A stretch of DNA of 64,000 nt from Haloarcula vallismortis ATCC 29715 (GTDB taxonomy: Archaea > Halobacteriota > Halobacteria > Halobacteriales > Haloarculaceae), in contig NZ_AOLQ01000069.1 of NCBI RefSeq assembly GCF_000337775.1, positions 62,001 through 126,000 on the forward strand, written 5' to 3'. The position numbers were made by a program, and so were the translations under genes. Positions 1 to 64,000 of the stretch are shown piece by piece (the stretch's first letter is position 1; each line of letters opens with the position of its first letter). The notes under the pieces are model-generated. The model worked only from the letters and a program-made list of their open reading frames with translations. It was not told where the DNA came from and searched no databases.

Positions 1-1
1 C

Positions 2-292
2 GCTATTGCGCTTTTTACACTACCCTACGCCACGCCGTCGGGCAATACACTCTGGTACCTCCTCGCGGTCGCTGGCGCGGGCGCGGTGGCCGCCACGCAG
101 GCGACGGCTGACGACGCGGTGAGGACTGGCGGGAAGGCCCTCGCTGTCGCGCCGTTCTTCGTGGTGTTCGCCGACGTGCTTCAGGGCTACCTCGTGTCGG
201 GACTAGTGAGTGCCAGCCCGACCGTCCTGTTCGGGCCGGCGATATACGCCGGACTGGTCATGTTCGGCGTTCGCCGATACCGTCGTCGCTGA
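2..292 (+). CDS. C-terminal part of a membrane protein (5' end outside window)
   Basis: The reading frame is already open at base 2 and stops with TGA at 290-292, so the true start lies upstream of the window. About 96 residues are visible. They hold at least three hydrophobic stretches (around ALFTLPYA, WYLLAVAGAGAVAA and VAPFFVVFADVLQGYLVSG) and end in a basic RRYRRR tail, typical of a polytopic membrane protein whose C-terminus faces the cytoplasm. No family was recognised. A GTG at 86 is in frame but would cut a hydrophobic segment, so it is unlikely to be the start. Confidence 0.6.
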   Translation, partial: AIALFTLPYATPSGNTLWYLLAVAGAGAVAATQATADDAVRTGGKALAVAPFFVVFADVLQGYLVSGLVSASPTVLFGPAIYAGLVMFGVRRYRRR

Positions 293-419
293 GCGGGTTT
301 TGTCGCCGCAGCCGGGTCGAGCCGTCGTCCACCTCGCCGAGCGTAGCGGCTACCTGTTCGACTGCCCTGTCGGCCGCGGCCGCTCGCTGGGCGTCCGTGA
401 GCGGGGTGTGGCGGCCCAT
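258..419 (-). CDS. Small acidic/alanine-rich hypothetical protein (53 aa)
   Basis: This minus-strand ATG frame has haloarchaeal-like codon use (GCC, GAC, GTC rich) and starts MGRHTPLTDAQRAAAADRAV. A TATTTA box lies about 27 bases before the ATG on the minus strand (446-451), the spacing expected for a leaderless start. The 3' end overlaps the end of the converging membrane gene by about 35 bases. No domain was recognised. It could be a chance frame, but the promoter and composition make a real small gene plausible. Confidence 0.45.
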   Translation of the reverse strand: MGRHTPLTDAQRAAAADRAVEQVAATLGEVDDGSTRLRRQNPLSDDGIGERRT

Positions 420-549
420 AAACTGATATGACTGTTCAACTGGTAAATATTTCCTGAAGGGTACAACGGTTGTCTGAGTTACTCCGGCGCGAGCGACCCG
501 ACTGCCGAAGGGGACGCGCTATTTTGCTTCGCCCGGTATCAAAACTACC

Positions 550-1695
550 ATGCCTCCCGGATTCGAGAGTATACCTACTACAGGTGGTTCTGTGACCGAA
601 AAACGCGAATACAAAGACGAGTATCAGGACAAGACGCTGTATCTCCCGGGGCCGACAGAGGTGCGCGAGGACGTTATCGAGGCGATGGCCGAGCCGATGT
701 TCGGCCACCGGATGGACCGGATGACGGACCTCTACACCACCATCGTCGAGGACACGAAGGAGTTCCTCGGGACCGACAACGACGTCATCGTGCTCACGGC
801 GTCGGGCACGGAGTTCTGGGAGTCGACGACGCTCAATCTGGTCGAGGACAGCATGCTCGTGCCGACCTCCGGCGCGTTCAGCGAGCGCCAGGCCAACGTC
901 GCAGAGCGACTCGGCAAGGATGTCGACCGCATCGAGTACGACTGGGGCACGGCGGTCAAACCCGATGACATTCGCGACGCGCTCGAATCCGGTGACTACG
1001 ACGCCGTCGGGGCCGTAATGAACGAGACCTCGACCGGCGTCCGCAACCCCATCGAGGAAATCGGTGACGTGGTCGCCGAGTACCCGGACACCTACTTCAT
1101 CGTCGACGCCATCTCCTGTCTCGGCGGCGACCAGATTGACATCGAAGCCCACGGCATCGACGCCATCTTCACGTCCACGCAGAAGGCCTTCGCGATGCCG
1201 CCCGGACTCGCAGTCTGTGCCGTCAGCGACGCCGCCTACGAGCGGGAACTGGAGAAAGAGTCGGCGTCGTGGTACGGCGGCTTCCAGCGCTGTCTGGACT
1301 ACTACGACCGGAAGGGACAGACCCACTCCACGCCGGCGATTCCGCTCATGCTCGCCTACCGCAAGCAGATGAAGCACATGCTCGATGAGACCCACGATAC
1401 CCGCGACCAGCGTCATCAGGAGATGGCCGAGTACACACGCGAGTGGGCCCGCGAGCACTTCGACCTCTATCCTGAGGAAGGCTACGAGTCCCAGACTGTG
1501 ACCTGCATCGAGAACACGCAGGATATCAACGTCGCCGAGACTGTCGAGGCCGTCTCCGAGGAGTACGACATGCTGTTCTCCAGCGGTTACGGCGACATCA
1601 GCGAGGAGAGTTTCCGCATCGGACACATGGGCGAACATACCGTCGAGAGTATCAAGGAATTAACCGACGCAATCGAAGACGTCGCTGATCTGTAA
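550..1695 (+). CDS. Class V aminotransferase (alanine/serine-glyoxylate aminotransferase-like)
   Basis: This is a PLP-dependent fold-type I aminotransferase of class V (AGXT/PucG-like). It begins near LYLPGPTEVREDVIEAMAEP, the usual N-terminal signature of the group. An aspartate for the PLP ring nitrogen is in VDAISCLGG (D186) and the Schiff-base lysine is in STQKAFAMPPGL (K212). Length is 381 aa, as usual for the family. The frame starts at ATG 550. An in-frame GTG at 592 gives MTEKREYKDEYQDKTLYLPG and may be the true start, since the first 14 residues look non-conserved. A TATTTT box at about 518 favours initiation at or after 550. The substrate pair cannot be fixed from sequence. Confidence 0.85.
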   Translation: MPPGFESIPTTGGSVTEKREYKDEYQDKTLYLPGPTEVREDVIEAMAEPMFGHRMDRMTDLYTTIVEDTKEFLGTDNDVIVLTASGTEFWESTTLNLVEDSMLVPTSGAFSERQANVAERLGKDVDRIEYDWGTAVKPDDIRDALESGDYDAVGAVMNETSTGVRNPIEEIGDVVAEYPDTYFIVDAISCLGGDQIDIEAHGIDAIFTSTQKAFAMPPGLAVCAVSDAAYERELEKESASWYGGFQRCLDYYDRKGQTHSTPAIPLMLAYRKQMKHMLDETHDTRDQRHQEMAEYTREWAREHFDLYPEEGYESQTVTCIENTQDINVAETVEAVSEEYDMLFSSGYGDISEESFRIGHMGEHTVESIKELTDAIEDVADL

Positions 1696-1833
1696 AATAG
1701 GCAAAACCGAGGAAGGCCGGAGCTATGGCTCGATCTGGAGGTGCTTGCTGCTACCGGTTGGCGTTTTCATAGTTTGATAATGCTGGGAAGACTATATTAC
1801 TGCTTGCTACTTTGATGTAGGTAGACAAACTGT

Positions 1834-2151
1834 ATGAGTAAGAGTAACAGACGGAGTACGGATGGCGGCTCCTCACCACCGATGAACGTAACCAGAAAAC
1901 AGTTCGACTGGAGCGAGACGCGACCGAGCGCGGCCGTGACCGAGCACATCTCCGCAATCACCGGCCGAGAGCAGACCGCCTTCGCACCGCTGTACGAGAC
2001 TATCGACCCTGAAGCGCTCGATTCACTCATCGACTCCTCGGACCGCTCCACACCAGTCAGTATCTCCTTTGAATATGCCGGCCACTCGGTCACTGTTCGA
2101 AGTGACGGCGAACTCGTCGTCAAAGCCCCCAGCGCCAGTATCGGCCGATAA
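1834..2151 (+). CDS. HalOD1 output-domain protein
   Basis: This 105 aa protein is almost entirely one HalOD1 domain, a haloarchaeal module usually found at the output end of signalling proteins. The diagnostic features are PLYETIDPEALDSLI followed by ISFEYAGHSVTVRSDGELVV. The first about 17 residues are a disordered S/R/G-rich lead. An internal ATG (PPMNVTRKQFDW) could also serve. It stands alone between the aminotransferase and the DNA ligase. The function of the domain is unknown. Family assignment is firm. Confidence 0.85.
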   Translation: MSKSNRRSTDGGSSPPMNVTRKQFDWSETRPSAAVTEHISAITGREQTAFAPLYETIDPEALDSLIDSSDRSTPVSISFEYAGHSVTVRSDGELVVKAPSASIGR

Positions 2152-2270
2152 CCGGGATTTCTACACGGTTTCTGACTACCGTCATAGTGGACGGTAGCGG
2201 CGTGGTAACCCATTTGCGGCTCTCCCGAGCTGAGGGCCGGAGCAGAGCCGTTTTTGTATCCGAGACGTAA

Positions 2271-4364
<2,094 letters not shown>

Positions 4365-4509
4365 TCGGGGGTCTTAGACGCAACCGACGGCCGTGGTGAG
4401 ACCTCCCGGAACCGAACTCGATACGACTGACCGCACTGCTCCCTGTCTGGCAGTGACTCTCTGTATCGGCCATATTTATTTGTTCGTGCACCACCAACTA
4501 CGCAGAATA

Positions 4510-6708
4510 ATGGACCAGTCTGTTGATTCGGTCCGTATTCTCCATGTTGATGACAACTCGGACTTCGCCGATACGACCGCGGCGCTGCTCGAACACGAAG
4601 ACGGCCGGTTGTGCGTCGAGACAGCGGCGAGTGCCGAAAAAGCGCTAGAGAGACTCTCTAAGGGGCGGTTCGACTGTGTCGTTTCGGACTACGACATGCC
4701 GGGAGAGAACGGGATCGAGTTCCTCGAAGCCGTTCGCGAACGCGACCCGGAGCTCCCGTTCATCCTCTACACCGGGAAAGGTTCGGAGGAGATTGCAAGC
4801 GACGCAATCTCCGCGGGTGTGACTGACTACCTCCAGAAAGGCACCGGTGCTGAGCAGTACACACTGCTTGCGAACCGGATCCGCAACGCTGTCGACGCAC
4901 ATCGGTCCCAGCGGAAGCTCGACGAGCGAACCCGCCGGCTGGAATCGCTCATCAGTAGCCTCCCAGGCATGGTCTACCGCCGGCTGAACACGTCCGGGTG
5001 GCCGATGGAAACCGTCGAAGGAGAGATCGAGCCACTGACCGGCTACACGGCGGCGGACTTCGAAACCGGGGCGGTGACTTGGGGTGACGACATCCTCCAT
5101 CCAGAGGACCGCGACCGTATTCGGACGGCCGTTCAGGAGGCGCTCGCCGCCGATGACGAGTTCGAGGTGACCTATCGGATTAGCACCGCGGATGGCACCA
5201 CGAAGTGGATGTGGGAGCGCGGACACCGCGTCCCTGATGCGGCTGCTGACACGGACGTACTGGAGGGATTCATCACCGATATCACCGATCTCAGGGAACG
5301 AGAGCAGGAGCTGCGACGGTACGAGCGGATGGTGAACACGATGCAGGAGTCGGCGTGCATCTACGACAGGGCGGAGCGGTTCGAACTCGTCAATGAACAC
5401 CTGGCCTCGTTCTACGGCACGTCGAGAGCCGAACTGGAAGGTGAACGGAGTCAGCTCATCCCCAAGATTCGAAGCGAGTACGAGGGGGACCCATATCAGG
5501 AACTGCTCGACGGCGAGCGGGACGAACTCCGCGGAGAGGTGAGCGGTGAGTTTCCTGACCACGGGTACGAAGTGCTTGAGTACCGGCTCACGCCACTGGT
5601 GGTTGATGGGAAAGTCGAGGGCGTGGTCGGCGTCACCCGCGAAGTGACCGAACAGCGAGACCACGAGATGCGGGTCGCCAAACAGCGTTCGATACTTAAG
5701 GCCCAACAGGAGGCGGTGATCGACGGCATCCTCGTCGCCGATGAGAACAACTCTATCATCTCGTACAACGAGCGCTTCGTCGATATGTGGCAGCTGCCGC
5801 GAGACATCGCTGAGCGCGGCGACGGGGCAGCCGCGCTCGACTGGACAGTGGAACAACTCGCCGAACCGGAGGCGGTCCGCGAACGTGTCCAGTCCCTGTA
5901 TGACAACCCCGAGATGACCGCACGGGACGAAATCGAACTTGCTGACGGCCGGGTGTTCGACCGCTACACGGCACCCGTCGTCGACAACGACGGGACGTGC
6001 TACGGCCGGCTGTGGACCTTCCGGGACATCACCGAGCGAAAGGAGCGTGAACAGGAGTTAGCCCGGCAAAACGAGCGGTTAGAAGAGTTCGTCGGCGTCG
6101 TCTCTCACGACCTCCAGAGTCCGCTGCAGGTAGCCGGCAGTCGGCTGACGCTCGCCCGAGAGGAGTGCGACAGCGAGCATCTGGATTCGATCGAGAACGC
6201 CGTCCGCCGGATGAACGACATCGTCGACGATGTCCTCAGACTGGCGCGACAGGGCGTCGACATCGGGGCGACAGAGCCTGTTGACCTCCGGGAGACGGCC
6301 GACGCTGCTTGGCGGATTGTCGCGGACAATGCCGACGGCGTAGCGCTCCACTACGCGTCCGACGAGAGCCGGGCCTGGACTATCGAGGCTGACAGCGACC
6401 GACTGTCCGGGCTGTTAGAGAACCTTTTCGGCAACGCGACCGAGCACGCCGGCCCGTCGGTCACCGTCTCGCTCGGCCTTCTGGACAATGGAGCGGGGTT
6501 TTACGTGGCGGACGACGGCCCGGGTATCCCCGCCGCCGAACGAGAACAGGTGTTTGAGGCGGGGTATTCCACCGACGATGACGGGACAGGCTTCGGGCTT
6601 CCGATTGCCAGACAGATCGCTGAGGCCCACGGGTGGGAGATCCGTCTCACCGACAGCACGGCTGGCGGCGCTCGCTTCGAGATAACCGGCGTCGAGTTTC
6701 TCGAATAA
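4510..6708 (+). CDS. Response regulator - PAS - histidine kinase
   Basis: This is a soluble hybrid sensor of 732 aa. It has an N-terminal receiver domain (RILHVDDNSDF, phospho-acceptor D60 in VVSDYDMPG, K110 in DYLQK), then three PAS domains (roughly 143-265, 268-390 and 395-510, the first with the ITDITDLRERE exit and the third ending FRDITERKEREQ). A HisKA helix follows with the autophosphorylated H533 in VSHDLQSPLQ, then a HATPase_c domain with the N box (ENLFGNATEHAG) and G boxes (DDGPGIP, GTGFGLPIA). No membrane segment is visible, so it senses a cytoplasmic signal. The start was put at ATG 4510 because a TTTATTT box lies about 30 bases before it. An in-frame upstream GTG at 4393 would precede that promoter. 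Confidence 0.9.
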   Translation: MDQSVDSVRILHVDDNSDFADTTAALLEHEDGRLCVETAASAEKALERLSKGRFDCVVSDYDMPGENGIEFLEAVRERDPELPFILYTGKGSEEIASDAISAGVTDYLQKGTGAEQYTLLANRIRNAVDAHRSQRKLDERTRRLESLISSLPGMVYRRLNTSGWPMETVEGEIEPLTGYTAADFETGAVTWGDDILHPEDRDRIRTAVQEALAADDEFEVTYRISTADGTTKWMWERGHRVPDAAADTDVLEGFITDITDLREREQELRRYERMVNTMQESACIYDRAERFELVNEHLASFYGTSRAELEGERSQLIPKIRSEYEGDPYQELLDGERDELRGEVSGEFPDHGYEVLEYRLTPLVVDGKVEGVVGVTREVTEQRDHEMRVAKQRSILKAQQEAVIDGILVADENNSIISYNERFVDMWQLPRDIAERGDGAAALDWTVEQLAEPEAVRERVQSLYDNPEMTARDEIELADGRVFDRYTAPVVDNDGTCYGRLWTFRDITERKEREQELARQNERLEEFVGVVSHDLQSPLQVAGSRLTLAREECDSEHLDSIENAVRRMNDIVDDVLRLARQGVDIGATEPVDLRETADAAWRIVADNADGVALHYASDESRAWTIEADSDRLSGLLENLFGNATEHAGPSVTVSLGLLDNGAGFYVADDGPGIPAAEREQVFEAGYSTDDDGTGFGLPIARQIAEAHGWEIRLTDSTAGGARFEITGVEFLE

Positions 6709-6788
6709 TGGGTTGACCGCGACAGCCGACGCTCATCATCTGTCCGTGCATACTGAGAACTGATTTGCAAGCGCCGACTGGGACCGAG

Positions 6789-7794
6789 TTACAGGTCCTT
6801 GTTCTCGAAGACGTAGTAGCCGGCGACCAGCGGGACGACCAGCCACAGCAGGAGGTAGCCGATGACTGCAACCGTCCCGTACTGGGGCGGTAAGGCGGCG
6901 TTGGTACACTCGGCACCGGCCTGGGTTACTTCGAGTGTTCCACCCAGCATCTCCTCACACGTCACCTGCGGGTTCGACGTCAGGAGGAGCCGCGAGCGGA
7001 TCGGCGAGCCTTGCAGAATCTCCTGGACGAGCGTGCGGTACGCCGCGATGGGGCTCAGCAGCGAGACGAACAGCTCGACGTGGAGCTGGGTCACTTCGCC
7101 GATGTTCGCGTGGTCCGATAGCAGGTTCCCGAGGCCTGCCCCGAGGTTCGACCAGAACACCTGCAGGTACACGTAGATTCCGAGCGACGCCGCCATCGCC
7201 CGGCGGGCGGTCTTCAGCGCCGCAGAGAGGCCGATAGCGAACGCCGTGAACACGACGCCGTATGCCATCGTGGCGAGCGCGAACAGCAGGAACGATTCCC
7301 ACGCAATTTCGATCTCCGACGGGAGCAACACCAACAGGGTGGTCAGGAACCCGACCGTGACCGGAATGAGCGTGATCGCGCTCCGGCCGACGAACTTGCC
7401 GGCGAGCAGTTCGCCGCGCGTGTACGGGAGCGACAGCAGTATCTTCAGGGAGCCGCGCTCGCCCTCTCGGGCAATCGCCGCGTAGCCGATGACGATTGCC
7501 ACAGCGGGAAGCAGCGGTGCTGCAATCGGCAGTGCAAAGCGGACGTACGCGTCCGTCGTCAGCGACGCTCCGGCCTCGGCGAACTGCTGGCCGATGTTGA
7601 AATACAGGCCCAGCACCGCCGGCAGCGCGAAGAGGACGATGAAGATGAACGAGAGCACCCAGATCCACGGCGAGCGGACCGTGTCACGGAACTCTTTTTT
7701 TTGAGATGGGGTACCAGTCGACGAACTCGGAGTTCTTGATGCTCGTATCGACGTCGCCGAGGAACTTCTTGACGGGGTTCTGTTCGGCGCTCAT
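6789..7794 (-). CDS. ABC-2 type exporter permease, interrupted by a +1 frameshift
   Basis: This is the membrane half of a two-gene ABC exporter with the ATPase just upstream. Translation should start at ATG 7794, which overlaps the ATPase stop as ATGA, giving MSAEQNPVKKFLGDVDTSIK and continuing WYPISKK. There the minus strand has eight A residues (7695-7702) where seven would keep the frame. In the next frame the protein resumes as KEFRDTVRSPWIW and runs on with about six membrane segments to VFENKDL. The total length of 1006 bases is one over a multiple of three. As written, only a 36-residue peptide or an internal GTG start at 7658 could be made. The cause could be a sequencing error, a phase-variable run or real inactivation. 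Confidence 0.8.
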
Positions 7795-8729
7795 GCGTCG
7801 ACCTCCGGCTGCTCTTGCTCCTGTTGTTCGGTGTAGGCGGCGAACACTTCATCGAGCGAGGCCTCCTCGGTCTCGAAGTTGGCGACCTCGCTCCCGCTCT
7901 CCTCGACGGCGTTGAGGACGGCCATCTTCGCGTCGCTGTCACAGCCGACGGTGAGCGTGGTCCCGTCCGCGGTCACGGTCGACACCTCGTCGAGCCCTTC
8001 GATAGCCGCGACCGCGTCGTCGGTGCCGTCGCCGTCGGAAAGCGTCACGCGGAGGACAGTGTCTCCGGCGGCGGCCTCGCGTAGCCCGGCCACGCTGTCT
8101 TTCGCGATGAGGCGGCCGTTCTGGAGGATGCCGACCGTGTCACAGACGGCCTCGACCTGGCCGAGGATGTGACTGGAGAAGAAGACAGTTGCGCCGCGTT
8201 CGTTCTCCTCGCGGATAATCTCACGCATCAGCCGTGCGCCGTTCGGGTCCAGTCCGGTTGTCGGCTCGTCCAGAATGAGGAGGTCGGGTTCGCCAATGAG
8301 CGCCATCGCCAGGACGAGGCGCTGTTGCATCCCTTTGGAGTAGCCGCCGGCCTTGCGGTCGATGGCGTCGGCGATGCCGACCCGTTCGGCCAGTTCATCG
8401 GCGTCTTCGTCGGCGTCTTTCGATTCGATGACAAAGGAGAGGTGCTGGCGACCGGTGAGCCGGTCGTACACGTCGTAGCCTTCGGGGAGGACTCCAGTGC
8501 GGGCACGGATTCGCTTCGGTTCTTCGTGGATGTCGTGGCCGAGCACCGTCGCCGACCCGTCGGTTGCGCGGACGAAATCCAGGAGGATGTTGATCGTCGT
8601 CGACTTCCCGGCCCCGTTCGGGCCGAGGAAGCCGAAGATTTCGCCCTCCTCGACGGTGAGGTCGACCCCCTGCAGCGCGGTGAGACTCCCGAACTGCTTG
8701 GTGACGCCATCCAGTTCTATCGCTGCCAT
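7791..8729 (-). CDS. ABC transporter ATP-binding protein
   Basis: This is the cytoplasmic ATPase of an ABC-2 exporter (CcmA/NatA type, 312 aa). It has Walker A GPNGAGKST, a Q-loop around TGVLPEGYDVYD, the signature GGYSKGMQQR, Walker B LLILDEPTTGLDP and the H-loop SSHIL. The C-terminal about 90 residues form a small regulatory domain (TVLRVTLSDGDG ... SLDEVFAAYT) common in this subfamily. The start is at ATG 8729 (MAAIELDGVTKQFG) because a TATACAC box sits 25-29 bases upstream. A 15-residue longer frame would begin upstream of that promoter. Its stop overlaps the permease ATG, so the two are translationally coupled. The exported substrate is unknown. Confidence 0.92.
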   Translation of the reverse strand: MAAIELDGVTKQFGSLTALQGVDLTVEEGEIFGFLGPNGAGKSTTINILLDFVRATDGSATVLGHDIHEEPKRIRARTGVLPEGYDVYDRLTGRQHLSFVIESKDADEDADELAERVGIADAIDRKAGGYSKGMQQRLVLAMALIGEPDLLILDEPTTGLDPNGARLMREIIREENERGATVFFSSHILGQVEAVCDTVGILQNGRLIAKDSVAGLREAAAGDTVLRVTLSDGDGTDDAVAAIEGLDEVSTVTADGTTLTVGCDSDAKMAVLNAVEESGSEVANFETEEASLDEVFAAYTEQQEQEQPEVDA

Positions 8730-8824
8730 ACGGCCGGTTTGTGACGGCCGCGTGTATAGTCTTTCGTGTTCCAATTATCAATCAAAACACTCGAAGCGCG
8801 GACTTTGGTCGCCACAACGGCCGT

Positions 8825-9100
8825 TCAGACCTCGGCGTCAGGGTCGTGGCGCTCGGCCATCCGCTGGGCCTCCGACGCGTAGCGTTCCCGCGTCTCCGCG
8901 TCGTTTACCGGTTCGAGTCGCTCCGGTTCGACGTCGGTGGCCGCCGTAATCCGCTTGCGCCTGAGCAGATTCGGCGAGAGCTGTTTGGTCAGGTGGCGGT
9001 CGCCCGCCGGCGGGGCGTAGATGAGCGTCACCATGCGCTCGTCGCCGTAACTGGAGCGCTCGACCAGCCAGCACTGCACCGTCTCCTCGTCGTCAGTCAT
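8825..9100 (-). CDS. Conserved-looking haloarchaeal hypothetical protein (91 aa)
   Basis: A small, soluble, charged protein beginning MTDDEETVQCWLVERSSYGD, with a predicted strand-rich N-terminal half (MVTLIYAPPAGDRHLTKQLS) and a helical acidic C-terminus (ETRERYASEAQRMAERH). Codon use and acidic composition match real genes around it. No family was recognised and no catalytic motif is visible. It sits alone between the ABC exporter and the beta-helix protein, separated by about 95 and 55 bases. Confidence 0.75.
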   Translation of the reverse strand: MTDDEETVQCWLVERSSYGDERMVTLIYAPPAGDRHLTKQLSPNLLRRKRITAATDVEPERLEPVNDAETRERYASEAQRMAERHDPDAEV

Positions 9101-9154
9101 TGCTGTGTCGTTTGCGTGCCGGCGGTTTATATCTTACAACGCCTCGAACTGCCG

Positions 9155-10504
9155 TTACCGAGTCACATTCAGTCCCTGCTCGATGCCCGCGGTGAACTCT
9201 CCGTCGACGTCGATAGCGGTCCCGGCGTTCCGAACCGTGTTCGTCGCGACCACGCCCGCATCGCCCGACCGGAGCCGGATGCCGGCCGCCGAGGCGTTGC
9301 TGACCGTGTTGCCCGTGATTGTGAAACCGTACGGTCGCTTCTCGGTCCGTGCGTCGGTGTTGCCCGCGTCCGCCGGAACTGTCCGTGCGAGGATGCCAAC
9401 CGGACAGTTGTCGACCTGATTGCCCGTTATCGTGATGTCGGACGACAGGGCTTCGGGGGTCCCGGCGACCTCGTCCCGGAGATGCGTCTCCTTGTACTCG
9501 ATTTCGATGCCCGCCTCGCCCCCGGGGTCAGGTGCGAACTCGGTCAGACCCCGACAGACGTTTCCGACGATGGTCCCGCGCTGGGCCGGCGAGCAGGCGA
9601 TGAGGCTGTGGCCGCCGTCGACGGCGACGTTGCCGATGACCGCGAAATTCGAGACGTTGTACGGGGCGATGTTGTTGAACTTCACACCGACGACGCGATT
9701 GCCGGCGATGACCACGTCGCTTGACTGCCGCAGGTCCTGATCGCTACCGGTCGGTGCGGCACGGCTGGTGATGCCGTACCAGTTCGGGTTGCTGACCTCG
9801 TTGTGCTCGACCGTCACGCCTGTACATCGTGTGAACGACAGCGCCATCTGGAACCCGTTCACCGTCCGGTTGCGGGCGACGTAGACGCTCTCGCACTGAT
9901 CGGCCTGAATAGCCTGATTGTGCAGTTGCGTCCCGTCGGCGTCGAACTCGATGCCGGTGATTGAGACGTTGTCGCCGCGCACGCGGATGAGGTCGTGGCC
10001 GGTCGGCAGCGGGTTCGACTGGGACTCAGACGGCGCTGGGTCCGCATCCGTTCCCGTCTGCGAGACGACGAAACGGGTTCCCTGCTGTCCGGTCAGTGTG
10101 GTGTTGTCGCCCATCGTCGCCGGGCCACCAAAGCGGAAGGTGTCGGCGCTCGCGATAACGGCCCCGCCGCTGTCTGGCACCTTGTCGAAGGCATACTGGA
10201 ATGCCTCATCGGCAGTCCCACCGGTCGAAAACGCAACGTTGCCGCGGCCGCCACCAAGCACTAGGTATTTGCTCCTGTCTCCGTTCCCGTTCGCACTGCC
10301 GTTCCTGTTCGACTGGCCTGCTCCGGTCGTGACGAAATACACTGCCCCTGTCCCCGGCAGCCCGGCATCCACCTGTGCTTGTCCTGTTTGGCTGAACAGT
10401 CCGATACCCGCTACGGCCCCGATACTCGACAGCACGGACCGACGTGACGCCTGCCAGTCCGACTGTCGTGACTCAGTGGTAGTTCTGTTTGTGTCAACAG
10501 TCAT
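9155..10504 (-). CDS. Tat-exported right-handed beta-helix protein
   Basis: This 449 aa protein is exported in folded form. A twin-arginine signal (ASRRSVLSSIGAVAGIGLFS) spans about residues 24-43 and ends near QTGQAQ. The rest carries repeated short strands with Asn ladders (ITGIEFDADG, VTVEHNEVSNPNWYGITS, VVIAGNRVVGVKFNNIAP, ITITGNQVDNCPVGI, FTITGNTVSNASAAGIRLRSG), the pattern of parallel beta-helix folds of pectate lyase/NosD type. The region after the signal (residues about 80-110, GGTADEAFQYAFDKVPDSGG) resembles the entry segment of pectate-lyase superfamily proteins. No specific catalytic residues were recognised. It could be a polysaccharide lyase-like or purely structural surface protein. 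Confidence 0.8.
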   Translation of the reverse strand: MTVDTNRTTTESRQSDWQASRRSVLSSIGAVAGIGLFSQTGQAQVDAGLPGTGAVYFVTTGAGQSNRNGSANGNGDRSKYLVLGGGRGNVAFSTGGTADEAFQYAFDKVPDSGGAVIASADTFRFGGPATMGDNTTLTGQQGTRFVVSQTGTDADPAPSESQSNPLPTGHDLIRVRGDNVSITGIEFDADGTQLHNQAIQADQCESVYVARNRTVNGFQMALSFTRCTGVTVEHNEVSNPNWYGITSRAAPTGSDQDLRQSSDVVIAGNRVVGVKFNNIAPYNVSNFAVIGNVAVDGGHSLIACSPAQRGTIVGNVCRGLTEFAPDPGGEAGIEIEYKETHLRDEVAGTPEALSSDITITGNQVDNCPVGILARTVPADAGNTDARTEKRPYGFTITGNTVSNASAAGIRLRSGDAGVVATNTVRNAGTAIDVDGEFTAGIEQGLNVTR

Positions 10505-10717
10505 GTATATTTGGCTGCCCGGGCGTTCGCAATAACCGCTTATAATACCGGTCTGAACCCTACAGACCCGTCAATACCTGAACTGTCCGGTCTGACTGGC
10601 GCGTCTATTTGCTTCCGACAGAGCCTCCAGACGACAGAACGAGACACCAGGTCTCACCGTCCCTGCCACTGACAGCAGATTTATGCCGACAGCGCCGGGA
10701 CGATACGGTAATCCGAC

Positions 10718-13495
10718 GTGGTCTCCGACGACTCGCCGTTCGATGATGTATCGGCAGACCGGGACTACCTCCGGGTACTGCTCACTGTCGTCTGCGTCGT
10801 CGCCGTAGTGCTGGCGACGGCAATGCTCCCGATTCTGGCACCCAGTGGGACACAGAGCCCGCTAGAGTCCCTTATTCCGCTCCCGCAGGAGAGCCCGTTC
10901 GGGGAGGCTGGGGGGACCTCGACCGGCGGCAGTGGGGGGCAACTCGGCGCGCTGAACCCGGGTAGCCAGACCGATGTCGGCGGCTCGCTCGACAGTGGCG
11001 ACAGCCCGTACCAGTCTCAGGACACGGAGCCCCATTTCACCGTTACGAGTTCCGAACCGGCCTATTGGCGGACCGGCGCGTACGAAACCTACACCGGCAC
11101 GGGCTGGGACGGACGAGCGGACCCGCAGGCATATCAGGGACAGATGGCGGTCGACGGGATGGCCGACTCGACGGTCGACTACGAGGTGCGACTGGCCAAG
11201 TCCGCCACGTCGCTGCCGACCGTCTGGCGGCCGCGGTCGGTGTCCCGGGACGACGTGATGGTTACCGAGTACGGCGCAGTCACCTCCGAGCGGCCGCTAC
11301 CCGCCGGAACGACCTACAGCGCGACCAGCGTCACGCCACCCGATGCTCCCGAGGTGCTTCGGACGAGCGGCCGTGACTACCCGGAGGACATCGAATCGCG
11401 CTATACGGGCATCCCGGCGTCGACTTCGGCTCAGGTAGGCCCGTTCACCGACCGCCTAACGGAAGACAGCGATTCGCCGTACGAGACAGCGGTGGCCGTC
11501 GAACAGTGGCTTGAGGCGAACAAGAACTACTCGCTGAACGTCAGCCAACCGCCCGAGGACGACGTAGCCTCGGAGTTCATATTCGAGATGGACGAGGGGT
11601 ACTGCGAGTACTTCGCCACGTCGATGGTGGTGATGCTGCGGAGTCAGGATATCCCGGCGCGCTACGTCGTCGGCTACTCGACCGGCGAACGGACCGGCCA
11701 GAACCAGTACACTGTTCGCGGAATGAACGCCCACGCGTGGGTCGAGGTGTACTTCGAGGATGTCGGCTGGGTGAAGTTCGACCCCACGCCGGGGCAGGAG
11801 CGCCTGGCATCCGAACAGCAGGCGATGCAAAACGACAGTCAGGCGTACAGCGCATCGGAGTCCGGCAGTCCCGACGAGGAGTTCGCCGTCGGGACGCCGG
11901 CGGACGAGACGCAGACCGAAACCCCGACTGGTGTGGCTGGACAGGAGTCAGCGAGTGACGGAACCGAGATACCTGAGACGGATGCCGACGGGACCGGTGA
12001 CACCGACGGGACCGGGGACTCCGGCGACGGACAGACAGCCTCGCAGTCCGGCGAGTTCGTTATCGAACTCAACCGGACGGCGACGCCGGGCGCGGCGGTG
12101 GCTGCGACGGTGACTCGCGACGGCGCGCCGGTCGAGGGCGCGACAGTCTCGTTCAACGGTGAGCCGGTCGGAACGACAGGCCCGGACGGCACCGTTTCCG
12201 GGACGGTCCCTTACGAGGCCGAACTGACGATTACCGTCGATGCATCCAGCAACGAAGACTCACTCGTGGCCCCCTCGGTCCCGCGTGACAGCGCTCGCGC
12301 CTTCGCTGTGACCGGCCCGCAGGCCCAGCAGTCGACGAACGCGAGCTACGAACTGAACACGACCGCGTCGGTGAGCATCACTGGCGAACAGGTCACCGGC
12401 GGCGAGGTGACCGTCACTGCGACGGTCGACGGCGTGCCGGTGCGGGACGGCGATGTCCTGCTCGATGGCGAGCAGGTGGCGATGACGGACCGGCAGGGGC
12501 GGGCAACGGTCACGCTCCCGACCGAACCCGGCAACGTCTCCGTTGCCGTCGAGCGCGACGCCGTCAGCGGTAACAGGACTATCGAGCTCGAACGGCTCGC
12601 CGTGGCTACGTCGCCGACGCTCCCGCTAGCCGTTCCTGTCGCTGGCCAGACGGTGAACGCGACGATGGGCGGGGATCCGGTCACGAACGCCACAGTTACA
12701 GTCGACGGGGAGCCGACAGCACGGACCGGCGCGGCCGGTCTGGCGACGGTCGGGATGCCATTCACGGCAAGCGCCCAGATTTCCGTCTCGAAGTACGGAC
12801 AGACGGCAACGACGACTGTCAGTGGCCTATTCGTCAACGCCGCGGGCGCTGTGGTCGCTCTTGGCGCTCTCGTCGCTGGAACGGTCGTCGTCGCTCGTCG
12901 GCGGAACGTCACACCGGGGCGGATATTGATATGGGTGCAGGCCGCCCGCGAACTCGCCGTCGGGGCGCTCGTCGGCATCGCGGTGATAGCAGATGACCTG
13001 CTGGGCCGCCTCCGAACGCGACTTGCACTCACTGTCACGGCACTCCGTGACTTGCTTGCCGGCCACCGGTCGCCAGCGACACTGCTTGACGCGTTGCGAG
13101 CGTGGATTTCTGAACGCCTTTCAGCGGCCGAAGACGCAGCAAGCGATGCGGTGGCGGCTGTCTCCACGGCTGACTCAAACGGGGGCGACGGAACGCCCGC
13201 GGCTCGTGTCACTATCCGCGAAGCGTGGACGCGCTTCCTGACCCACGTTTCTCTTCGTCGGTACTGGACACGAACACCCGGAGAAATCGCGACTCATGCC
13301 ATCGACCGCGACGGGCTTCCGCCGGCCGCGGTCCGGACGGTCCGGGATGCGTTCCGGGCGGTCGAGTACGGCCAGCGGGACCCACAGGAGCACGTCGCGG
13401 CCGTCGAGGATGCGATTCGGACCATCGAGACGGCCGCTGGACAGCAGTCCACCGCGACTGACGACACTGACGACCCCACGGAGGAGCGGGCCTGA
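10718..13495 (+). CDS. Membrane-anchored transglutaminase-like protein with Ig-like repeats
   Basis: This 925 aa protein has a membrane segment at about 20-42 and then an extracellular stretch. The transglutaminase core has its full triad: C296 (GYCEYFATS), H339 (NAHAWVEV) and D355 (VKFDPTPG). After an acidic linker (about 370-445) come two or three beta-sandwich repeats of the type TVDGVPVRDGDVLLDGEQVA, then a second membrane segment (about 706-730). The cytoplasmic tail ends in a DUF4129-like helix bundle (RYWTRTPGEIATHAI ... VEYGQRDPQ). It starts at GTG 10718. TgpA-like relatives have more N-terminal helices. It is the first gene of a tightly packed operon with DUF58. It probably cleaves or cross-links surface peptides (inferred). 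Confidence 0.88.
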   Translation: MVSDDSPFDDVSADRDYLRVLLTVVCVVAVVLATAMLPILAPSGTQSPLESLIPLPQESPFGEAGGTSTGGSGGQLGALNPGSQTDVGGSLDSGDSPYQSQDTEPHFTVTSSEPAYWRTGAYETYTGTGWDGRADPQAYQGQMAVDGMADSTVDYEVRLAKSATSLPTVWRPRSVSRDDVMVTEYGAVTSERPLPAGTTYSATSVTPPDAPEVLRTSGRDYPEDIESRYTGIPASTSAQVGPFTDRLTEDSDSPYETAVAVEQWLEANKNYSLNVSQPPEDDVASEFIFEMDEGYCEYFATSMVVMLRSQDIPARYVVGYSTGERTGQNQYTVRGMNAHAWVEVYFEDVGWVKFDPTPGQERLASEQQAMQNDSQAYSASESGSPDEEFAVGTPADETQTETPTGVAGQESASDGTEIPETDADGTGDTDGTGDSGDGQTASQSGEFVIELNRTATPGAAVAATVTRDGAPVEGATVSFNGEPVGTTGPDGTVSGTVPYEAELTITVDASSNEDSLVAPSVPRDSARAFAVTGPQAQQSTNASYELNTTASVSITGEQVTGGEVTVTATVDGVPVRDGDVLLDGEQVAMTDRQGRATVTLPTEPGNVSVAVERDAVSGNRTIELERLAVATSPTLPLAVPVAGQTVNATMGGDPVTNATVTVDGEPTARTGAAGLATVGMPFTASAQISVSKYGQTATTTVSGLFVNAAGAVVALGALVAGTVVVARRRNVTPGRILIWVQAARELAVGALVGIAVIADDLLGRLRTRLALTVTALRDLLAGHRSPATLLDALRAWISERLSAAEDAASDAVAAVSTADSNGGDGTPAARVTIREAWTRFLTHVSLRRYWTRTPGEIATHAIDRDGLPPAAVRTVRDAFRAVEYGQRDPQEHVAAVEDAIRTIETAAGQQSTATDDTDDPTEERA

Positions 13496-14094
13496 TGCGC
13501 CTCCGAACGGTTGTCTTCGGAACTGTGGGGCTGCTGGCGACCGGCGTCGCGGCCTCCCTTCTCTTTGCGCCGACGGCCGCTGGCGAGTCACTGATCGCCG
13601 TGTTCGGTAGCGTTGCACCGACGACTACCCTTCTCGCCGGAAGCCTGACCGTTGGACTCTGTGCGGTCCTCGCCGGCTGGCTCGGTGGGCTCCTCGGCGG
13701 TGGCTCTCCGACTGCCTTCGACGTGGCTATCGATAGCCCGCCGGAAGACGTGACGGCGACGGAGAGCCGGCTGGTCGCCGCTGACATCGACGCGGCTATC
13801 GACGACGCCGTCGCCGGCGACGATGCGGCCATGGACACGGTTACCGAGCGACTTACCGCGGCAGCGACGACGGCCTATGCTATCGGAGCCGGCGTCTCGC
13901 AGGCGTCCGCTCGCCAGGCAGTACGTGCCGGGACGTGGACCGACGACGCCGTCGCGGCGGCGCTGCTCGCTCCGGACGAACCGCAGTCGCTGCTGGCCCG
14001 GCTCCGCCTGTGGCTTGACCCGGAGAGCGAGCGCCGCCGCCGCATCCGCCGGACGGTCGACGCTATCGAGCAGCTGTCTGGAGGTGCGCGCTGA
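13495..14094 (+). CDS. Two-helix membrane protein of the transglutaminase/DUF58 operon
   Basis: This 199 aa protein has two N-terminal membrane helices (VVFGTVGLLATGVAASLLF and TLLAGSLTVGLCAVLAGWLGG) and a cytoplasmic, mostly helical domain ending in LDPESERRRRIRRTVDAIEQL. The start codon overlaps the preceding stop (TGATG), indicating coupling. I recall such proteins as a haloarchaeal family of unknown function found in this operon (possibly DUF7269), but I cannot verify the number. It may couple the surface transglutaminase to its cytoplasmic partners. Confidence 0.82.
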   Translation: MRLRTVVFGTVGLLATGVAASLLFAPTAAGESLIAVFGSVAPTTTLLAGSLTVGLCAVLAGWLGGLLGGGSPTAFDVAIDSPPEDVTATESRLVAADIDAAIDDAVAGDDAAMDTVTERLTAAATTAYAIGAGVSQASARQAVRAGTWTDDAVAAALLAPDEPQSLLARLRLWLDPESERRRRIRRTVDAIEQLSGGAR

Positions 14095-14096
14095 CG

Positions 14097-15485
14097 ATGC
14101 ACCGCCGTGTGCGCCGTTGGAGCGGCGGCCTTGCGGCCGCGCTGTTTCTCGTCAGCGTCTCGCTGTTGACTGCCGAGCCGCTGTTGCTCGCAGCGACCGC
14201 AATCCCGCTCATCTACGTCGCTTACGGTGCGCTCTTACGGCTCCCGGCGGGAACTGACCTGCAAGCGGCACGAACTGTCTCCGACGCCCAGCCGACGCCG
14301 GGCGAACCGGTTGCGGTCGAACTCACTCTCACAAACACCGGTCGCAGTTCGCTGACCGACGTGCGGGTCATCGACGGCGTGCCGGAGGAACTGGCCGTCG
14401 TCGAGGGGTCGCCGCGGCTCTGCACCTCGCTGCGGCCCGACGAGAGCGCGACGCTCTCATACGCCGTGATGGCAAAGCGCGGGACCTACACGTTCGACGC
14501 CGCCGCGGTGCGGGTGCGGACGCTGTCGGCCAGCGACGAGGTGACCGTCGACCTGACGGTGGCCGGCGACGGAACGGTGACCTGCTCCAACACCGTTTCC
14601 GAAGTCCCGATGGCTGATGCCACGCTCCCGCGGGCGGGAACGCTGCCGACCGACACCGGCGGGAGCGGGCTGGAGTTCCACTCGACGCGGAGTTACCAGC
14701 CCGGTGACCCGGTCAACCGCATCGACTGGCGGCGCTACGCAAAGACCGACGAGCTGACAACCATTGACTATCGGGAGGAACAGGCTGTCAGAACGGTGCT
14801 AGTCGTGGACGCGCGGCCGCCGGCCCGCGTGACGCCGGAGCCGGGATTCCCGACCGGGGCCGAACTGTCGGCCTACGCCGCCGAGCGCCTGTTCGACGCG
14901 CTCTCCCGGACCAGCGTCGTCGCGAGCGTCTGCGCGGTCGGATTGGCCCCGGAGGATGTCCCCGGCGGACTCGGTCCCGACGGACTGGCGTGGGTCGACG
15001 CCTCGGGCGGTCACGCTGCCGCCCACGCGAGACAGATATTCGACAGTGTGGGTCGCGCCGCGGCTCGGCAGTCGGACACCGACGCGGCCGGTGACGCTGG
15101 CGCGTCCGAGGACGCCCCACCACACCAGTCCCGAAGCGAAGCTGCGCGGGTGACGACGGCCGACGGCGGCACCATCGAGGACCCAGCCCTGCTTGCCGTG
15201 CTCGCCCGACTCCCGCCGACCGCGCAGGTAGTCGTGTTCTCACCGGCCGCCGACGACTGGCCCGTCTCGCTGGTGTCGTCGCTTGCGGTCCGCGATTATC
15301 CGACGACGCTGGTCAGTCCATCGCTGGCCCGCGGGGACTCGCTCGGCGCGGCTGTCGCGAGTACCGAACGCGTCGCTCGTCTCCAGCGAGCCGAACTGTC
15401 TGGCGCGACCGTCATCGACTGGGACCTCGACAGCCCGATAGACGTGGCACTCCGTGCCTCGCTCGCGGACCTGTTCAGCGTGTAA
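14097..15485 (+). CDS. DUF58 domain protein
   Basis: This is a membrane-anchored DUF58 protein of 462 aa. Two N-terminal helices (about 10-45) are followed by a beta-sandwich (VAVELTLTNTGRSSLTDVRVIDGVP) of CARDB-like appearance. The DUF58 signature is GSGLEFHSTRSYQPGDPVNRIDWRRYAKTDEL with following YREEQ (split here only by description), about residues 185-225, and then a von Willebrand A-like fold. DUF58 proteins are typically encoded with MoxR ATPases and transglutaminases. It starts 2 bases after the preceding stop. The acidic insertion around 320-350 is haloarchaeal. The biochemical role of the family is not established. Confidence 0.9.
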   Translation: MHRRVRRWSGGLAAALFLVSVSLLTAEPLLLAATAIPLIYVAYGALLRLPAGTDLQAARTVSDAQPTPGEPVAVELTLTNTGRSSLTDVRVIDGVPEELAVVEGSPRLCTSLRPDESATLSYAVMAKRGTYTFDAAAVRVRTLSASDEVTVDLTVAGDGTVTCSNTVSEVPMADATLPRAGTLPTDTGGSGLEFHSTRSYQPGDPVNRIDWRRYAKTDELTTIDYREEQAVRTVLVVDARPPARVTPEPGFPTGAELSAYAAERLFDALSRTSVVASVCAVGLAPEDVPGGLGPDGLAWVDASGGHAAAHARQIFDSVGRAAARQSDTDAAGDAGASEDAPPHQSRSEAARVTTADGGTIEDPALLAVLARLPPTAQVVVFSPAADDWPVSLVSSLAVRDYPTTLVSPSLARGDSLGAAVASTERVARLQRAELSGATVIDWDLDSPIDVALRASLADLFSV

Positions 15486-15487
15486 CA

Positions 15488-17101
15488 ATGTACGACCACA
15501 CCACACTTCCGACCCGAATGCCCTGGACCAGCCTCGCTACCGTCGTCGGCGTGACAGCACTGCTGGTCGTGGGATTGCTGGGAACTGTGTCCGCCGACCG
15601 GGCCGCGCTCGTCGGTGTGGCCACCGGCGTTCTGCTGGCGCTGTCGCTGTGGCTGAGCGGCTGGGATAGCTGGCAGGCGGTCGGGACCGTTCTGGCTAGC
15701 GTTCTCGCGTTGCCAGTCGCCGTCGGGCTTTCCGTTGCCATTGGCGGGACGGTCGCCTCGCTCGGTGCCGAACTGTTCCCTGCCCCCTCACAGGCTGGCA
15801 TCCGACCGGCAGTCGTCACACTCCTGTCGCAGGTGTTCGTCGTCATCGGCTGTCTGACCGCTGTTTTCGGTGCGACCGCGGCCACTCGCGGTGTCGTCGA
15901 CACCGAGCGGGTGGGGGCCTACGGTGGCGTCGTCGTGCGGACGACCGCCGTTCCGTTCGCTGTTGCCCTCGTGTTGTTCACGCGAGGTGCCGTCGATTTC
16001 CTGCAGTCCAACGCCGGAACGCCGGGCATCCAGCAACTGACCGGCGAGGTCCTCTCCCGTGTGCTGGAACCGATTTTCGACCCGGTCCCCGGGCGAACGC
16101 ATATCGCCATCTTCAGCCTGTTGCTCGCCCTCGCCGCCATGGCACTGGCGCGGGGGATTGACGCCCTGCCGCTTTCCGAACTTGTCCCGGAAACGAGCGA
16201 TGCGCCAGACGTCGACAGGGCTATCGCTGCTGTCGGGCGAACGCTCCGGTGGACGGGCCGGCTAGCCCTGCTGGTCGCTCCGGTCGCCGGCCTGTTCGAA
16301 CTGGGTCTCGGTCAGGAGTCACTGGCCGGACTGCTTCCGGTCGGGCTGTACGAACTCATCGTCACAGTCACGGCTGCACCGGGCCTCCGCAGCCTCCTCT
16401 GGCGGCTGTTCCTCATCGGGACGGTCGTCACAGTGGCCGTCTGGTTCCTCCGGCGGACGGTCCAGAGCTCGGCCGACCGCGTGGGGACCGTCCTCGCACC
16501 GTACGTCGGCGGCGGCGTCATCGCGCTTGCCGTGGTTGCGGTCGCGGGGCCGGCAGTCGATGCCATAGAGACGACGCTCCGGGCGACGCCGGCCGCGCCG
16601 GCTGTCGAACAGTTCTTCACTCCGATACTGGACGTGTACGGCCCCGAAACCGTCACGCTGGCATTTGTCGTCGTGGCGCTGTTTTCCGTTACCAGTGTGA
16701 CTGGACAGCTGTGGGTGGCGCTGGCGACGAGCTACCTGCGAGAGCGGACGGCCGGCGTTACGCTCGCGGCCGCCGGGCTGTTCGGTGCGAGCGCGTTCGC
16801 CGCGACGCTTTCGACGCCGACGTGGCTGGTGCTCGCGGGTCTGGTCGGTGCAGTCGTCGTCTGGGACGCCGGGTCCTTCGGGACGACGCTGGGACACGAG
16901 GTCGGTACCGGAGCCGCGACGCGCCGAACCGAACTCGTCCATACCGGCGGAACCGTCGGGATCGGCGGCGTCGGCGCGGCGGCGACGCTGGGTCTCTCCG
17001 CCGTCGCCCGCGGTTCGATTGCCGTCGAGCCGTCGGTCGCTGTGGCCGGACTCGTAGTCTGCCTCGTCGCCGTGTTGTCGCTGGTGGCCGCGATACGATA
17101 G
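15488..17101 (+). CDS. Polytopic membrane protein of the transglutaminase/DUF58 operon
   Basis: This 537 aa protein is almost wholly hydrophobic, with about 12-14 predicted membrane segments and short polar loops. The first helices are LATVVGVTALLVVGLLGTV and AALVGVATGVLLALSLWL. It begins 2 bases after DUF58 and is clearly co-transcribed. No transporter motif was recognised. It may belong to a haloarchaeal family of unknown function (possibly DUF7519, from memory). In bacterial TgpA operons membrane helices are fused to the transglutaminase, so a separate membrane scaffold here is a reasonable inference. Confidence 0.82.
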   Translation: MYDHTTLPTRMPWTSLATVVGVTALLVVGLLGTVSADRAALVGVATGVLLALSLWLSGWDSWQAVGTVLASVLALPVAVGLSVAIGGTVASLGAELFPAPSQAGIRPAVVTLLSQVFVVIGCLTAVFGATAATRGVVDTERVGAYGGVVVRTTAVPFAVALVLFTRGAVDFLQSNAGTPGIQQLTGEVLSRVLEPIFDPVPGRTHIAIFSLLLALAAMALARGIDALPLSELVPETSDAPDVDRAIAAVGRTLRWTGRLALLVAPVAGLFELGLGQESLAGLLPVGLYELIVTVTAAPGLRSLLWRLFLIGTVVTVAVWFLRRTVQSSADRVGTVLAPYVGGGVIALAVVAVAGPAVDAIETTLRATPAAPAVEQFFTPILDVYGPETVTLAFVVVALFSVTSVTGQLWVALATSYLRERTAGVTLAAAGLFGASAFAATLSTPTWLVLAGLVGAVVVWDAGSFGTTLGHEVGTGAATRRTELVHTGGTVGIGGVGAAATLGLSAVARGSIAVEPSVAVAGLVVCLVAVLSLVAAIR

Positions 17102-17143
17102 CGCACCGAACATTCCTTTGTGCAGTGCTGTCAAACAGCTAGT

Positions 17144-17560
17144 ATGGCCACCAAGTCTCGATGGGAACGGGCCAGAGACAACGCGACCGAGATAGCTTCG
17201 CTGGCCGTGACAGGGTTCTGGCTCGTCGCTCTCCTCTCTGGACAGGAGTGGTGGCTCGCGGCGCTACTCGTCGGTTACGTCGTGGTCGTCCCGCTGACGG
17301 AACTGCTGTACGGCGACGAAGACGAGGCGGCGGAAGCCAGTGTTGACGAGACAGCGGCGACCCAGTCGTCATCGACCGATACCGACGAGACGCCGCTGGA
17401 ACGCTTGCGCCGCCGCTACGCTGACGGCGAACTGACCGACGAGCAGTTCGAGCGGAAACTGGAGCGACTGCTTGAAACGGAGACGCTGGAGGATATCGAA
17501 GACAGCGCGGTGCTCCGGGACCAGGCGCGGGACCGACAGCGCGAGACCGAACGGACGTGA
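17144..17560 (+). CDS. SHOCT-domain membrane protein
   Basis: This 138 aa protein has two membrane helices (ASLAVTGFWLVALLSG and WWLAALLVGYVVVVPLTELLY), an acidic linker, and a C-terminal SHOCT domain (LERLRRRYADGELTDEQFER). SHOCT is a short oligomerisation motif common at the ends of haloarchaeal membrane proteins. The start is ATG 17144 (MATKSRWERARDN). An upstream GTG at 17120 would add a poor lead. It follows the operon by 42 bases and ends 2 bases from the converging moxR stop. Confidence 0.85.
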   Translation: MATKSRWERARDNATEIASLAVTGFWLVALLSGQEWWLAALLVGYVVVVPLTELLYGDEDEAAEASVDETAATQSSSTDTDETPLERLRRRYADGELTDEQFERKLERLLETETLEDIEDSAVLRDQARDRQRETERT

Positions 17561-17562
17561 AA

Positions 17563-18516
17563 TCAGGGACTGACAGCCGGTACTTCGACGCGGTCCAGCA
17601 CGTCCTCGACGACGGTTGCCGGGTCGACGCCACGGACACCTGCGTCGGCGGTCAGCACGAGTCGGTGGGCGAACGCCTCCTCGACGACGCTTTTGACATC
17701 GTCCGGGACAGCGTAGTCGCGGCCGTCGAGGACCGCAGCGGCGCGAGTAGCCTCGAACAGTCGCTGAATGCCACGCGGGGAGACGCCGACATCGACGCGG
17801 TCGTCCTCACGGGTGGCCCGCCCGAGTTCGATAACGTAGTCCCGAAGCGTGCCGTCGACGGTGACCGACTCGACAGTCCGCTGTAGGGCCGGAAGTTGCT
17901 CGCCGTCGATGACGCTCGTGACGCTGGGGGCCTGTGCCGTCCGGTCTGCCCGTCGGTCGATGAGTTCGCGCTCGCCACCGAAGTCGGGGTACCCCATCGA
18001 CGTCTTGACGATGAAGCGGTCCCGCTGGGCCTCGGGCAGGCCGAAGGTCCCCTCCTGTTCGACGGGGTTCTGCGTGGCGATAACAAAGAACGGCTCGGGC
18101 AGGTCGTGGGTCACGCCGTCGACGGTCACCTGTTTCTCGCCCATCGCCTCAAGCAGCGCGGCCTGTGTCTTTGGCGGTGCGCGGTTGATTTCGTCGGCCA
18201 GCACGACGTTGGCGAAGACGGGGCCGGGCTGGAAGTCGAACTCGCCGGTGGCTTCGTTGAACACGTTCGAGCCGGTGATGTCGGACGGGAGCAGGTCCGG
18301 GGTGAACTGTACCCGCTTGAAAGAGAGGTCGAGCGCCGTCGCAAACGACTGGGCGGTGAGCGTCTTCCCCGTGCCCGGCACGTCCTCCAGCAGGACGTGC
18401 CCCCGGGCGAGAATCCCGGTCATGACGGTTTCGAGGAAGCGGTCGTCGGCGATGACGGCACTGCTGACGGCGTCGAGGACCTGTCGGCTGGTTCGTCCGG
18501 CAGTGTCGTGGTCCAT
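17563..18516 (-). CDS. MoxR-family AAA+ ATPase
   Basis: This cytoplasmic chaperone-like ATPase of 317 aa has Walker A EDVPGTGKT, sensor and Walker B region VVLADEINRAPPKTQ, an ATQNPVEQEGTFGLPEAQRDRF segment typical of MoxR (described here in part), and a C-terminal lid with GVSPRGIQRL. MoxR ATPases are usually encoded with DUF58 proteins and help mature or activate surface or extracytoplasmic complexes. Here the gene converges on the transglutaminase/DUF58 operon rather than heading it, so the two units have separate promoters but probably one function. The start at ATG 18516 (MDHDTAGRTSRQVLDAV) fits the family length. Confidence 0.92.
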   Translation of the reverse strand: MDHDTAGRTSRQVLDAVSSAVIADDRFLETVMTGILARGHVLLEDVPGTGKTLTAQSFATALDLSFKRVQFTPDLLPSDITGSNVFNEATGEFDFQPGPVFANVVLADEINRAPPKTQAALLEAMGEKQVTVDGVTHDLPEPFFVIATQNPVEQEGTFGLPEAQRDRFIVKTSMGYPDFGGERELIDRRADRTAQAPSVTSVIDGEQLPALQRTVESVTVDGTLRDYVIELGRATREDDRVDVGVSPRGIQRLFEATRAAAVLDGRDYAVPDDVKSVVEEAFAHRLVLTADAGVRGVDPATVVEDVLDRVEVPAVSP

Positions 18517-18659
18517 ACGAGCGTGTAGACAGCCACCGACAAATACCCTCTCCCTCGGTTTCGCCAGGAGGCGAACCGACTCTGTGTCATTCCATCACAA
18601 TAAGAGAGTATTGCCGTAACTCTGAGTTATAGATAGCTAGGGATATATGCATACTGCAC

Positions 18660-19946
18660 ATGACTGACGACTACGGATTCGGGACGCGCTGTGTCCACGC
18701 CGGCCAGGAGGAGCCGGACCCGGTCACAGGGGCGCGCGCGCCGCCCATCTATCAGACCTCGTCGTATGTCTTCGAGGACGCCGACACCGCGGCCGACCGG
18801 TATGCGCTGGAGGACGACGGCAACGTCTACTCGCGCTTTGACAACCCCACCGTTCGGATGCTCGAAAACCGCATTGCGTCGCTCGAAAACGCCGTCGACG
18901 CCGTCGCGACCGGGTCAGGGATGGCCGCCCTCGACGCCGGGACGTTCGTCCTCGCGGCCAACGGCGACAACATCGTGACGGCGTCCTCTATCTATGGCGG
19001 CACCCACTCCTATTACTCCAATACCGCCAGCCGCCGGGGCATCGAGACGCGCTTCGTCGACACGCTCGACCCGGACGCCTACGCCGAGGCCATCGACGAG
19101 GACACGGCCTACGTCCACTTCGAGACCATCGGCAACCCGTCGCTCGTAGTGCCGCCGATTGAGGAGATTGCCGAGGTCGCCCACGACCACGGCGTCCCCG
19201 TCTTCGTCGACAACACGTTCGGGACGCCGGCGCTCTGTAACCCGCTCGACCACGGCGTCGACCTCCTCTGGGAGTCGACGACGAAGTGGATACACGGTTC
19301 CGGGACCACTGTTGGCGGTGTCCTCGTCGACGGCGGCTCGTTCCCCTGGGACGAGTACCCCGAGAAGTTCCCGGAACTGGGCGGCGAGAACGAGGCTTTC
19401 GGCAAGAACTTCTCGGAGGCCTTCGGCGACCGCGCGTTCTCCGTCGCCGCCCGTCAGCGCGCCCTCCGCTCGCTTGGCGACGGCCAGAAACCGTTCGACG
19501 CCTGGGCGACCCTTCAGGGGGCCGAGACGCTCTCCCTGCGGATGGAGCGCCACTGCGAGAACGCGATGACCGTCGCGAGACATCTGGACGACCACCCCGA
19601 GGTCGCCTGGGTCACCTATCCCGGGCTGGAGAGCCACGAGACCCACAATCTGGCACAGCAGTACCTCTCGGGCGGGTTCGGCGGCATCGTCACGTTCGGC
19701 CTCGAAGGCGGCTTCGACGCCGGGCGGCAGTTCTGCGAGGAGACGGAGCTCGCGCAGTTCCTCGCCAACATCGGCGACGCCAAGACGCTGGTCATCCACC
19801 CCGCTTCGACCACCCACGCCCAACTCAGTGAGGCGGAGCAGCGCGCCAGCGGCGTCACGCCGGACCTCCTCCGGTTCAGCGTCGGCATCGAAGACGCCGA
19901 AGACATCATCGCGGACATCGACGACACGATCGAGCGAATCACATGA
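18660..19946 (+). CDS. metY: O-acetylhomoserine aminocarboxypropyltransferase (MetY-like)
   Basis: This PLP enzyme of the Cys/Met metabolism family (428 aa) likely converts O-acetylhomoserine plus sulfide to homocysteine. It has the early motif [20 protein letters not shown], the phosphate-binding GSGMAALD, an aspartate in [10 protein letters not shown] and the Schiff-base lysine K209 in ESTTKWIHG. The downstream metX makes its substrate and overlaps it by four bases (ATGA), supporting acetyl rather than succinyl donor chemistry. A TTATAGAT box lies about 33 bases before the ATG. Confidence 0.93.
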
Positions 19947-21151
19947 ACGCCGAACACAACACCATCTCGCTCGGTGCGTTCGAGTTCGACTGCGGGGAGA
20001 CGATTCCGGATCTGGAAATCACCTACGAGGCCTACGGGGAGTTCGACGGTGACAACGCGGTGCTTGTCTGTCACGCCCTGACTGGCAGCGCCCACGTCGC
20101 CGGTCGCGACCGTGTCGACAGCGCCGACCAGGCCCGCGCCTGGTGGGACGACATCGTCGGCCCGGGCAAAGCCATCGACACCACGAAGTACTACGTCGTC
20201 TGTGCGAACGTCCCGGGCTCGTGCTACGGGTCGACGGGGCCGAAAAGCGAGAACCCGGAGACAGGCGAGCCCTACGGCACCGACTTCCCGCCGGTCACCG
20301 TCACCGACTGGACCGAGGCCCAGCGCGCGCTGCTTGACGAACTCGGGATTCCGCACCTCCACGCGGTCGTCGGCGGTAGCGTCGGCGGCATGAACGTCAT
20401 CGAATGGGCCAAGCGCCACCCGGACCACGTCGACCGAATCGTCCCCATCGCCGCCGCCGCACGGCTGGACACGCAGTGCCTCTCGCTCGACGCCATCGCC
20501 CGCCGGGCCATCACGACCGACCCGAACTGGAATCGGGGCCACTACTACGGCGAGGACGACGAGCCACCCAGTGACGGGCTGGCGCTGGCCCGCCAGCTGG
20601 GCCACGTGATGTACCTCTCGAAGGCCTCGATGGAGCGCCGCTTCGGTCGCCGCGCCGCCGGGCGGGACGCCGTCCGCACGTTCCCCACCGACGCCGCGGG
20701 GGCCTTTTTCCCGTACCGGGACGTGGAGTCGTATCTCGACTACAACGCCGAGAAGTTCACCGAACGCTTCGACGCCAACAGCTACCTCTACCTGACGCGG
20801 GCGATGGACAACTACGACCTCGCCGCCGGGTTCGAGTCCGACGCGGACGCGCTGGCTGCCTTCGACGGCGACGCGCTGGTGATGTCCTTTACCGCCGACT
20901 GGCACTTCACCACCCAGCAGGCGGAGGCGCTGGCCGACTCGCTCCGGGCGGCCGACGCGAACGTCGCCCACCACGTCATCGACTCCGACCACGGCCACGA
21001 CGCCTTCCTCGTCGAACCGGACAACGTCGGGCCGCCGCTGTCTGACTTCCTCGACGCGGGCGTCGACGGCAAGGCTGTCACCGACTCGGTAGTCGAGGAC
21101 AGCCAGGAGAGCGACTTCGCGCCGGTCCACAACAGCCTGTTCTCGCGGTAA
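19943..21151 (+). CDS. metX: Homoserine O-acetyltransferase MetX
   Basis: This alpha/beta-hydrolase fold acetyltransferase (402 aa) acetylates homoserine with acetyl-CoA for methionine synthesis. The nucleophile elbow is VGGSVGGM with S146 and the catalytic histidine is in [13 protein letters not shown] near the C-terminus. LTGSAHVAG and [14 protein letters not shown] are the family oxyanion and substrate motifs. Its ATG overlaps the metY stop, so translation is coupled. The C-terminal about 25 residues ([10 protein letters not shown]) are an extra acidic tail. Confidence 0.95.
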
Positions 21152-21267
21152 CGGTGCGGGTGCCGTTCGCCGACAGGCGGGTTTGCTGGCCCCGATTCGG
21201 CTCGTCAATCATGCATATTCTGACCCACGGTAGCATTTAACACATTTCGGCACGACTATTTCTGTGT

Positions 21268-21570
21268 ATGGCTGACATGACCACGAACATCGAAAGCGAG
21301 GAGTACTCGTTCGGACAGACGGTGTACGACGAGGACGGCACCGAACTCGGGACCATCCGCGGGTTCGACGAACACGGGTTCTACGTCACGGTTGAGGACG
21401 GCATCGAGGCGATGTCGAGTGAACATCTCAGTGCCGGGGCCGCGGGCCAGGCCGAACTGATGTGGCGCTGCTGGGAATGCGGCGAGATGGGGCAAATCGA
21501 GGACATTCCTGATGAGTGTCCGTCCTGCAACGCGCCAAAAGAGGACATCTACTACTGGCAGGAGGATTGA
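21268..21570 (+). CDS. Small rubredoxin-like zinc protein
   Basis: This 100 aa protein has an N-terminal PRC-barrel-like beta part (YSFGQTVYDEDGTELGTIRG) and a C-terminal two-knuckle metal site: WRCWECGEMG and DECPSCNAPKEDI, the CxxC...CxxC arrangement of rubredoxin/rubrerythrin tails. It ends in the aromatic DIYYWQED. It could bind iron (electron transfer) or zinc (structural). A TATTTC box about 25 bases before ATG 21268 indicates a leaderless transcript. The gene is monocistronic and converges with the next gene. Confidence 0.82.
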   Translation: MADMTTNIESEEYSFGQTVYDEDGTELGTIRGFDEHGFYVTVEDGIEAMSSEHLSAGAAGQAELMWRCWECGEMGQIEDIPDECPSCNAPKEDIYYWQED

Positions 21571-21572
21571 AA

Positions 21573-22130
21573 CTACGCCTGCTCGAATCGCTCGGCGACG
21601 GCCGGTCCAACCGTCTCCTGTACTGTTTCGACGGCTGACGGCGGGAGCGAGAACCGCAGCGTCGTCCAGTCGAGTTCGAGAATCGCCTGCCCGTCTTCAT
21701 CACCGATGACTACGTACACCAGACTCCCGCCGTAGACTCGTGCCAGGGCGTCAAACGTCGCTGCTGTCACTGGCACCGTTCCGGTCGTGTGGGTATCGGT
21801 GGCCGAAACATCGGTGTGGCCCGCGAGCGTCTCGACAGCGAACCGTTCGTGCTGGGGTGTGTCTCGCCGTCCGACACCGAGGTGGACAAACGCCTTTTCG
21901 GGAGACCGCTGTGATGCGTCCAGCACCGCTGCGAGCACGTCCAGCCCGACCGCTTCGTCCGGGTCGGACAGTTCGAAGCGACGCCTGGTTTCGTCTTCCG
22001 GCCAAGTCGGACCCGGTTCGCCGCTGCCACCGATGCCCTCCCACGCCGTGACGATTGTCTCGGTCAACCGGTCGATACCGATCTCGTCGATGGCCCGAAC
22101 TACCGCCTCGGCGTCGTCGGAGTCGCCCAT
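21573..22130 (-). CDS. Hypothetical protein (185 aa)
   Basis: A soluble acidic protein with codon use typical of the window. The N-terminus (EAVVRAIDEIGIDRLTETIV) is helical. The C-terminal part has alternating strands (GGSLVYVVIGDEDGQAILEL) and a final helix. No family, metal site or catalytic motif was recognised. It lies divergent from the ketopantoate reductase with about 90 bases between starts. Confidence 0.75.
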   Translation of the reverse strand: MGDSDDAEAVVRAIDEIGIDRLTETIVTAWEGIGGSGEPGPTWPEDETRRRFELSDPDEAVGLDVLAAVLDASQRSPEKAFVHLGVGRRDTPQHERFAVETLAGHTDVSATDTHTTGTVPVTAATFDALARVYGGSLVYVVIGDEDGQAILELDWTTLRFSLPPSAVETVQETVGPAVAERFEQA

Positions 22131-22219
22131 GCTCGTTCATTCATCGCTTGCCGCCAAGTGCGTGCTGATTCCGGCACGCCGGTGGTAGGTTTTTGTTCGG
22201 GCCGTCCCTGCGAGGTGGT

Positions 22220-23104
22220 ATGGATATCGTCGTCGTCGGGGCCGGAAGTCTGGGCAGCCTCATCGGTGGCCTGCTCGCCCAGGAACACGACGTGACGCTG
22301 GTGGGCCGCGAGCCACACGTCGGTAGCGTCAGCGAGAACGGGCTCTCAGTGGTTGGGGCCGAGGAGTTTCGGGTCCAGCCGACCGCACAGACGACGGTCC
22401 CGGCCAGCACCGACCTCGCGCTGGTGACGGTCAAGGCCTACGACACCGCTGCCGTTGCGACGGATCTCGCGGACTGCACGCTCGACGCTTGCCTCTCGCT
22501 CCAGAACGGGATGGGAAACGAGGAGCGGTTAGCCGCCGAACTCGACTGTCCGGTGCTGGCGGGGACGTGTTCCTACGGCGCGCGACTTCGAGAACCCGGC
22601 ACCGTCGCCTTCACCGGCCGCGGCGAAATCGTGCTGGGAGAGCGCAACGGCGGCCGGTCCGCAGTTGCTGACGACGCTGGAGCGGCGTTCCGTTCGGCAG
22701 GCATCGAGACGACCGTCGCGACGGATATGCCGACCCGCCTCTGGGAGAAACTCGCGGTCAACGCCGGCATCAACGCGGTGACGGCCCTCGCCCGCGTGGA
22801 AAACGGCGCGCTGGCCGACTCGCAAGCCGACGCCGTCGCCGCGAACGCCGCCCGTGAGACGGCCGCCGTCGCCCGCGAACAGGGAATCGAACTCTCGGAC
22901 GAGCGTGCGGTGTCGCTCGTCGAGCGCGTCGTCGACGACACCGCCGCCAACCACTCGTCGATGTACCAAGATGTCTCGGACGGTCAGCAAACCGAGATAG
23001 GCGCTATCAATGGCTACGTCGCCGACGCCGCCACAGAGCCAGTTCCCGTGAACGAGACGCTTGCCGGGCTCGTCCGTACGTGGGAGCGACACCGCGAGCG
23101 GTAG
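22220..23104 (+). CDS. panE: Ketopantoate reductase (PanE/ApbA family)
   Basis: This NADPH-dependent reductase (294 aa) acts in pantoate and hence coenzyme A synthesis. The N-terminal Rossmann motif is MDIVVVGAGSLGSLIGGLLA, and SLQNGMGNEE and LWEKLAVNAGINAVTAL are family motifs, the second with the catalytic lysine. The start at ATG 22220 follows a T-rich box (TTTTTG) by about 27 bases and places the Rossmann fold at residue 2. A longer frame from 22193 adds nine residues with no homology to the family pattern. Related 2-dehydro-acid reductases cannot be fully excluded. Confidence 0.88.
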   Translation: MDIVVVGAGSLGSLIGGLLAQEHDVTLVGREPHVGSVSENGLSVVGAEEFRVQPTAQTTVPASTDLALVTVKAYDTAAVATDLADCTLDACLSLQNGMGNEERLAAELDCPVLAGTCSYGARLREPGTVAFTGRGEIVLGERNGGRSAVADDAGAAFRSAGIETTVATDMPTRLWEKLAVNAGINAVTALARVENGALADSQADAVAANAARETAAVAREQGIELSDERAVSLVERVVDDTAANHSSMYQDVSDGQQTEIGAINGYVADAATEPVPVNETLAGLVRTWERHRER

Positions 23105-23108
23105 GTTC

Positions 23109-23163
23109 TGGAATCACACAACGACTATATACACGTCTCCTATGTGTGTCTCACATGATTCCA
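23109..23163. promoter_or_regulatory. Promoter with flanking inverted repeat upstream of the sugar-acid dehydratase
   Basis: A TATATA box at about 23126-23131 is flanked by a perfect 8-base inverted repeat, TGGAATCA at 23109-23116 and TGATTCCA at 23156-23163, with starts 47 bases apart (about 4.5 helical turns). The right arm lies near the predicted transcription start. This could be a regulator site for the dehydratase gene (inference). Confidence 0.4.
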
Positions 23164-23246
23164 CAAACCGACGGAGCGCGGCTCGGCGCGCCGCGTAGTG
23201 CTCCCAGCGGGACTGCTTCGTGTACCACAGCGAGGAGGACACCGGA

Positions 23247-24422
23247 ATGACAGCGGACGACGCGGCCGGGAACCGCATCGTCGACTACGAACTGTTCGAG
23301 GTCCCGCCCCGCTGGCTCTTCCTCCGACTGGAGACGGCCGACGGCACCGTCGGCTGGGGCGAACCTGTCGTCGAGGGCCGGGCACACACTGTGCGGGCGG
23401 CCGTTGAGGAACTGCTTGACAGCTACCTCATTGGGGAGAACCCCGAGAACATCCAGGACCACTGGCAGGCGATGTACCGCGGCGGCTTCTACCGCGGCGG
23501 CCCGGTCCTGATGTCCGCCATCGCTGGCATCGACCAGGCGCTGTGGGACATCAAGGGCAAGCAACTCGGCGCGCCAGTCCACCAGCTTCTGGGCGGGCAG
23601 GCCCGGGACCGCATCCGCGTCTACCAGTGGATTGGCGGCGACGAGCCCTCCGACGTGGCTGACGCTGCCCGCGAGCAGGTCGACGCCGGATTCACGGCGC
23701 TGAAGATGAACGCGACGCCCGAAATCGAGCGCGTCGACACCCCGGCGACGGTCGAGGCCGCTGCGACCCGGCTCCGTGAGGTCCGGGAGGCCGTCGGCCC
23801 CGATGTCGACATCGGCGTCGACTTCCACGGCCGCGTCACGAAGCCGATGGTCAAGCGCCTCGCGTCCGCGATGGAGCCCTACGAGCCGATGTTCATCGAG
23901 GAGCCGGTGTTGCCGGAGCACAACGACGCGCTGCCGGCTATCGCCGCCCACACCGACATCCCGATTGCGACCGGCGAGCGGATGTACTCGCGGTGGGACT
24001 ACAAAGAGGTGTTCGAGAACGGTGCTGTCGACGTGATTCAGCCCGACCTCTCCCACGCCGGGGGCATCACCGAGGTGTACAAAATCGCATCGATGGCCGA
24101 GGCCTACGACGTGGCGATGGCCCCGCACTGCCCGCTCGGCCCGGTCGCGCTGGCGTCGTGTGTGCAGGTCGACGCCTGCTCGCCGAACGCACTCATTCAG
24201 GAGCAGAGCATCGACATCCACTACAACGAGACCACTGACGTGCTGGACTATCTGGCCGACCCGTCGGTGTTCGACTACGAGGACGGCTTTGTCACCGTCC
24301 CGACCGATCCCGGTCTGGGCATCGAGATCGACGAGTCGTTCCTCCGGGAGCAGTCCGAGAAAGACGTCGACTGGCACAACCCCGTCTGGCGACACGACGA
24401 CGGCAGCGTCGCCGAGTGGTAG
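23247..24422 (+). CDS. Gluconate/galactonate dehydratase (enolase superfamily)
   Basis: This enolase-superfamily sugar-acid dehydratase (391 aa) removes water from gluconate or galactonate to give 2-keto-3-deoxy sugar acids, the entry to the semi-phosphorylative Entner-Doudoroff route. It has VGWGEPVVEGR, KMNATPE, and metal-ligand acids in DVDIGVDFHGR, MFIEEPVLPEHND and TGERMYSRWD, plus the late His in MAPHCPLGPVA. ATG 23247 is preceded by GGAGG with 8-base spacing, which decides the start over GTG 23220. The TATA box implies a leader of about 90 bases. KDPG aldolase, a later enzyme of the same route, is at 59.5 kb. Substrate choice is inferred. Confidence 0.88.
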   Translation: MTADDAAGNRIVDYELFEVPPRWLFLRLETADGTVGWGEPVVEGRAHTVRAAVEELLDSYLIGENPENIQDHWQAMYRGGFYRGGPVLMSAIAGIDQALWDIKGKQLGAPVHQLLGGQARDRIRVYQWIGGDEPSDVADAAREQVDAGFTALKMNATPEIERVDTPATVEAAATRLREVREAVGPDVDIGVDFHGRVTKPMVKRLASAMEPYEPMFIEEPVLPEHNDALPAIAAHTDIPIATGERMYSRWDYKEVFENGAVDVIQPDLSHAGGITEVYKIASMAEAYDVAMAPHCPLGPVALASCVQVDACSPNALIQEQSIDIHYNETTDVLDYLADPSVFDYEDGFVTVPTDPGLGIEIDESFLREQSEKDVDWHNPVWRHDDGSVAEW

Positions 24423-24528
24423 TCCGGCTACGATTCCTCGTTGCACTCCCCTGCCAGCGACTGTGTGGTGACAGTACGGCCACGCACCAAAGGAAAGGGC
24501 TCATATCCCGCGCCCGATACGTACCTGT

Positions 24529-25188
24529 ATGGCCTCCTCAACGTCGTGGAAGCGCGATTTCGCGAGCGGCCTCATCGTTCTGTTGCCCCTGCTGGTGACG
24601 GTCTACGTCATCCTCTATCTCTACTCTATCCTCGCATCCGCAGCGGTCATCCCGGCAATCGACAGCGAGCTGCTAGCGGCGCTTGGACTCCCTTCGGGAA
24701 CGTCGTCTGTCGAACTCGCTCGGGTGTTTACCACGCTGATTATTTTCATCCTCATCGTGTTCTCCATCGGCTATCTGATGCGGACGGCCTTCGGCGACAT
24801 CGTCGAACGGGCCATCGACGACGCGATGAACCATGTGCCCGGACTCCGGGTGGTGTACAACGCCTCGAAGATGGCGGTCGAGACGGCTGTCGGGGGCACC
24901 GACGAACTCCAAGCGCCAGTGAAACTCGAAGTGTGGGACGGGATGCGGATGACGGCGTTCAAAACGGGACAGACGACCGACGACGGCCGCGAGGTGCTCT
25001 TCCTGCCGACCGCGCCGAACATCACGACCGGCTACGTCGTCGAAGTCGAACCCAGCCGCTACGAGGAAATCGACGAACGCGTCGAAGAAGCACTGACACG
25101 CATCCTCAGCGCCGGATTCGGCGACACTGAGCGCAGTACCGCCACGCCGATTCCAGTCGCCGACGAGGACGACCTCGCGGACGACTAA
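24529..25188 (+). CDS. DUF502 family membrane protein
   Basis: This 219 aa protein has two N-terminal membrane helices (SGLIVLLPLLVTVYVILYLYS and VFTTLIIFILIVFSIGYLM), the spacing typical of DUF502. A conserved cytoplasmic part follows (NHVPGLRVVYNASKMAVE, VLFLPTAPNITTGYVVEVEP) and then an acidic tail. The function of the family is unknown. It is a single gene converging on ilvE. Confidence 0.88.
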   Translation: MASSTSWKRDFASGLIVLLPLLVTVYVILYLYSILASAAVIPAIDSELLAALGLPSGTSSVELARVFTTLIIFILIVFSIGYLMRTAFGDIVERAIDDAMNHVPGLRVVYNASKMAVETAVGGTDELQAPVKLEVWDGMRMTAFKTGQTTDDGREVLFLPTAPNITTGYVVEVEPSRYEEIDERVEEALTRILSAGFGDTERSTATPIPVADEDDLADD

Positions 25189-25208
25189 CAGCGCCGCTCA
25201 CTGCCCTC

Positions 25209-26141
25209 TCAGACGTAGTGGAACCACTCTTCGCGGTCACCGCTCTCGATGACGTCGAAGAAGGCCGACTGGAGTTCGTCGGTGACCGGCCCTTTCGTCC
25301 CTTCGCCGATCTCGTTGTCGTCGACGCTTCGGATGGGCGTGACCTCTGCCGCCGTGCCGGTGAAGAACAGTTCGTCAGCGGTGTATAGCTCACCGCGGGA
25401 GATGGTCGCTTCCTCGTGGACGGTGTAACCCATCTCCTCGGCGAGCGTGATTGCGGTGTTGCGGGTGATGCCTTCGAGAATGCTCTCGGCCAGTCCGGGC
25501 GTGTATATCTCGTCGTCCCGGACCATGAAGATGTTCTCGCCCGGACCTTCGGCGACGTTACCTTCCTTGTTCAGGACGATGGCCTCGGTGTAGCCGTTTC
25601 GGCGAGCCTCCTCGCCGGCGAGCATACTGTTGACGTATAGTCCTGTGGTCTTGATGTTGGTCGGGATCTGGCTGGAGGCGTGCTTGCGCCAGGACGACAC
25701 CATCACGTCGACGCCCTCTTCCAGCGCTTCCTCGCCGAGATACGCGCCCCACGGCCACGCTGCGATGGTGGTTTTCGTCGGGCAACTCTTCGGGCTCACG
25801 CCCAGCGAGTCGAAGCCGTAGTAGACGATGGGGCGGATGTAACACGACTCGAACCCCTCCGTCTCGATGAGCTCCGTCGTCGCTTCAGTGAGTTCCTCCT
25901 TGCTGAACTCGATGTCGAGGTCGTAGGGCTTCGCGGATTTGTACAGGCGGTCCAGGTGTTCCTCCCAGCGGAAGATGGCCGGTCCCTGTTCGGTGTCGTA
26001 ACAGCGGACACCCTCGAAAACGCCGGTCCCGTAGTGCAGCGCGTGGGTGAGAACGTGGGTCTGTGCGTCCTCGAAGTCGACGAACTCGCCATCCATCCAG
26101 ATCCGGTCGGTCCCTTCGAACATCTCTGGACGGTCGCTCAT
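25209..26141 (-). CDS. ilvE: Branched-chain amino acid aminotransferase IlvE
   Basis: This class IV PLP aminotransferase (310 aa) interconverts Leu, Ile and Val with their keto acids. It has WMDGEFVDFEDAQTHVLTHA with LHYGTGVFEGVR, CYIRPIVYYG, the PLP lysine region SSWRKHASSQIPTNIKTTG, NGYTEAIVLN with GNVAEGPGENIF, and GITRNTAI. ATG 26141 gives the family's normal N-terminus (MSDRPEMFEGTDRIWMDGE). That ATG overlaps the stop of an upstream 25-codon ORF by ATGA, so translation may depend on it. GGAGGGG lies about 10 bases before the start. Confidence 0.93.
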   Translation of the reverse strand: MSDRPEMFEGTDRIWMDGEFVDFEDAQTHVLTHALHYGTGVFEGVRCYDTEQGPAIFRWEEHLDRLYKSAKPYDLDIEFSKEELTEATTELIETEGFESCYIRPIVYYGFDSLGVSPKSCPTKTTIAAWPWGAYLGEEALEEGVDVMVSSWRKHASSQIPTNIKTTGLYVNSMLAGEEARRNGYTEAIVLNKEGNVAEGPGENIFMVRDDEIYTPGLAESILEGITRNTAITLAEEMGYTVHEEATISRGELYTADELFFTGTAAEVTPIRSVDDNEIGEGTKGPVTDELQSAFFDVIESGDREEWFHYV

Positions 26142-26215
26142 CGCACGACCCCTCCGGTGCGTCGACAGTCGCAGTGCCCGCGCGTGGTGCCTCCTGCTGT
26201 CTCGTCGTGTGTCAT
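26138..26215 (-). CDS. 25-codon upstream ORF coupled to ilvE
   Basis: ATG 26215 opens a frame of 25 codons containing TRGHCDCRRTGG, ending in TGA at 26140-26138 and overlapping the ilvE ATG (ATGA). A TTAA-containing box (CTCTTAACC) lies 25-27 bases before this ATG, so the mRNA should begin at or very near the ATG itself. That makes it the leaderless first cistron. Its peptide has HxCxC and arginine-rich features but no stretch of Leu, Ile or Val codons, so it is not a classical amino-acid attenuator. It may serve to deliver ribosomes to ilvE (inference). Confidence 0.5.
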   Translation of the reverse strand: MTHDETAGGTTRGHCDCRRTGGVVR

Positions 26216-26389
26216 ATCTACCCCATTGATTCCCGTGGTTAAGAGTGTTGACGGTCGACCCGTGCCACACCCGCTCATTCGGGGACACATCTCTGGAGTG
26301 CGCCGCAGATACGGCGTCGTGGCGCTCGGTCCCCACGGCGAGCGAGGAGTGCAGAAATCTTTACTCGCCGCCATCCGTCCACCCCTGAC

Positions 26390-26626
26390 ATGTCCGAGTC
26401 CACGCTGAAACGGTCCCTCCATCGAGGCGTTGCAACGCTGCTGGTCCCGCTTGGCCTGCTCCTGATTCAGGCCCAGGTTATCACGCGTAACCTTGCTGGC
26501 GTCGTCGAATCGCCGCTCCCTGGTCTTTCCCGCGCCGTCGGTACCGCTTTCGTCGTCGGTGCAACGCTGTATCTCCTCGCCAGCGGCCTGCGACAGGTGT
26601 ACAGAGCGGCTGATACGCCTTTCTAA
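26390..26626 (+). CDS. Small two-helix membrane protein (78 aa)
   Basis: It begins MSESTLKRSLHRGVATLLVP and contains two hydrophobic helices (VATLLVPLGLLLIQAQVI and AVGTAFVVGATLYLLASGL) with a short cytoplasmic tail. The box TCTTTACTC lies about 30 bases before the ATG. No family was recognised. It is divergent from the ilvE unit. Confidence 0.7.
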   Translation: MSESTLKRSLHRGVATLLVPLGLLLIQAQVITRNLAGVVESPLPGLSRAVGTAFVVGATLYLLASGLRQVYRAADTPF

Positions 26627-26760
26627 CCTTATCGCGGATCGTGGTCCCAAAATCAGTCGCTGGCTGTCTCGTCTTCCTTCCACGTACTGCGAAGCAGCGG
26701 TCCATCCACCCGTCGGCTTCGCTCTACAGCGTGACTTCGTTCTAAGAGTCCGACTGCGTC

Positions 26761-27222
26761 TCACACTCTTCCGGGTTCGCCAGCGCGGACGACGACCGTA
26801 TCCGCGATGATGTCACCAAGCCGCTGCTTGCGGTCCGTGACAAGAACGGCAACGAAGCCGATCAGGTAGAACGCCGGCAGCACGTCGACGATTCGCAGGA
26901 GGGTTCTAATCGCCGCCGGCCCATACTTGATAGGGTCGCCGTCTTCCGTCACGACGACGATGTCGAGAGCCATCTTGCCGATCGTCTGGCCGTACTGCCC
27001 TTCGAGGTAGATGTAGTACCCGAATCCGATGAGAAGGCCGAAGAGATTCCCGAGCACTCCGAGTCGAATCTGCCCGAGGACGCCGATGATGGCTGAGGAA
27101 GCGATGCCGATAACCACGATGTCGAGTATTATTGCGGCGACACGCCGCCAGATAACGTCTCCCTCCGTACCATTTCGGGCTGTGGGCGTTCGAACCAGGC
27201 CATACTCACCAACTGACACCAA
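26761..27222 (-). CDS. RDD family membrane protein
   Basis: This 153 aa protein has the RDD pattern: VIWRRVAAIILDIVVIG at the first helix (R and D conserved), QYGQTIGKMALDIVVV in the loop, AAIRTLLRIVDVLP and TDRKQRLGDIIADTVVV at the end. It has about three to four membrane helices. Some RDD proteins are linked to ion or osmotic stress, but the role here is unknown. The GTG/ATG start at 27222 gives a short acidic lead before the first helix. Confidence 0.88.
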   Translation of the reverse strand: MVSVGEYGLVRTPTARNGTEGDVIWRRVAAIILDIVVIGIASSAIIGVLGQIRLGVLGNLFGLLIGFGYYIYLEGQYGQTIGKMALDIVVVTEDGDPIKYGPAAIRTLLRIVDVLPAFYLIGFVAVLVTDRKQRLGDIIADTVVVRAGEPGRV

Positions 27223-27261
27223 AATGATATAAACCTATGTCCCGCTCCGCTTTGGACTCCG

Positions 27262-27936
27262 TTACTCGAACCGCTCCAGCAGACTGGCCCCTTCGACGTA
27301 CACGAGTCCCTCGCGCTCGGCGTAGGCCCGTGCCGCTGCCGGGGGGAGCGCCGCGCCGGTCTCGTCGTCCAGCATCTCACAGACGACGGCGGCGTCGGGC
27401 AGATCGGCCGCTGCCGCGAGCGCGAGCGCGAGTTCGGTGTGTCCCTCGCGGTCGGCCAGGCCGTCCGGGGCCGCCCGGAGGAGGTGGACGTGGCCCGGCG
27501 ACCGGAAGGCATCGGTGAATGCGTCGGGGTCAGGGTCCGCCGCGACAGCGGCCAGTTCCCGGATTGTCAGCGAGCGGTCATCGTCGGTAATGCCGGTGAA
27601 CGTGTCGCGGTGGTTCACCGTCAGGGAAAACGAGGAGCGCTCGTCGTACGCGAGGTCGTGGTCGGCCGCAGTCGGGTGGGCGAGGACCTCCTGCATGAAC
27701 GGCAGTTCCAGCGCGTCGGCGACGCGGTCCGAGAGGGCGACACAGACGAGGCCGCCGGCGTCGTTTCGCATGCGAGCGACGGCCTCGGGGGTGACAGCGC
27801 CGGCCGGGTAGACGAGGTCGGTTTCGCCCTCACGGTCAGCGGCGTCGTGGATGAGCACTGGCTCGCCGCGGGCGAAGGCCGCGACCGCATCGGCCACGCT
27901 GTCGGCGTCGACGGCGGTTTCCTCACTCCGAGACAT
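27262..27936 (-). CDS. ribB: 3,4-dihydroxy-2-butanone-4-phosphate synthase RibB
   Basis: It converts ribulose 5-phosphate to dihydroxybutanone phosphate and formate for riboflavin synthesis (224 aa). It has the acidic metal site [28 protein letters not shown], the [14 protein letters not shown] segment, [10 protein letters not shown] and the catalytic [10 protein letters not shown]. RibB usually has REGEGD, and here GETD is a conservative change. The start overlaps the end of rbkR by 14 bases, so the two are one transcript and the regulator/kinase is translated first. Confidence 0.94.
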
Positions 27937-28621
27937 GCACGATCACCTCGTCGCCGTCGGCCAGTTCCAGCACCTCGCGGAGCTTCTCCGGCGCTATCAC
28001 TTCGAGTTGCTCCTCGCCGTGGTGGGTCCGCTCGGGCGCGATGACGTGGGCCGGCTCGTACTCGCCGTCGCTGCCCTCTATCGAGGCGGGGTAGCAGTAC
28101 GCTGGGCCGTAGGTCCGTTCGTCGTCCTCCCAGCCCTCGATGGTGACGGGCTCGATAGCGCTCATCCGTGCCCGCTTGCGAACGCTCTCGGCTGTGAGTT
28201 CGAGATTGAGCGTGCCCGCGAACGGCTCGTACCCCAGCCGCTCGATGAACTGTTCCATGTAGCCCGGCAGCGTGATGTAGTGGCGACCCTCCCCCATCCC
28301 CGAGGTGACGACGCCGGTCAGGTCGACGCTGGCGTCGGCTTCGAAAATGCGCCGGTAGTCAGCGTACTCAGACTGGAGGCGGCGCTCACCGTCGGCGGTC
28401 AGTTCGACCTCCTGTCCGTCGCTAACGATGTTCCGGGCCAACAGTCCGGCGTCTTCGAGCCGCTGGAGTCGCCGCGAGGCGGTCTGGTTCGAGGCGTCCA
28501 GCCGGTCTCCGAGGTCGGCACAGGACACCTTCGTCGACTCGTCGAGCGCACCGTCGAGGGCGAGCAGTTTCAGCGTCGCCAGCTCGTCTCGACCGACGCC
28601 CTGTCCCGTTGATTCAGCCAT
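27923..28621 (-). CDS. rbkR: RbkR: transcription regulator fused to CTP-dependent riboflavin kinase
   Basis: This 232 aa protein has two parts. Residues about 10-85 form a winged helix ([45 protein letters not shown]). Residues about 95-232 form an archaeal riboflavin kinase ([54 protein letters not shown]-like end), which phosphorylates riboflavin with CTP to give FMN. Such fusions are known archaeal regulators of riboflavin genes. ATG 28621 is chosen because a GCTTATCC box lies about 29 bases upstream. The frame upstream to 28672 runs through the promoter. A palindromic half-site cluster lies just behind it. Confidence 0.93.
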
Positions 28622-28662
28622 GCAGTCAGGTAGGGATTCCCGCCGGATAAGCATACCGAAGG

Positions 28663-28685
28663 TGGAATGCATTCCATATTTGGAA
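28663..28685 (-). promoter_or_regulatory. Candidate RbkR operator: three TGGAA half-sites
   Basis: A perfect 14-base palindrome TGGAATGCATTCCA lies at 28663-28676, followed after TATT by another TGGAA (28681-28685). The middle TTCCA therefore pairs with both neighbours. The cluster is immediately upstream of the TATA-like GCTTATCC of rbkR. Its position suits autoregulation of the rbkR-ribB unit. Binding by RbkR is inferred. Confidence 0.5.
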
Positions 28686-28809
28686 CGGTTACAAACTCGA
28701 AACGCGTTGGCGAAAAGCGTGTGTAACAGTAGGTAGCTGAATACGCTTCAATGCGCTGGCTCACACGTTCGGGCCTTTTAGCGCGGGGAACGCTGGCTCT
28801 CGGGGTCAC

Positions 28810-29790
28810 TCAGTACTCAACGAGCGCATCCTGTTGCCAGAACTCGCTCGATTTCTCCAGTTTCGGGACCCAGGTGTTCTCATCTTCGGCCAGCATCGCC
28901 ACGCGGGAGTCCTCGACTTCCTTCAGCACGTCGTGATTTGGGAGGTACTCGCCCATCTCCTGTGTGAACGCCCGGACCTCGCTGTGGTCGGGCATCGAGT
29001 CGCGGTCGAGGCGGCCCCGCGAGTGGCCGACGTGCATGTACGCCTTCATCTCGACGAAGTCCGCGTCCGCCCGATCACACATCGCCGCGTACCACTCGGG
29101 GTGGTGCATGTTGTGGCCCTTGACCAGCGTCGTCCGGATGACCGTTCGGGTGTCGTCCTTCTCGGCCAGCACATCCAGCGTGTCGATGAGCGAGTCCCAG
29201 GCGTCGTCCTCCATCGCCTGCACCGTTGAATCGAACGTCTGGCGGTCGGCGGCGTCGACGGAAACGTACAGTTGCGTGGGGTCACACCGCTCCAGCATCT
29301 CCGTGTTGGTCCCGTTGGAGACGAGGAACGTGGTGATGTCGCGGTCGTGGAACTCCTCGATGAGTTCCGGGAGGTGCGGGTAGAGCGTGGGCTCGCCGTC
29401 CAGCGAGATGGCGACGTGGCGCGGTTCCATCGCCTGGTCGAACACCTCGCGGGGCACCTCGTCGTTGCCGCCGAAGCCCGACAATAGTTTCCGCTGGAGT
29501 TCGACGGAGGCGTCGGCGACCGCCGCGGGGTCGTCCCACTCCACGTCACCGAGTTCGTAGGCGTGGCCGGCGTGGTCGCGCCAGCAGAACACGCACCGCT
29601 CGTTGCATTTCACCACCGGCGTCATCTGGATGCAGCGGTGGGACTCGATGCCGTAGAAGATGTACTTGTAACACTTCCCCTCCCCGCGCAGGGCGTTTTT
29701 CGTCCAGCCGCAGGTCTGGGCGGCCGTGTGGTTCTCGCTGTGGTAGGCCGGGTCCGAGACCTGTTTCGGACCGCCGTCGGCGTCACTCAT
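28810..29790 (-). CDS. twy1: tRNA 4-demethylwyosine synthase Twy1 (radical SAM)
   Basis: It builds the tricyclic wyosine base at position 37 of tRNA-Phe from N1-methylguanosine and pyruvate (326 aa). The radical-SAM cluster is C62, C66 and C69 (KCNERCVFCWRDHAGH). The second cluster motif CX12CX12C is present as C27, C40 and C53 (CGWTKNALRGEGKC and HRCIQM), which identifies TYW1. HVAISLDGEPTLYPHL and VSNGTNTEML are further family motifs. It is monocistronic. The start at ATG 29790 places the first cysteine at 27. Confidence 0.95.
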   Translation of the reverse strand: MSDADGGPKQVSDPAYHSENHTAAQTCGWTKNALRGEGKCYKYIFYGIESHRCIQMTPVVKCNERCVFCWRDHAGHAYELGDVEWDDPAAVADASVELQRKLLSGFGGNDEVPREVFDQAMEPRHVAISLDGEPTLYPHLPELIEEFHDRDITTFLVSNGTNTEMLERCDPTQLYVSVDAADRQTFDSTVQAMEDDAWDSLIDTLDVLAEKDDTRTVIRTTLVKGHNMHHPEWYAAMCDRADADFVEMKAYMHVGHSRGRLDRDSMPDHSEVRAFTQEMGEYLPNHDVLKEVEDSRVAMLAEDENTWVPKLEKSSEFWQQDALVEY

Positions 29791-30044
29791 TGCTGTCGGC
29801 TTCAGCAGCCAGCGGCAAAAACTGTTGGGAGATGAGTTGTGGCTGCTCTTCGGCGGATTGGGTCTTCATACTACCCCACAATTGAACTCTTCCAAGTATT
29901 ATCCACTCTAATATATTGTCAGTATAAGATACTTACCAATTCAATAGCTTTAATTGAGAGGCGTATATATCATGCAGATGTCCACGGGTGGAATGGCTCT
30001 CGTGGTGCGGTGCTGTTCCCCGTAGGGGGGGGAAGGTGCAAACA
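29791..30044. promoter_or_regulatory. AT-rich upstream region of the exported-protein pair
   Basis: This 254-base gap is markedly AT-rich between about 29860 and 29975 (boxes CTAATATATTG, AGCTTTAATTGAG, CGTATATATC), unlike the GC-rich surroundings. TATATAT at about 29965 would start a transcript near 29993, giving a leader of about 50 bases ending in a G-rich, SD-like stretch (GGGGGGGGAAGG) before ATG 30045. No gene was recognised in it. The many TATA-like boxes suggest a strong or multiply controlled promoter. Confidence 0.45.
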
Positions 30045-31310
30045 ATGTCAGAAGACGGTTCAGGAGACGATAGTCTCTCGATTGACAGGCGAAACGCTCT
30101 GAAAATGCTTGGAACAGCTGGTGTCGCGGTGGCCGGCACGGGACTCGGGTCGATCGCGTTCTCGGGTAACAGTGCAGCGGCGACAGTCGACATCGGCGCG
30201 ACGAACCCGGGCAGCGTCACAAACGACCGGGGTGACCTGAGCAAGGTCACCATTGACCCGACGTTTCGGGTGGAGTGGTCCGATCTGGACACTGCCGTCG
30301 GAAAGGTGTTCTACGTCATCGAAGGCCGGACCAGGGACAACGGCAACTGGAGCGACTGGTCGCCGGTGTTCCGTTCGACGCCGTGGCTGACACCTGGGTC
30401 GCTCCAGGGTGCAGACGCGTCGAAACCAGGGACCAGCGGCCATCTCGAGTTTTCGGACCCACTGTCCGCGATTATGAACCGGTCGTCGGCGAGCCGAGAC
30501 AACGACAATCCCAGTCCCGGCTTCGGATCGACCGGGAAGGCAGAGGATCCACGGCCGCTGCCCCGCCCCATCGAGGTCGTCAACGAACTCGGTCGCCCCG
30601 ACTACGAGAACGCGGACTACTCCGACATCAACGGCGTCGACGCATCGTCGTACTTGGCTGGGAACTCAATGGGCGGCGCGAATAGTGCATATTCGAACCT
30701 TGATAGCGGCGAACTCTCCCGGACAGAGGGTGGAGCTGTCGAATACGGCGACTCGTCTCTGGATGACAACGGCGGGACGCTTCCGCTGGTCAACAACTTC
30801 CCCGGCGCCGAAAGTGGCTATTACGGCGCGGCTGACGACACGTCCCGGTTCGACGTCGACGAGGACGGTGCTTCAGACACCGATACCGTCGAAATCAGGT
30901 ACACGTTCGCGCTCCAGCGGTTGAATACCGGGTCAGCCAATCTCGGAGACGACCCCTCTGGCATCGGATACACCCCGGTCAGTTCGTTCACGCAGAATCC
31001 GCTATCAGACTATTCAACTATCGAAGAAGCTGTTCGCGAGGACCCACACCTCGAAAATGTCCGTCCGGAAGACGTCAACACGGGGAACTCCGAACTGGTG
31101 ATGGACGGCACCGACGACTACCCGTCGATAACGAACAACGGCGCGAACTCAGCAGCGTCGAACGTCTACGACGCATATCAGGCAATCGCCGATTCCCATC
31201 CGGCCGTCATCAGCACTACTGCACAGTTCACTGTCACCGTGACGAACGAGGCCGGTGACAGCGGTGTTACCGGGGACACTAGTGCGGGCGCAAGCGGCGG
31301 CGGACAGTAA
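30045..31310 (+). CDS. Tat-exported hypothetical surface protein
   Basis: This 421 aa secreted protein has a twin-arginine signal at about residues 14-43 (SIDRRNALKMLGTAGVAVAG) ending near NSAAATVD. The mature part is acidic and beta-rich, with a WSDLDTAVGKVFYVIEGRTR / NWSDWSPVFRSTPW region resembling repeats of a beta-sandwich, several possible N-glycosylation sites (NRS, NGGT) and a Gly/Ser-rich end (SAGASGGGQ). No family was recognised. The next gene, 32 bases on, encodes an anchored low-complexity protein, and the two are probably co-transcribed. ATG 30045 has an SD-like lead. The frame continues upstream to 29988 but without a signal-peptide pattern. Confidence 0.75.
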   Translation: MSEDGSGDDSLSIDRRNALKMLGTAGVAVAGTGLGSIAFSGNSAAATVDIGATNPGSVTNDRGDLSKVTIDPTFRVEWSDLDTAVGKVFYVIEGRTRDNGNWSDWSPVFRSTPWLTPGSLQGADASKPGTSGHLEFSDPLSAIMNRSSASRDNDNPSPGFGSTGKAEDPRPLPRPIEVVNELGRPDYENADYSDINGVDASSYLAGNSMGGANSAYSNLDSGELSRTEGGAVEYGDSSLDDNGGTLPLVNNFPGAESGYYGAADDTSRFDVDEDGASDTDTVEIRYTFALQRLNTGSANLGDDPSGIGYTPVSSFTQNPLSDYSTIEEAVREDPHLENVRPEDVNTGNSELVMDGTDDYPSITNNGANSAASNVYDAYQAIADSHPAVISTTAQFTVTVTNEAGDSGVTGDTSAGASGGGQ

Positions 31311-31342
31311 CTACACTTCGGGAAGCGGCCCTCTCCATCTGA

Positions 31343-31768
31343 ATGAGCACAGACCTCTCACTGCTGTCACCACGGGCCTTGGTTTTGACTGTCGCTGTTG
31401 TTGTCGCGCTACTCGGTATTGGATTCGGAGTGTCACCGTTCAGTGGCGGTGACCAGCAGCCCAGAGAGGGGCCAGCAAACGAGACAGCACTCTCTGGTCC
31501 ACAAACAGCGACGCCCGGCGGCGGTGCTGGCCCGCAGCAACCGGCACAGACAACACCGACAGTGACGGCTACGCCTGAATCCGAGACACCGGCGGAATCA
31601 ACGGAACCTGAGCCGGAAACTGACAGCGGAACAGGCCCAAGCGACACGACCGCTTCGAGCGGCACAGGTGGCGACAGCAGCGACTCAACTGGTGAGTTGA
31701 ACACACCGCAAGCAGGTGGGGAACCGAGCTCTGGAGTTGAGGGGTCGACAAATGCCAGCGCCCAGTAA
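31343..31768 (+). CDS. Signal-anchored Thr/Pro/Ser-rich surface protein
   Basis: This 141 aa protein has one N-terminal membrane anchor (ALVLTVAVVVALLGIGFGV). The remaining about 110 residues are low complexity (T, P, S, E, G and Q), for example TTPTVTATPESETPAE, as in O-glycosylated stalks. It has no globular domain. It lies 32 bases downstream of the Tat-exported protein and likely works with it. The short hydrophobic N-terminus could be a cleaved signal or an anchor. Confidence 0.7.
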   Translation: MSTDLSLLSPRALVLTVAVVVALLGIGFGVSPFSGGDQQPREGPANETALSGPQTATPGGGAGPQQPAQTTPTVTATPESETPAESTEPEPETDSGTGPSDTTASSGTGGDSSDSTGELNTPQAGGEPSSGVEGSTNASAQ

Positions 31769-31875
31769 TGCCGTCCTATCCGGTAGTTGCTGTAGGCGGT
31801 CTGACTCTGGCTGGTAGTTCAGGAAAGCTCAGCACTCGCAAAGTAGCCGGTTCTGGTTCGGGAGAGGTCAGCAGT

Positions 31876-32013
31876 TCACGTCAGCTTGACGATGGGGTTG
31901 CTCATGTGGTGACCGACGACGTTGCCATTTTCCATGATTCGGTCGTAGCCATCGGCATCGACTTCGATTCGCGTCTCGCTGTCTTTCTGCATCAGATAGA
32001 GTGTTTCGCTCAT
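31876..32013 (-). CDS. Small hypothetical protein (45 aa)
   Basis: A compact minus-strand frame begins MSETLYLMQKDSETRIEVDA and ends NPIVKLT. It looks like a small beta protein with acidic turns, and codon use is haloarchaeal. CTATACACC on the minus strand about 45 bases upstream is a possible TATA box, with AGGTG just before the ATG. No family was recognised. Confidence 0.6.
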   Translation of the reverse strand: MSETLYLMQKDSETRIEVDADGYDRIMENGNVVGHHMSNPIVKLT

Positions 32014-32158
32014 ACACCTGTGGATGCCCCTGATAGACAAGACCAGAACTACTAGGTGTATAGATACGCGCTGTGATGCATGCTATATGTATCAAATCCG
32101 GCCGGAAATGTATCTCAGCCGGAAGATTTTGGGGGCTGCGGATAGTGAGTACACTAGT

Positions 32159-32326
32159 ATGGGAGTACTTGACACAGTCTCCGAGCTGTTCGGCTCCGGA
32201 GAACAGCACTACCGATTCCGCTGTGACGACTGCGGGACCGAGTTTGCCCAGCGCGTAGCGACGGTCGAGGACCTGACCTGCCCGGACTGTGGCGCTGAGA
32301 CGGTGCGGCCGGCCGAGGCGGCGTGA
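32159..32326 (+). CDS. Small zinc-ribbon protein (55 aa)
   Basis: This 55 aa protein starts MGVLDTVSELFGSGEQHYRF and contains two knuckles, CDDCGTEF and CPDCGAET, an FmdB-like zinc ribbon with the CPxCG motif frequent in haloarchaeal micro-proteins. ATG 32159 gives the compact domain. A longer frame from 32024 crosses a promoter-like region and adds a basic, cysteine-bearing lead unlike the family. The function is unknown and may involve protein or nucleic-acid binding. Confidence 0.75.
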   Translation: MGVLDTVSELFGSGEQHYRFRCDDCGTEFAQRVATVEDLTCPDCGAETVRPAEAA

Positions 32327-32356
32327 GACCGGTTTCGGTCGGCATGCAGCCGCTCC

Positions 32357-32929
32357 TCAGCGGCCCAGGTCGTAGAACTCGTCGTTCGGGCGGATGTCGG
32401 CGAGCTGTGCGAGGCGGTTCGAGAGGTTGAAGAAGGCGGCGACGCTGCCGATGTCCCAGATCGCGCGGCGGCTGTAGCCGTGCTCCGCTAGCCGTTCGAG
32501 GTCCGTGTCCTCAATGCGGGCGGGCGACTCGGTCAGCTTCACCGCGAAGTCGAGCATCGCCTTGTGGGTCTCGTTGATGTCGGCCGTCCGGTGGTTCGCG
32601 GCGACCTGTTCGGCGAGCTTGGGCGCGTCGGCGTAAATCCGCAGGAGCGCGCCGTGGGCGACGATGCAGTAGAGACAGTCGTTGACGCCGCTGACGGCGA
32701 CGATTATCAGCTCGACCTCCTCGCGTTCTAGTTCCGTCTCCTCGACCAGGGCGTCGTGGTACGCGAAAAACGCCCGGAAATGCGAGGGGCGGTACGCCAT
32801 CGCCGGGAAGATGTTCGGCGTGAAGCCGGCGCGGTCGGTCTCTTCTTCGATGCGATCCTGCAGGTCCTCGGGGAGGGCGTCCACATCTGGCGTCTCGAAC
32901 CGTGTCATCACCGTGTCGGAGTCTGCCAT
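32357..32929 (-). CDS. Peroxidase-related AhpD/carboxymuconolactone decarboxylase-like protein
   Basis: This 190 aa all-helical protein is of the AhpD-like superfamily. The redox site is VSGVNDCLYCIVAHGALLR: a CxxC pair followed four residues later by His, as in AhpD peroxidases. FFAYHDALVEETELEREEVE and DIGSVAAFFNLSNRLAQL are other family motifs. It probably reduces peroxides with a thiol partner (inferred). The start was set at ATG 32929. An alternative at 32980 adds 17 residues but lies too close to the TATACAC box at about 33000. Confidence 0.85.
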   Translation of the reverse strand: MADSDTVMTRFETPDVDALPEDLQDRIEEETDRAGFTPNIFPAMAYRPSHFRAFFAYHDALVEETELEREEVELIIVAVSGVNDCLYCIVAHGALLRIYADAPKLAEQVAANHRTADINETHKAMLDFAVKLTESPARIEDTDLERLAEHGYSRRAIWDIGSVAAFFNLSNRLAQLADIRPNDEFYDLGR

Positions 32930-33077
32930 ACCACCTGTCCGTCCGGCCCCGGCTTGAAAGTTGGCTGCTTGCTCAGCCATGGGCGGCGAAAGCCGGTGTA
33001 TAGTTCTTCCGGGGACGTGGTACGAGGTTGAACAGCCACGCCGGCGCTTTTGACAGACGGCACGAGGATTCGCATGC

Positions 33078-33551
33078 ATGTCAACGACGACAGAAACGAC
33101 ACAGACCTACGATGTCAGTACCGGCAACTGGAAAGCCGGCGTGCTCGGCGGTATCGCCGGAAGCGCCGTCATGGGCGCGTTGATTCTCGTGATGAACACC
33201 GCGACGCTCGCCGTCGCAATCCCATCTCTGTACGGGCTCGCCCCGCCGCCGAGCCCGGCGGCTGGCCTCGTCGTCCACCTCTCGCATGGGGCTGTGATGG
33301 GCGTGATGTTCGCGGGACTGGCGAGCCTGCTACACACGGACTCGACCGGGAAACTGCTCGGTCTCGGCGTCGGCTGGGGTGTCGTCACGTGGGCCGTCTT
33401 CGCCGCGCTCGTGATGCCAGTCTGGCTCGGCGCGGTCGGCTCGCCGGCCTCGCCACCGTTCCCGAACTTCGCGCCGCCGTCGCTGCTGTGGCACGTCGTC
33501 TACGGGGCCGTCCTCGCGGTGGTCTACGCTGTGGCCGCTGACCGACTTTGA
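33078..33551 (+). CDS. Four-helix membrane protein
   Basis: This 157 aa protein has a short polar N-terminus (MSTTTETTQTYDVSTGNWKA) and about four helices (LGGIAGSAVMGALILVMN, HLSHGAVMGVMFAGLASLL, LGVGWGVVTWAVFAALVMP, LWHVVYGAVLAVVYAVAA). Histidines in two helices may be functional. Similar haloarchaeal proteins are sometimes labelled histidine kinase, for which there is no support here. It converges on a regulator 13 bases away. Confidence 0.75.
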   Translation: MSTTTETTQTYDVSTGNWKAGVLGGIAGSAVMGALILVMNTATLAVAIPSLYGLAPPPSPAAGLVVHLSHGAVMGVMFAGLASLLHTDSTGKLLGLGVGWGVVTWAVFAALVMPVWLGAVGSPASPPFPNFAPPSLLWHVVYGAVLAVVYAVAADRL

Positions 33552-33564
33552 CACGTGCTCTCCG

Positions 33565-34089
33565 TTACTCCTCCTGAAACACGGTCCACTGGCGCTCATC
33601 GGTCCCGGCGTCGGCTATCGACTCAACCTTCTCGCGCTGCAGGTCGCCCAACTGTGCCGTTGCCAGCCGAACCCACGACAGGAACTCCCCGCGGAGCCGC
33701 TCTCGGACTACCTCTGGCGGCTGTGGGGTGTAGACGTACACGTGGCCGCCTTCAGGTCTGATGCGCCGGCGCTTCTCGACAACGCCGAAGTCGGCGAGGT
33801 GGTTGAGGTGCCGCGCGACGACGCTGCGGTCGTAGCCGATCTGCTCGGCCAGCTCCGCCACGGTCAGCTCGCCGCCCTCCATCACGCAGAGACAGACATC
33901 TAGCTCGGTGCCGGACATGTCGAAAACGGTCTGTAGCAGGGTTTCGAGCGACGGCTCGCTGACCGCCGTTTCCGCCGTCTCGACCGCCGCCATCGGCCCG
34001 TCACAGCAGTTCGGGCGGTTGTGTCCGATGCCGACGCCGCCGCAGGTGTCACACTCGAACAGCCGCGTCTCGTCAGCGGGAGGTGTCAT
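33565..34089 (-). CDS. Zinc-ribbon plus TrmB-like HTH transcription regulator
   Basis: This 174 aa protein has an N-terminal metal site (FECDTCGGVGIGHNRPNCCDG, four cysteines) and a TrmB/MarR-like winged helix (LTVAELAEQIGYDRSVVARH then LNHLADFGVVEKRRR with the wing GGHVYVYTP). A C-terminal helix (VVRERLRGEFLSWVRLATAQL) may dimerise. The metal site could sense redox or a metal. Converging on the four-helix protein, it may control it, but that is unproven. Confidence 0.82.
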   Translation of the reverse strand: MTPPADETRLFECDTCGGVGIGHNRPNCCDGPMAAVETAETAVSEPSLETLLQTVFDMSGTELDVCLCVMEGGELTVAELAEQIGYDRSVVARHLNHLADFGVVEKRRRIRPEGGHVYVYTPQPPEVVRERLRGEFLSWVRLATAQLGDLQREKVESIADAGTDERQWTVFQEE

Positions 34090-34233
34090 GCGACGGCCTA
34101 CTCGCCCCGCCGGTAGAAGCTTCAGGTATACTCGGAGTAACTCGCACGGGTGCCCGCGGACCGCGTCTTGCGCCCCGTGACATAGATGTTAGTCCAAAGG
34201 TCTAAGCCCTCCCGGGACCGAATACGATTCACT

Positions 34234-34608
34234 ATGAGCACTGAAACCGAGGACGCCAACGACCTGCGCGAGCGAATCACGAACTTCCTGCGCCGCAACT
34301 TCCCCCAGATTCAGATGCACGGCGGGAGCGCGGCTATCGAGGAGATCGACCGCGAGGAAGGCAGCGTCACGATCCGCCTCGGCGGCGCCTGTTCCGGCTG
34401 TGGCATCTCGCCGATGACCATCCAGGCCATCAAGACGCGCATGACCAAGGAGATCCCGGAGATCAACGAGGTCACCGCCCGAACCGGGATGGAACAGCAG
34501 GAAGGGATGTCCGGCGGCAGCGGTGGCATGAGCCCGTCCTTCCCCGGTGAATCTCGCGGCGGCGACATCGGCGGCGACGAGGACGAAGGCCCTGAAGCGC
34601 CGTTCTGA
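34234..34608 (+). CDS. NifU C-terminal (Nfu) iron-sulfur carrier
   Basis: This 124 aa protein starts MSTETEDANDLRERITNFLR and has the Nfu core HGGSAAIEEIDREEGSVTIR and LGGACSGCGISPMTIQAIK, whose CxxC binds a transferable Fe-S cluster. The C-terminal about 40 residues are Gly/Met-rich and acidic. It is one of three Fe-S assembly genes here, with sufU and sufS further along. ATG 34234 is the family start. The frame upstream to 34186 lies over a promoter region. Confidence 0.92.
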   Translation: MSTETEDANDLRERITNFLRRNFPQIQMHGGSAAIEEIDREEGSVTIRLGGACSGCGISPMTIQAIKTRMTKEIPEINEVTARTGMEQQEGMSGGSGGMSPSFPGESRGGDIGGDEDEGPEAPF

Positions 34609-34613
34609 GGCCA

Positions 34614-34629
34614 GCTTTCTCCGTTTTTT
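34614..34629 (+). terminator. T-rich terminator after nfu
   Basis: Six consecutive T residues at 34624-34629, preceded by CTTTCTCC, directly follow the nfu stop. T-runs without a strong hairpin are the usual archaeal terminators. Confidence 0.4.
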
Positions 34630-34728
34630 GTCAATGGATAGCTGCAGGTGCGGAAGCGCCTGTGTGGGTCGCCGGTGCTGCACCAGCAAGCCACACAGAT
34701 TAAGACGACGGGGCCAGACCGCGAGGAT

Positions 34729-35274
34729 ATGGAGACGGTCGACACGGTTGTCTGGGCGCTGTGGGCGATGTTGCCGGCGTACATTCCGAACAACGCCGCG
34801 GTCCTCGCCGGTGGCGGCAGACCGATAGACGGCGGCCGAACGTGGGGCGGGCGGCGAGTGCTGGGCGACGGCAAGACGTGGCGCGGGACGCTAATCGGAA
34901 CGGTCGCCGGGACGCTACTCGCGCTCGGACTGACCCAGATCGCGCCCAGCGTGAGCGCCGCGCTGGGGGCCGACCTCCCGACGTTTTCTCTCCGTGCAGG
35001 ATTTGGACTCGCCTTCGGCGCGATGCTCGGGGACATCGGCGCGTCCTTCCTCAAACGCCGGACGGGACGGGAGCGCGGGGCGGCGTTCCCCGGGCTGGAT
35101 CAGCTGGACTTCGTCGTCGGGGCGTTGCTCTGTGCGCTCGTGGCCGCGCCGTCGTGGTTCACCGAGACGTTCACGCTCCCGGTGCTGGTCGCCGTCGTCG
35201 TCGCGACGCCGGTGTTACACGTCGTCACCAACGGCATCGCCTACCTGCTCGGCCTGAAAAACGAGCCGTGGTAA
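34729..35274 (+). CDS. carS: CDP-archaeol synthase CarS
   Basis: This integral membrane enzyme transfers CMP from CTP to digeranylgeranylglyceryl phosphate in archaeal phospholipid synthesis (181 aa, about five helices). Family motifs are [54 protein letters not shown] and QLDFVVGAL. The start is at ATG 34729 with ATTAAGAC about 30 bases before it. The frame upstream to 34648 is promoter. Confidence 0.94.
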
Positions 35275-35326
35275 CTCGCAACCGTTACCCCCAGAGCTAC
35301 ATATCCAGCGCCTGAACTCGCTCCCG

Positions 35327-35599
35327 ATGGTCCTGACCGATTCTCTCCCGGTCGTTCGCCGTGCTCCGCCGGCCATTCGACGCGCGTCGGCTGCCGGCGT
35401 GCTCTGTACGGCGGTCTTTCTGCCGGTCATGTACGTGTTCCTGCACGCGTACGTGGTCCTCACCGTAAGTATCGGTCCCGTCCACACACTCAATAGACTG
35501 ATCGACTTCGCCCTGGTCGCCGGCGGTGCGACGACGTTTGTCGCGGGGTTCGTCTCGCAGTGGGTGCTCGGAACTGTGCTCGCCGAGACGACTACGTAG
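35327..35599 (+). CDS. Small membrane protein (90 aa)
   Basis: It has two helices (AGVLCTAVFLPVMYVFLHAYVV and FALVAGGATTFVAGFVSQWVL) after a basic lead (VVRRAPPAIRRAS). It lies 52 bases after carS and 56 before hemC, on the same strand. No family was recognised. It could be part of the lipid unit or separate. Confidence 0.68.
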   Translation: MVLTDSLPVVRRAPPAIRRASAAGVLCTAVFLPVMYVFLHAYVVLTVSIGPVHTLNRLIDFALVAGGATTFVAGFVSQWVLGTVLAETTT

Positions 35600-35655
35600 C
35601 GACATCGAATCGACGAAGAAGTGCGCTTTTACGCGCTGGCCGAGGAGTGTCGAGT

Positions 35656-36810
35656 ATGACAACACGCGGCGAGACACTGCAACTGGCGACGCGGGGCTCG
35701 GACCTCGCGTTACGCCAGGCGGAGACGGTCCGGGACGCGCTGAGCAGTCGCCGGCTCTCGGTCGAACTCGTCGAAGTGGAGACGACGGGCGACCAGATCC
35801 GGGACGAACTCATCCACCGACTGGGCAAGACCGGCGCGTTCGTCCGGAGCCTCGACGAGAAGGTGCTCGACGGCGAACTCGACGCGGCAGTCCACTCGAT
35901 GAAGGACATGCCGACCGAGCGGCCCGACCGCCTCGTCGTCGCGGGGGTCCCCGAGCGGGCCGCTGCCGAGGACGTGCTAGTCACGCCGGATGGCCGCTCG
36001 CTCGATGAACTGCCGGACGGGGCGACCGTCGGCACGTCGAGCCTGCGACGGAAGGCGCAGTTGCTCGCCGAGCGCGACGACCTCACCGTCGAACCGCTCC
36101 GAGGCAACGTCGATACGCGCATCGCGAAGCTGCTGGCCCCGTCGCTCCAGCAGGAACATCAGGAGCGCCACGAGGCTGAACAGGAGCGGAAGGGCAACGC
36201 CGGCGACCCTGACACCGACGAGGAGGAAGAACACCCCTACGACCGCACGGTCGAGGAGTGGTTCGACGACCTCACCGAGTTCGAGCGGCGAGCGATGGAA
36301 CGGGACCCGGACACCGAGTACGACGCTATCGTGCTGGCGAAGGCGGGGCTCCACCGCGCCGGGCTCACGCGCTACGTTGGCATGTCCGACCTCGACCCCG
36401 ACCGGTTCGTGCCGGCTCCAGGGCAGGGCGCGCTGGCGGTGACTGCCGTCGACGGCGACCTCGCGCTGGACATCAAAGACCGGCTCGACGACCCCCAGAC
36501 GCGCGTCGAGACGACCGTCGAGCGGACGATTCTCGAAGAGCTCGGCGGCGGCTGTGTCGCGCCAATCGGCGTCCACGCCCAGCTCGAAGGCGGCGTCGTC
36601 CACACGCGAGTGCGCGTGCTCTCACAGGACGGCACCGAGGAGGTTTCGGTCGGCCGCGACGTTCCGGCCGAGCGACACATCGACGCGGCACAGGACCTCG
36701 CGGCTGAACTCGCCGAACGGGGCGCTGATGACCTCATCGCCGAGGCAAAGCGGGACTCGACGGAAGCCGACGACGACGCCTCGACGGCGCGGGAGGAGGG
36801 CGAGGAATGA
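35656..36810 (+). CDS. hemC: Hydroxymethylbilane synthase (porphobilinogen deaminase) HemC
   Basis: It joins four porphobilinogens into hydroxymethylbilane (384 aa). It begins ETLQLATRGSDLALRQAE and has LGKTGAFVRSLDEKVLDGE, AVHSMKDMPTE, the catalytic RGNVDTRIAKL arginines, APGQGALAV and the dipyrromethane-binding cysteine in GGGCVAPIGVHA. A highly charged insertion (residues about 165-210, EERHEAEQERKG-like, DTDEEEEHPY) is absent from bacterial enzymes. ATG 35656 gives the family N-terminus. It heads a coupled operon with cobA and hemD. Confidence 0.94.
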   Translation: MTTRGETLQLATRGSDLALRQAETVRDALSSRRLSVELVEVETTGDQIRDELIHRLGKTGAFVRSLDEKVLDGELDAAVHSMKDMPTERPDRLVVAGVPERAAAEDVLVTPDGRSLDELPDGATVGTSSLRRKAQLLAERDDLTVEPLRGNVDTRIAKLLAPSLQQEHQERHEAEQERKGNAGDPDTDEEEEHPYDRTVEEWFDDLTEFERRAMERDPDTEYDAIVLAKAGLHRAGLTRYVGMSDLDPDRFVPAPGQGALAVTAVDGDLALDIKDRLDDPQTRVETTVERTILEELGGGCVAPIGVHAQLEGGVVHTRVRVLSQDGTEEVSVGRDVPAERHIDAAQDLAAELAERGADDLIAEAKRDSTEADDDASTAREEGEE

Positions 36811-37568
36811 CGGAGGCTGCACCCGGCAAAGTGTACCTCGTTGGCTCCGGTCCCGGCGACCCGGACCTGCTGACAGTCAAGGCAAAGCGCCTGCTGGAGG
36901 AGGCCGACGTGGTGCTACACGACAAGCTCCCCGGCCCGGAAATCATCGGGATGATTCCCGAGGAGAAACGCGAGGACGTGGGCAAACGCGCCGGGGGCGA
37001 GTGGACGCCACAGGAGTACACCAACGCCCGGCTGGTCGAACTCGCTGAGGACGGTAACACCGTCGTCCGGCTAAAGGGCGGTGACCCGATGGTGTTTGGA
37101 CGCGGTGGCGAGGAACTGGCCCACCTCGCCGAGAACGGAATCCCTGTCGAAATCGTCCCCGGTATCACGAGCGCTATCGCCGGCCCCGAAGCCGCGGGGA
37201 TTCCGGTCACACACCGTGATTACACCTCCTCTGTCTCCTTTGTCACTGGCCACGAAGACCCCACAAAGGACGAATCAGCCGTCGACTGGGATGCGCTGGC
37301 CGCGACCGGCGGCACGCTCGTCGTCCTGATGGGCGTCGGTAAGCTGCCCCAGTACACCGAGGCCCTGCGCGAGGCGGGGCTAGATTCCGACACCCCTGTG
37401 GCGCTCGTCGAGCGGGCGACCTGGCCCGACCAGCAGGTCGCCACCGGGACGCTGGAGACTATCGTTTCGGTCCGTGACGAGGCCGGTATCGAACCCCCCG
37501 CTATCACCGTCATCGGCGAGGTGGCCGGCGAGCGCGAGCGGGTGGTGGAGTTCCTGGAGGGGTACTGA
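36807..37568 (+). CDS. cobA: Uroporphyrinogen-III C-methyltransferase
   Basis: This SAM-dependent enzyme methylates uroporphyrinogen III at C2 and C7 to give precorrin-2, the entry to siroheme, heme (in archaea) and cobalamin (253 aa). It has KVYLVGSGPGDPDLLTVKAK at the N-terminus, VVLHDKLPGPE, RLKGGDPMVFGRGGEE, VPGITSAIAGPEAAGIPVTH and a C-terminal GEV. It overlaps hemC by ATGA and hemD by one base. Confidence 0.94.
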   Translation: MTEAAPGKVYLVGSGPGDPDLLTVKAKRLLEEADVVLHDKLPGPEIIGMIPEEKREDVGKRAGGEWTPQEYTNARLVELAEDGNTVVRLKGGDPMVFGRGGEELAHLAENGIPVEIVPGITSAIAGPEAAGIPVTHRDYTSSVSFVTGHEDPTKDESAVDWDALAATGGTLVVLMGVGKLPQYTEALREAGLDSDTPVALVERATWPDQQVATGTLETIVSVRDEAGIEPPAITVIGEVAGERERVVEFLEGY

Positions 37569-38335
37569 TGCGCGAGAAAACCCGCCTCCGGGTGGCCGCC
37601 TTCCGCCCGGCCGACGACCGCCTCGACAGCGCGGTCGAACTGCTGGAATCGCTCGGTGCCGACCCGGTGCCCGACCCCATGCTGGCGGTTGAATCAGCCA
37701 CCGAAGGGGATGACCCGGTCACACCCCGGACCGACGCCGACTACGTCGTCCTGACGAGCAAGACCGGCGTCGAACTCGCCGCCGAAGCCGGCTGGGACCC
37801 CGGCGAGGCGACGGTGTGTGCCATCGGCGATTCGACTGCCGAGGCGCTTCACGAAGCCGGCTACGGCGTTGATATCATCCCCGCCGAGTACTCTTCGACG
37901 GGACTTGTCGAAACGCTGTCCGGGGCGGTGGCCGGCGCGCGAGTCGAAGTCGCCCGGTCGGACCACGGCTCTGCGGTGCTGACTGACGGGCTGGAAGACG
38001 CTGGGGCGTACGTCCACGAAACCGTGCTGTATCGGCTGGTCCGGCCGCCGGAATCGGGCGAGTCAGCGGAGCTGGCAGCCAGCGGCGACCTCGACGCCGC
38101 GCTGTTCACCTCCTCGCTCACTGTCGAGCACTTCCTCGATGCGGCCGCCGAGCGCGGCGTCCGCGAGGCCGCAATCGATGGCCTGAACGCAGCGACCGTC
38201 GGCGCAATCGGCGAACCGACGCGGGAGACGGCCGAGGACGCCGGCATCTCGGTCGATGTCGTTCCTGAGCAGGCCGACTTCGAGGCGCTGGCCTGCGAGG
38301 CCGTCGAGGCGGCGGCTCCGACACATCACGAATAA
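37568..38335 (+). CDS. hemD: Uroporphyrinogen-III synthase HemD
   Basis: It cyclises hydroxymethylbilane with inversion of ring D (255 aa). HemD is poorly conserved. Recognition rests on TDADYVVLTSKTGVELAAEA, ATVCAIGDSTAEALHEAGY, the late LFTSSLTVEHFLDAAAE and VGAIGEPTRETAEDAGI, plus its place directly behind hemC and cobA with TGATG overlap. The three genes form a complete route from porphobilinogen to precorrin-2. Confidence 0.92.
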   Translation: MREKTRLRVAAFRPADDRLDSAVELLESLGADPVPDPMLAVESATEGDDPVTPRTDADYVVLTSKTGVELAAEAGWDPGEATVCAIGDSTAEALHEAGYGVDIIPAEYSSTGLVETLSGAVAGARVEVARSDHGSAVLTDGLEDAGAYVHETVLYRLVRPPESGESAELAASGDLDAALFTSSLTVEHFLDAAAERGVREAAIDGLNAATVGAIGEPTRETAEDAGISVDVVPEQADFEALACEAVEAAAPTHHE

Positions 38336-38368
38336 CGGCTCTGGTGTGGATTCGGCGGCTCTGCGCGG

Positions 38369-39094
38369 TTACTCTGCGGCTTCCTCGACGGCTTCGCGCT
38401 GGTCCATCTCGGCCCGCAGCGTCGCCAGTTCGTTCTCGATGGCCCGCTCGCTGGAGAGGCGGTCGAGCTCCTGGTCGATGGAGTCGCCCTCGTCGAGTAC
38501 GGACTCAAGCTGGCCGCTTTCTTCGAGTTCTTCCAGCGCGGCCGCGCGTGCCTCCATCTGCTCGGTCCGCTCCGTGGCTCGCTCGATGGAACGGTGCACA
38601 TCGGCCATCGTGTCGCCAGCGCCGGTAAACGCCTCCGAGACCCGCGCCGACGCCTCGGCGGCCTGATAACGGGCTTTCATCGTCTCTTTTTTCGTGCGGA
38701 ACTGCTCTATCTGGCTGCTGAGTTCGGCCCGCTTGCCGACCAGCCGGTCCTGTGTCCCCTGCAACTCGTCTATCTGGCCCGTCAGATCCGTAATCTGACT
38801 GACGTTCACCTGCTTTTTCTCCAGTGCCCGGCGCGCGAGGTCCTCACGATCCTCCTGCAGGGCTGCCCGGGCCTGCGTGTCGTGTTTCTCGACGTTGGAC
38901 CGCAGCCGCTGGCGGTGTATCTCCAGGCGCTTCTTCTGGGTCGTCACGTCGGCGATACCGCGGGTCACGTCCTGCAGTTCGTCCCGCATCTGTTCATAGG
39001 AGTAGTCCAGCTCCGCCGCCGGGTCCGAGGTCCGGTTGAGCAGGGCGTTGAGTTTGGCCCGGATCGCGAACGCAAACCGACGGAGCAGACTCAT
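38369..39094 (-). CDS. pspA: PspA/IM30 family membrane-stress protein
   Basis: This 241 aa protein is almost entirely coiled coil. It begins MSLLRRFAFAIRAKLNALLN (amphipathic helix for membrane contact), has the PspA pattern DPAAELDYSYEQMRDELQDV and ends with a long acidic helix. PspA proteins stabilise damaged membranes. In haloarchaea they are induced by salt stress. It is divergent from small surface genes, with about 215 bases between starts. Confidence 0.9.
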   Translation of the reverse strand: MSLLRRFAFAIRAKLNALLNRTSDPAAELDYSYEQMRDELQDVTRGIADVTTQKKRLEIHRQRLRSNVEKHDTQARAALQEDREDLARRALEKKQVNVSQITDLTGQIDELQGTQDRLVGKRAELSSQIEQFRTKKETMKARYQAAEASARVSEAFTGAGDTMADVHRSIERATERTEQMEARAAALEELEESGQLESVLDEGDSIDQELDRLSSERAIENELATLRAEMDQREAVEEAAE

Positions 39095-39310
39095 CGTGGT
39101 CGCTCCGGTCGGCAGGTGGCTCTAAGCGATTCCGACTGCGGCCCGGTCGTGACAGCGAACATGCACTCTCGTATGCCTGACACCACTATAGTAACAGGGT
39201 GTCATCCGGTTTAATACGGACTTACTCGGCTACAACGACAGAAATCCGTGGCTTATCGACCTTACCGTCTGACTACTTGATGGGGTGGGCGGATCAACGA
39301 ACGGACAACG

Positions 39311-39460
39311 ATGACACGCCCCTTCCTGTTGACGGTCGGCACGCTGGCACTCGCGCCGACACTCCTGACCGTGGTAGCCGTGGCCGCGCCGGAAGTGGAC
39401 GGCGGTGTCGTCGTTCCGGGGACGGCTGTGAGCGAGATAGTGACGGGAGTCGGTCGGTAG
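39311..39460 (+). CDS. Small exported or membrane peptide (49 aa)
   Basis: ATG 39311 opens MTRPFLLTVGTLALAPTLLT followed by VVAVAAPEVDG, which looks like a cleavable Sec signal or one helix. It ends 4 bases before the next gene's ATG, so the two are likely co-transcribed. Codon use is haloarchaeal. No family was recognised. Confidence 0.6.
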   Translation: MTRPFLLTVGTLALAPTLLTVVAVAAPEVDGGVVVPGTAVSEIVTGVGR

Positions 39461-39464
39461 GTCC

Positions 39465-40013
39465 ATGGACGAGAAGTCAGTTGCCCTCGTCGGCGTCCTC
39501 CTGCTCCTGTTTTCGGGGGGTGTCGCTGCGTACGTCACCGGTACCGGTCCGTTTCAGGCGGCGAGCAGCGACGAAGACATCTCGGCGGTCCCGATGGAGA
39601 CGACCGAAGTCGCCGAAACCGACGCCACAGGCGGCGACAGTAATCCGTCAGCCAGCGGGGCCGCCAGCTCGCCGCCGTTCGATTTCACCGTCGGTGCCGT
39701 TGAGGAGTGCAGTCGGACTTGCCGCGACGTGACCTCCACGCTGACGAACCAGCAAAACAGCACGGCCGAGAGCATCACCGTCTACACGCGGATTTACGCC
39801 GGGAACACTACCGACGGCGACGCGGTCTGGGAGGGGTCTGAGGATGTCGGGCGACTCGAATCGAAGGGGTCCTACACCACGACCCGGCGCGTCGACCTGT
39901 CGTTCGGTGATGCCTACGCTATCGAGCAGGCGGACGGCTGGATAACCATCCGGACGACCGTCGAGACGGCTGACCGGACCGTCACGCTCAGCGAGCAGCG
40001 GAAGGTTGCCTGA
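39465..40013 (+). CDS. Anchored extracytoplasmic protein (182 aa)
   Basis: It begins MDEKSVALVGVLLLLFSGGV, a signal or anchor. An acidic S/T linker (about 30-70) leads to a beta-sandwich domain (FTVGAVEECSRTCRDVTSTL, AESITVYTRIYAGNTTDGD, WITIRTTVETADRTVTLSEQ) with FxLYD-like character and a CSRTC cysteine pair. NTT and NST are possible glycosylation sites. No precise family was recognised. Confidence 0.72.
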   Translation: MDEKSVALVGVLLLLFSGGVAAYVTGTGPFQAASSDEDISAVPMETTEVAETDATGGDSNPSASGAASSPPFDFTVGAVEECSRTCRDVTSTLTNQQNSTAESITVYTRIYAGNTTDGDAVWEGSEDVGRLESKGSYTTTRRVDLSFGDAYAIEQADGWITIRTTVETADRTVTLSEQRKVA

Positions 40014-40087
40014 CGGGGCAGGCCGGCCTGATATGAATGACCGCGCGTCTGAACGTTTTTATGCCGGTGCGCACCTATCCCCGATAG

Positions 40088-41551
40088 ATGACTACGACCG
40101 GCCCCGTTCCAGCGCTCGCTGACCGTGCGGCCGCCTGCGCCGACCGACTCCGGGCGGCCGACCGCGTGTTGCTGGCCTCCCACATCGACGCCGACGGGCT
40201 GACCAGCGCCGCCATCGCCACCGCGGCGCTATCGCGGGCCGGCATCCCCGTCGAAACCGTATTCAAGAAGCAACTCGACGCAGCCGAAATCGAGAGTATC
40301 GCGGCCCGCGAGTACGACACCGTCCTGTTTACCGACTTCGGCTCGGGCCAGCTCGATGTCATTTCCGAACACGTCGCCGCGGGTGACTTCGAGGCAATCA
40401 TCGCCGACCACCACCAGCCGTCGGCCCCGGACGACTGCCACTCCGACGCGGTCGTCGACACCGGCGGCTACGCCGACTTTGAGACCCACCTGAATCCGCT
40501 TCTCGAAGGCATCAACGGCGCGTCGGAGCTTTCGGGTGCGGGCGCGGCGTACGTCCTCGCCCGTGCACTCTCGACTGGAGAGACGGACAACCGCGACCTC
40601 GCTGCGCTGGCGGTCGTCGGCGCGGTTGGTGACATGCAGGCCGTCGGCGGCGAACTCGTCGGGGCCAACGCCGGCCTCGTAGAGGAGGGCATCGCCGCCG
40701 ATGTGCTGGAGGAGGGGACCGACCTCTCGCTGTACGGTAAACAGACCCGGCCGCTGCCGAAACTGCTCGAATACGCCACCGAAGTGCCGATACCGGGCAT
40801 CTCGAACGACCAGGCCGGTGCGACGCGGTTCCTTGAGGGTCTCGGGCTGGAGCTGAAAGCCGATGGAGAATGGCGCACGTGGGCAGACCTCTCCGACGAC
40901 GAACGCCAGACTGTCGCCAGCGGGCTGGTCCAGCGGGCCGTCGAGCGCGGCGTCCCGGCAGACAAGATCGAGACGCTCATCGGCACGACCTACACGCTGA
41001 CCGCGGAACCGCGCGGGACGGAACTCCGTGACGCGAGCGAGTTCTCGACGCTTTTGAACGCCACGGCCCGCTACGAGCGGGCGGACGTGGGACTGGCGGT
41101 CTGTCTCGGCGAGCGCGACGGGCCGCTGGAGCGAGCGCGGACGCTGCTGTCGAACCACCGCCGGAACCTCTCGGAGGGACTCACGCTCGTCAAAGAGCGC
41201 GGCGTCACGCAGGCCGGCTCAGTCCAGTGGTTCGACGCCGGCGACGCTATCCGCGAGACCATCGTCGGCATCGTCGCCGGGATGGCGCTGGGGACTGACG
41301 GCGTCGATTCGGACAAGCCCATTATCGCATTCGCCAGCACTGACGAAGACGAGACGAAAGTGTCCTCTCGGGCGACCGGTCCGCTGGTCGGTCGGGGCGT
41401 CGACCTGTCGGTCGTGATGCGCGACGCCGCTCAGTCTGTCGGTGGTGATGGCGGCGGGCACGATATCGCGGCGGGCGCAACCATCCCGGCCGGGGAGGAG
41501 TCGGCGTTTATCGAGGCCGCCGACGAGATTATCAGCAAACAAGTTTCGTAA
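40088..41551 (+). CDS. DHH/DHHA1 phosphoesterase (RecJ-like)
   Basis: This 487 aa protein is of the RecJ/DHH superfamily. Metal motifs are LLASHIDADGLTSAA (motif I), LFTDFGSGQ (II), the DHH box IIADHHQPS (III) and NGASELSGAGAAYVLARAL (IV). The C-terminal DHHA1 ends with the substrate-binding GGDGGGHDIAAGATIP. Haloarchaea have several RecJ-like proteins acting as single-strand exonucleases or in replication (the GINS-associated GAN). Which one this is cannot be decided here. Confidence 0.88.
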   Translation: MTTTGPVPALADRAAACADRLRAADRVLLASHIDADGLTSAAIATAALSRAGIPVETVFKKQLDAAEIESIAAREYDTVLFTDFGSGQLDVISEHVAAGDFEAIIADHHQPSAPDDCHSDAVVDTGGYADFETHLNPLLEGINGASELSGAGAAYVLARALSTGETDNRDLAALAVVGAVGDMQAVGGELVGANAGLVEEGIAADVLEEGTDLSLYGKQTRPLPKLLEYATEVPIPGISNDQAGATRFLEGLGLELKADGEWRTWADLSDDERQTVASGLVQRAVERGVPADKIETLIGTTYTLTAEPRGTELRDASEFSTLLNATARYERADVGLAVCLGERDGPLERARTLLSNHRRNLSEGLTLVKERGVTQAGSVQWFDAGDAIRETIVGIVAGMALGTDGVDSDKPIIAFASTDEDETKVSSRATGPLVGRGVDLSVVMRDAAQSVGGDGGGHDIAAGATIPAGEESAFIEAADEIISKQVS

Positions 41552-41646
41552 CCGAAACGTAGCAAACTGTGCGGCAGTGAGACTGACGACGCTATCACCA
41601 GTATCAGCAATAAAAGCTATACGTCCGCTTCTCCGAACACCCCACG

Positions 41647-41880
41647 ATGGACTCTCGGGGGCTGTTCGATATTGCACTGGTTGTTGTCGCCGGCCTGCTA
41701 GCCTACACTGAGACGTTTGGCTTCGCAAACCCGCGGACGACGCTGCAAGAGATTATCGCAGCTATTGCCGGGCTGGACATCCGCTTTTTTCTCGTCATCG
41801 GTGGCATCTTCGGCATCTGTTTCGTCGCGTACCTCACGATGTACCTCCCTCGGAAGGACGCACGCACGATACAACGCTGA
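41647..41880 (+). CDS. Small two-helix membrane protein (77 aa)
   Basis: It begins MDSRGLFDIALVVVAGLLAY and has a second helix FFLVIGGIFGICFVAYLTMY with a basic tail (LPRKDARTIQR). A TATA-like AATAAAAGC about 35 bases before ATG supports a transcript starting near it. No family was recognised. Confidence 0.65.
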   Translation: MDSRGLFDIALVVVAGLLAYTETFGFANPRTTLQEIIAAIAGLDIRFFLVIGGIFGICFVAYLTMYLPRKDARTIQR

Positions 41881-41922
41881 ACATCGGGCCATCTTTATTC
41901 CCAGCCCCGTACCGTTCTGGCA

Positions 41923-42240
41923 ATGACAGAGTTCGACCCCGAGAAGTTCGAGGACAAGTACGCGAACTACTTTCCGGAGCTCCAGAAGGCCTACAAGAAC
42001 GCCTTCGAGCGGATGAACGACACCTACGACTCCGAGCTGGTCCATGCCATCGACCAGCAGATTCTCAACGAGTCAGAGCCATTCTACGAGGACGGCGAGT
42101 TCAGTGTTGCACTACCCGATGAGCCGACGGAACGGCTCTCGGCGGTCATCGTTGACGATGAGAAACTCGACGCCGTGCTTTCGGAATACATCGACGAGAT
42201 CGAGCGCGAACTGCGCCGCGTGTTCGACATCGACGACTGA
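41923..42240 (+). CDS. Conserved acidic hypothetical protein (105 aa)
   Basis: A soluble, very acidic protein starting MTEFDPEKFEDKYANYFPEL, with helix-rich repeats of acidic residues and a final IDEIERELRRVFDIDD. It resembles a haloarchaeal domain family of unknown function (I recall DUF5783, unverified). The TTTATTC box about 28 bases before the ATG indicates leaderless expression. Confidence 0.75.
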   Translation: MTEFDPEKFEDKYANYFPELQKAYKNAFERMNDTYDSELVHAIDQQILNESEPFYEDGEFSVALPDEPTERLSAVIVDDEKLDAVLSEYIDEIERELRRVFDIDD

Positions 42241-42306
42241 CTGCATCCGCCGCGGTTCGGCGGGTCCTGTCTACCGGTCGTTCCAACGAAAACGCGCGGT
42301 GACGCC

Positions 42307-43383
42307 CTACTCGTCGGACATCACGGTCTCATTCGGTTCGGGCGCTGGGGTTGAACCCGGCTCAGATGGCAGTGCGCCGCCACCGCCCGTTCCGGCACCG
42401 GGGAGCGAGCTGCCAGAACCGGAATCTCCGGATTCAGGTGGCTGTGGCGCGTCTTCGGGCGATTTCTCTCCCGTGACGAGGAAGTCAAGCAGGTTCCCGA
42501 CCAGTTGCTCGTTGTCGGCCCGATAGAGGAACTCCTGCGTGAGCACGTTCGTATCACCGACAGTGACGACGTTCCCCGAGCGGGCAACGACGCCGTACGT
42601 GTCCTGTCGCCGTGTCTTCGAGAGCGTTGTCTGTTCCGTGGTCGTGAGCGCGGTATCGCCGCCCTGGACGGGGATCGCGGCGTAGAAGACCGTTCGGTCG
42701 ACGCCCTCTGTGAGTTCCGTATCGCCCGTCGGCGTCGCGTAGACGTTCTGGTAGTTGGTGTCGTACTCGTGCATATTGTACAGGTAGCCGTTCCCATACG
42801 AGAGGCCGTACTGACTCGCCAGTGGGGCCATCGGCTTGGTCACGCTATCCGACCGAACCGGGCCGAAAAGTCCCAAGCCGGCGGGACTCGCCTGTGACGG
42901 CTCGTTCAGCAAGAGCACGCGACCGCCCGCGTCGCTGAACGCGGAGAGGCCGTTCAGTTCGCTCTCGGTGTAGCGCTGTTCCGCACCGAGGACGACGAGG
43001 GCGTCAGCCGAACGGAGGGACTCGTTGAGCGGGCTCCCGCGCTGGCGCTCGCCGACGTGGTAGCGCACCGTCGCTCCGTTCTCGGTCAGAGTCGAGACGA
43101 GCGGCGTGAGCGCTTCGCGGTCGATGTCGCCAGCGTGAGCGACATCGATAACGACGACCTTCCCGGACGCGTCGGCCGACATCGAGAGCTCACCGCTCTC
43201 GTCTGCCGGCGTCGCGACAGACTCGCCGCTGTTGAACGACGGGGCGTTCACCTGGGACACATCGGGGGCTGACTGTGCACCACCACCAATCGCGACGGTA
43301 CCGACAATCACTGAGAGGACGAGTATCCCAGCGAAGAATCCGGCTCGGATGACCGGACTCGGACGTGAGCTATCGGCTGACAT
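42307..43383 (-). CDS. DUF4350 domain membrane protein
   Basis: This 358 aa protein has a signal or anchor (AGFFAGILVLSVIVGTVAIG), an acidic linker and a Rossmann-like DUF4350 domain (KVVVIDVAHAGDIDREALTP, LRSADALVVLGAEQRYTESE, AGGRVLLLNEPSQA). These resemble ABC-associated or glutamine amidotransferase-like extracellular domains. The C-terminus is Gly/Pro-rich. It lies one base after the SppA-like gene and is its operon partner. The function of DUF4350 is not established. Confidence 0.85.
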   Translation of the reverse strand: MSADSSRPSPVIRAGFFAGILVLSVIVGTVAIGGGAQSAPDVSQVNAPSFNSGESVATPADESGELSMSADASGKVVVIDVAHAGDIDREALTPLVSTLTENGATVRYHVGERQRGSPLNESLRSADALVVLGAEQRYTESELNGLSAFSDAGGRVLLLNEPSQASPAGLGLFGPVRSDSVTKPMAPLASQYGLSYGNGYLYNMHEYDTNYQNVYATPTGDTELTEGVDRTVFYAAIPVQGGDTALTTTEQTTLSKTRRQDTYGVVARSGNVVTVGDTNVLTQEFLYRADNEQLVGNLLDFLVTGEKSPEDAPQPPESGDSGSGSSLPGAGTGGGGALPSEPGSTPAPEPNETVMSDE

Positions 43384-43384
43384 T

Positions 43385-44311
43385 TCAGGCCCCTCCCTGT
43401 GCGGTGCTGTTGTAGACGACCTGCTGGTTCTCCGGCGTGCCGTATATCATGAGGAAGTGAACTGTGTCGACGCCCTGGAACGTGTACGGTGCGCCCTCGG
43501 CGGCGACGGTCGCGTTCCCACCGGCGTCACTCCCGCCACTGAGCAAGAACAGCCCCTGTGGGTCCGCGGGGTTGTGGTAGACGACCTGATACTCTGAGAG
43601 ACCAGCGGCTTCGGCTGCGCCGGCTATCGCGGCTTCGAGTCCACCGACTTCATCCGCATACCCGGTCTGGACCGCGCGACCACCTTGATACGCCGAGGCT
43701 TCGGCGACGGTCTCTCGGGAGACGTTGAGCCTGTCACCGCGTTCGGTCATGACTGCACCGACGAAGGCCCGCTTCATTGATTCGAGGCTGGCGTAGTACT
43801 CGTCGCGTGTCATCCCTCGATGGGCCTTGTCGGGACCGGTCGTGGCGGATGGGCTCAGACCGTCGCTCGGCGCGGTTCCGATGACCCCCACATGGCCGAC
43901 GACACTGGCCGGTGTCACGTAGATACGGTCGCTCGGGACCGCGGTGTAGTACGCGCCGGAGGCGGCGTACTGGTCGACACTCGTATACACCGGTTTTTCG
44001 GCCGAGAGCCGCTTGACCGCCAGATACATCGATTCACTGGCGGCGGCGCTCCCCCCGGGACTCGATACCCGGAGAACGACCGCTTCGACTGACTCGTTGG
44101 TGCGGAGCTCGCGGAGCTGCTGTACCGTGTCCTGTGAGCTAGAACTGGAAATCGTTTCGTCGATATTCACTACAGCGACGTACTGTTCGTCACCCTCGGC
44201 GACCGACGCTGCATACGGTACGACTGCGGCACCGATGAGAATGGCAATAACCGCAAGTACCGTATATGATTGGAGGGCAGTTGCGACCCGTCTGTCGATT
44301 GGGTTGTTCAT
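43385..44311 (-). CDS. S49 family peptidase (SppA-like)
   Basis: This membrane-anchored serine protease of the ClpP/crotonase fold (308 aa) has one N-terminal helix (TVLAVIAILIGAAVVPYAASV). VAVVNIDETISSSSSQDTV and VVLRVSSPGGSAAASESM form the oxyanion region. The nucleophile Ser is in YAASGAYYTAV, a VVGHVGVIGT motif follows, and the likely base lysine is in DKAHRGMTRDEYY. SppA proteins digest signal peptides in the membrane. ATG 44311 was chosen since a TTTTATTAG box lies about 35-40 bases upstream. The frame continues to 44335. Confidence 0.9.
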   Translation of the reverse strand: MNNPIDRRVATALQSYTVLAVIAILIGAAVVPYAASVAEGDEQYVAVVNIDETISSSSSQDTVQQLRELRTNESVEAVVLRVSSPGGSAAASESMYLAVKRLSAEKPVYTSVDQYAASGAYYTAVPSDRIYVTPASVVGHVGVIGTAPSDGLSPSATTGPDKAHRGMTRDEYYASLESMKRAFVGAVMTERGDRLNVSRETVAEASAYQGGRAVQTGYADEVGGLEAAIAGAAEAAGLSEYQVVYHNPADPQGLFLLSGGSDAGGNATVAAEGAPYTFQGVDTVHFLMIYGTPENQQVVYNSTAQGGA

Positions 44312-44434
44312 GCGACAACATAGATTCGCTGTCACGTTGGACTAATAAAAGCCCAGCCTGAACTGCTGGCTCAGAAGTCGCCGTCCCGGACCGACATGAG
44401 AAGTTTCCTTACTGTCGACCTGCAACCGATATCT

Positions 44435-46444
44435 ATGGACCAACGAAAGCCGCCAGCCACCGAAGAGGGCTGGTACGCGCTGCACGATTGCCGGAGTATC
44501 GACTGGGATGCCTGGCGTGAGGCCCCCCAGCGAGTCCGTGACCGTGCGCTCTCAGAGGGGATCGGCTTCCTCGACGCCTACGAAGCCGTCGAAGACGCCG
44601 AGGAGGGCCAGACGGCGGTGTACACCGTTATGGGCCACAAGGCCGACATCATGATCCTCCACCTGCGGCCGACGATGGGCGACCTCGACGCGGCCGAACG
44701 GCACTTCGAGCAGACAGAGTTTGCCGCCTTCACCGAGCAGGAGTTCTCCTACGTCTCCGTGACCGAGGCCTCGGGCTACACCGAGAAGTCACGTGAGTAC
44801 TTCGAGGGCGAGGTCGACGACGACTCCGGGCTGGCCCAGTACATTCAGGCCCGACTCCACCCCGACGTGCCTGACGAGGAGTTCGTCTGCTTCTACCCGA
44901 TGAGCAAGCGCCGCCAGCCCGATCAGAACTGGTACGACACCTCCTTCGAGGAGCGGGCGGCCCACATCAAACGGCACGGCGACATCGGCCGCACCTACGG
45001 CGGCGACGTGAACCAGATGATCGCCGGCTCCATCGGCTTCGACGACTGGGAGTGGGGCATCACCCTCTGGAGCGACGACATGCGCCACATCAAGGAACTG
45101 CTGACCGAGATGCGTTTCGACCCCTCGACCTCGCAGTTCGCCGAGTTCGGCCCGTTTTACGTCGGCCGGCGGTTCGATCCCTCGGAGTTGCCGGCCGTTC
45201 TGGCTGGCCAGCGGGTGCCGACCGATGATGAATCGGTCCCCGAGACACCGGCGGACGTTGCGGAACACGAGCACGCGCCGGCTGACGCCGGTGCGAGTCA
45301 CGGCCACGCGGACGAGCAGACGGCGAGCGACGCACAGGCAGGGGCACACGCCGGCGGAGACACCGACAGCCATGGCGGGACCCACCCCGGAAGCGCGGGT
45401 GAGGGCGACCATCCGCATTCCGAGGAATCGTCCGAGGAAGCCGACTCCGGATCGTCAGGTAGCTCGGGCGGCCGGCCTGACGTTTCGGCTGACTTCGAAG
45501 AGATAGACGACGCTGCGCAACGGCTCGGTCGGCTGGGGCTGCACGAGGGCGACGCGTACGACGCCGGCGACTATGCGCTGGTGTTCCACTCCTCGGCCGA
45601 TGCAGAAGATATCGTCGACGACGTGTCCGATCTTGAGAGCAACTTCGACCACTACGACCGCCACGTCCAGACGGCCGTGCGCGCCGACAGTGGTCAGACC
45701 TACGTTGTCAGTATCTGGACGGCGAAAGACGCCGCCGAGACGGCAGCCGGGTTCCTGAAGGATATCGACGGGGTCGACGAACAGCTTGGCGGGTCCCTCG
45801 GTGAAGGGGCCGAGAGCGAAGAGACCGAGGACGGCAGTAACGCCCAGACCGCCGAGTCGTCACAGTCTATCCGCGAAACGCTCGAATCGGCGGGCGTCTA
45901 CGCCGGACAACCGCACGGCGAGGACGTGTACGCCCTCGTGGTGTACTCCGAAGCCGACGCGGCGACGCTTGACGAGGAGGCCGCGGACCTCCGGAGCGCG
46001 TTTGACCGTTACGACACCCACGTCCAGACGACGGTGTACGGCGACACCGACGGCGACCTCTCGGCCGTCGCATCGCTCTGGGACACTGAGGACGCCGCAC
46101 AGACCGCCAGCGACTACCTCACCGACCTGCCCGGCGTCGTCGGTCGCCACGGCGAGGGCGACGGGTTCGGGACGATGGGGATGTTCTACACGGTCAAGCC
46201 CGAGTACCACGAGGACTTCGTCGAGAAGTTCGACACCGTCGGCGGCCTGCTCGAAGAGATGGACGGCCACCGCGAGACCTCGCTGCTGTTCAACCACGAC
46301 GACGAGAACGATATGTTCATCGCGAGCCAGTGGGACTCACAGGAGGACGCGATGGCGTTCTTCCGCTCCGATGACTTCTCGGAGACGGTCGACTGGGGTC
46401 GGGACGTGCTGGCCGACCGACCGCGCCACGTCTTCCTGGCCTGA
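44435..46444 (+). CDS. HemQ/chlorite dismutase-like fusion with ferredoxin-like C-terminal domains
   Basis: This 669 aa multidomain heme protein begins with a Cld/HemQ domain (1-265) that keeps both coproheme decarboxylase residues: Y154 (FYPMSKRR) and the proximal H181 (RHGDIGRTYGG), followed by SIGFDDWEWGITLWSDD. It should decarboxylate coproheme to heme b (known family activity). A His-rich linker (about 275-345) follows, then two related modules (AAQRLGRLGLHEGDAYDAGD ... VSIWTAKDAAETA and DVYALVVYSEADAATLDEE ... VASLWDTEDAAQ) and an ABM-like end (TVKPEYHEDFVEKFDTV ... ASQWDSQEDAMAFF). Cld-ABM fusions are known in haloarchaea as PitA. ATG 44435 gives a clean N-terminus. Confidence 0.9.
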   Translation: MDQRKPPATEEGWYALHDCRSIDWDAWREAPQRVRDRALSEGIGFLDAYEAVEDAEEGQTAVYTVMGHKADIMILHLRPTMGDLDAAERHFEQTEFAAFTEQEFSYVSVTEASGYTEKSREYFEGEVDDDSGLAQYIQARLHPDVPDEEFVCFYPMSKRRQPDQNWYDTSFEERAAHIKRHGDIGRTYGGDVNQMIAGSIGFDDWEWGITLWSDDMRHIKELLTEMRFDPSTSQFAEFGPFYVGRRFDPSELPAVLAGQRVPTDDESVPETPADVAEHEHAPADAGASHGHADEQTASDAQAGAHAGGDTDSHGGTHPGSAGEGDHPHSEESSEEADSGSSGSSGGRPDVSADFEEIDDAAQRLGRLGLHEGDAYDAGDYALVFHSSADAEDIVDDVSDLESNFDHYDRHVQTAVRADSGQTYVVSIWTAKDAAETAAGFLKDIDGVDEQLGGSLGEGAESEETEDGSNAQTAESSQSIRETLESAGVYAGQPHGEDVYALVVYSEADAATLDEEAADLRSAFDRYDTHVQTTVYGDTDGDLSAVASLWDTEDAAQTASDYLTDLPGVVGRHGEGDGFGTMGMFYTVKPEYHEDFVEKFDTVGGLLEEMDGHRETSLLFNHDDENDMFIASQWDSQEDAMAFFRSDDFSETVDWGRDVLADRPRHVFLA

Positions 46445-46445
46445 A

Positions 46446-47228
46446 TCACAGGCTAGCTGTTTGGTATTTACTGGCGACGAACCGCAGCCGTCGGTAGTCG
46501 ACGGTCCACGTCTCGGTCTCTGTGTCGTACAGCGCCGGCCGCAGGCGCTCCTCGACGCCGTCGAGAACGGCACCGCGTTCGCCGTCGTCCACGGGAGCGA
46601 GAACCTCGTCGCCGAACATCTCGACCCACTCGCGAAGACCCGCGGGACCCCCGTCGAGCGTCGTCGGCCGGTCGAACAGCCACGCTGCAGCGACCTCCAG
46701 CCCGTGCGATTCAAGCCGCGGCGTGTACTCGCCGATACTCGGGAAGTACCACAGATTCTCGGCGTCGTAGCCGCTGTCGGCGAGCTCGGCCCGCACAGCC
46801 CTTTCGACCCGTGCGATGTTCCCAGCGCCGCCGAGCTCCGCGACGAAGCGCCCGCCCTCGGTCAGCGCATCGGCGACCATCGACAGAACGGCGTCGTGGT
46901 CCGTGTCCGGAATCCAGTGGAGTGCGGCGTTCGAGAACACAGCGTCGAAGCGTCTCTCGGGTTCGTACTCCCGGGCATCGGCGACCTCGAACGTCAGCCC
47001 GGGGTACTGTTCCCGGGCGCGAGTGACCATCTCTTCGGCGGCGTCGATGCCAACCACATCAGCCCCGCAGTCGGCTATTTCGGCGGCCAGATGGCCGGTG
47101 CCACAGCCGATGTCGAGGACGCGCTCATCCGGCTGGGGGTCCAACAGTTCGACCACGTCCGCTCCGTACTCTGTGACGAACCCGTGGCCGCCGTCGTAGT
47201 CGTCGGGGTCCCACTTGTTCTCGGGCAT
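46446..47228 (-). CDS. SAM-dependent methyltransferase (trans-aconitate methyltransferase-like)
   Basis: This class I methyltransferase of 260 aa has motif I VLDIGCGTGHLAAEIADCGA, acidic post-I GIDAAEEMVTRAREQYPG, motif II FDAVFSNAALHWIPD and EGGRFVAELGGAGN. The N-terminal MPENKWDPDDYDGGHGFVTE and the tail resemble trans-aconitate 2-methyltransferases (Tam), but the substrate is not fixed. The start is at ATG 47228, with ATCTTTTC about 30 bases upstream. It abuts the HemQ fusion stop with one base between the converging genes. Confidence 0.86.
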   Translation of the reverse strand: MPENKWDPDDYDGGHGFVTEYGADVVELLDPQPDERVLDIGCGTGHLAAEIADCGADVVGIDAAEEMVTRAREQYPGLTFEVADAREYEPERRFDAVFSNAALHWIPDTDHDAVLSMVADALTEGGRFVAELGGAGNIARVERAVRAELADSGYDAENLWYFPSIGEYTPRLESHGLEVAAAWLFDRPTTLDGGPAGLREWVEMFGDEVLAPVDDGERGAVLDGVEERLRPALYDTETETWTVDYRRLRFVASKYQTASL

Positions 47229-47283
47229 ACCAGCTCTGGTGACTGGCAGCGGTGAAAAGATGTCGGCAGCGTGTATGTTGTTC

Positions 47284-47712
47284 TCAGTCGTCGTCTTCGG
47301 TCGTCGTCCGGTCGATGTTCTTCTCACCGAAGTAAATCTCCGCGCCGTCCTGTGCCACCTTCTCTGCGAGAACGGCACACTTGACACGCATCGGCGAAAT
47401 GTCCACGCCGAGCATCTCCGTGATGTCGTCGCGGTCCATCGCTTTCAGGTCCTCGACCGCCATCCCGGCTAGCTCCTGTGAGAGCATCGACGCGGAGGCC
47501 TGGGAGATGGCACAGCCGTCGCCCTGGAAGGCGACCTGCTCGATGGTCTCCTCGTCTTCGTCGAGGACAACGTCCATCCGTATCTCGTCGCCGCACATCG
47601 GGTTCTCGCCGATGTGGGTAAACGTCGAGTCCTCGATCTCCCCGTAGTTCCGGGGATTCTTGTAGTGATCGAGGATCTGCTGCCGGTACATATCCGAGCC
47701 ACCGATACCCAT
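47284..47712 (-). CDS. sufU: SufU/IscU-like iron-sulfur scaffold
   Basis: This 142 aa Fe-S assembly protein has the three cluster/zinc cysteines: ENPMCGDEI, FQGDGCAISQASASML and MRVKCAVLAEK. The N-terminal YRQQILDHYKNPRNYGEIED and the insertion pattern are of SufU type. It acts with cysteine desulfurase SufS, encoded 1.4 kb away on the same strand. It is followed by an acidic tail (TTTEDDD). Confidence 0.92.
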   Translation of the reverse strand: MGIGGSDMYRQQILDHYKNPRNYGEIEDSTFTHIGENPMCGDEIRMDVVLDEDEETIEQVAFQGDGCAISQASASMLSQELAGMAVEDLKAMDRDDITEMLGVDISPMRVKCAVLAEKVAQDGAEIYFGEKNIDRTTTEDDD

Positions 47713-47875
47713 AATTGAACTATGATACGGCTGTCAGTCGGAAAAACGTTCCGAGGTATCTGTTCGCACGCTGTCTGTCCGGTCGGCACAATCGCCATCT
47801 GAGGCCGTGCAAGCAGACGAACTGGCGGACACAGCAGCGGCAGGATTTATTGTCGCTATCTGCTTCTATCACTCT

Positions 47876-48397
47876 GTGGAAGGGAACGATGCTCCGTCTC
47901 CGGCTACAGATGCCCCTGATACCCTCGCTGTTCGACCCGTGGGGTTCGTCAGCGATGCGCCGGTGATCCGACAGATCGGTGACCGGGCGCTGTATCTCGG
48001 AAACAAACACGCCGCACGACCCGAGACACACGACCAGACCTTCGACCACGTGCTTTCGGCGACGAGCGAGGCGTACCCGCTCACGACGGCCCACCACCCG
48101 CTCACGGACGGCCCGGGAAACGAATGGGCGGCGTTCGAGGCGGCCGTCGACACCGCTCGCCGCTTCGTCCGAGCGGACGGTCCGGCACTGATTCACTGCA
48201 AGGCTGGCGTCTCCCGGAGTACGACGCTGCTTGCGACCGCCCTCGCTGCTGAGGAAGGCCGTCCACTCGCCGACGCGCTGGCGGACGTGCAGGCGGCGCG
48301 ACCGATTGCGACGCCGAACCCCGTGCTGTACGAGCTAGCTGTGATCTACCGTGCTGCATATCCGGCCGACACACAGCCTGCAGAGTCTACTCTGTAA
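47876..48397 (+). CDS. Dual-specificity protein phosphatase
   Basis: This 173 aa cysteine phosphatase has P-loop IHCKAGVSRSTTLLATALA (HCxxGxxRS), with the general acid probably in HPLTDGPGNEW. It begins RPVGFVSDAPVIRQIGDRAL and LYLGNKHAA, the usual DSP start. GTG 47876 is chosen because the ATTTAT box at 47845-47850 is 27 bases upstream. The GTG frame upstream to 47807 overlaps the promoter. Targets are unknown. The last bases overlap the end of the converging cupin gene. Confidence 0.85.
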   Translation: MEGNDAPSPATDAPDTLAVRPVGFVSDAPVIRQIGDRALYLGNKHAARPETHDQTFDHVLSATSEAYPLTTAHHPLTDGPGNEWAAFEAAVDTARRFVRADGPALIHCKAGVSRSTTLLATALAAEEGRPLADALADVQAARPIATPNPVLYELAVIYRAAYPADTQPAESTL

Positions 48398-48927
48398 CGG
48401 CGCTTTCGTCTTTCTTGACGACCTCATCACGAATCCGGTCGACCCATAGTGCAACCGGCCAGTCCTCGGTCTGGTACGGCTCATTGCCTTCAAGCAATTC
48501 GAGACGTCCGACCGAGTCTGGCGGCATTGTGACCAGTCCTTCGTGACCGCTTTCACCCACTGCTTCGATTTTGTGTCGGCTCCCTCCGGGCAGATAGACG
48601 AATTCGCGTGGTTCTGCCCGGAGTATCTGCTCGCTTCCGTCCTCACGTTTCAGCGTGTACCTGGCGGCACCATCGAGGCACAGACACACCTCGTCGAAAC
48701 TGGGCGCGTGCGTGTGCCAGTCGATGAACGGCACCGCGGTCCATCTCGAAATACAGCAACTTGAACTCGTTTGTGACGCAGACTGGATACGTCCGGATGG
48801 CGTCTCCGCCCTGCTCGAAGTGCGCTGCATCCGACAAGGTGATCTTGTACATTGTCTGGTCCGGAAGATGCGTGTGGTCGAGTTCCTGTGGCGTCAGGTC
48901 GTGGGCGTCGTCGTCTCGCTGTGGCAT
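48387..48927 (-). pseudogene. Cupin-domain protein with a one-base frameshift
   Basis: The N-terminal half (MPQRDDDAHDLTPQELDHTH, then KLLYFEMDRG) is in one frame from ATG 48927. The C-terminal half continues in another (VPFIDWHTHAPSFDEVCLCLDG, then PREFVYLPGGSRHKIEAVGE). Total length 541 is one over a multiple of three. The joint is near 48735-48740, where deleting one G in the minus-strand CGCGGTGCC restores MDRVPFIDWHTH. Both cupin motifs (HTH...E...G and PGGSRH) are present, so the fold was intact before the shift. This may be a sequencing error or recent loss. Confidence 0.75.
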
Positions 48928-49121
48928 CGCTGCCGTTTGGTTGTCATCAAAATATCATAAGTCCACCCCGCGACGACCTATCCTAAAGCGTGGTCTTGGT
49001 GAACAAAGTGAAGCACGCCTCGACAGACGAAGAAACGGGCCTTTCGGTGGAAAAAGGCCGACTCGCCGCACGGCTGCGAATCCGGGGGAGCCGAGCGCCA
49101 TCGGCGCGCGGTAGAGACTGA

Positions 49122-50369
49122 CTACGCGAACAGCTGCCGGGCGTCGTCGATAGCCGAAACGAGCTTGTCTACTTCTTCACGCGTGTTGTATATGTAGAAG
49201 GACGCACGCGCAGAGGCAGGGACGCCCATCTTGTCGTGGAGGGGCTGGGTGCAGTGGTCGCCGGCGCGGATGGCGACGGCGGAGTCGTTGAGGATTGAGG
49301 AGAGGTCGTGCGCGTGGACCGAATCGAGGTTGAACGAGACGAGGCCGCCGCGTTCCGTTCCTGCGGACGGACCGTACGTGTCGACGTCACCTTCGGCCTG
49401 CAGTTGTTCCAGCGCGTACTGGGCAAGCTGTTCCTCGTGGCGCTGTATCCGCTCCATCCCGATGTCGTCGAGGTAGTCACAGGCCTCCGCCAGCGCGATA
49501 CCCTGGCAGATAACGGGTGTGCCGGCCTCGAACTTCCAGGGGAGGTCGTTCCAGCTGGCGTCCTCGAAGGTGACCTTCTTGATCATCTCGCCGCCGTAGA
49601 GGTACGGCTCCATCTCCTCGAGGATGTGTTTCTTGCCGTAGAGGACGCCGATACCCGTGGGGCCGGCCATCTTGTGCCCCGAGAAGGCCAGGAAGTCGGC
49701 GTCGATGGCTTCCACGTCGACCGGGCGGTTCGGGACCGATTGTGCGCCGTCGACGAAGATGTACGAATCGTGGTCGTGGGCGATGTCCGCCAGCTCCGAG
49801 ACGGGGTTGACGGTCCCGAGCGTGTTCGAGACGTGGACGACGCTGACCATCGCGGTATCGTCGGTGATGATCTCGCGGGCGTGGTCCATGTCGAGCGTGC
49901 CGTCCTCGTCGACGCGGATGTAGCGACATGTCGCACCGGTCTTTTTGGCGATCTGTTGCCAGGTCACGAGGGAGGCGTGGTGTTCCATCTCCGTGAGCAC
50001 GACCTCGTCTTCCGGGCCGAGTTCGTTCAGGCCCCAGGCGTAGGCGACGAGGTTCTCGCTCTCGGTGGTGTTTTTCGTAAAGACGATCTCCTCGCGTTCG
50101 CCCGATGCGCCGATGAACTCGGCGACGCGGTCGTGGGCGTCCTCGTAGGCGACGCTGGCCTCCTGGCTCAGCTGGTGGAGGCCCCGATGGACGTTTGCGT
50201 TGGTTGTCCGGTAGTAGTCGGCGATGGTCTCGACGACGGGCTCGGGCGTCTGTGTGGTGGCCGCGTTGTCGAGATACACCACTTGCTCGCCGCCGAACTC
50301 GCGCTGGAGGATGGGGAAATCCTCGCGGATACGCTCCACGTCCAGTAGTTCAGATTCAGCGTGTCCCAT
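49122..50369 (-). CDS. sufS: Cysteine desulfurase SufS
   Basis: This PLP enzyme (415 aa) takes sulfur from cysteine for Fe-S assembly. It has YLDNAATTQTPEPVVE, ANVHRGLHQLSQEAS, TKNTTESENLVAYAW, EMEHHASLVTWQ, the Schiff-base lysine K233 in AFSGHKMAGPTG and the persulfide-carrying C373 in AGDHCTQPLHDK. It ends with helical RASFYIYNTREEVDKLV. It lies 1.4 kb from sufU on the same strand, though not as an operon. Confidence 0.95.
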   Translation of the reverse strand: MGHAESELLDVERIREDFPILQREFGGEQVVYLDNAATTQTPEPVVETIADYYRTTNANVHRGLHQLSQEASVAYEDAHDRVAEFIGASGEREEIVFTKNTTESENLVAYAWGLNELGPEDEVVLTEMEHHASLVTWQQIAKKTGATCRYIRVDEDGTLDMDHAREIITDDTAMVSVVHVSNTLGTVNPVSELADIAHDHDSYIFVDGAQSVPNRPVDVEAIDADFLAFSGHKMAGPTGIGVLYGKKHILEEMEPYLYGGEMIKKVTFEDASWNDLPWKFEAGTPVICQGIALAEACDYLDDIGMERIQRHEEQLAQYALEQLQAEGDVDTYGPSAGTERGGLVSFNLDSVHAHDLSSILNDSAVAIRAGDHCTQPLHDKMGVPASARASFYIYNTREEVDKLVSAIDDARQLFA

Positions 50370-50448
50370 TAGTTCTGTTCAGGGGCTCAACAGGCAACAT
50401 TCCTTCGGTTCACCTAGAACTCTGCTCCGGCGATGGCGGCGATTTGTC

Positions 50449-50907
50449 CTATCCAGAATCGGAGTCGGACCCGGATTCGGCCGCCATCGCGTGCTGTTCC
50501 CGGTAGGTCTCAAGCAGGTAGTTGTCCCAGACGAGGTCGCCGAGGACGTGGGCGTACAGGACAAGGGCGGTAAACAGCGCCAGCGGCTCGGAGACGAGCC
50601 AGAGGCCGAACACGGCCACGCCGCCGATGAGGTGGTGGCTGAGGAGCCGCTGGAGCGGCCAGAGGTCCTGCGGGTCGAAGATTTCGTCCTGATCGAGCAC
50701 CGCGATCTTCGGATTTCGGAGACAGCGCCGGAGCGCGTCCCAGTCGCCGGTCTCCAGCCGGGCCACGGCGAAGTGGTCGACGTCGATAGCAACGCCGATG
50801 ACGACCGCGTAGCCGACGGCGGCCCACCAGGGTAGGGGGACCGGGAAGACGGCGACGCCGACGGCTCCGACGGCCGCAGAGACGATGGCGTGGTCTCTCG
50901 AATACAT
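50449..50907 (-). CDS. Membrane-bound metal-dependent hydrolase-like protein
   Basis: This 152 aa protein begins MYSRDHAIVSAAVGAVGVAV and has about four helices with DVDHF (GVAIDVDHFAVARLE), SHHLIGG and YAHVLGDLVWDN, a His/Asp pattern as in YdjM/LexA-regulated or phospholipase C-like membrane proteins. The function is unknown. It ends in an acidic tail. Confidence 0.75.
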   Translation of the reverse strand: MYSRDHAIVSAAVGAVGVAVFPVPLPWWAAVGYAVVIGVAIDVDHFAVARLETGDWDALRRCLRNPKIAVLDQDEIFDPQDLWPLQRLLSHHLIGGVAVFGLWLVSEPLALFTALVLYAHVLGDLVWDNYLLETYREQHAMAAESGSDSDSG

Positions 50908-50972
50908 CTGTGTCTGTTCTCGATGGGCACACGCAAAGACCCTCGGGGTCGGTGAAGCGGCAGCAACAGCGG

Positions 50973-51263
50973 CTACATCCAGAGCAACTGCGCGTGGCGC
51001 GTCTCGCCAAGGTCGAGGACATTCTCCTCGTCGACGAAGCCGTGTTCGACGGCGACGCTGACGGCGTCGTCGCCGACGATGTTGGCGACCGAACAGCGGG
51101 CGAGGCTGTCGACGATTTCGTCCTCGGTAGCTGTTTCGCCGCCGTAGAACTCCTCGTTGACGGTGAGTGACACGGGACCGTTCTCGAACGTTTCGCCCAT
51201 GATGTCGGGGTCACAGACCGAGACGAGCAACCCCTCGTCGGTATCGCGTTCGTTGAGTATCAT
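50973..51263 (-). CDS. DUF424 protein
   Basis: This 96 aa protein begins MILNERDTDEGLLVSVCDPD and contains NEEFYGGETATEDEIVDSLA and CSVANIVGDDAVSVAVEHGF, the DUF424 pattern found in archaea. Its ATG overlaps the TPR gene stop (ATGA), so it is the second gene of that pair. The function is unknown, and I infer a role linked to RNA or translation only from wide archaeal conservation of the family. Confidence 0.87.
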   Translation of the reverse strand: MILNERDTDEGLLVSVCDPDIMGETFENGPVSLTVNEEFYGGETATEDEIVDSLARCSVANIVGDDAVSVAVEHGFVDEENVLDLGETRHAQLLWM

Positions 51264-51988
51264 TCAAGCAGTTGCTGTTCGGCCTCCTCGCGCATCTCGT
51301 CGACTTCCTCGGCCAGCTCCTCGGCGCGGTCGAACTCGCCGACCTCTTCGAGGGCGCGGGCCTTCTCTTCGAGCACGTCGGCGTTGCGGAAGCCCAGTCG
51401 GACCGCGTTGTCGAAGGCGTCGATGGCCTCGTCGGCGAGCCCGCGTTCGAGCAGGAAGAAGCCGCGATTGTACCACCCCTCGCCGAAGCGAGGGTCGATT
51501 TCGACGGCGCGCTCGGCGTGTTCCAGCGCCTGCTCGGAGCGGCCCGACTTCCAGAGCGCGTACGCGAGGTTCGTCTCCGCGGTGGCGGCGTGGTCGGATT
51601 CCTCGTCGAAATTGAGCGCTTCCTTGTACGCCCCGATGGCGGCGTCCCACTCTTCGAGTTCCGCGTGGGCTGCGCCCTTGTTCGTCCAGGCCTCTTGGAG
51701 CAGGCGCTCCTCCTCGGTGTGCTGGGCAACACGCTCGAAGGTTTCGGCGGCCTGTTCGTGGCGGTTGATGTGCATATACTCCAGGCCGACATCGAGTAGC
51801 TTCTCCGGTTCTACAGAGTCAGCGGAGATGTTCCGCTGGTCCAACAGGTCGGTGACGACACGGGAGTCGACAGGGTCGACCTTGTCCGGGTCTACCTCGA
51901 ACTCCGGTGGTTCGAGGTCGAACCCCTCGTAGGGCTCACCGAACCCCTGGCCTTCGGAGAAGGAATGGTCGTCGTCGTGGTCTGTCAT
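51260..51988 (-). CDS. Tetratricopeptide-repeat protein
   Basis: This 242 aa protein has an acidic disordered lead (MTDHDDDHSFSEGQGFGEPY) and then about five TPR units (AWTNKGAAHAELEEWDAAIG, TNLAYALWKSGRSEQALEHA, GWYNRGFFLLERGLADEAID), a protein-interaction solenoid. AGGAGG lies 2 bases before the ATG at 51988. It is co-transcribed with DUF424. Confidence 0.88.
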   Translation of the reverse strand: MTDHDDDHSFSEGQGFGEPYEGFDLEPPEFEVDPDKVDPVDSRVVTDLLDQRNISADSVEPEKLLDVGLEYMHINRHEQAAETFERVAQHTEEERLLQEAWTNKGAAHAELEEWDAAIGAYKEALNFDEESDHAATAETNLAYALWKSGRSEQALEHAERAVEIDPRFGEGWYNRGFFLLERGLADEAIDAFDNAVRLGFRNADVLEEKARALEEVGEFDRAEELAEEVDEMREEAEQQLLE

Positions 51989-52193
51989 ACCTCCTGATTG
52001 ACGGCCAATCCGGTTAAGGGCTACGTCCACGGCTCGTGACGATTTCAGTGTCCTGCCCCGTATTTCCGGCTATTCGGGACCTACTGATGTTGGATGCGTT
52101 CCTGATCTTCACAGACGTTGTCTGCAGTCGACTCAGGGACTTCTGGCTGTGGTGCCCGGTGCTTTCTTGCGGACCGGCCCAGAACCTTCGCCT

Positions 52194-52757
52194 ATGTCAA
52201 AGCGCCTGTTCGTCAGCGTCGACCTCGACGGGCTGGCTGACGCCGTGGCGGCCGTTCAGGACCGCTTCGACGATGTGTCCGGCCTCCGTCTGACCGACCC
52301 CGAACAAGCCCACGTCACGCTGAAGTTCCTTGGCGATACGGACCCGGACCGCGTCGGTGACATCGTCTCCGCCCTCGAAACTGCGGTCGAAGACAGCGGT
52401 GTTACGCCGTTCGAAGCCGAGTTCGGCGGGTTTGGCGTCTTTCCGTCGCTGTCCTACATCAGCGTCGTCTGGGTCGGCGTCCGTAACGGTCAGGGCGGCG
52501 CGGAACTGACCGCGCTGCACGAAGCTATCGAAGAACGGACCGTCGCAATGGGGTTCGAGTCGGAAGGCCACGAGTTCACACCCCACGCGACCGTCGCCAG
52601 AATGGACCACGCCGGCGGCAAAGAGACAGTACAGAACGCAGTCGAGAACGACGACCCCGACGTGGGCCGCCTTCAGGTCGAGGAAATCCGACTGAAAGAG
52701 AGTGAGCTAGGCCCCGACGGGCCGACGTACCGGACCGTAGAATCGGTGCCGTTGTGA
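52194..52757 (+). CDS. thpR: RNA 2',3'-cyclic phosphodiesterase (LigT/ThpR)
   Basis: This 2H phosphoesterase (187 aa) opens 2',3'-cyclic phosphates on RNA. It has both HxT motifs: EQAHVTLKFLGD and FTPHATVARMDH. It begins KRLFVSVDLDG. ATG 52194 puts the first strand at residue 4. It is a single gene with no partner visible. Confidence 0.93.
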   Translation: MSKRLFVSVDLDGLADAVAAVQDRFDDVSGLRLTDPEQAHVTLKFLGDTDPDRVGDIVSALETAVEDSGVTPFEAEFGGFGVFPSLSYISVVWVGVRNGQGGAELTALHEAIEERTVAMGFESEGHEFTPHATVARMDHAGGKETVQNAVENDDPDVGRLQVEEIRLKESELGPDGPTYRTVESVPL

Positions 52758-52977
52758 CCGTTTGCCGTCACAGCCAGACGGTTGCTGCCGGTACGAGTAT
52801 CATACGGACGGTTCTGACAGGCACTTATTGACAGAATGTTGTTACGAGTCACGCGACGGCGGTGGGACTGCTGTAGCATAGACGGTATCCCCGTTGAGGC
52901 CGTCAATTAGGCTCCTGAGTAGCCACACACAGCGTACTGGCTGCCCGTTTAGGCGGACCAAAACAAATCAGGTTAGT

Positions 52978-52990
52978 GATAATTTTTATC
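52978..52990 (+). promoter_or_regulatory. Inverted repeat overlapping the ZIP promoter
   Basis: GATAATTTTTATC is an exact inverted repeat (GATAA, TTT, TTATC) that also holds the TATA box, ending about 23 bases before ATG 53014. It could be a metal-regulator site, although AT-rich TATA boxes can be palindromic by chance. Confidence 0.4.
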
Positions 52991-53013
52991 GGCCCGAGCG
53001 GCATAGGGCCAGT

Positions 53014-53826
53014 ATGGTCGCCGTAGAGAACGTCGCCTTTGTGTTCGTCGCGGGGTTGCTTACGGCACTCGCCACCGGGCTCGGGGCGATTCCGTTCTTT
53101 CTGGTCGATGAGTTCTCCGACCGGTGGAACGTCCTGCTGTGGGGACTCGCCTCGGGGATCATGGTCGCCGCCTCGCTGTTCGGACTCGTCCGCGAGGGGC
53201 TGGCATACGGGTCGCCGCTGCTCATGGTTCCCGGAGTCCTCGCCGGTGTCGTCCTCGTCGTCGTGGCCCATTGGGCGCTGGAGGGCTTCGACAACTCGCC
53301 CAAAGAGTTCGAGCGGGCCGACTTCAAGAAGCTCCTGTTGATTCTCGGCATCCTGACCGTCCATAGCTTTCCCGAGGGCGTCGCGGTCGGCGTCTCCTTC
53401 GCGGAACTCGGGCTGGAGTCGGCGACGCCAGCATCCGCTGTGAGTATCATCGGTGTCTCCGTCCCGCTGCTGGCGGTGTTTATGACGGTCGCCATCTCTA
53501 TCCACAATATTCCGGAGGGGACTGCCATCGCGATCCCGCTCCGTTCGCTGGGTATCAGCGAGTGGAAGATGGTCTGGTGGGCGGTGTTCTCCTCGCTGCC
53601 ACAGCCAGTCGGGGCCGTTATCGCGTATTACTTCGTCACACTGGCGAAGGCGTTCCTCCCGTTCGGCTTTGGCTTCGCTGCTGGAGCGATGGTGTATCTC
53701 GTGCTCACGGAGTTCGTCCCCGAGGCGCTGGAGTACGGGAACGGCCTGCCGGGCGGGGGCAAGCGTGAACTCACCGCTGGCGTCGCTGTCGGCGTGTTGG
53801 CGATGGTGCCGCTTGCATTCGTTTAG
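53014..53826 (+). CDS. ZIP family divalent metal transporter
   Basis: This 270 aa transporter has eight predicted helices. Metal site residues are in VHSFPEGVAVGVSFAELG (TM4, H, E) and SIHNIPEGTAIAIPL (TM5, HNxPEG), with helix 7-8 region GFAAGAMVYLVLTEFVPEAL. It likely takes up zinc or iron. GufA-type relatives have this spacing. ATG 53014 (MVAVENVAFVFVAGLL) follows the TATA box by about 25 bases. The frame continues upstream to 52894 across the promoter. Confidence 0.9.
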   Translation: MVAVENVAFVFVAGLLTALATGLGAIPFFLVDEFSDRWNVLLWGLASGIMVAASLFGLVREGLAYGSPLLMVPGVLAGVVLVVVAHWALEGFDNSPKEFERADFKKLLLILGILTVHSFPEGVAVGVSFAELGLESATPASAVSIIGVSVPLLAVFMTVAISIHNIPEGTAIAIPLRSLGISEWKMVWWAVFSSLPQPVGAVIAYYFVTLAKAFLPFGFGFAAGAMVYLVLTEFVPEALEYGNGLPGGGKRELTAGVAVGVLAMVPLAFV

Positions 53827-54338
53827 AGGGGAAGCTTGTTCCGGATGACGGTGAGATCGACGAATGCCTTTAGCGGGTCGTCGTAGTCCTCGACGCGGGT
53901 CTCCATCCGGTAGTTCGAGTGATCGACGGCGAAGAAGTACGGCCCGGGCGCGTCTAGTGACTCTCGCGCGCCGCCGTCGTCCGTCGACGCCCGATAAATA
54001 TCTGATCCCTCCGGCTGCACTGCTGTCTGGCTGAATTTGGGGTTGCCTGGCGGCGTCTCGTCGGGCTCTCGGCCTTTGATGTACGTGTCGTACTGCTCGA
54101 ACTGCTCACGGTCGGTGAAAAAGTACACGTTGAACGGGATGTCTGCTTTGACTATATACTGTATCTCGCCGCCGGGGTCGGATACGTCCGGAATCCTCTC
54201 CTTTATCCACGCCTCATGTGGGTCGACCCTGATATCCTGCTTCACGCTGACGACTACTTCGCCGCCACCACCCATGCAACCAGAGCCGACGACTGTTGCA
54301 CCGAAACCGGCTGTCTGGAGAAATCTCCGGCGCTTCAT
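53823..54338 (-). CDS. Tat lipoprotein, hypothetical (171 aa)
   Basis: It has a twin-arginine signal (MKRRRFLQTAGFGATVVGSG) ending at a lipobox VGSGC, so it should be lipid-anchored outside the cell. The mature part has beta strands (EIQYIVKADIPFNVYFFTDR, PYFFAVDHSNYRMETRVEDY), suggesting a small beta-sandwich. No family was recognised. It overlaps the end of the ZIP gene by four bases. Confidence 0.78.
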   Translation of the reverse strand: MKRRRFLQTAGFGATVVGSGCMGGGGEVVVSVKQDIRVDPHEAWIKERIPDVSDPGGEIQYIVKADIPFNVYFFTDREQFEQYDTYIKGREPDETPPGNPKFSQTAVQPEGSDIYRASTDDGGARESLDAPGPYFFAVDHSNYRMETRVEDYDDPLKAFVDLTVIRNKLPL

Positions 54339-54461
54339 CCATTGATAATCAGGGTCACAGTCTACTTAGTTCTACGTCCGCAGTTATAGCCGCTGATAAC
54401 GGGACACGGCTGGCTCGAAAAGGAAGGAATTTAAACCACGGCGCGGAACAAGCACCATACC

Positions 54462-54614
54462 ATGGGTAAGAAATCGAAGGCTACGAAGAAGCGACTGGCC
54501 AAACTCGACAACCAGAACAGTCGAGTCCCGGCCTGGGTCATGCTCAAGACGGACCGCGAGGTCCAGCGCAACCACAAACGACGCCACTGGCGGCGCAACG
54601 ACACTGACGAATAA
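54462..54614 (+). CDS. rpl39e: Large-subunit ribosomal protein L39e
   Basis: This 50 aa basic ribosomal protein starts [20 protein letters not shown] and contains [20 protein letters not shown], lining the exit tunnel. The ATTTAAACC box lies about 30 bases before the ATG. Its stop overlaps the next ATG (TAATG), so it is coupled to rpl31e. It is below usual minimum ORF length but unmistakable. Confidence 0.96.
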
Positions 54615-54892
54615 TGAGCGCCAGTGACTTTGAGGAGCGTGTCGTCACCGTCCCGCTCCGAGACGCGCGAGCCGAACCGAACCACAAACGCGCAGACAAG
54701 GCGATGATCCTCATCCGCGAGCACCTCGCCAAACACTTCTCTGTCGACGAGGACGCCGTCCGTCTGGACCCCTCCATCAACGAGGCGGCCTGGGCTCGCG
54801 GCCGCGCCAACACGCCAAGCAAGATCCGTGTTCGCGCCGCCCGCTTCGAGGAAGAGGGCGAAGCCATCGTCGAAGCAGAGACCGCAGAGTAA
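54614..54892 (+). CDS. rpl31e: Large-subunit ribosomal protein L31e
   Basis: This 92 aa protein begins [20 protein letters not shown], with [20 protein letters not shown] and [15 protein letters not shown] as family motifs. It lies near the exit tunnel in archaeal ribosomes. It is coupled to L39e and followed by tif6 two bases after its stop, the conserved archaeal cluster rpl39e-rpl31e-tif6. Confidence 0.96.
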
Positions 54893-54894
54893 CG

Positions 54895-55560
54895 TTGCTC
54901 CGCGCGGCTTTCTCCGGGTCGTCGTACGTGGGTGTGTTCGCCCGTGCGACCGACGACTGCGTGCTGGTTCGCCCAGACTTAGACGAATCGCTACTTGACG
55001 ACCTGAGCGACGAACTCGACGTTCCGGCCGTGCCGACGACTGTCGGCCGCTCTGGGACCGTCGGCGCGCTCGCGACTGGCAACGAGAACGGGCTGGTCGT
55101 CTCCGAACGCGTCCGTGAGACCGAAATCGAACGGATTCAGGATATCGTCGACGTGCCCGTAACACGGCTCCCCGGCCGAATTAACGCCGCCGGAAACGTC
55201 GTCTGCTGTAACGACTACGGCGCGTACGTCCACCCCGACCTCCCCAGAGAGGCCGTGCAGGCCATCAAGGACGGGCTGGACGTGCCCGTCGAACGCGGCG
55301 TCATCGCCGGCGTCACGACTGTCGGGACCGCCGCTGTCGCCACCAACAAGGGCGTGCTCTGCCATCCGAAGGCCACGGACGGCGAACTCGACGCTCTTGA
55401 GGACGTCCTTGACGTGCCCGCAGACATCGGGACCATCAATTACGGTGGCCCGCTGGTCGGGTCCGGCCTCATCGCCAACGATCACGGCTACGTCTGTGGT
55501 TCGGACACCTCCGGGCCGGAGCTGGGCCGTATCGATCAGGCGCTCGGCTACATCGACTGA
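54895..55560 (+). CDS. eif6: Translation initiation factor aIF6
   Basis: This 221 aa factor prevents 50S-30S joining. It is built of five repeats with internal similarity ([99 protein letters not shown]). The start is TTG at 54895, two bases after the rpl31e stop. No ATG or GTG lies closer, so TTG with reinitiation from the upstream gene is likely. Confidence 0.93.
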
Positions 55561-55580
55561 CGCGACTTCTATTTCACCGC

Positions 55581-55745
55581 TCAGGATGGATGCTGGTGGC
55601 TGAGCTTCTCTGCCACCACGCCCGGAACGGGTAGTCCGCAGTCTCCACACGCCCAGGACCGGCTGGTCCCGCCCCGCTCCAGCGTCAGGTCCTGTCTGAA
55701 CCGCAACGTCGCACCGCACTCACACTGGTAGGTTGTCCCGCGCAT
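55581..55745 (-). CDS. Small zinc-ribbon protein (54 aa)
   Basis: ATG 55745 gives MRGTTYQCECGATLRFRQDL with WACGDCGLPVPGVVAEKL. The cysteines CxC and CxxC form one zinc knuckle pair. An in-frame ATG at 55778 adds 11 residues and lies nearer the predicted transcription start. Both are possible. It is divergent from another zinc-ribbon micro-protein with a shared AT-rich box between them. Confidence 0.6.
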   Translation of the reverse strand: MRGTTYQCECGATLRFRQDLTLERGGTSRSWACGDCGLPVPGVVAEKLSHQHPS

Positions 55746-55810
55746 GTCTTGTTGTATGTCCTGTCCCGGCAAACCCATCGGGGTTGCTGACCATGATAGA
55801 TCGTGTCAAA

Positions 55811-55821
55811 GAATAATATAG
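55811..55821. promoter_or_regulatory. Shared TATA region for two divergent zinc micro-proteins
   Basis: GAATAATATAG reads as a TATA box on both strands. On the plus strand it lies about 25 bases before ATG 55842 (leaderless). On the minus strand a start would fall near 55794, shortly before the ATG at 55778. One box may drive both genes. Confidence 0.5.
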
Positions 55822-55841
55822 TGCGTCCCCAAACGTCACGT

Positions 55842-55979
55842 ATGGTCCAGCGAACACCGCCTGCGGAAGACCAGAACCGCCTCGTCTGTCGGAAGTGTGA
55901 CTACTCGACAGGTGTACTCCGCCCATCCTGTCCGGAGTGTGGCGGCGATATGGTGTACGCGCCAGAACCCAGTGACTAG
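55842..55979 (+). CDS. CPxCG zinc-finger micro-protein (45 aa)
   Basis: It starts MVQRTPPAEDQNRLVCRKCD and contains CRKCDYSTG and SCPECGGDM, two CxxC knuckles with the CPxCG motif, like RpoP/RPA12-type ribbons and the haloarchaeal zinc micro-proteins. ATG 55842 lies about 25 bases from the TATA box, so the transcript is leaderless. It is below usual ORF length, but motif and promoter make it credible. Confidence 0.75.
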   Translation: MVQRTPPAEDQNRLVCRKCDYSTGVLRPSCPECGGDMVYAPEPSD

Positions 55980-56127
55980 GGGTATGCTGCCCGTTTCTTG
56001 ATATTTCGCTCCCAGTGGTCCCGGGCCCGACAGCGGCGAGTACCGCTTGGCTCTGTCGTGGCTCGCCGTGTCTCTGGAAAAAGGCGGAAGGGGAAGATAC
56101 TTCCCTGCCCTGCCCGCATCTGCGTGT

Positions 56128-56301
56128 ATGAGCACGTACACTGTTCGCGGTAGTTTCCCGGCCCGAGACGGCCCACAGGAGTTCGAAAAGGAGGTCGAGG
56201 CGCCAAACGAGAACGTCGCTGAGGAGCGCGTTTACAGCGACTTCGGCTCACAGCACAACCTCAAGCGCACGCAGATCACAATCGAGGAGGTGGCAGCATG
56301 A
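56128..56301 (+). CDS. rpl18a: Large-subunit ribosomal protein L18Ae (LX)
   Basis: This 57 aa archaeal L20a/LX starts MSTYTVRGSFPARDGPQEFE and contains EKEVEAPNENVAEERVYSDF and GSQHNLKRTQITIEEV. Its stop overlaps the prefoldin start (ATGA), the conserved archaeal pair. A longer frame from 56047 has an odd lead and is rejected. Confidence 0.94.
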   Translation: MSTYTVRGSFPARDGPQEFEKEVEAPNENVAEERVYSDFGSQHNLKRTQITIEEVAA

Positions 56302-56759
56302 TGGGCGGTGGCGGCGGTGGCGGCGGCGGTCAGATGCAGCAGGTCGCACAGGAGATCGAGCAGATGGAGCAGGAAGTCGACGCCATCGACGAGGAGATCG
56401 AACGCCTCCGCGAGAAGCAGTCGGACATCGACGAGGCTATCGAGGCCATCGAGACGCTCGACTCCGGCTCTACGGTGCAGGTCCCGCTCGGCGGCGACGC
56501 CTACATCCGCGCGACTATCGAGGACATCGACGAAGTCGTCGTCTCCCTCGGTGGCGGCTACTCCGCAGAACGCGAGCAGGACGGCGCTGTCAGTACGCTG
56601 GAAACAAAGCAGGAGACGCTGGACGATCACATCAGCGAGCTGCAGGAAGAGAAGGCTGAAGTCGAGACCGAGATGGAGGAACTCGAACAGCAGGCCCAGC
56701 AGATGCAACAGCAGCAGATGCAGCAGATGATGCAACAGCAAGAGCAGGAAGACGAGTAA
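56298..56759 (+). CDS. pfdA: Prefoldin alpha subunit
   Basis: This chaperone subunit of 153 aa has a poly-Gly N-terminus (nine G), helix 1 QQVAQEIEQMEQEVDAIDEE, a beta-hairpin core (GSTVQVPLGGDAYIRATIED, VVVSLGGGYSAEREQDGA) and helix 2 ending in Gln/Met-rich repeats. It forms the jellyfish-like hexamer with the beta subunit. It is coupled to rpl18a and followed by ftsY after seven bases. Confidence 0.93.
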   Translation: MMGGGGGGGGGQMQQVAQEIEQMEQEVDAIDEEIERLREKQSDIDEAIEAIETLDSGSTVQVPLGGDAYIRATIEDIDEVVVSLGGGYSAEREQDGAVSTLETKQETLDDHISELQEEKAEVETEMEELEQQAQQMQQQQMQQMMQQQEQEDE

Positions 56760-56766
56760 GGCCGCT

Positions 56767-58056
56767 ATGTTCGACGGACTGAAGGACAAACTCAGCGGGT
56801 TCACGAGTGACGTCGAGGAGGACGTCGACGACGACGCACTCGAAGCGGAGGACGAACCAGACGCCGACGAGGCGGCTGGGGAAGCACCTGCTGATGAGGC
56901 GAGTGAATCTGAGCCTGCGACGGACGCGCAGCCGTCCGAAGACGACACGCAGGTGGCGAGACAGACAGCCGAAACCGACCGGTCACAGGCTGACGCTGAA
57001 CCGCCAGCCGCGGACGCTGTGGCGACAGATGAGTCAGCCACAGCACCGGCTGCGGAAGTCGGAGACACGGACGCGGTTCCAGACGACGAGTCCCAGTCGG
57101 ACGACGCCGCGGAAACCGCGGCTGACTCAGCGTCCGAAGCCGATTCGGGGTCAGACGAAGACGACGGCGGCCGCGGCCTCGCCGCGAAGGCGAAGCTCAT
57201 GGCGACCGGGAAGACCGTCATCGAGGAGGACGACCTGCAGAGTCACCTCGATGACCTCGAACTGGCACTGCTGTCGAGTGACGTGGAGATGAGCGTCGCA
57301 AACGAGATTCTCGACGGCGTGAAGGAGAACCTCACGGGCCAGACCCGCCGACGGCTCTCCAGCACGGGGAACCTCGTTCGGGATGCACTCCGAGAGTCGC
57401 TGTACGACGTGATTAACGTCGGCCAGTTCGACTTCGACGAGCGCGTCCAGCAGGCCGACAAGCCCGTCACCATCGTGTTCACCGGGGTCAACGGTGTCGG
57501 CAAGACGACCTCGATTGCGAAACTCGCCCAGTACTTCGAGGAACGCGGACTCTCGACGGTGCTCGCCAATGGCGACACCTACCGCGCCGGGGCGAACGAG
57601 CAACTTGAGAAACACGCCGAGAACCTCGGCAAGAAGATAATCACCCACGAGCAGGGCTCAGACCCGACGGCGGTCGTCTACGACGCCGTCGAGTACGCCA
57701 AGGCAAACGACATCGACGTGGTGCTTGGCGATACAGCCGGCCGGCTCCACACCTCCGACGACCTGATGGCCCAGTTGGAGAAGATCGACCGCAACATCGA
57801 TCCGGACATGACGTTGTTCGTGGACGAGGCGGTCGCGGGACAGGATGCCGTCAACCGGGCCCGGGAGTTCGACAACGCCGCCGAGATTGACGGGGCGATA
57901 CTGACGAAAGCCGACGCCGACCCGCAGGGCGGCGCGGCCATCTCCGTCGCACACGTCACCGGCAAGCCGATTCTCTTCCTGGGAACCGGCCAGGACTACG
58001 ATGACCTCGAACCGTTCGACCCCGAGGAGATCGTCGATAGTCTCATCGGCGAGTAG
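56767..58056 (+). CDS. ftsY: Signal recognition particle receptor FtsY
   Basis: This GTPase of 429 aa docks SRP-ribosome complexes at the membrane. It has an acidic A domain of about 145 residues (Asp, Glu, Ala), an N domain (TVIEEDDLQSHLDDLELALL) and a G domain with GVNGVGKTTSIAKLAQYF (G1), DTAGRLHTSDDLM (G3), TKADADPQGGA (G4) and GTGQDYDDLEPFDPEE. Its partner SRP54 is encoded 3.7 kb away. The long acidic region is a halophile trait. Confidence 0.95.
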   Translation: MFDGLKDKLSGFTSDVEEDVDDDALEAEDEPDADEAAGEAPADEASESEPATDAQPSEDDTQVARQTAETDRSQADAEPPAADAVATDESATAPAAEVGDTDAVPDDESQSDDAAETAADSASEADSGSDEDDGGRGLAAKAKLMATGKTVIEEDDLQSHLDDLELALLSSDVEMSVANEILDGVKENLTGQTRRRLSSTGNLVRDALRESLYDVINVGQFDFDERVQQADKPVTIVFTGVNGVGKTTSIAKLAQYFEERGLSTVLANGDTYRAGANEQLEKHAENLGKKIITHEQGSDPTAVVYDAVEYAKANDIDVVLGDTAGRLHTSDDLMAQLEKIDRNIDPDMTLFVDEAVAGQDAVNRAREFDNAAEIDGAILTKADADPQGGAAISVAHVTGKPILFLGTGQDYDDLEPFDPEEIVDSLIGE

Positions 58057-58343
58057 GCCTCGGACTTCCCGGTTATTGTTGCTGCAATCTCTGGGCTATC
58101 GAGAGCCATCGTGGACTCTGATTGTGTCGAACCCGGAGTGTTCCTCCTTTCGGCTGAGAGTGGACTACGCATAATGCGGCAAATATCACGACATAAGCGG
58201 AGGTGTGGTCGTTTTCGCCGACAGGACCGCGTTGAAGTCGATTGCCGTGTATCACTGACGTACACACCAGCGTAGCGTGACTCCAATGCAGACAATCGAA
58301 CGACGCGACGGTTCTAGCGATATCGGTACCGGAGGAGCCAACG

Positions 58344-58454
58344 ATGTCTGACAGACGCTACTGTCGGCAAGCCGCGCCGGCTGATGTTGCACCTGAACTC
58401 ATCGGGCCGTCCCCTGATGGTCGGAGTCTCCCTGGTGACGAGCACAGGTCGTAA
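58344..58454 (+). CDS. Possible small ORF with strong ribosome site (36 aa)
   Basis: ATG 58344 (MSDRRYCRQAAPADVAPELI) is preceded by GGAGGAG at an ideal 7-8 base spacing. A 21-codon frame from 58286 (MQTIERRDGSSDIGTGGAND) overlaps its start by eight bases. The peptide has no recognised domain. Overlap plus SD suggests coupling. Confidence 0.3.
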   Translation: MSDRRYCRQAAPADVAPELIGPSPDGRSLPGDEHRS

Positions 58455-58487
58455 CTGACTGGTGCGAGCAGGTGCCCGCTGTTTCAG

Positions 58488-58595
58488 GTGACAGTGACGA
58501 TAACTGCGGCAATGGGAGTTCTCACAGGAGTGGGGGTGCTGACCACTGGAACCACGGGTTATTACGTTGTTAAACGGTGGCTGAGTGGGATTTGA
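58488..58595 (+). CDS. Possible single-helix membrane peptide (35 aa)
   Basis: GTG 58488 gives MTVTITAAMGVLTGVGVLTT, then GTTGYYVVKRWLSGI, one hydrophobic helix with a basic end. It is in frame with the ORF at 58344 but separated by a TAA. It may be a small gene or a decayed fragment. Confidence 0.3.
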   Translation: MTVTITAAMGVLTGVGVLTTGTTGYYVVKRWLSGI

Positions 58596-58733
58596 CCGAT
58601 GAGTCGCTGTTGACTCACAGCGCAGGCCGGCACGTCCGTGGGCGCAGATACCTATACACTCGATAACCGCTCGGAAAGCGCGTGCATCGGAATCGTCCGA
58701 GCATCGAAACACACCGTGACACGTCGGTATTTA

Positions 58734-58780
58734 GGTGGTTGAAGCGAAAGCCACCCGTGCATCCGGTTGAAACCCCGGAT
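58734..58780. repeat. Two adjacent inverted repeats (hairpins)
   Basis: GGTGGTT (58734-58740) pairs with AGCCACC (58749-58755), seven pairs with one G-U. Five bases on, ATCCGG (58761-58766) pairs exactly with CCGGAT (58775-58780). A TATTTA box is at 58728-58733. It could be a terminator, an untranslated RNA or a protein site. Confidence 0.35.
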
Positions 58781-58928
58781 TTGAACTAATCGTGATCTGA
58801 ACCAGACTGTTTATGATTGTTCTGTGAACCGATTCAGCTTCGGGTGTGACTAATCCATTCCGTCGGCCCTCCGTCAGACGCTTAGCAGGTCATTCATAAA
58901 CTGCCCGGCTTCGCTTCGGGCAAACGCT

Positions 58929-59435
58929 ATGGGACGACCCACATCTCGACGGAACGTTATCAAAATCGCAGGCGGCGCACTCGTCGCGCTCGCTGGCTGT
59001 AGTGACACTGGCGGTAGCGGTACGGAGTCCGACGGCGGTGGCGGCGGTGCCGAAGCTCCAGGCACATCTACGGCAGCAGAGACTGACGCGATGACCGAAG
59101 CTGGTACCGAGTCGCAGACGGACACTGAAGCCCAGACCGAAGAAGAAACCGGGATGAATACCGAGACGGAACTCGGCGAGAACGAAACTGATGCTCTCGG
59201 AAACGAGACCGAGATCCCGGATAATGAAACCGAACTGCCCGGCAATGAGACCGAAGTACCGGGCAACGAAACCGAAATACCTGAAAACGAGACAGATACT
59301 CCGGGCAACGAAACGAATATACCCGATAACGAAACCGAAATACCTAGCAACGAGACTGACCTGCCCGGTAATGAAACCGGCACAGTCGGGAACGAGACAG
59401 GCAACGAAACGACCGCCAACGAAACCGGAGCATAA
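58929..59435 (+). CDS. Tat lipoprotein with an array of N-glycosylation sequons
   Basis: This 168 aa protein has a twin-arginine signal (TSRRNVIKIAGGALVALAGC) ending at a lipobox cysteine, so it is lipid-anchored outside. After a Gly/Glu/Thr-rich spacer (residues 22-84) it is made of ten heptads NETxxPx (residues 85-154) and three more NET units. Each N-E-T is an N-X-T glycosylation sequon, 13 in all. No globular domain remains, so it is likely an extended glycosylated stalk or surface spacer. An ATAAA box lies about 30 bases upstream. Confidence 0.8.
   Translation: MGRPTSRRNVIKIAGGALVALAGCSDTGGSGTESDGGGGGAEAPGTSTAAETDAMTEAGTESQTDTEAQTEEETGMNTETELGENETDALGNETEIPDNETELPGNETEVPGNETEIPENETDTPGNETNIPDNETEIPSNETDLPGNETGTVGNETGNETTANETGA
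59181..59390 (+). repeat. 21-base coding tandem repeat (ten NET heptads)
   Basis: Ten 21-base units encode NETDALG, NETEIPD, NETELPG, NETEVPG, NETEIPE, NETDTPG, NETNIPD, NETEIPS, NETDLPG and NETGTVG. DNA copies differ (AACGAAAC, AATGAAAC, AACGAGAC), while the NET triplet is kept exactly. Confidence 0.85.
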
Positions 59436-59486
59436 CCCGCTGACGCCGTGCCGGGCCGCGTTCTGACTGGTCGGGTACGACTGCTG

Positions 59487-60137
59487 CTACTCTCGGGCGG
59501 CCTCGACGGCATCGACGAACTCCGCGGCCTGTTCGCGGACGCCGTCCATATCGTTGTTCTCGATTGCTTCGTAGTTGACCAGTGCCGAGCCTGCCCCGAC
59601 GGCAACCGCGCCGGCATCAAAGAACTCGTCGACGTTGTCGGTCGAGACGCCACCAGTCGGCATGATCGGCACGTCGCCGAGCGGGCCCTGCAGCGCGCCG
59701 ATGTGGCCGGGACCGACCGTCGAGGCGGGGAACATCTTCAGGATGTCCGCACCCGCTTCCATCGCATCGGCGGCCTCTGTCGGCGTCATGACGCCGGGGA
59801 TCGCGAGGACGCCCTCGCGGTTACACACGTCGATGACGTCCTCGTTTAGGTTCGGCGCGAGGACGAACTCCGCGCCGGCCTCGATGACGTTGCGGGCGGC
59901 GGCGGCGTCCATGACCGTCCCGGCCCCGATGATGGCGTCGGTGTCGTCGAGTGCCTTGTCGACGGCGGCGATCATGTCCGAACAGCGCTTCGCGTCGGCC
60001 GTCAGCTCCAGCGCCGTGACGCCGCCTTCGTGGACGGCTGTCGCCACGTCGACCATCTTTTCCTCGGGAATCCCGCGCAGGACTGCTGTGACGCCGCTGT
60101 CGACCAGTTCCTGTTGTACCGCCTGTTTGCTCGTCAT
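59487..60137 (-). CDS. kdgA: KDPG aldolase
   Basis: This class I aldolase (216 aa) splits 2-keto-3-deoxy-6-phosphogluconate to pyruvate and glyceraldehyde 3-phosphate. It has GVTALELTADAKR (catalytic Glu), IIGAGTVMDAAAARNVIEAG, the Schiff-base lysine in ADILKMFPASTVGP and MPTGGVSTDNVDEFFDAG. It belongs to the bacterial Eda type. ATG 60137 (MTSKQAVQQELVDSG) is the family start. With the dehydratase at 23.2 kb it gives two Entner-Doudoroff steps in this window. Confidence 0.92.
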   Translation of the reverse strand: MTSKQAVQQELVDSGVTAVLRGIPEEKMVDVATAVHEGGVTALELTADAKRCSDMIAAVDKALDDTDAIIGAGTVMDAAAARNVIEAGAEFVLAPNLNEDVIDVCNREGVLAIPGVMTPTEAADAMEAGADILKMFPASTVGPGHIGALQGPLGDVPIMPTGGVSTDNVDEFFDAGAVAVGAGSALVNYEAIENNDMDGVREQAAEFVDAVEAARE

Positions 60138-60192
60138 GGGCGCAACTGTGACGGGGTGGCCCAAAAGCGTGTCTGAACCGCCGGAGCACTCG

Positions 60193-60567
60193 CTACGCGT
60201 CCGGGTCGTATGGGCGCGCGATGTCGGTCGGTGGGGCGCCGACGCCCAGCACGGTAACTGACTCGTCGGCGTCGTCGGGGTTGTGCGCGCGGTGAGGGCT
60301 CTCCGGTTCGGCGACGAACACCTCGTCGGCTGAGACGACGTACTCCCCGTCGGGCGTTTCGACGTGGAGCGTGCCGTCGAGCACGTAGAACAGTTCCTCG
60401 CGCGTCTCGTGGTAGTGGTAGGTCCGCGAGAGGTCCTCGCCGGGTGTCATCTCGTAGGTGGCCGCGTGGAGCGCGTGGAGTTCGGCGGTGTCGGAGACGC
60501 CGCGCCGGTCACAGGGGTAGTCTGCAGTCGCTGACAGGTCCTCGGGGTCAATCTGGTGGTAGCCCAT
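60193..60567 (-). CDS. Cupin-fold protein
   Basis: This 124 aa single cupin starts MGYHQIDPEDLSATADYPCD. Motif 1 is YHYHETREELFYVLDGTLHV (HxHxxxEE-like), and motif 2 is ADEVFVAEPESPHRAHN. It lies 55 bases upstream of kdgA on the same strand and may be co-transcribed. Such cupins can be sugar isomerases or binding proteins. No activity is assigned. Confidence 0.83.
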   Translation of the reverse strand: MGYHQIDPEDLSATADYPCDRRGVSDTAELHALHAATYEMTPGEDLSRTYHYHETREELFYVLDGTLHVETPDGEYVVSADEVFVAEPESPHRAHNPDDADESVTVLGVGAPPTDIARPYDPDA

Positions 60568-60615
60568 ATCGTCGGTGGGGGCGCCGGCGGGCAAAAGCGT
60601 GACCACGGAGCGGTG

Positions 60616-61524
60616 TCAGGCGAACAGCCAGATCAGCACGGAGAGCGTTCCGATGGAGGCCACCGTCGAGGTGAAGACGTTCAGTGAGGCGAAGGCGGCG
60701 TCGCCGCCGAGTTCCGTCGTGTAGACGTACGTCGACACCGCCGTCGGGGTGCCGAGCATCACGACCGCCGCACCCAGCGCTGTCGCGTCCATCGACAGCG
60801 AGGAGTACACCAGCCACGCCAGCGCCGGCATCCATAGCACCTTCAGCCCGACGACGCTGACAGTCTTTTGCAGGTCCGACACCGGGAGGTCCGTGTCGAG
60901 CGTCGCACCGATACACAGCAGGGCGACCGGGAGCGCAAGCTCTGCCGGCGGGCCGAGTGCACCGATGATTGCCTCCGGAACGGATAGCGACAGGACCGAG
61001 GCTGTGATGCCGGCCACCAGCGCGATGAGCACCGGGTTCGTCACGAGCTTCTTGCACTCGCCCAGCAGCGAGGCGTCGCCGCCGTTGATGCAGACCAGCA
61101 GGAACACCGTCACTGGGACGTGCGTGACCGCGCCGATGCCGAGGATGACGCTGGCGACGGCTGTTGCTTCGCTGCCCATTGTCGCCGCTACCAGTGGCAG
61201 GCCGAGAAACCCCATGTTGCTGTGATACGACTGGACGACGGAGACGCTGCGGCGGTCGGGGGACTCCAGCCGCCGGTGGACGAGCCAGCCAAGCGTTATC
61301 GTCAGTGCGACGACGGCCCAGAACCCCCCGAGGAGCGCCGGCGAGATAATCTCCTGTAACGGGCGGTCGTACGTGGATTGGAATATGAGCGCCGGCAGCG
61401 CGACGGTAAAAACGAGTGTCGTGAGGATATCCGTCCGCCGCTCGGTCAACAGCCCGAAGTGGCCGGCGGCGACGCCGGCCGAAAGAAAGGCGACCATGAA
61501 TCCGAGCTGTCCGAGAACGGCCAT
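60616..61524 (-). CDS. AEC (auxin efflux carrier) family transporter
   Basis: This 302 aa permease has about ten helices (GFMVAFLSAGVAAGHFGLL at the start, IIGALGPPAELALPVALLCI in the middle) and the central NMGFLGLPLV motif of AEC carriers. They export or import small organic acids, and the substrate is unknown. The start is placed at ATG 61524 since the TTAATT box at about 61580 lies 55 bases upstream, leaving a short leader. ATG 61587 would precede it. Confidence 0.85.
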   Translation of the reverse strand: MAVLGQLGFMVAFLSAGVAAGHFGLLTERRTDILTTLVFTVALPALIFQSTYDRPLQEIISPALLGGFWAVVALTITLGWLVHRRLESPDRRSVSVVQSYHSNMGFLGLPLVAATMGSEATAVASVILGIGAVTHVPVTVFLLVCINGGDASLLGECKKLVTNPVLIALVAGITASVLSLSVPEAIIGALGPPAELALPVALLCIGATLDTDLPVSDLQKTVSVVGLKVLWMPALAWLVYSSLSMDATALGAAVVMLGTPTAVSTYVYTTELGGDAAFASLNVFTSTVASIGTLSVLIWLFA

Positions 61525-61786
61525 ATTGTCGACCAGTCGGTTCGACCTTTTCACCCTTTCGCCACCGGTAGACGTGGAATTAATCATGCAGATGCTGTCT
61601 CACACAGAGAGCACATCTCGCCCGAAGATGGTCGGCAAACTGAGATGGACCTGCCGTTCCGCTTCGCTCCGATGGCAATGAGCGACTCAGCCCTGACCGA
61701 ACGGATACGGCAGTCATCTCAGCGGTTAGCGGGCGACAGCATGACAACAAGCCTTTACCCGCGTCGTCGCGTATCTCGCGCTAACA

Positions 61787-63196
61787 ATGGTACTCGACGA
61801 TCTTGGGAGTTCGCTTCGGGGGACACTTGATGACCTCCGGGGGAAGTCCCGGCTCTCCGAAGAAGATATCGAGGACATCGTCAAAGAGATTCAGCGGTCG
61901 CTGTTGCAGGCCGACGTAGATGTCGGACTCGTACAGGACCTCTCTGACAGCATCGAGACGCGGGCGCTAGAGGAGGAACCACCGGCGGGGACGACACCAC
62001 GAGACTGGGTTCTGCGAATTGTCTACGAAGAACTGGTCGACCTCGTCGGCGAGTCGACGGAACTGCCGCTCGAAGAGCAGACCATCATGCTCGCCGGCCT
62101 GTATGGGTCGGGGAAGACGACGACGGCCGCGAAGATGGCGTGGTGGTTCTCGACGAAAGGGCTCCGACCGGCCATCATCCAGACCGACACGGACCGGCCC
62201 GGCGCGTACGACCAGTCCAAGGAGATGGCAGAGCGCGCCGAGGTCGACTTCTACGGCGACCCCGACGAGGACGACCCAGTAAAGATTGCCCGTGACGGGC
62301 TGGAAGCGACGGAGAACGCGGACGTGCGCATCGTCGATACGGCCGGTCGTGACGGCCTGAACGAGGAGCTCATCGAGCAGATCGAGCGCATCGAACAGGA
62401 GGTCCAGCCCGACCGGGACCTGCTGGTGCTGGACGCGGCGATGGGCCAGAGCGCCAAGAGTCAGGCCGCCGACTTCGAGGACGCCATCGGCATCGACGGG
62501 GTTGTCATCACCAAGCTCGACGGGACGGCGAAAGGTGGCGGCGCGCTCGCTGCCGTCAACGAGACCGACTCCACCATCGCCTTCCTCGGCTCCGGGGAGA
62601 CCGTCAAGGACATCGAACGCTTCGAGCCCTCCGGGTTCATCTCCCGCCTGCTCGGGATGGGCGATCTCAAGCAGCTCACCGAGCGCGTCGAGCGCGCGAT
62701 GGAGGAGACCCAGGAAGGCGACGACGAGGACTGGGACCCCGAGGACATGCTTGAGGGGCAGTTCACCCTCAAGGACATGCGCAAGCAGATGCAGACGATG
62801 AACAACATGGGGCCGCTGGATCAGGTGATGGACATGATTCCCGGCCTGGGCGGTGGGCTGATGGACCAGCTTCCCGACGACGCGATGGACGTGACCCAAG
62901 AGCGGATGCGGGACTTCGATGTCATCATGGACTCGATGACCGAGGCGGAACTGGAGAACCCCCGCGTCGTCGGCCAGTCCCGGACAGAGCGTATCTGTCG
63001 GGGCTCGGGCAAGCCCGAGGAGCGGGTGCGTGAACTCCTCCAGCAGCACAAACAGATGGAACAGATGCTCAAACAGTTCCAGGGCATGGGCGACGGCGAC
63101 ATGGAGCGGATGATGAAACAGATGCAACAGGGCGGTGGCGGCGGTGGCGGCATGGGCGGTATGGGCGGCGGCGGTATGGGCCCGTTCGGCGACTGA
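61787..63196 (+). CDS. srp54: Signal recognition particle protein SRP54
   Basis: This GTPase of 469 aa binds signal peptides and 7S RNA. The N domain starts [20 protein letters not shown]. The G domain has [18 protein letters not shown] (G1), [10 protein letters not shown] (G2), [12 protein letters not shown] (G3), [13 protein letters not shown] (G4) and [19 protein letters not shown]. The methionine-rich M domain ([38 protein letters not shown]) ends in Gly/Met repeats. It interacts with FtsY, encoded at 56.8 kb. Confidence 0.96.
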
Positions 63197-63304
63197 CGCC
63201 GCTGTGTCGATCTGTGGTCTGGGATATCCCACGCTATTTTGATGATTTATATTCGATATCCGGGCCAGAACTAAGGGTTGGCCCGTTCTACGGATAAAGC
63301 GAGC

Positions 63305-63703
63305 ATGTACGAAATTGTCGCTGGGATAGACAAAAGTGAGGCTCGTGGGACCGCCATCGCGGAAGCGATAACCGAGATTCCGATGGACGCCAGCCAGGTC
63401 CGCGTCACGCTGCTACACGACTTTGAGGAGAATCCCGAAGGCGCGTCCGTCGATCAGGTGGCCTCCGTGCGCCGGGCACGGGAAGTCCTCGAAGAGGCTG
63501 GCGTCGAGGTGGCGCTAGAAGAGTCGAGCGGCGAACCGGCCGACGCCATCCTCCGACTGGCTGACGAGCAGGACGCCGACATGATTGTCGTCGCCGGGCG
63601 CAAGCGGACGCCGACGGGCAAAGTGCTGTTCGGCAGCGTCACACAGAGCGTGATTCTGGGCACGGACCGCTCCGTGCTGGTCTGTAGTGGCGAAGAAGAG
63701 TAA
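63305..63703 (+). CDS. Universal stress protein (UspA family)
   Basis: This 132 aa nucleotide-binding alpha/beta protein begins MYEIVAGIDKSEARGTAIAE and ends with VVAGRKRTPTGKVLFGSVTQ and VILGTDRSVLVCS, the G-x2-G-x9-G(S) phosphate loop in slightly varied form. It likely binds ATP. ATG 63305 gives the family start. The upstream frame to 63278 is promoter-like. Confidence 0.9.
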   Translation: MYEIVAGIDKSEARGTAIAEAITEIPMDASQVRVTLLHDFEENPEGASVDQVASVRRAREVLEEAGVEVALEESSGEPADAILRLADEQDADMIVVAGRKRTPTGKVLFGSVTQSVILGTDRSVLVCSGEEE

Positions 63704-63709
63704 CGCTGC

Positions 63710-64000
63710 TCAGGCCCCGTACACTTCTTCGACCCGTTTTGCGAGCGGCGACGGGTCCGTCCGACCGGTAATCCGCTCGACGGGCTCGCCGTCCTCGAAC
63801 AGGACGATGGCGGGCGCTGCGTTGACACCGACCGACTGACAGAACTCCGGCGACCGCTCGCCGGCGATACCGCCGACCGGAACGCCGTCCGGGAAGGCGG
63901 CCAGAACGTCGTCTAACTCCGATTTCATTGCTTCACAGGGGTCACAGAACAGCTTCCACACGGTCACGACACACCGGTCGTGGGCGTCGACGAAGGCCTC
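63710..64000 (-). CDS. Thioredoxin-like protein (5' end outside window)
   Basis: The frame is open to base 64000 and reads in from the right: EAFVDAHDRCVVTVWKLFCD then PCEAMKSELDDVLAAFPDG. A redox CxxC (CDPC) and NAAPAIVLFEDGEPVERITG, with the cis-Pro-like AP, mark a thioredoxin fold. Only 96 residues are present. GTG 63967 is in frame but splits the first strand. Confidence 0.78.
   Translation of the reverse strand, partial: EAFVDAHDRCVVTVWKLFCDPCEAMKSELDDVLAAFPDGVPVGGIAGERSPEFCQSVGVNAAPAIVLFEDGEPVERITGRTDPSPLAKRVEEVYGA

Follow-up and report, generated by a model that had tools for sequence, protein, structure and literature searches.

Between ftsY and a convergent KDPG/KHG aldolase gene, the window (i. 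e., the whole stretch of 64,000 nucleotides of Haloarcula vallismortis DNA that was analysed) carries a gene for a small predicted Tat lipoprotein, hereafter the NET protein, the C-terminal half of which is dominated by Asn-Glu-Thr (NET) triplets (Table 1). The open reading frame is present as a preliminary description of this DNA had reported it, with a length of 168 amino acids, and so are the Tat lipoprotein motifs SRRNVIK and LAGC. Beyond the aldolase gene follow a cupin gene, a gene for a probable membrane transporter (assigned by eye) and srp54. On the opposite side, the approximately 870 bases between ftsY and the NET gene (58060-58928) are without a clear gene; in sister species, the gene in this slot begins about 140-180 bases past ftsY.

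Table 1. Genes and sequence features in and around the NET gene (positions are those of the window).
Feature	Position	Strand	Details
ftsY (SRP receptor), left flank	56767..58056	+	PF00448, 5.8e-69
Promoter-like block CTTAGCAGGTCATTCATAAACTGCC with TATA-like TTCATAAA	58881..58905	+	~32 bases before ATG
NET-array lipoprotein gene	58929..59435	+	ORF, 168 aa, TAA stop included
Tat signal peptide (predicted)	58929..58997	+	residues 1-23, twin arginines R7-R8 (SRRNVIK, residues 6-12)
Lipobox LAGC	58989..59000	+	residues 21-24, Cys24 predicted to be lipid-modified
Acidic Thr-rich membrane-proximal segment	59001..59180	+	residues 25-84, sequon-free in Har. vallismortis
Sequon array	59181..59432	+	residues 85-168, 13 NET
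KDPG/KHG aldolase gene, right flank, convergent	59487..60164	-	PF01081, 1.2e-40

The motif CTTAGCAGG..ATTCA.AAA, located about 32 bases upstream of the ATG, is invariant across the 15 NET orthologues described below, and its conservation suggests probable expression of the gene. Judged by what is typical of haloarchaeal promoters, this block would be a TATA-like element and the mRNA probably leaderless.

Most haloarchaeal lipoproteins use the Tat pathway, and LAGC has been demonstrated as a lipobox core in haloarchaea.(PMC2945643) In the NET protein, R8 and C24 are separated by 15 residues, within the range of 12-21 residues past the second Arg at which the lipobox Cys of Tat lipoproteins is placed.(PMC2945643) In an alignment of 10 orthologues, R7, R8, N9, V10 and K12 as well as L21, A22, G23 and C24 are invariant. 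The proximal segment (residues 25-84) consists of 27 % D+E and 22 % T. A Pfam search of the protein returned no match, and its AlphaFold2 model is devoid of any folded part (pLDDT 48, pTM 0.09); the chain is hence predicted to be intrinsically disordered. There is no paralogue with an array in the same genome, the next best match (E 5.5e-4) being restricted to the N-terminal third.

The sequon array

NET triplets begin at residues 85, 92, 99, 106, 113, 120, 127, 134, 141, 148, 155, 159, and 164, that is, with ten exact seven-residue steps (eleven triplets in register) followed by steps of four and five. All 13 sequons are confined to the last 84 residues (85-168), as had been counted before, and Pro is absent both at X and directly after T in each of them. 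When these 84 residues were shuffled 20,000 times with their composition kept, a mean of 2.5 and a maximum of 8 sequons were obtained, as compared to the 13 observed, and the reversed NET pattern gave 0 hits among the matches listed for 391 haloarchaeal genomes; a chance origin of the array is ruled out by these two controls. The sequon density of 7.7 per 100 residues likewise sets the protein apart from every other open reading frame of at least 120 codons in the window (2 or fewer).

On the DNA level, the 13 triplets are spelled in 8 ways over their nine bases (AAC/AAT, GAA/GAG, and all four ACN codons). Tandem Repeats Finder detected periods of 21, 42, and 63 bases with just 67-75 % matches, which argues that the array is no fresh DNA repeat. 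Recent slippage was thus dismissed as the source of most of the array, both on account of these matches and of the eight spellings.

Orthologues, selection and origin in Haloarcula

Orthologues were sought in 32 Haloarcula genomes with the NET protein, the flanking genes and the DNA between the flanks. In 15 of the 32, the NET gene lies beside the KDPG aldolase gene, and in 12 of these 15 ftsY is found directly on its other side, while G028, G023, and G004 have about 4 kb of extra DNA between ftsY and the NET gene. The 15 genomes form one clade in the ftsY tree (support 97/99, or 98/98 with outgroups, the misbehaving long branches G103 and G213 in the latter tree not being relied on). G023 furthermore harbors a 786-residue frame with a match to the sequon array of the NET protein (L031, G023:C1:300866-301153; 49 %, E 9e-11).

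The conservation in homologues on which the preliminary description had made its idea depend is observed throughout: each of the 15 orthologues has 9-15 N-X-T/S sequons in an array of 61-101 residues, preceded by an acidic part of 57-75 residues, and in 14 of the 15 the last sequon lies two residues from the protein end. The number of sequons differs between species, which agrees with the earlier suggestion of a variable repeat number; the slippage invoked for it, however, does not fit in any recent form, as the repeat DNA is too diverged. The spacing of seven proved to be dispensable, since two orthologues use mixed spacings (six or seven residues in G004, four to seven in G023). Together with the presence of Pro within the repeat, this also rules out a fixed heptad geometry such as that of a coiled coil.

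Among the triplets of the orthologue arrays, 157 are NET, whereas another 24 differ from it at X only (NGT 6, NDT 5, NVT 4, NMT 4, NQT 2, NAT 2, NKT 1) and one NES still is a sequon. Sequons were lost by replacement of N, giving TET (some of the 12 TET counts are overlaps inside NETET), SET or GET, and once by replacement of T, giving NVI. In the alignment of 10 orthologues, N106 and T108, N113 and T115, as well as N120 and T122 are invariant, but the X between them is not. The former picture of a fixed NET on varying DNA therefore holds for the DNA with its eight spellings, while NET itself is not rigidly fixed among orthologues, most replacements keeping the sequon.

Nonsynonymous versus synonymous events on the tree amounted to 9/8 for N, 19/32 for X, and 4/57 for T, as compared to 194/115 for the other array positions. 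In six close pairs, omega-like ratios were 0.07 for N, 0.12 for X, and 0.08 for T versus 0.85 between the motifs, and the corresponding event counts were 6/21 in NET codons versus 43/20 in other array codons (Fisher p 7e-5), a test limited by small counts, by the use of G005 in two of the pairs and by a possible mixing of repeat copies in the alignments. Judged from these substitution patterns, purifying selection acts strongly on N, X, and T, whereas the residues in between drift almost freely. When mutational opportunity is counted, the middle Glu turns out to be constrained almost as strongly as Asn, which indicates that selection favours an acidic sequon and not simply N-X-T. The notion of a free X between a fixed N and T is weakened by the same result, and the selection for the triplet that had been proposed at the outset is borne out, namely for the acidic sequon including its Glu.

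A constrained Glu at X would also be in keeping with an unglycosylated acidic tether, in which NET were a variant of Glu/Thr/Asp linkers kept for charge or solubility in salt and the sequons were incidental, all the more so as the proximal segments and the sister proteins are rich in TETE/GETE and D+E make up 20-30 % of the array in each orthologue. Such a tether, however, accounts neither for the constraint on the uncharged Asn nor for the still stronger one that the tree reveals for T, and changes of X to G, V, A, M, Q or K retain the sequon. We consider it rather unlikely (see also the heptad counts in the next section).

The ftsY slot of other Haloarcula genomes offers clues to the origin of the protein. 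In seven of them, it is occupied by a Tat lipoprotein of about 300 residues with a TETE linker and DUF4397, in G001 and G026 by a shorter TETE lipoprotein (about 100 residues) devoid of any domain, and in G014 by a domain-less lipoprotein of 106 residues with three NET. PF14344 (DUF4397) is not recognized in the NET protein, unlike in its syntenic sister proteins. Nevertheless, in six array-less genomes the best match of the NET protein is the ftsY-slot protein (E 1.6e-8 to 8e-6; DUF4397 is present in five of the six), and these matches beat the best paralogue of its own genome. In the tree, the NET clade is bracketed by DUF4397 genomes, its nearest neighbour being G008 (DUF4397; 89/77). In 29 genomes from other genera of the family, no similar lipoprotein was detected immediately past ftsY. 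In view of the slot synteny, the best matches to slot proteins and the DUF4397 genomes flanking the clade, the NET protein most likely arose by loss of DUF4397 and elaboration of the linker, with the direction of this loss taken from a single gene tree, the deep branches of which are weak. Between the promoters of the NET and the DUF4397 forms, no clear resemblance was seen, and nothing informative on function was found in the DUF4397 literature.

Loss of the domain raises the question of whether the gene product is a decaying remnant that drifts while its repeats expand by replication slippage. Even though DUF4397 is present in the slot of sister species and missing here, and repeat number varies, this scenario is very improbable: the frame is open and conserved in 15 of 15 clade members, as is the promoter, the NET codons are under strong purifying selection, and the array DNA is diverged instead of freshly slipped.

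NET heptads in other haloarchaea

Defined as three NET heptads in register, such arrays occur in 66 of the 391 haloarchaeal genomes, which represent 23 of 86 genera. The array is thus not unique, and the NET protein is less exceptional than it first appeared, given that NET arrays recur across haloarchaea; this recurrence is the more interesting point. In a matched set of 182 genomes outside Haloarcula, NET heptads were present in 26, DET heptads in 13, and TEN heptads in three, one of the latter being a DNA heptamer microsatellite and one lying within a NET array. The microsatellite, (ACTGAGA)n at G197:C43:90336-90421, is an accidental match to the TEN control. Haloarchaeal proteins contain far more Asp than Asn, and the excess of NET over DET heptads in spite of this argues that NET is over-used. 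For an acidic tether, neither this excess nor the scarcity of the reordered TEN, with its identical composition, would be expected.

Of 16 NET-heptad proteins elsewhere, 12 have an export signal by eye, three have their N-termini cut off, and one is not a credible gene. Particularly close in layout to the NET protein are L117 and L119 (genus g29) and L126 (genus g23), in which a Tat-like signal and a lipobox precede stretches of acidic TETE or of Thr-rich sequence as well as a NET-rich tail and in which, likewise, no domain was seen. They differ in belonging to other genera, in their loci and in their repeat unit; their resemblance to the ftsY-slot NET protein is possibly convergent.

Other NET heptads are embedded in different surroundings. 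L116 and L128 are DUF4397-type proteins with the heptads in a linker (L116) or in a C-terminal NETEMPA tail (L128). A fragment of a surface-type protein (L118; 675 codons) contains 55 sequons, 27 of them NET; its NET(D/G)V heptads are clustered between domains that are repeated. GDGNETP heptads, along with long DGADG(T) tracts, characterize L123, L124, and L125, a family of exported proteins in which the Pro after the sequon T may hinder glycosylation.

A putative glycan brush and comparable proteins

The genome of Har. vallismortis encodes an STT3/AglB oligosaccharyltransferase with a WWDYG motif, and the NET protein has what an AglB-dependent N-glycoprotein should show in its sequence, i. 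e., 13 sequons and predicted export alongside AglB in the same genome. In Haloferax volcanii, 39 N-glycoproteins, some of them lipobox proteins and one a Tat lipobox protein, are modified via AglB,(PMC8241124) and archaeal glycosites display little preference at X apart from the absence of Pro.(PMC8342417) The best explanation, which we regard as reasonably probable, is that the NET protein is a Tat-exported, lipid-anchored, intrinsically disordered, and N-glycosylated polyanionic bristle, both glycosylation and function being deduced from the sequence. Going by the motifs, the preprotein would be exported via Tat and processed at Cys24, the lipidated form of which would anchor the protein at the outer membrane surface of the cell. 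The first 60 residues could then act as an acidic, Thr-rich and sequon-free spacer, while the outer 60-100 residues would offer 9-15 N-X-T sequons to AglB, with N-glycans presumably attached to many of them after export. The product would be a brush, located in the gap that separates the membrane from the S-layer or slightly above it, of acidic peptide and, probably, glycans that are acidic as well. It would serve as a hydrated coat or spacer, not as an enzyme or a binding domain. Such a brush protein most likely arose in one Haloarcula clade when DUF4397 was lost and sequons spread through the TETE linker.

Haloarchaeal S-layer glycoproteins have a Thr-rich O-glycosylated region, and one may envisage that in the NET protein, too, Thr and not Asn is modified, yielding an O-glycosylated stalk. 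The Thr content of the proximal part would suit this alternative, and Tat lipobox proteins are among the O-glycoprotein candidates of Hfx. volcanii,(PMC8241124) yet it leaves unexplained why an Asn is conserved two residues before Thr. While O-glycosylation may coexist with N-glycosylation, we deem it improbable as the explanation of the array.

Viewed as an N-glycosylated bristle, the NET protein combines known kinds of proteins, namely Tat lipoproteins and archaeal N-glycoproteins, in that a real, selected and conserved array is carried by a domain-less lipoprotein; the preliminary reading as a glycosylated lipoprotein stalk is likely to be right in outline. With haloarchaeal Tat lipoproteins, it shares the twin-arginine signal, the LAGC lipobox, and an acidic Thr-rich linker after the Cys,(PMC2945643) but no folded domain follows, and the linker with its 9-15 sequons is the whole protein. 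The NET protein would represent a case of a lipoprotein linker turned into an entire protein. The DUF4397 Tat lipoproteins of Haloarcula (L025, L147) have the genomic slot as well as the best-matching signal and proximal region in common with it; unlike the NET protein, they keep DUF4397 (two matches), have 0-3 sequons and lack an array. Export and N-X-S/T sequons are shared with the AglB-dependent N-glycoproteins of Hfx. volcanii, among which are lipobox proteins.(PMC8241124) HVO_2160, the largest protein of this species, has 19 confirmed N-glycosites,(PMC8241124) which are spread over a long chain, in contrast to 13 predicted sites within 84 residues. The large folded repeat domains and the C-terminal anchor of S-layer glycoproteins are absent from the NET protein, which has 168 residues, a disordered model and an N-terminal lipobox. 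Eukaryotic mucin-type stalks are similar solely in the way they would work, as disordered, repeat-based and densely modifiable extracellular chains; the NET protein has N-X-T instead of O-glycosylation sites and no homology to them.

Tentatively, one might go further and propose that haloarchaea repeatedly build domain-less lipoproteins whose sole task is to carry dense acidic N-X-T arrays, that is, an N-linked counterpart of mucins in the form of a brush of anionic glycans, anchored by lipid between the membrane and the S-layer, of which the ftsY-slot protein, having dropped DUF4397, would be the clearest member. In the open-licence literature, we found no description of the NET protein or of an archaeal N-linked mucin-like repeat. 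If its sites are occupied, the array would be very dense in N-glycans for an archaeal protein. As a simple repeat with a site number that naturally ranges from 9 to 15 across 15 species, it would then provide a tractable test of what dense surface N-glycosylation does for life in salt, as well as a natural ruler by which to gauge the site occupancy achieved by AglB.

The composition of the protein has a practical consequence as well. The 145 residues of its mature form include 40 Asp/Glu and zero Lys or Arg, so that no internal tryptic peptides can arise and trypsin-based proteomics would miss it, which would explain the absence of such proteins from trypsin-based surveys. The same holds for most of the clade, as 12 of the 15 mature orthologues are free of Lys/Arg and the remaining three contain one such residue each.
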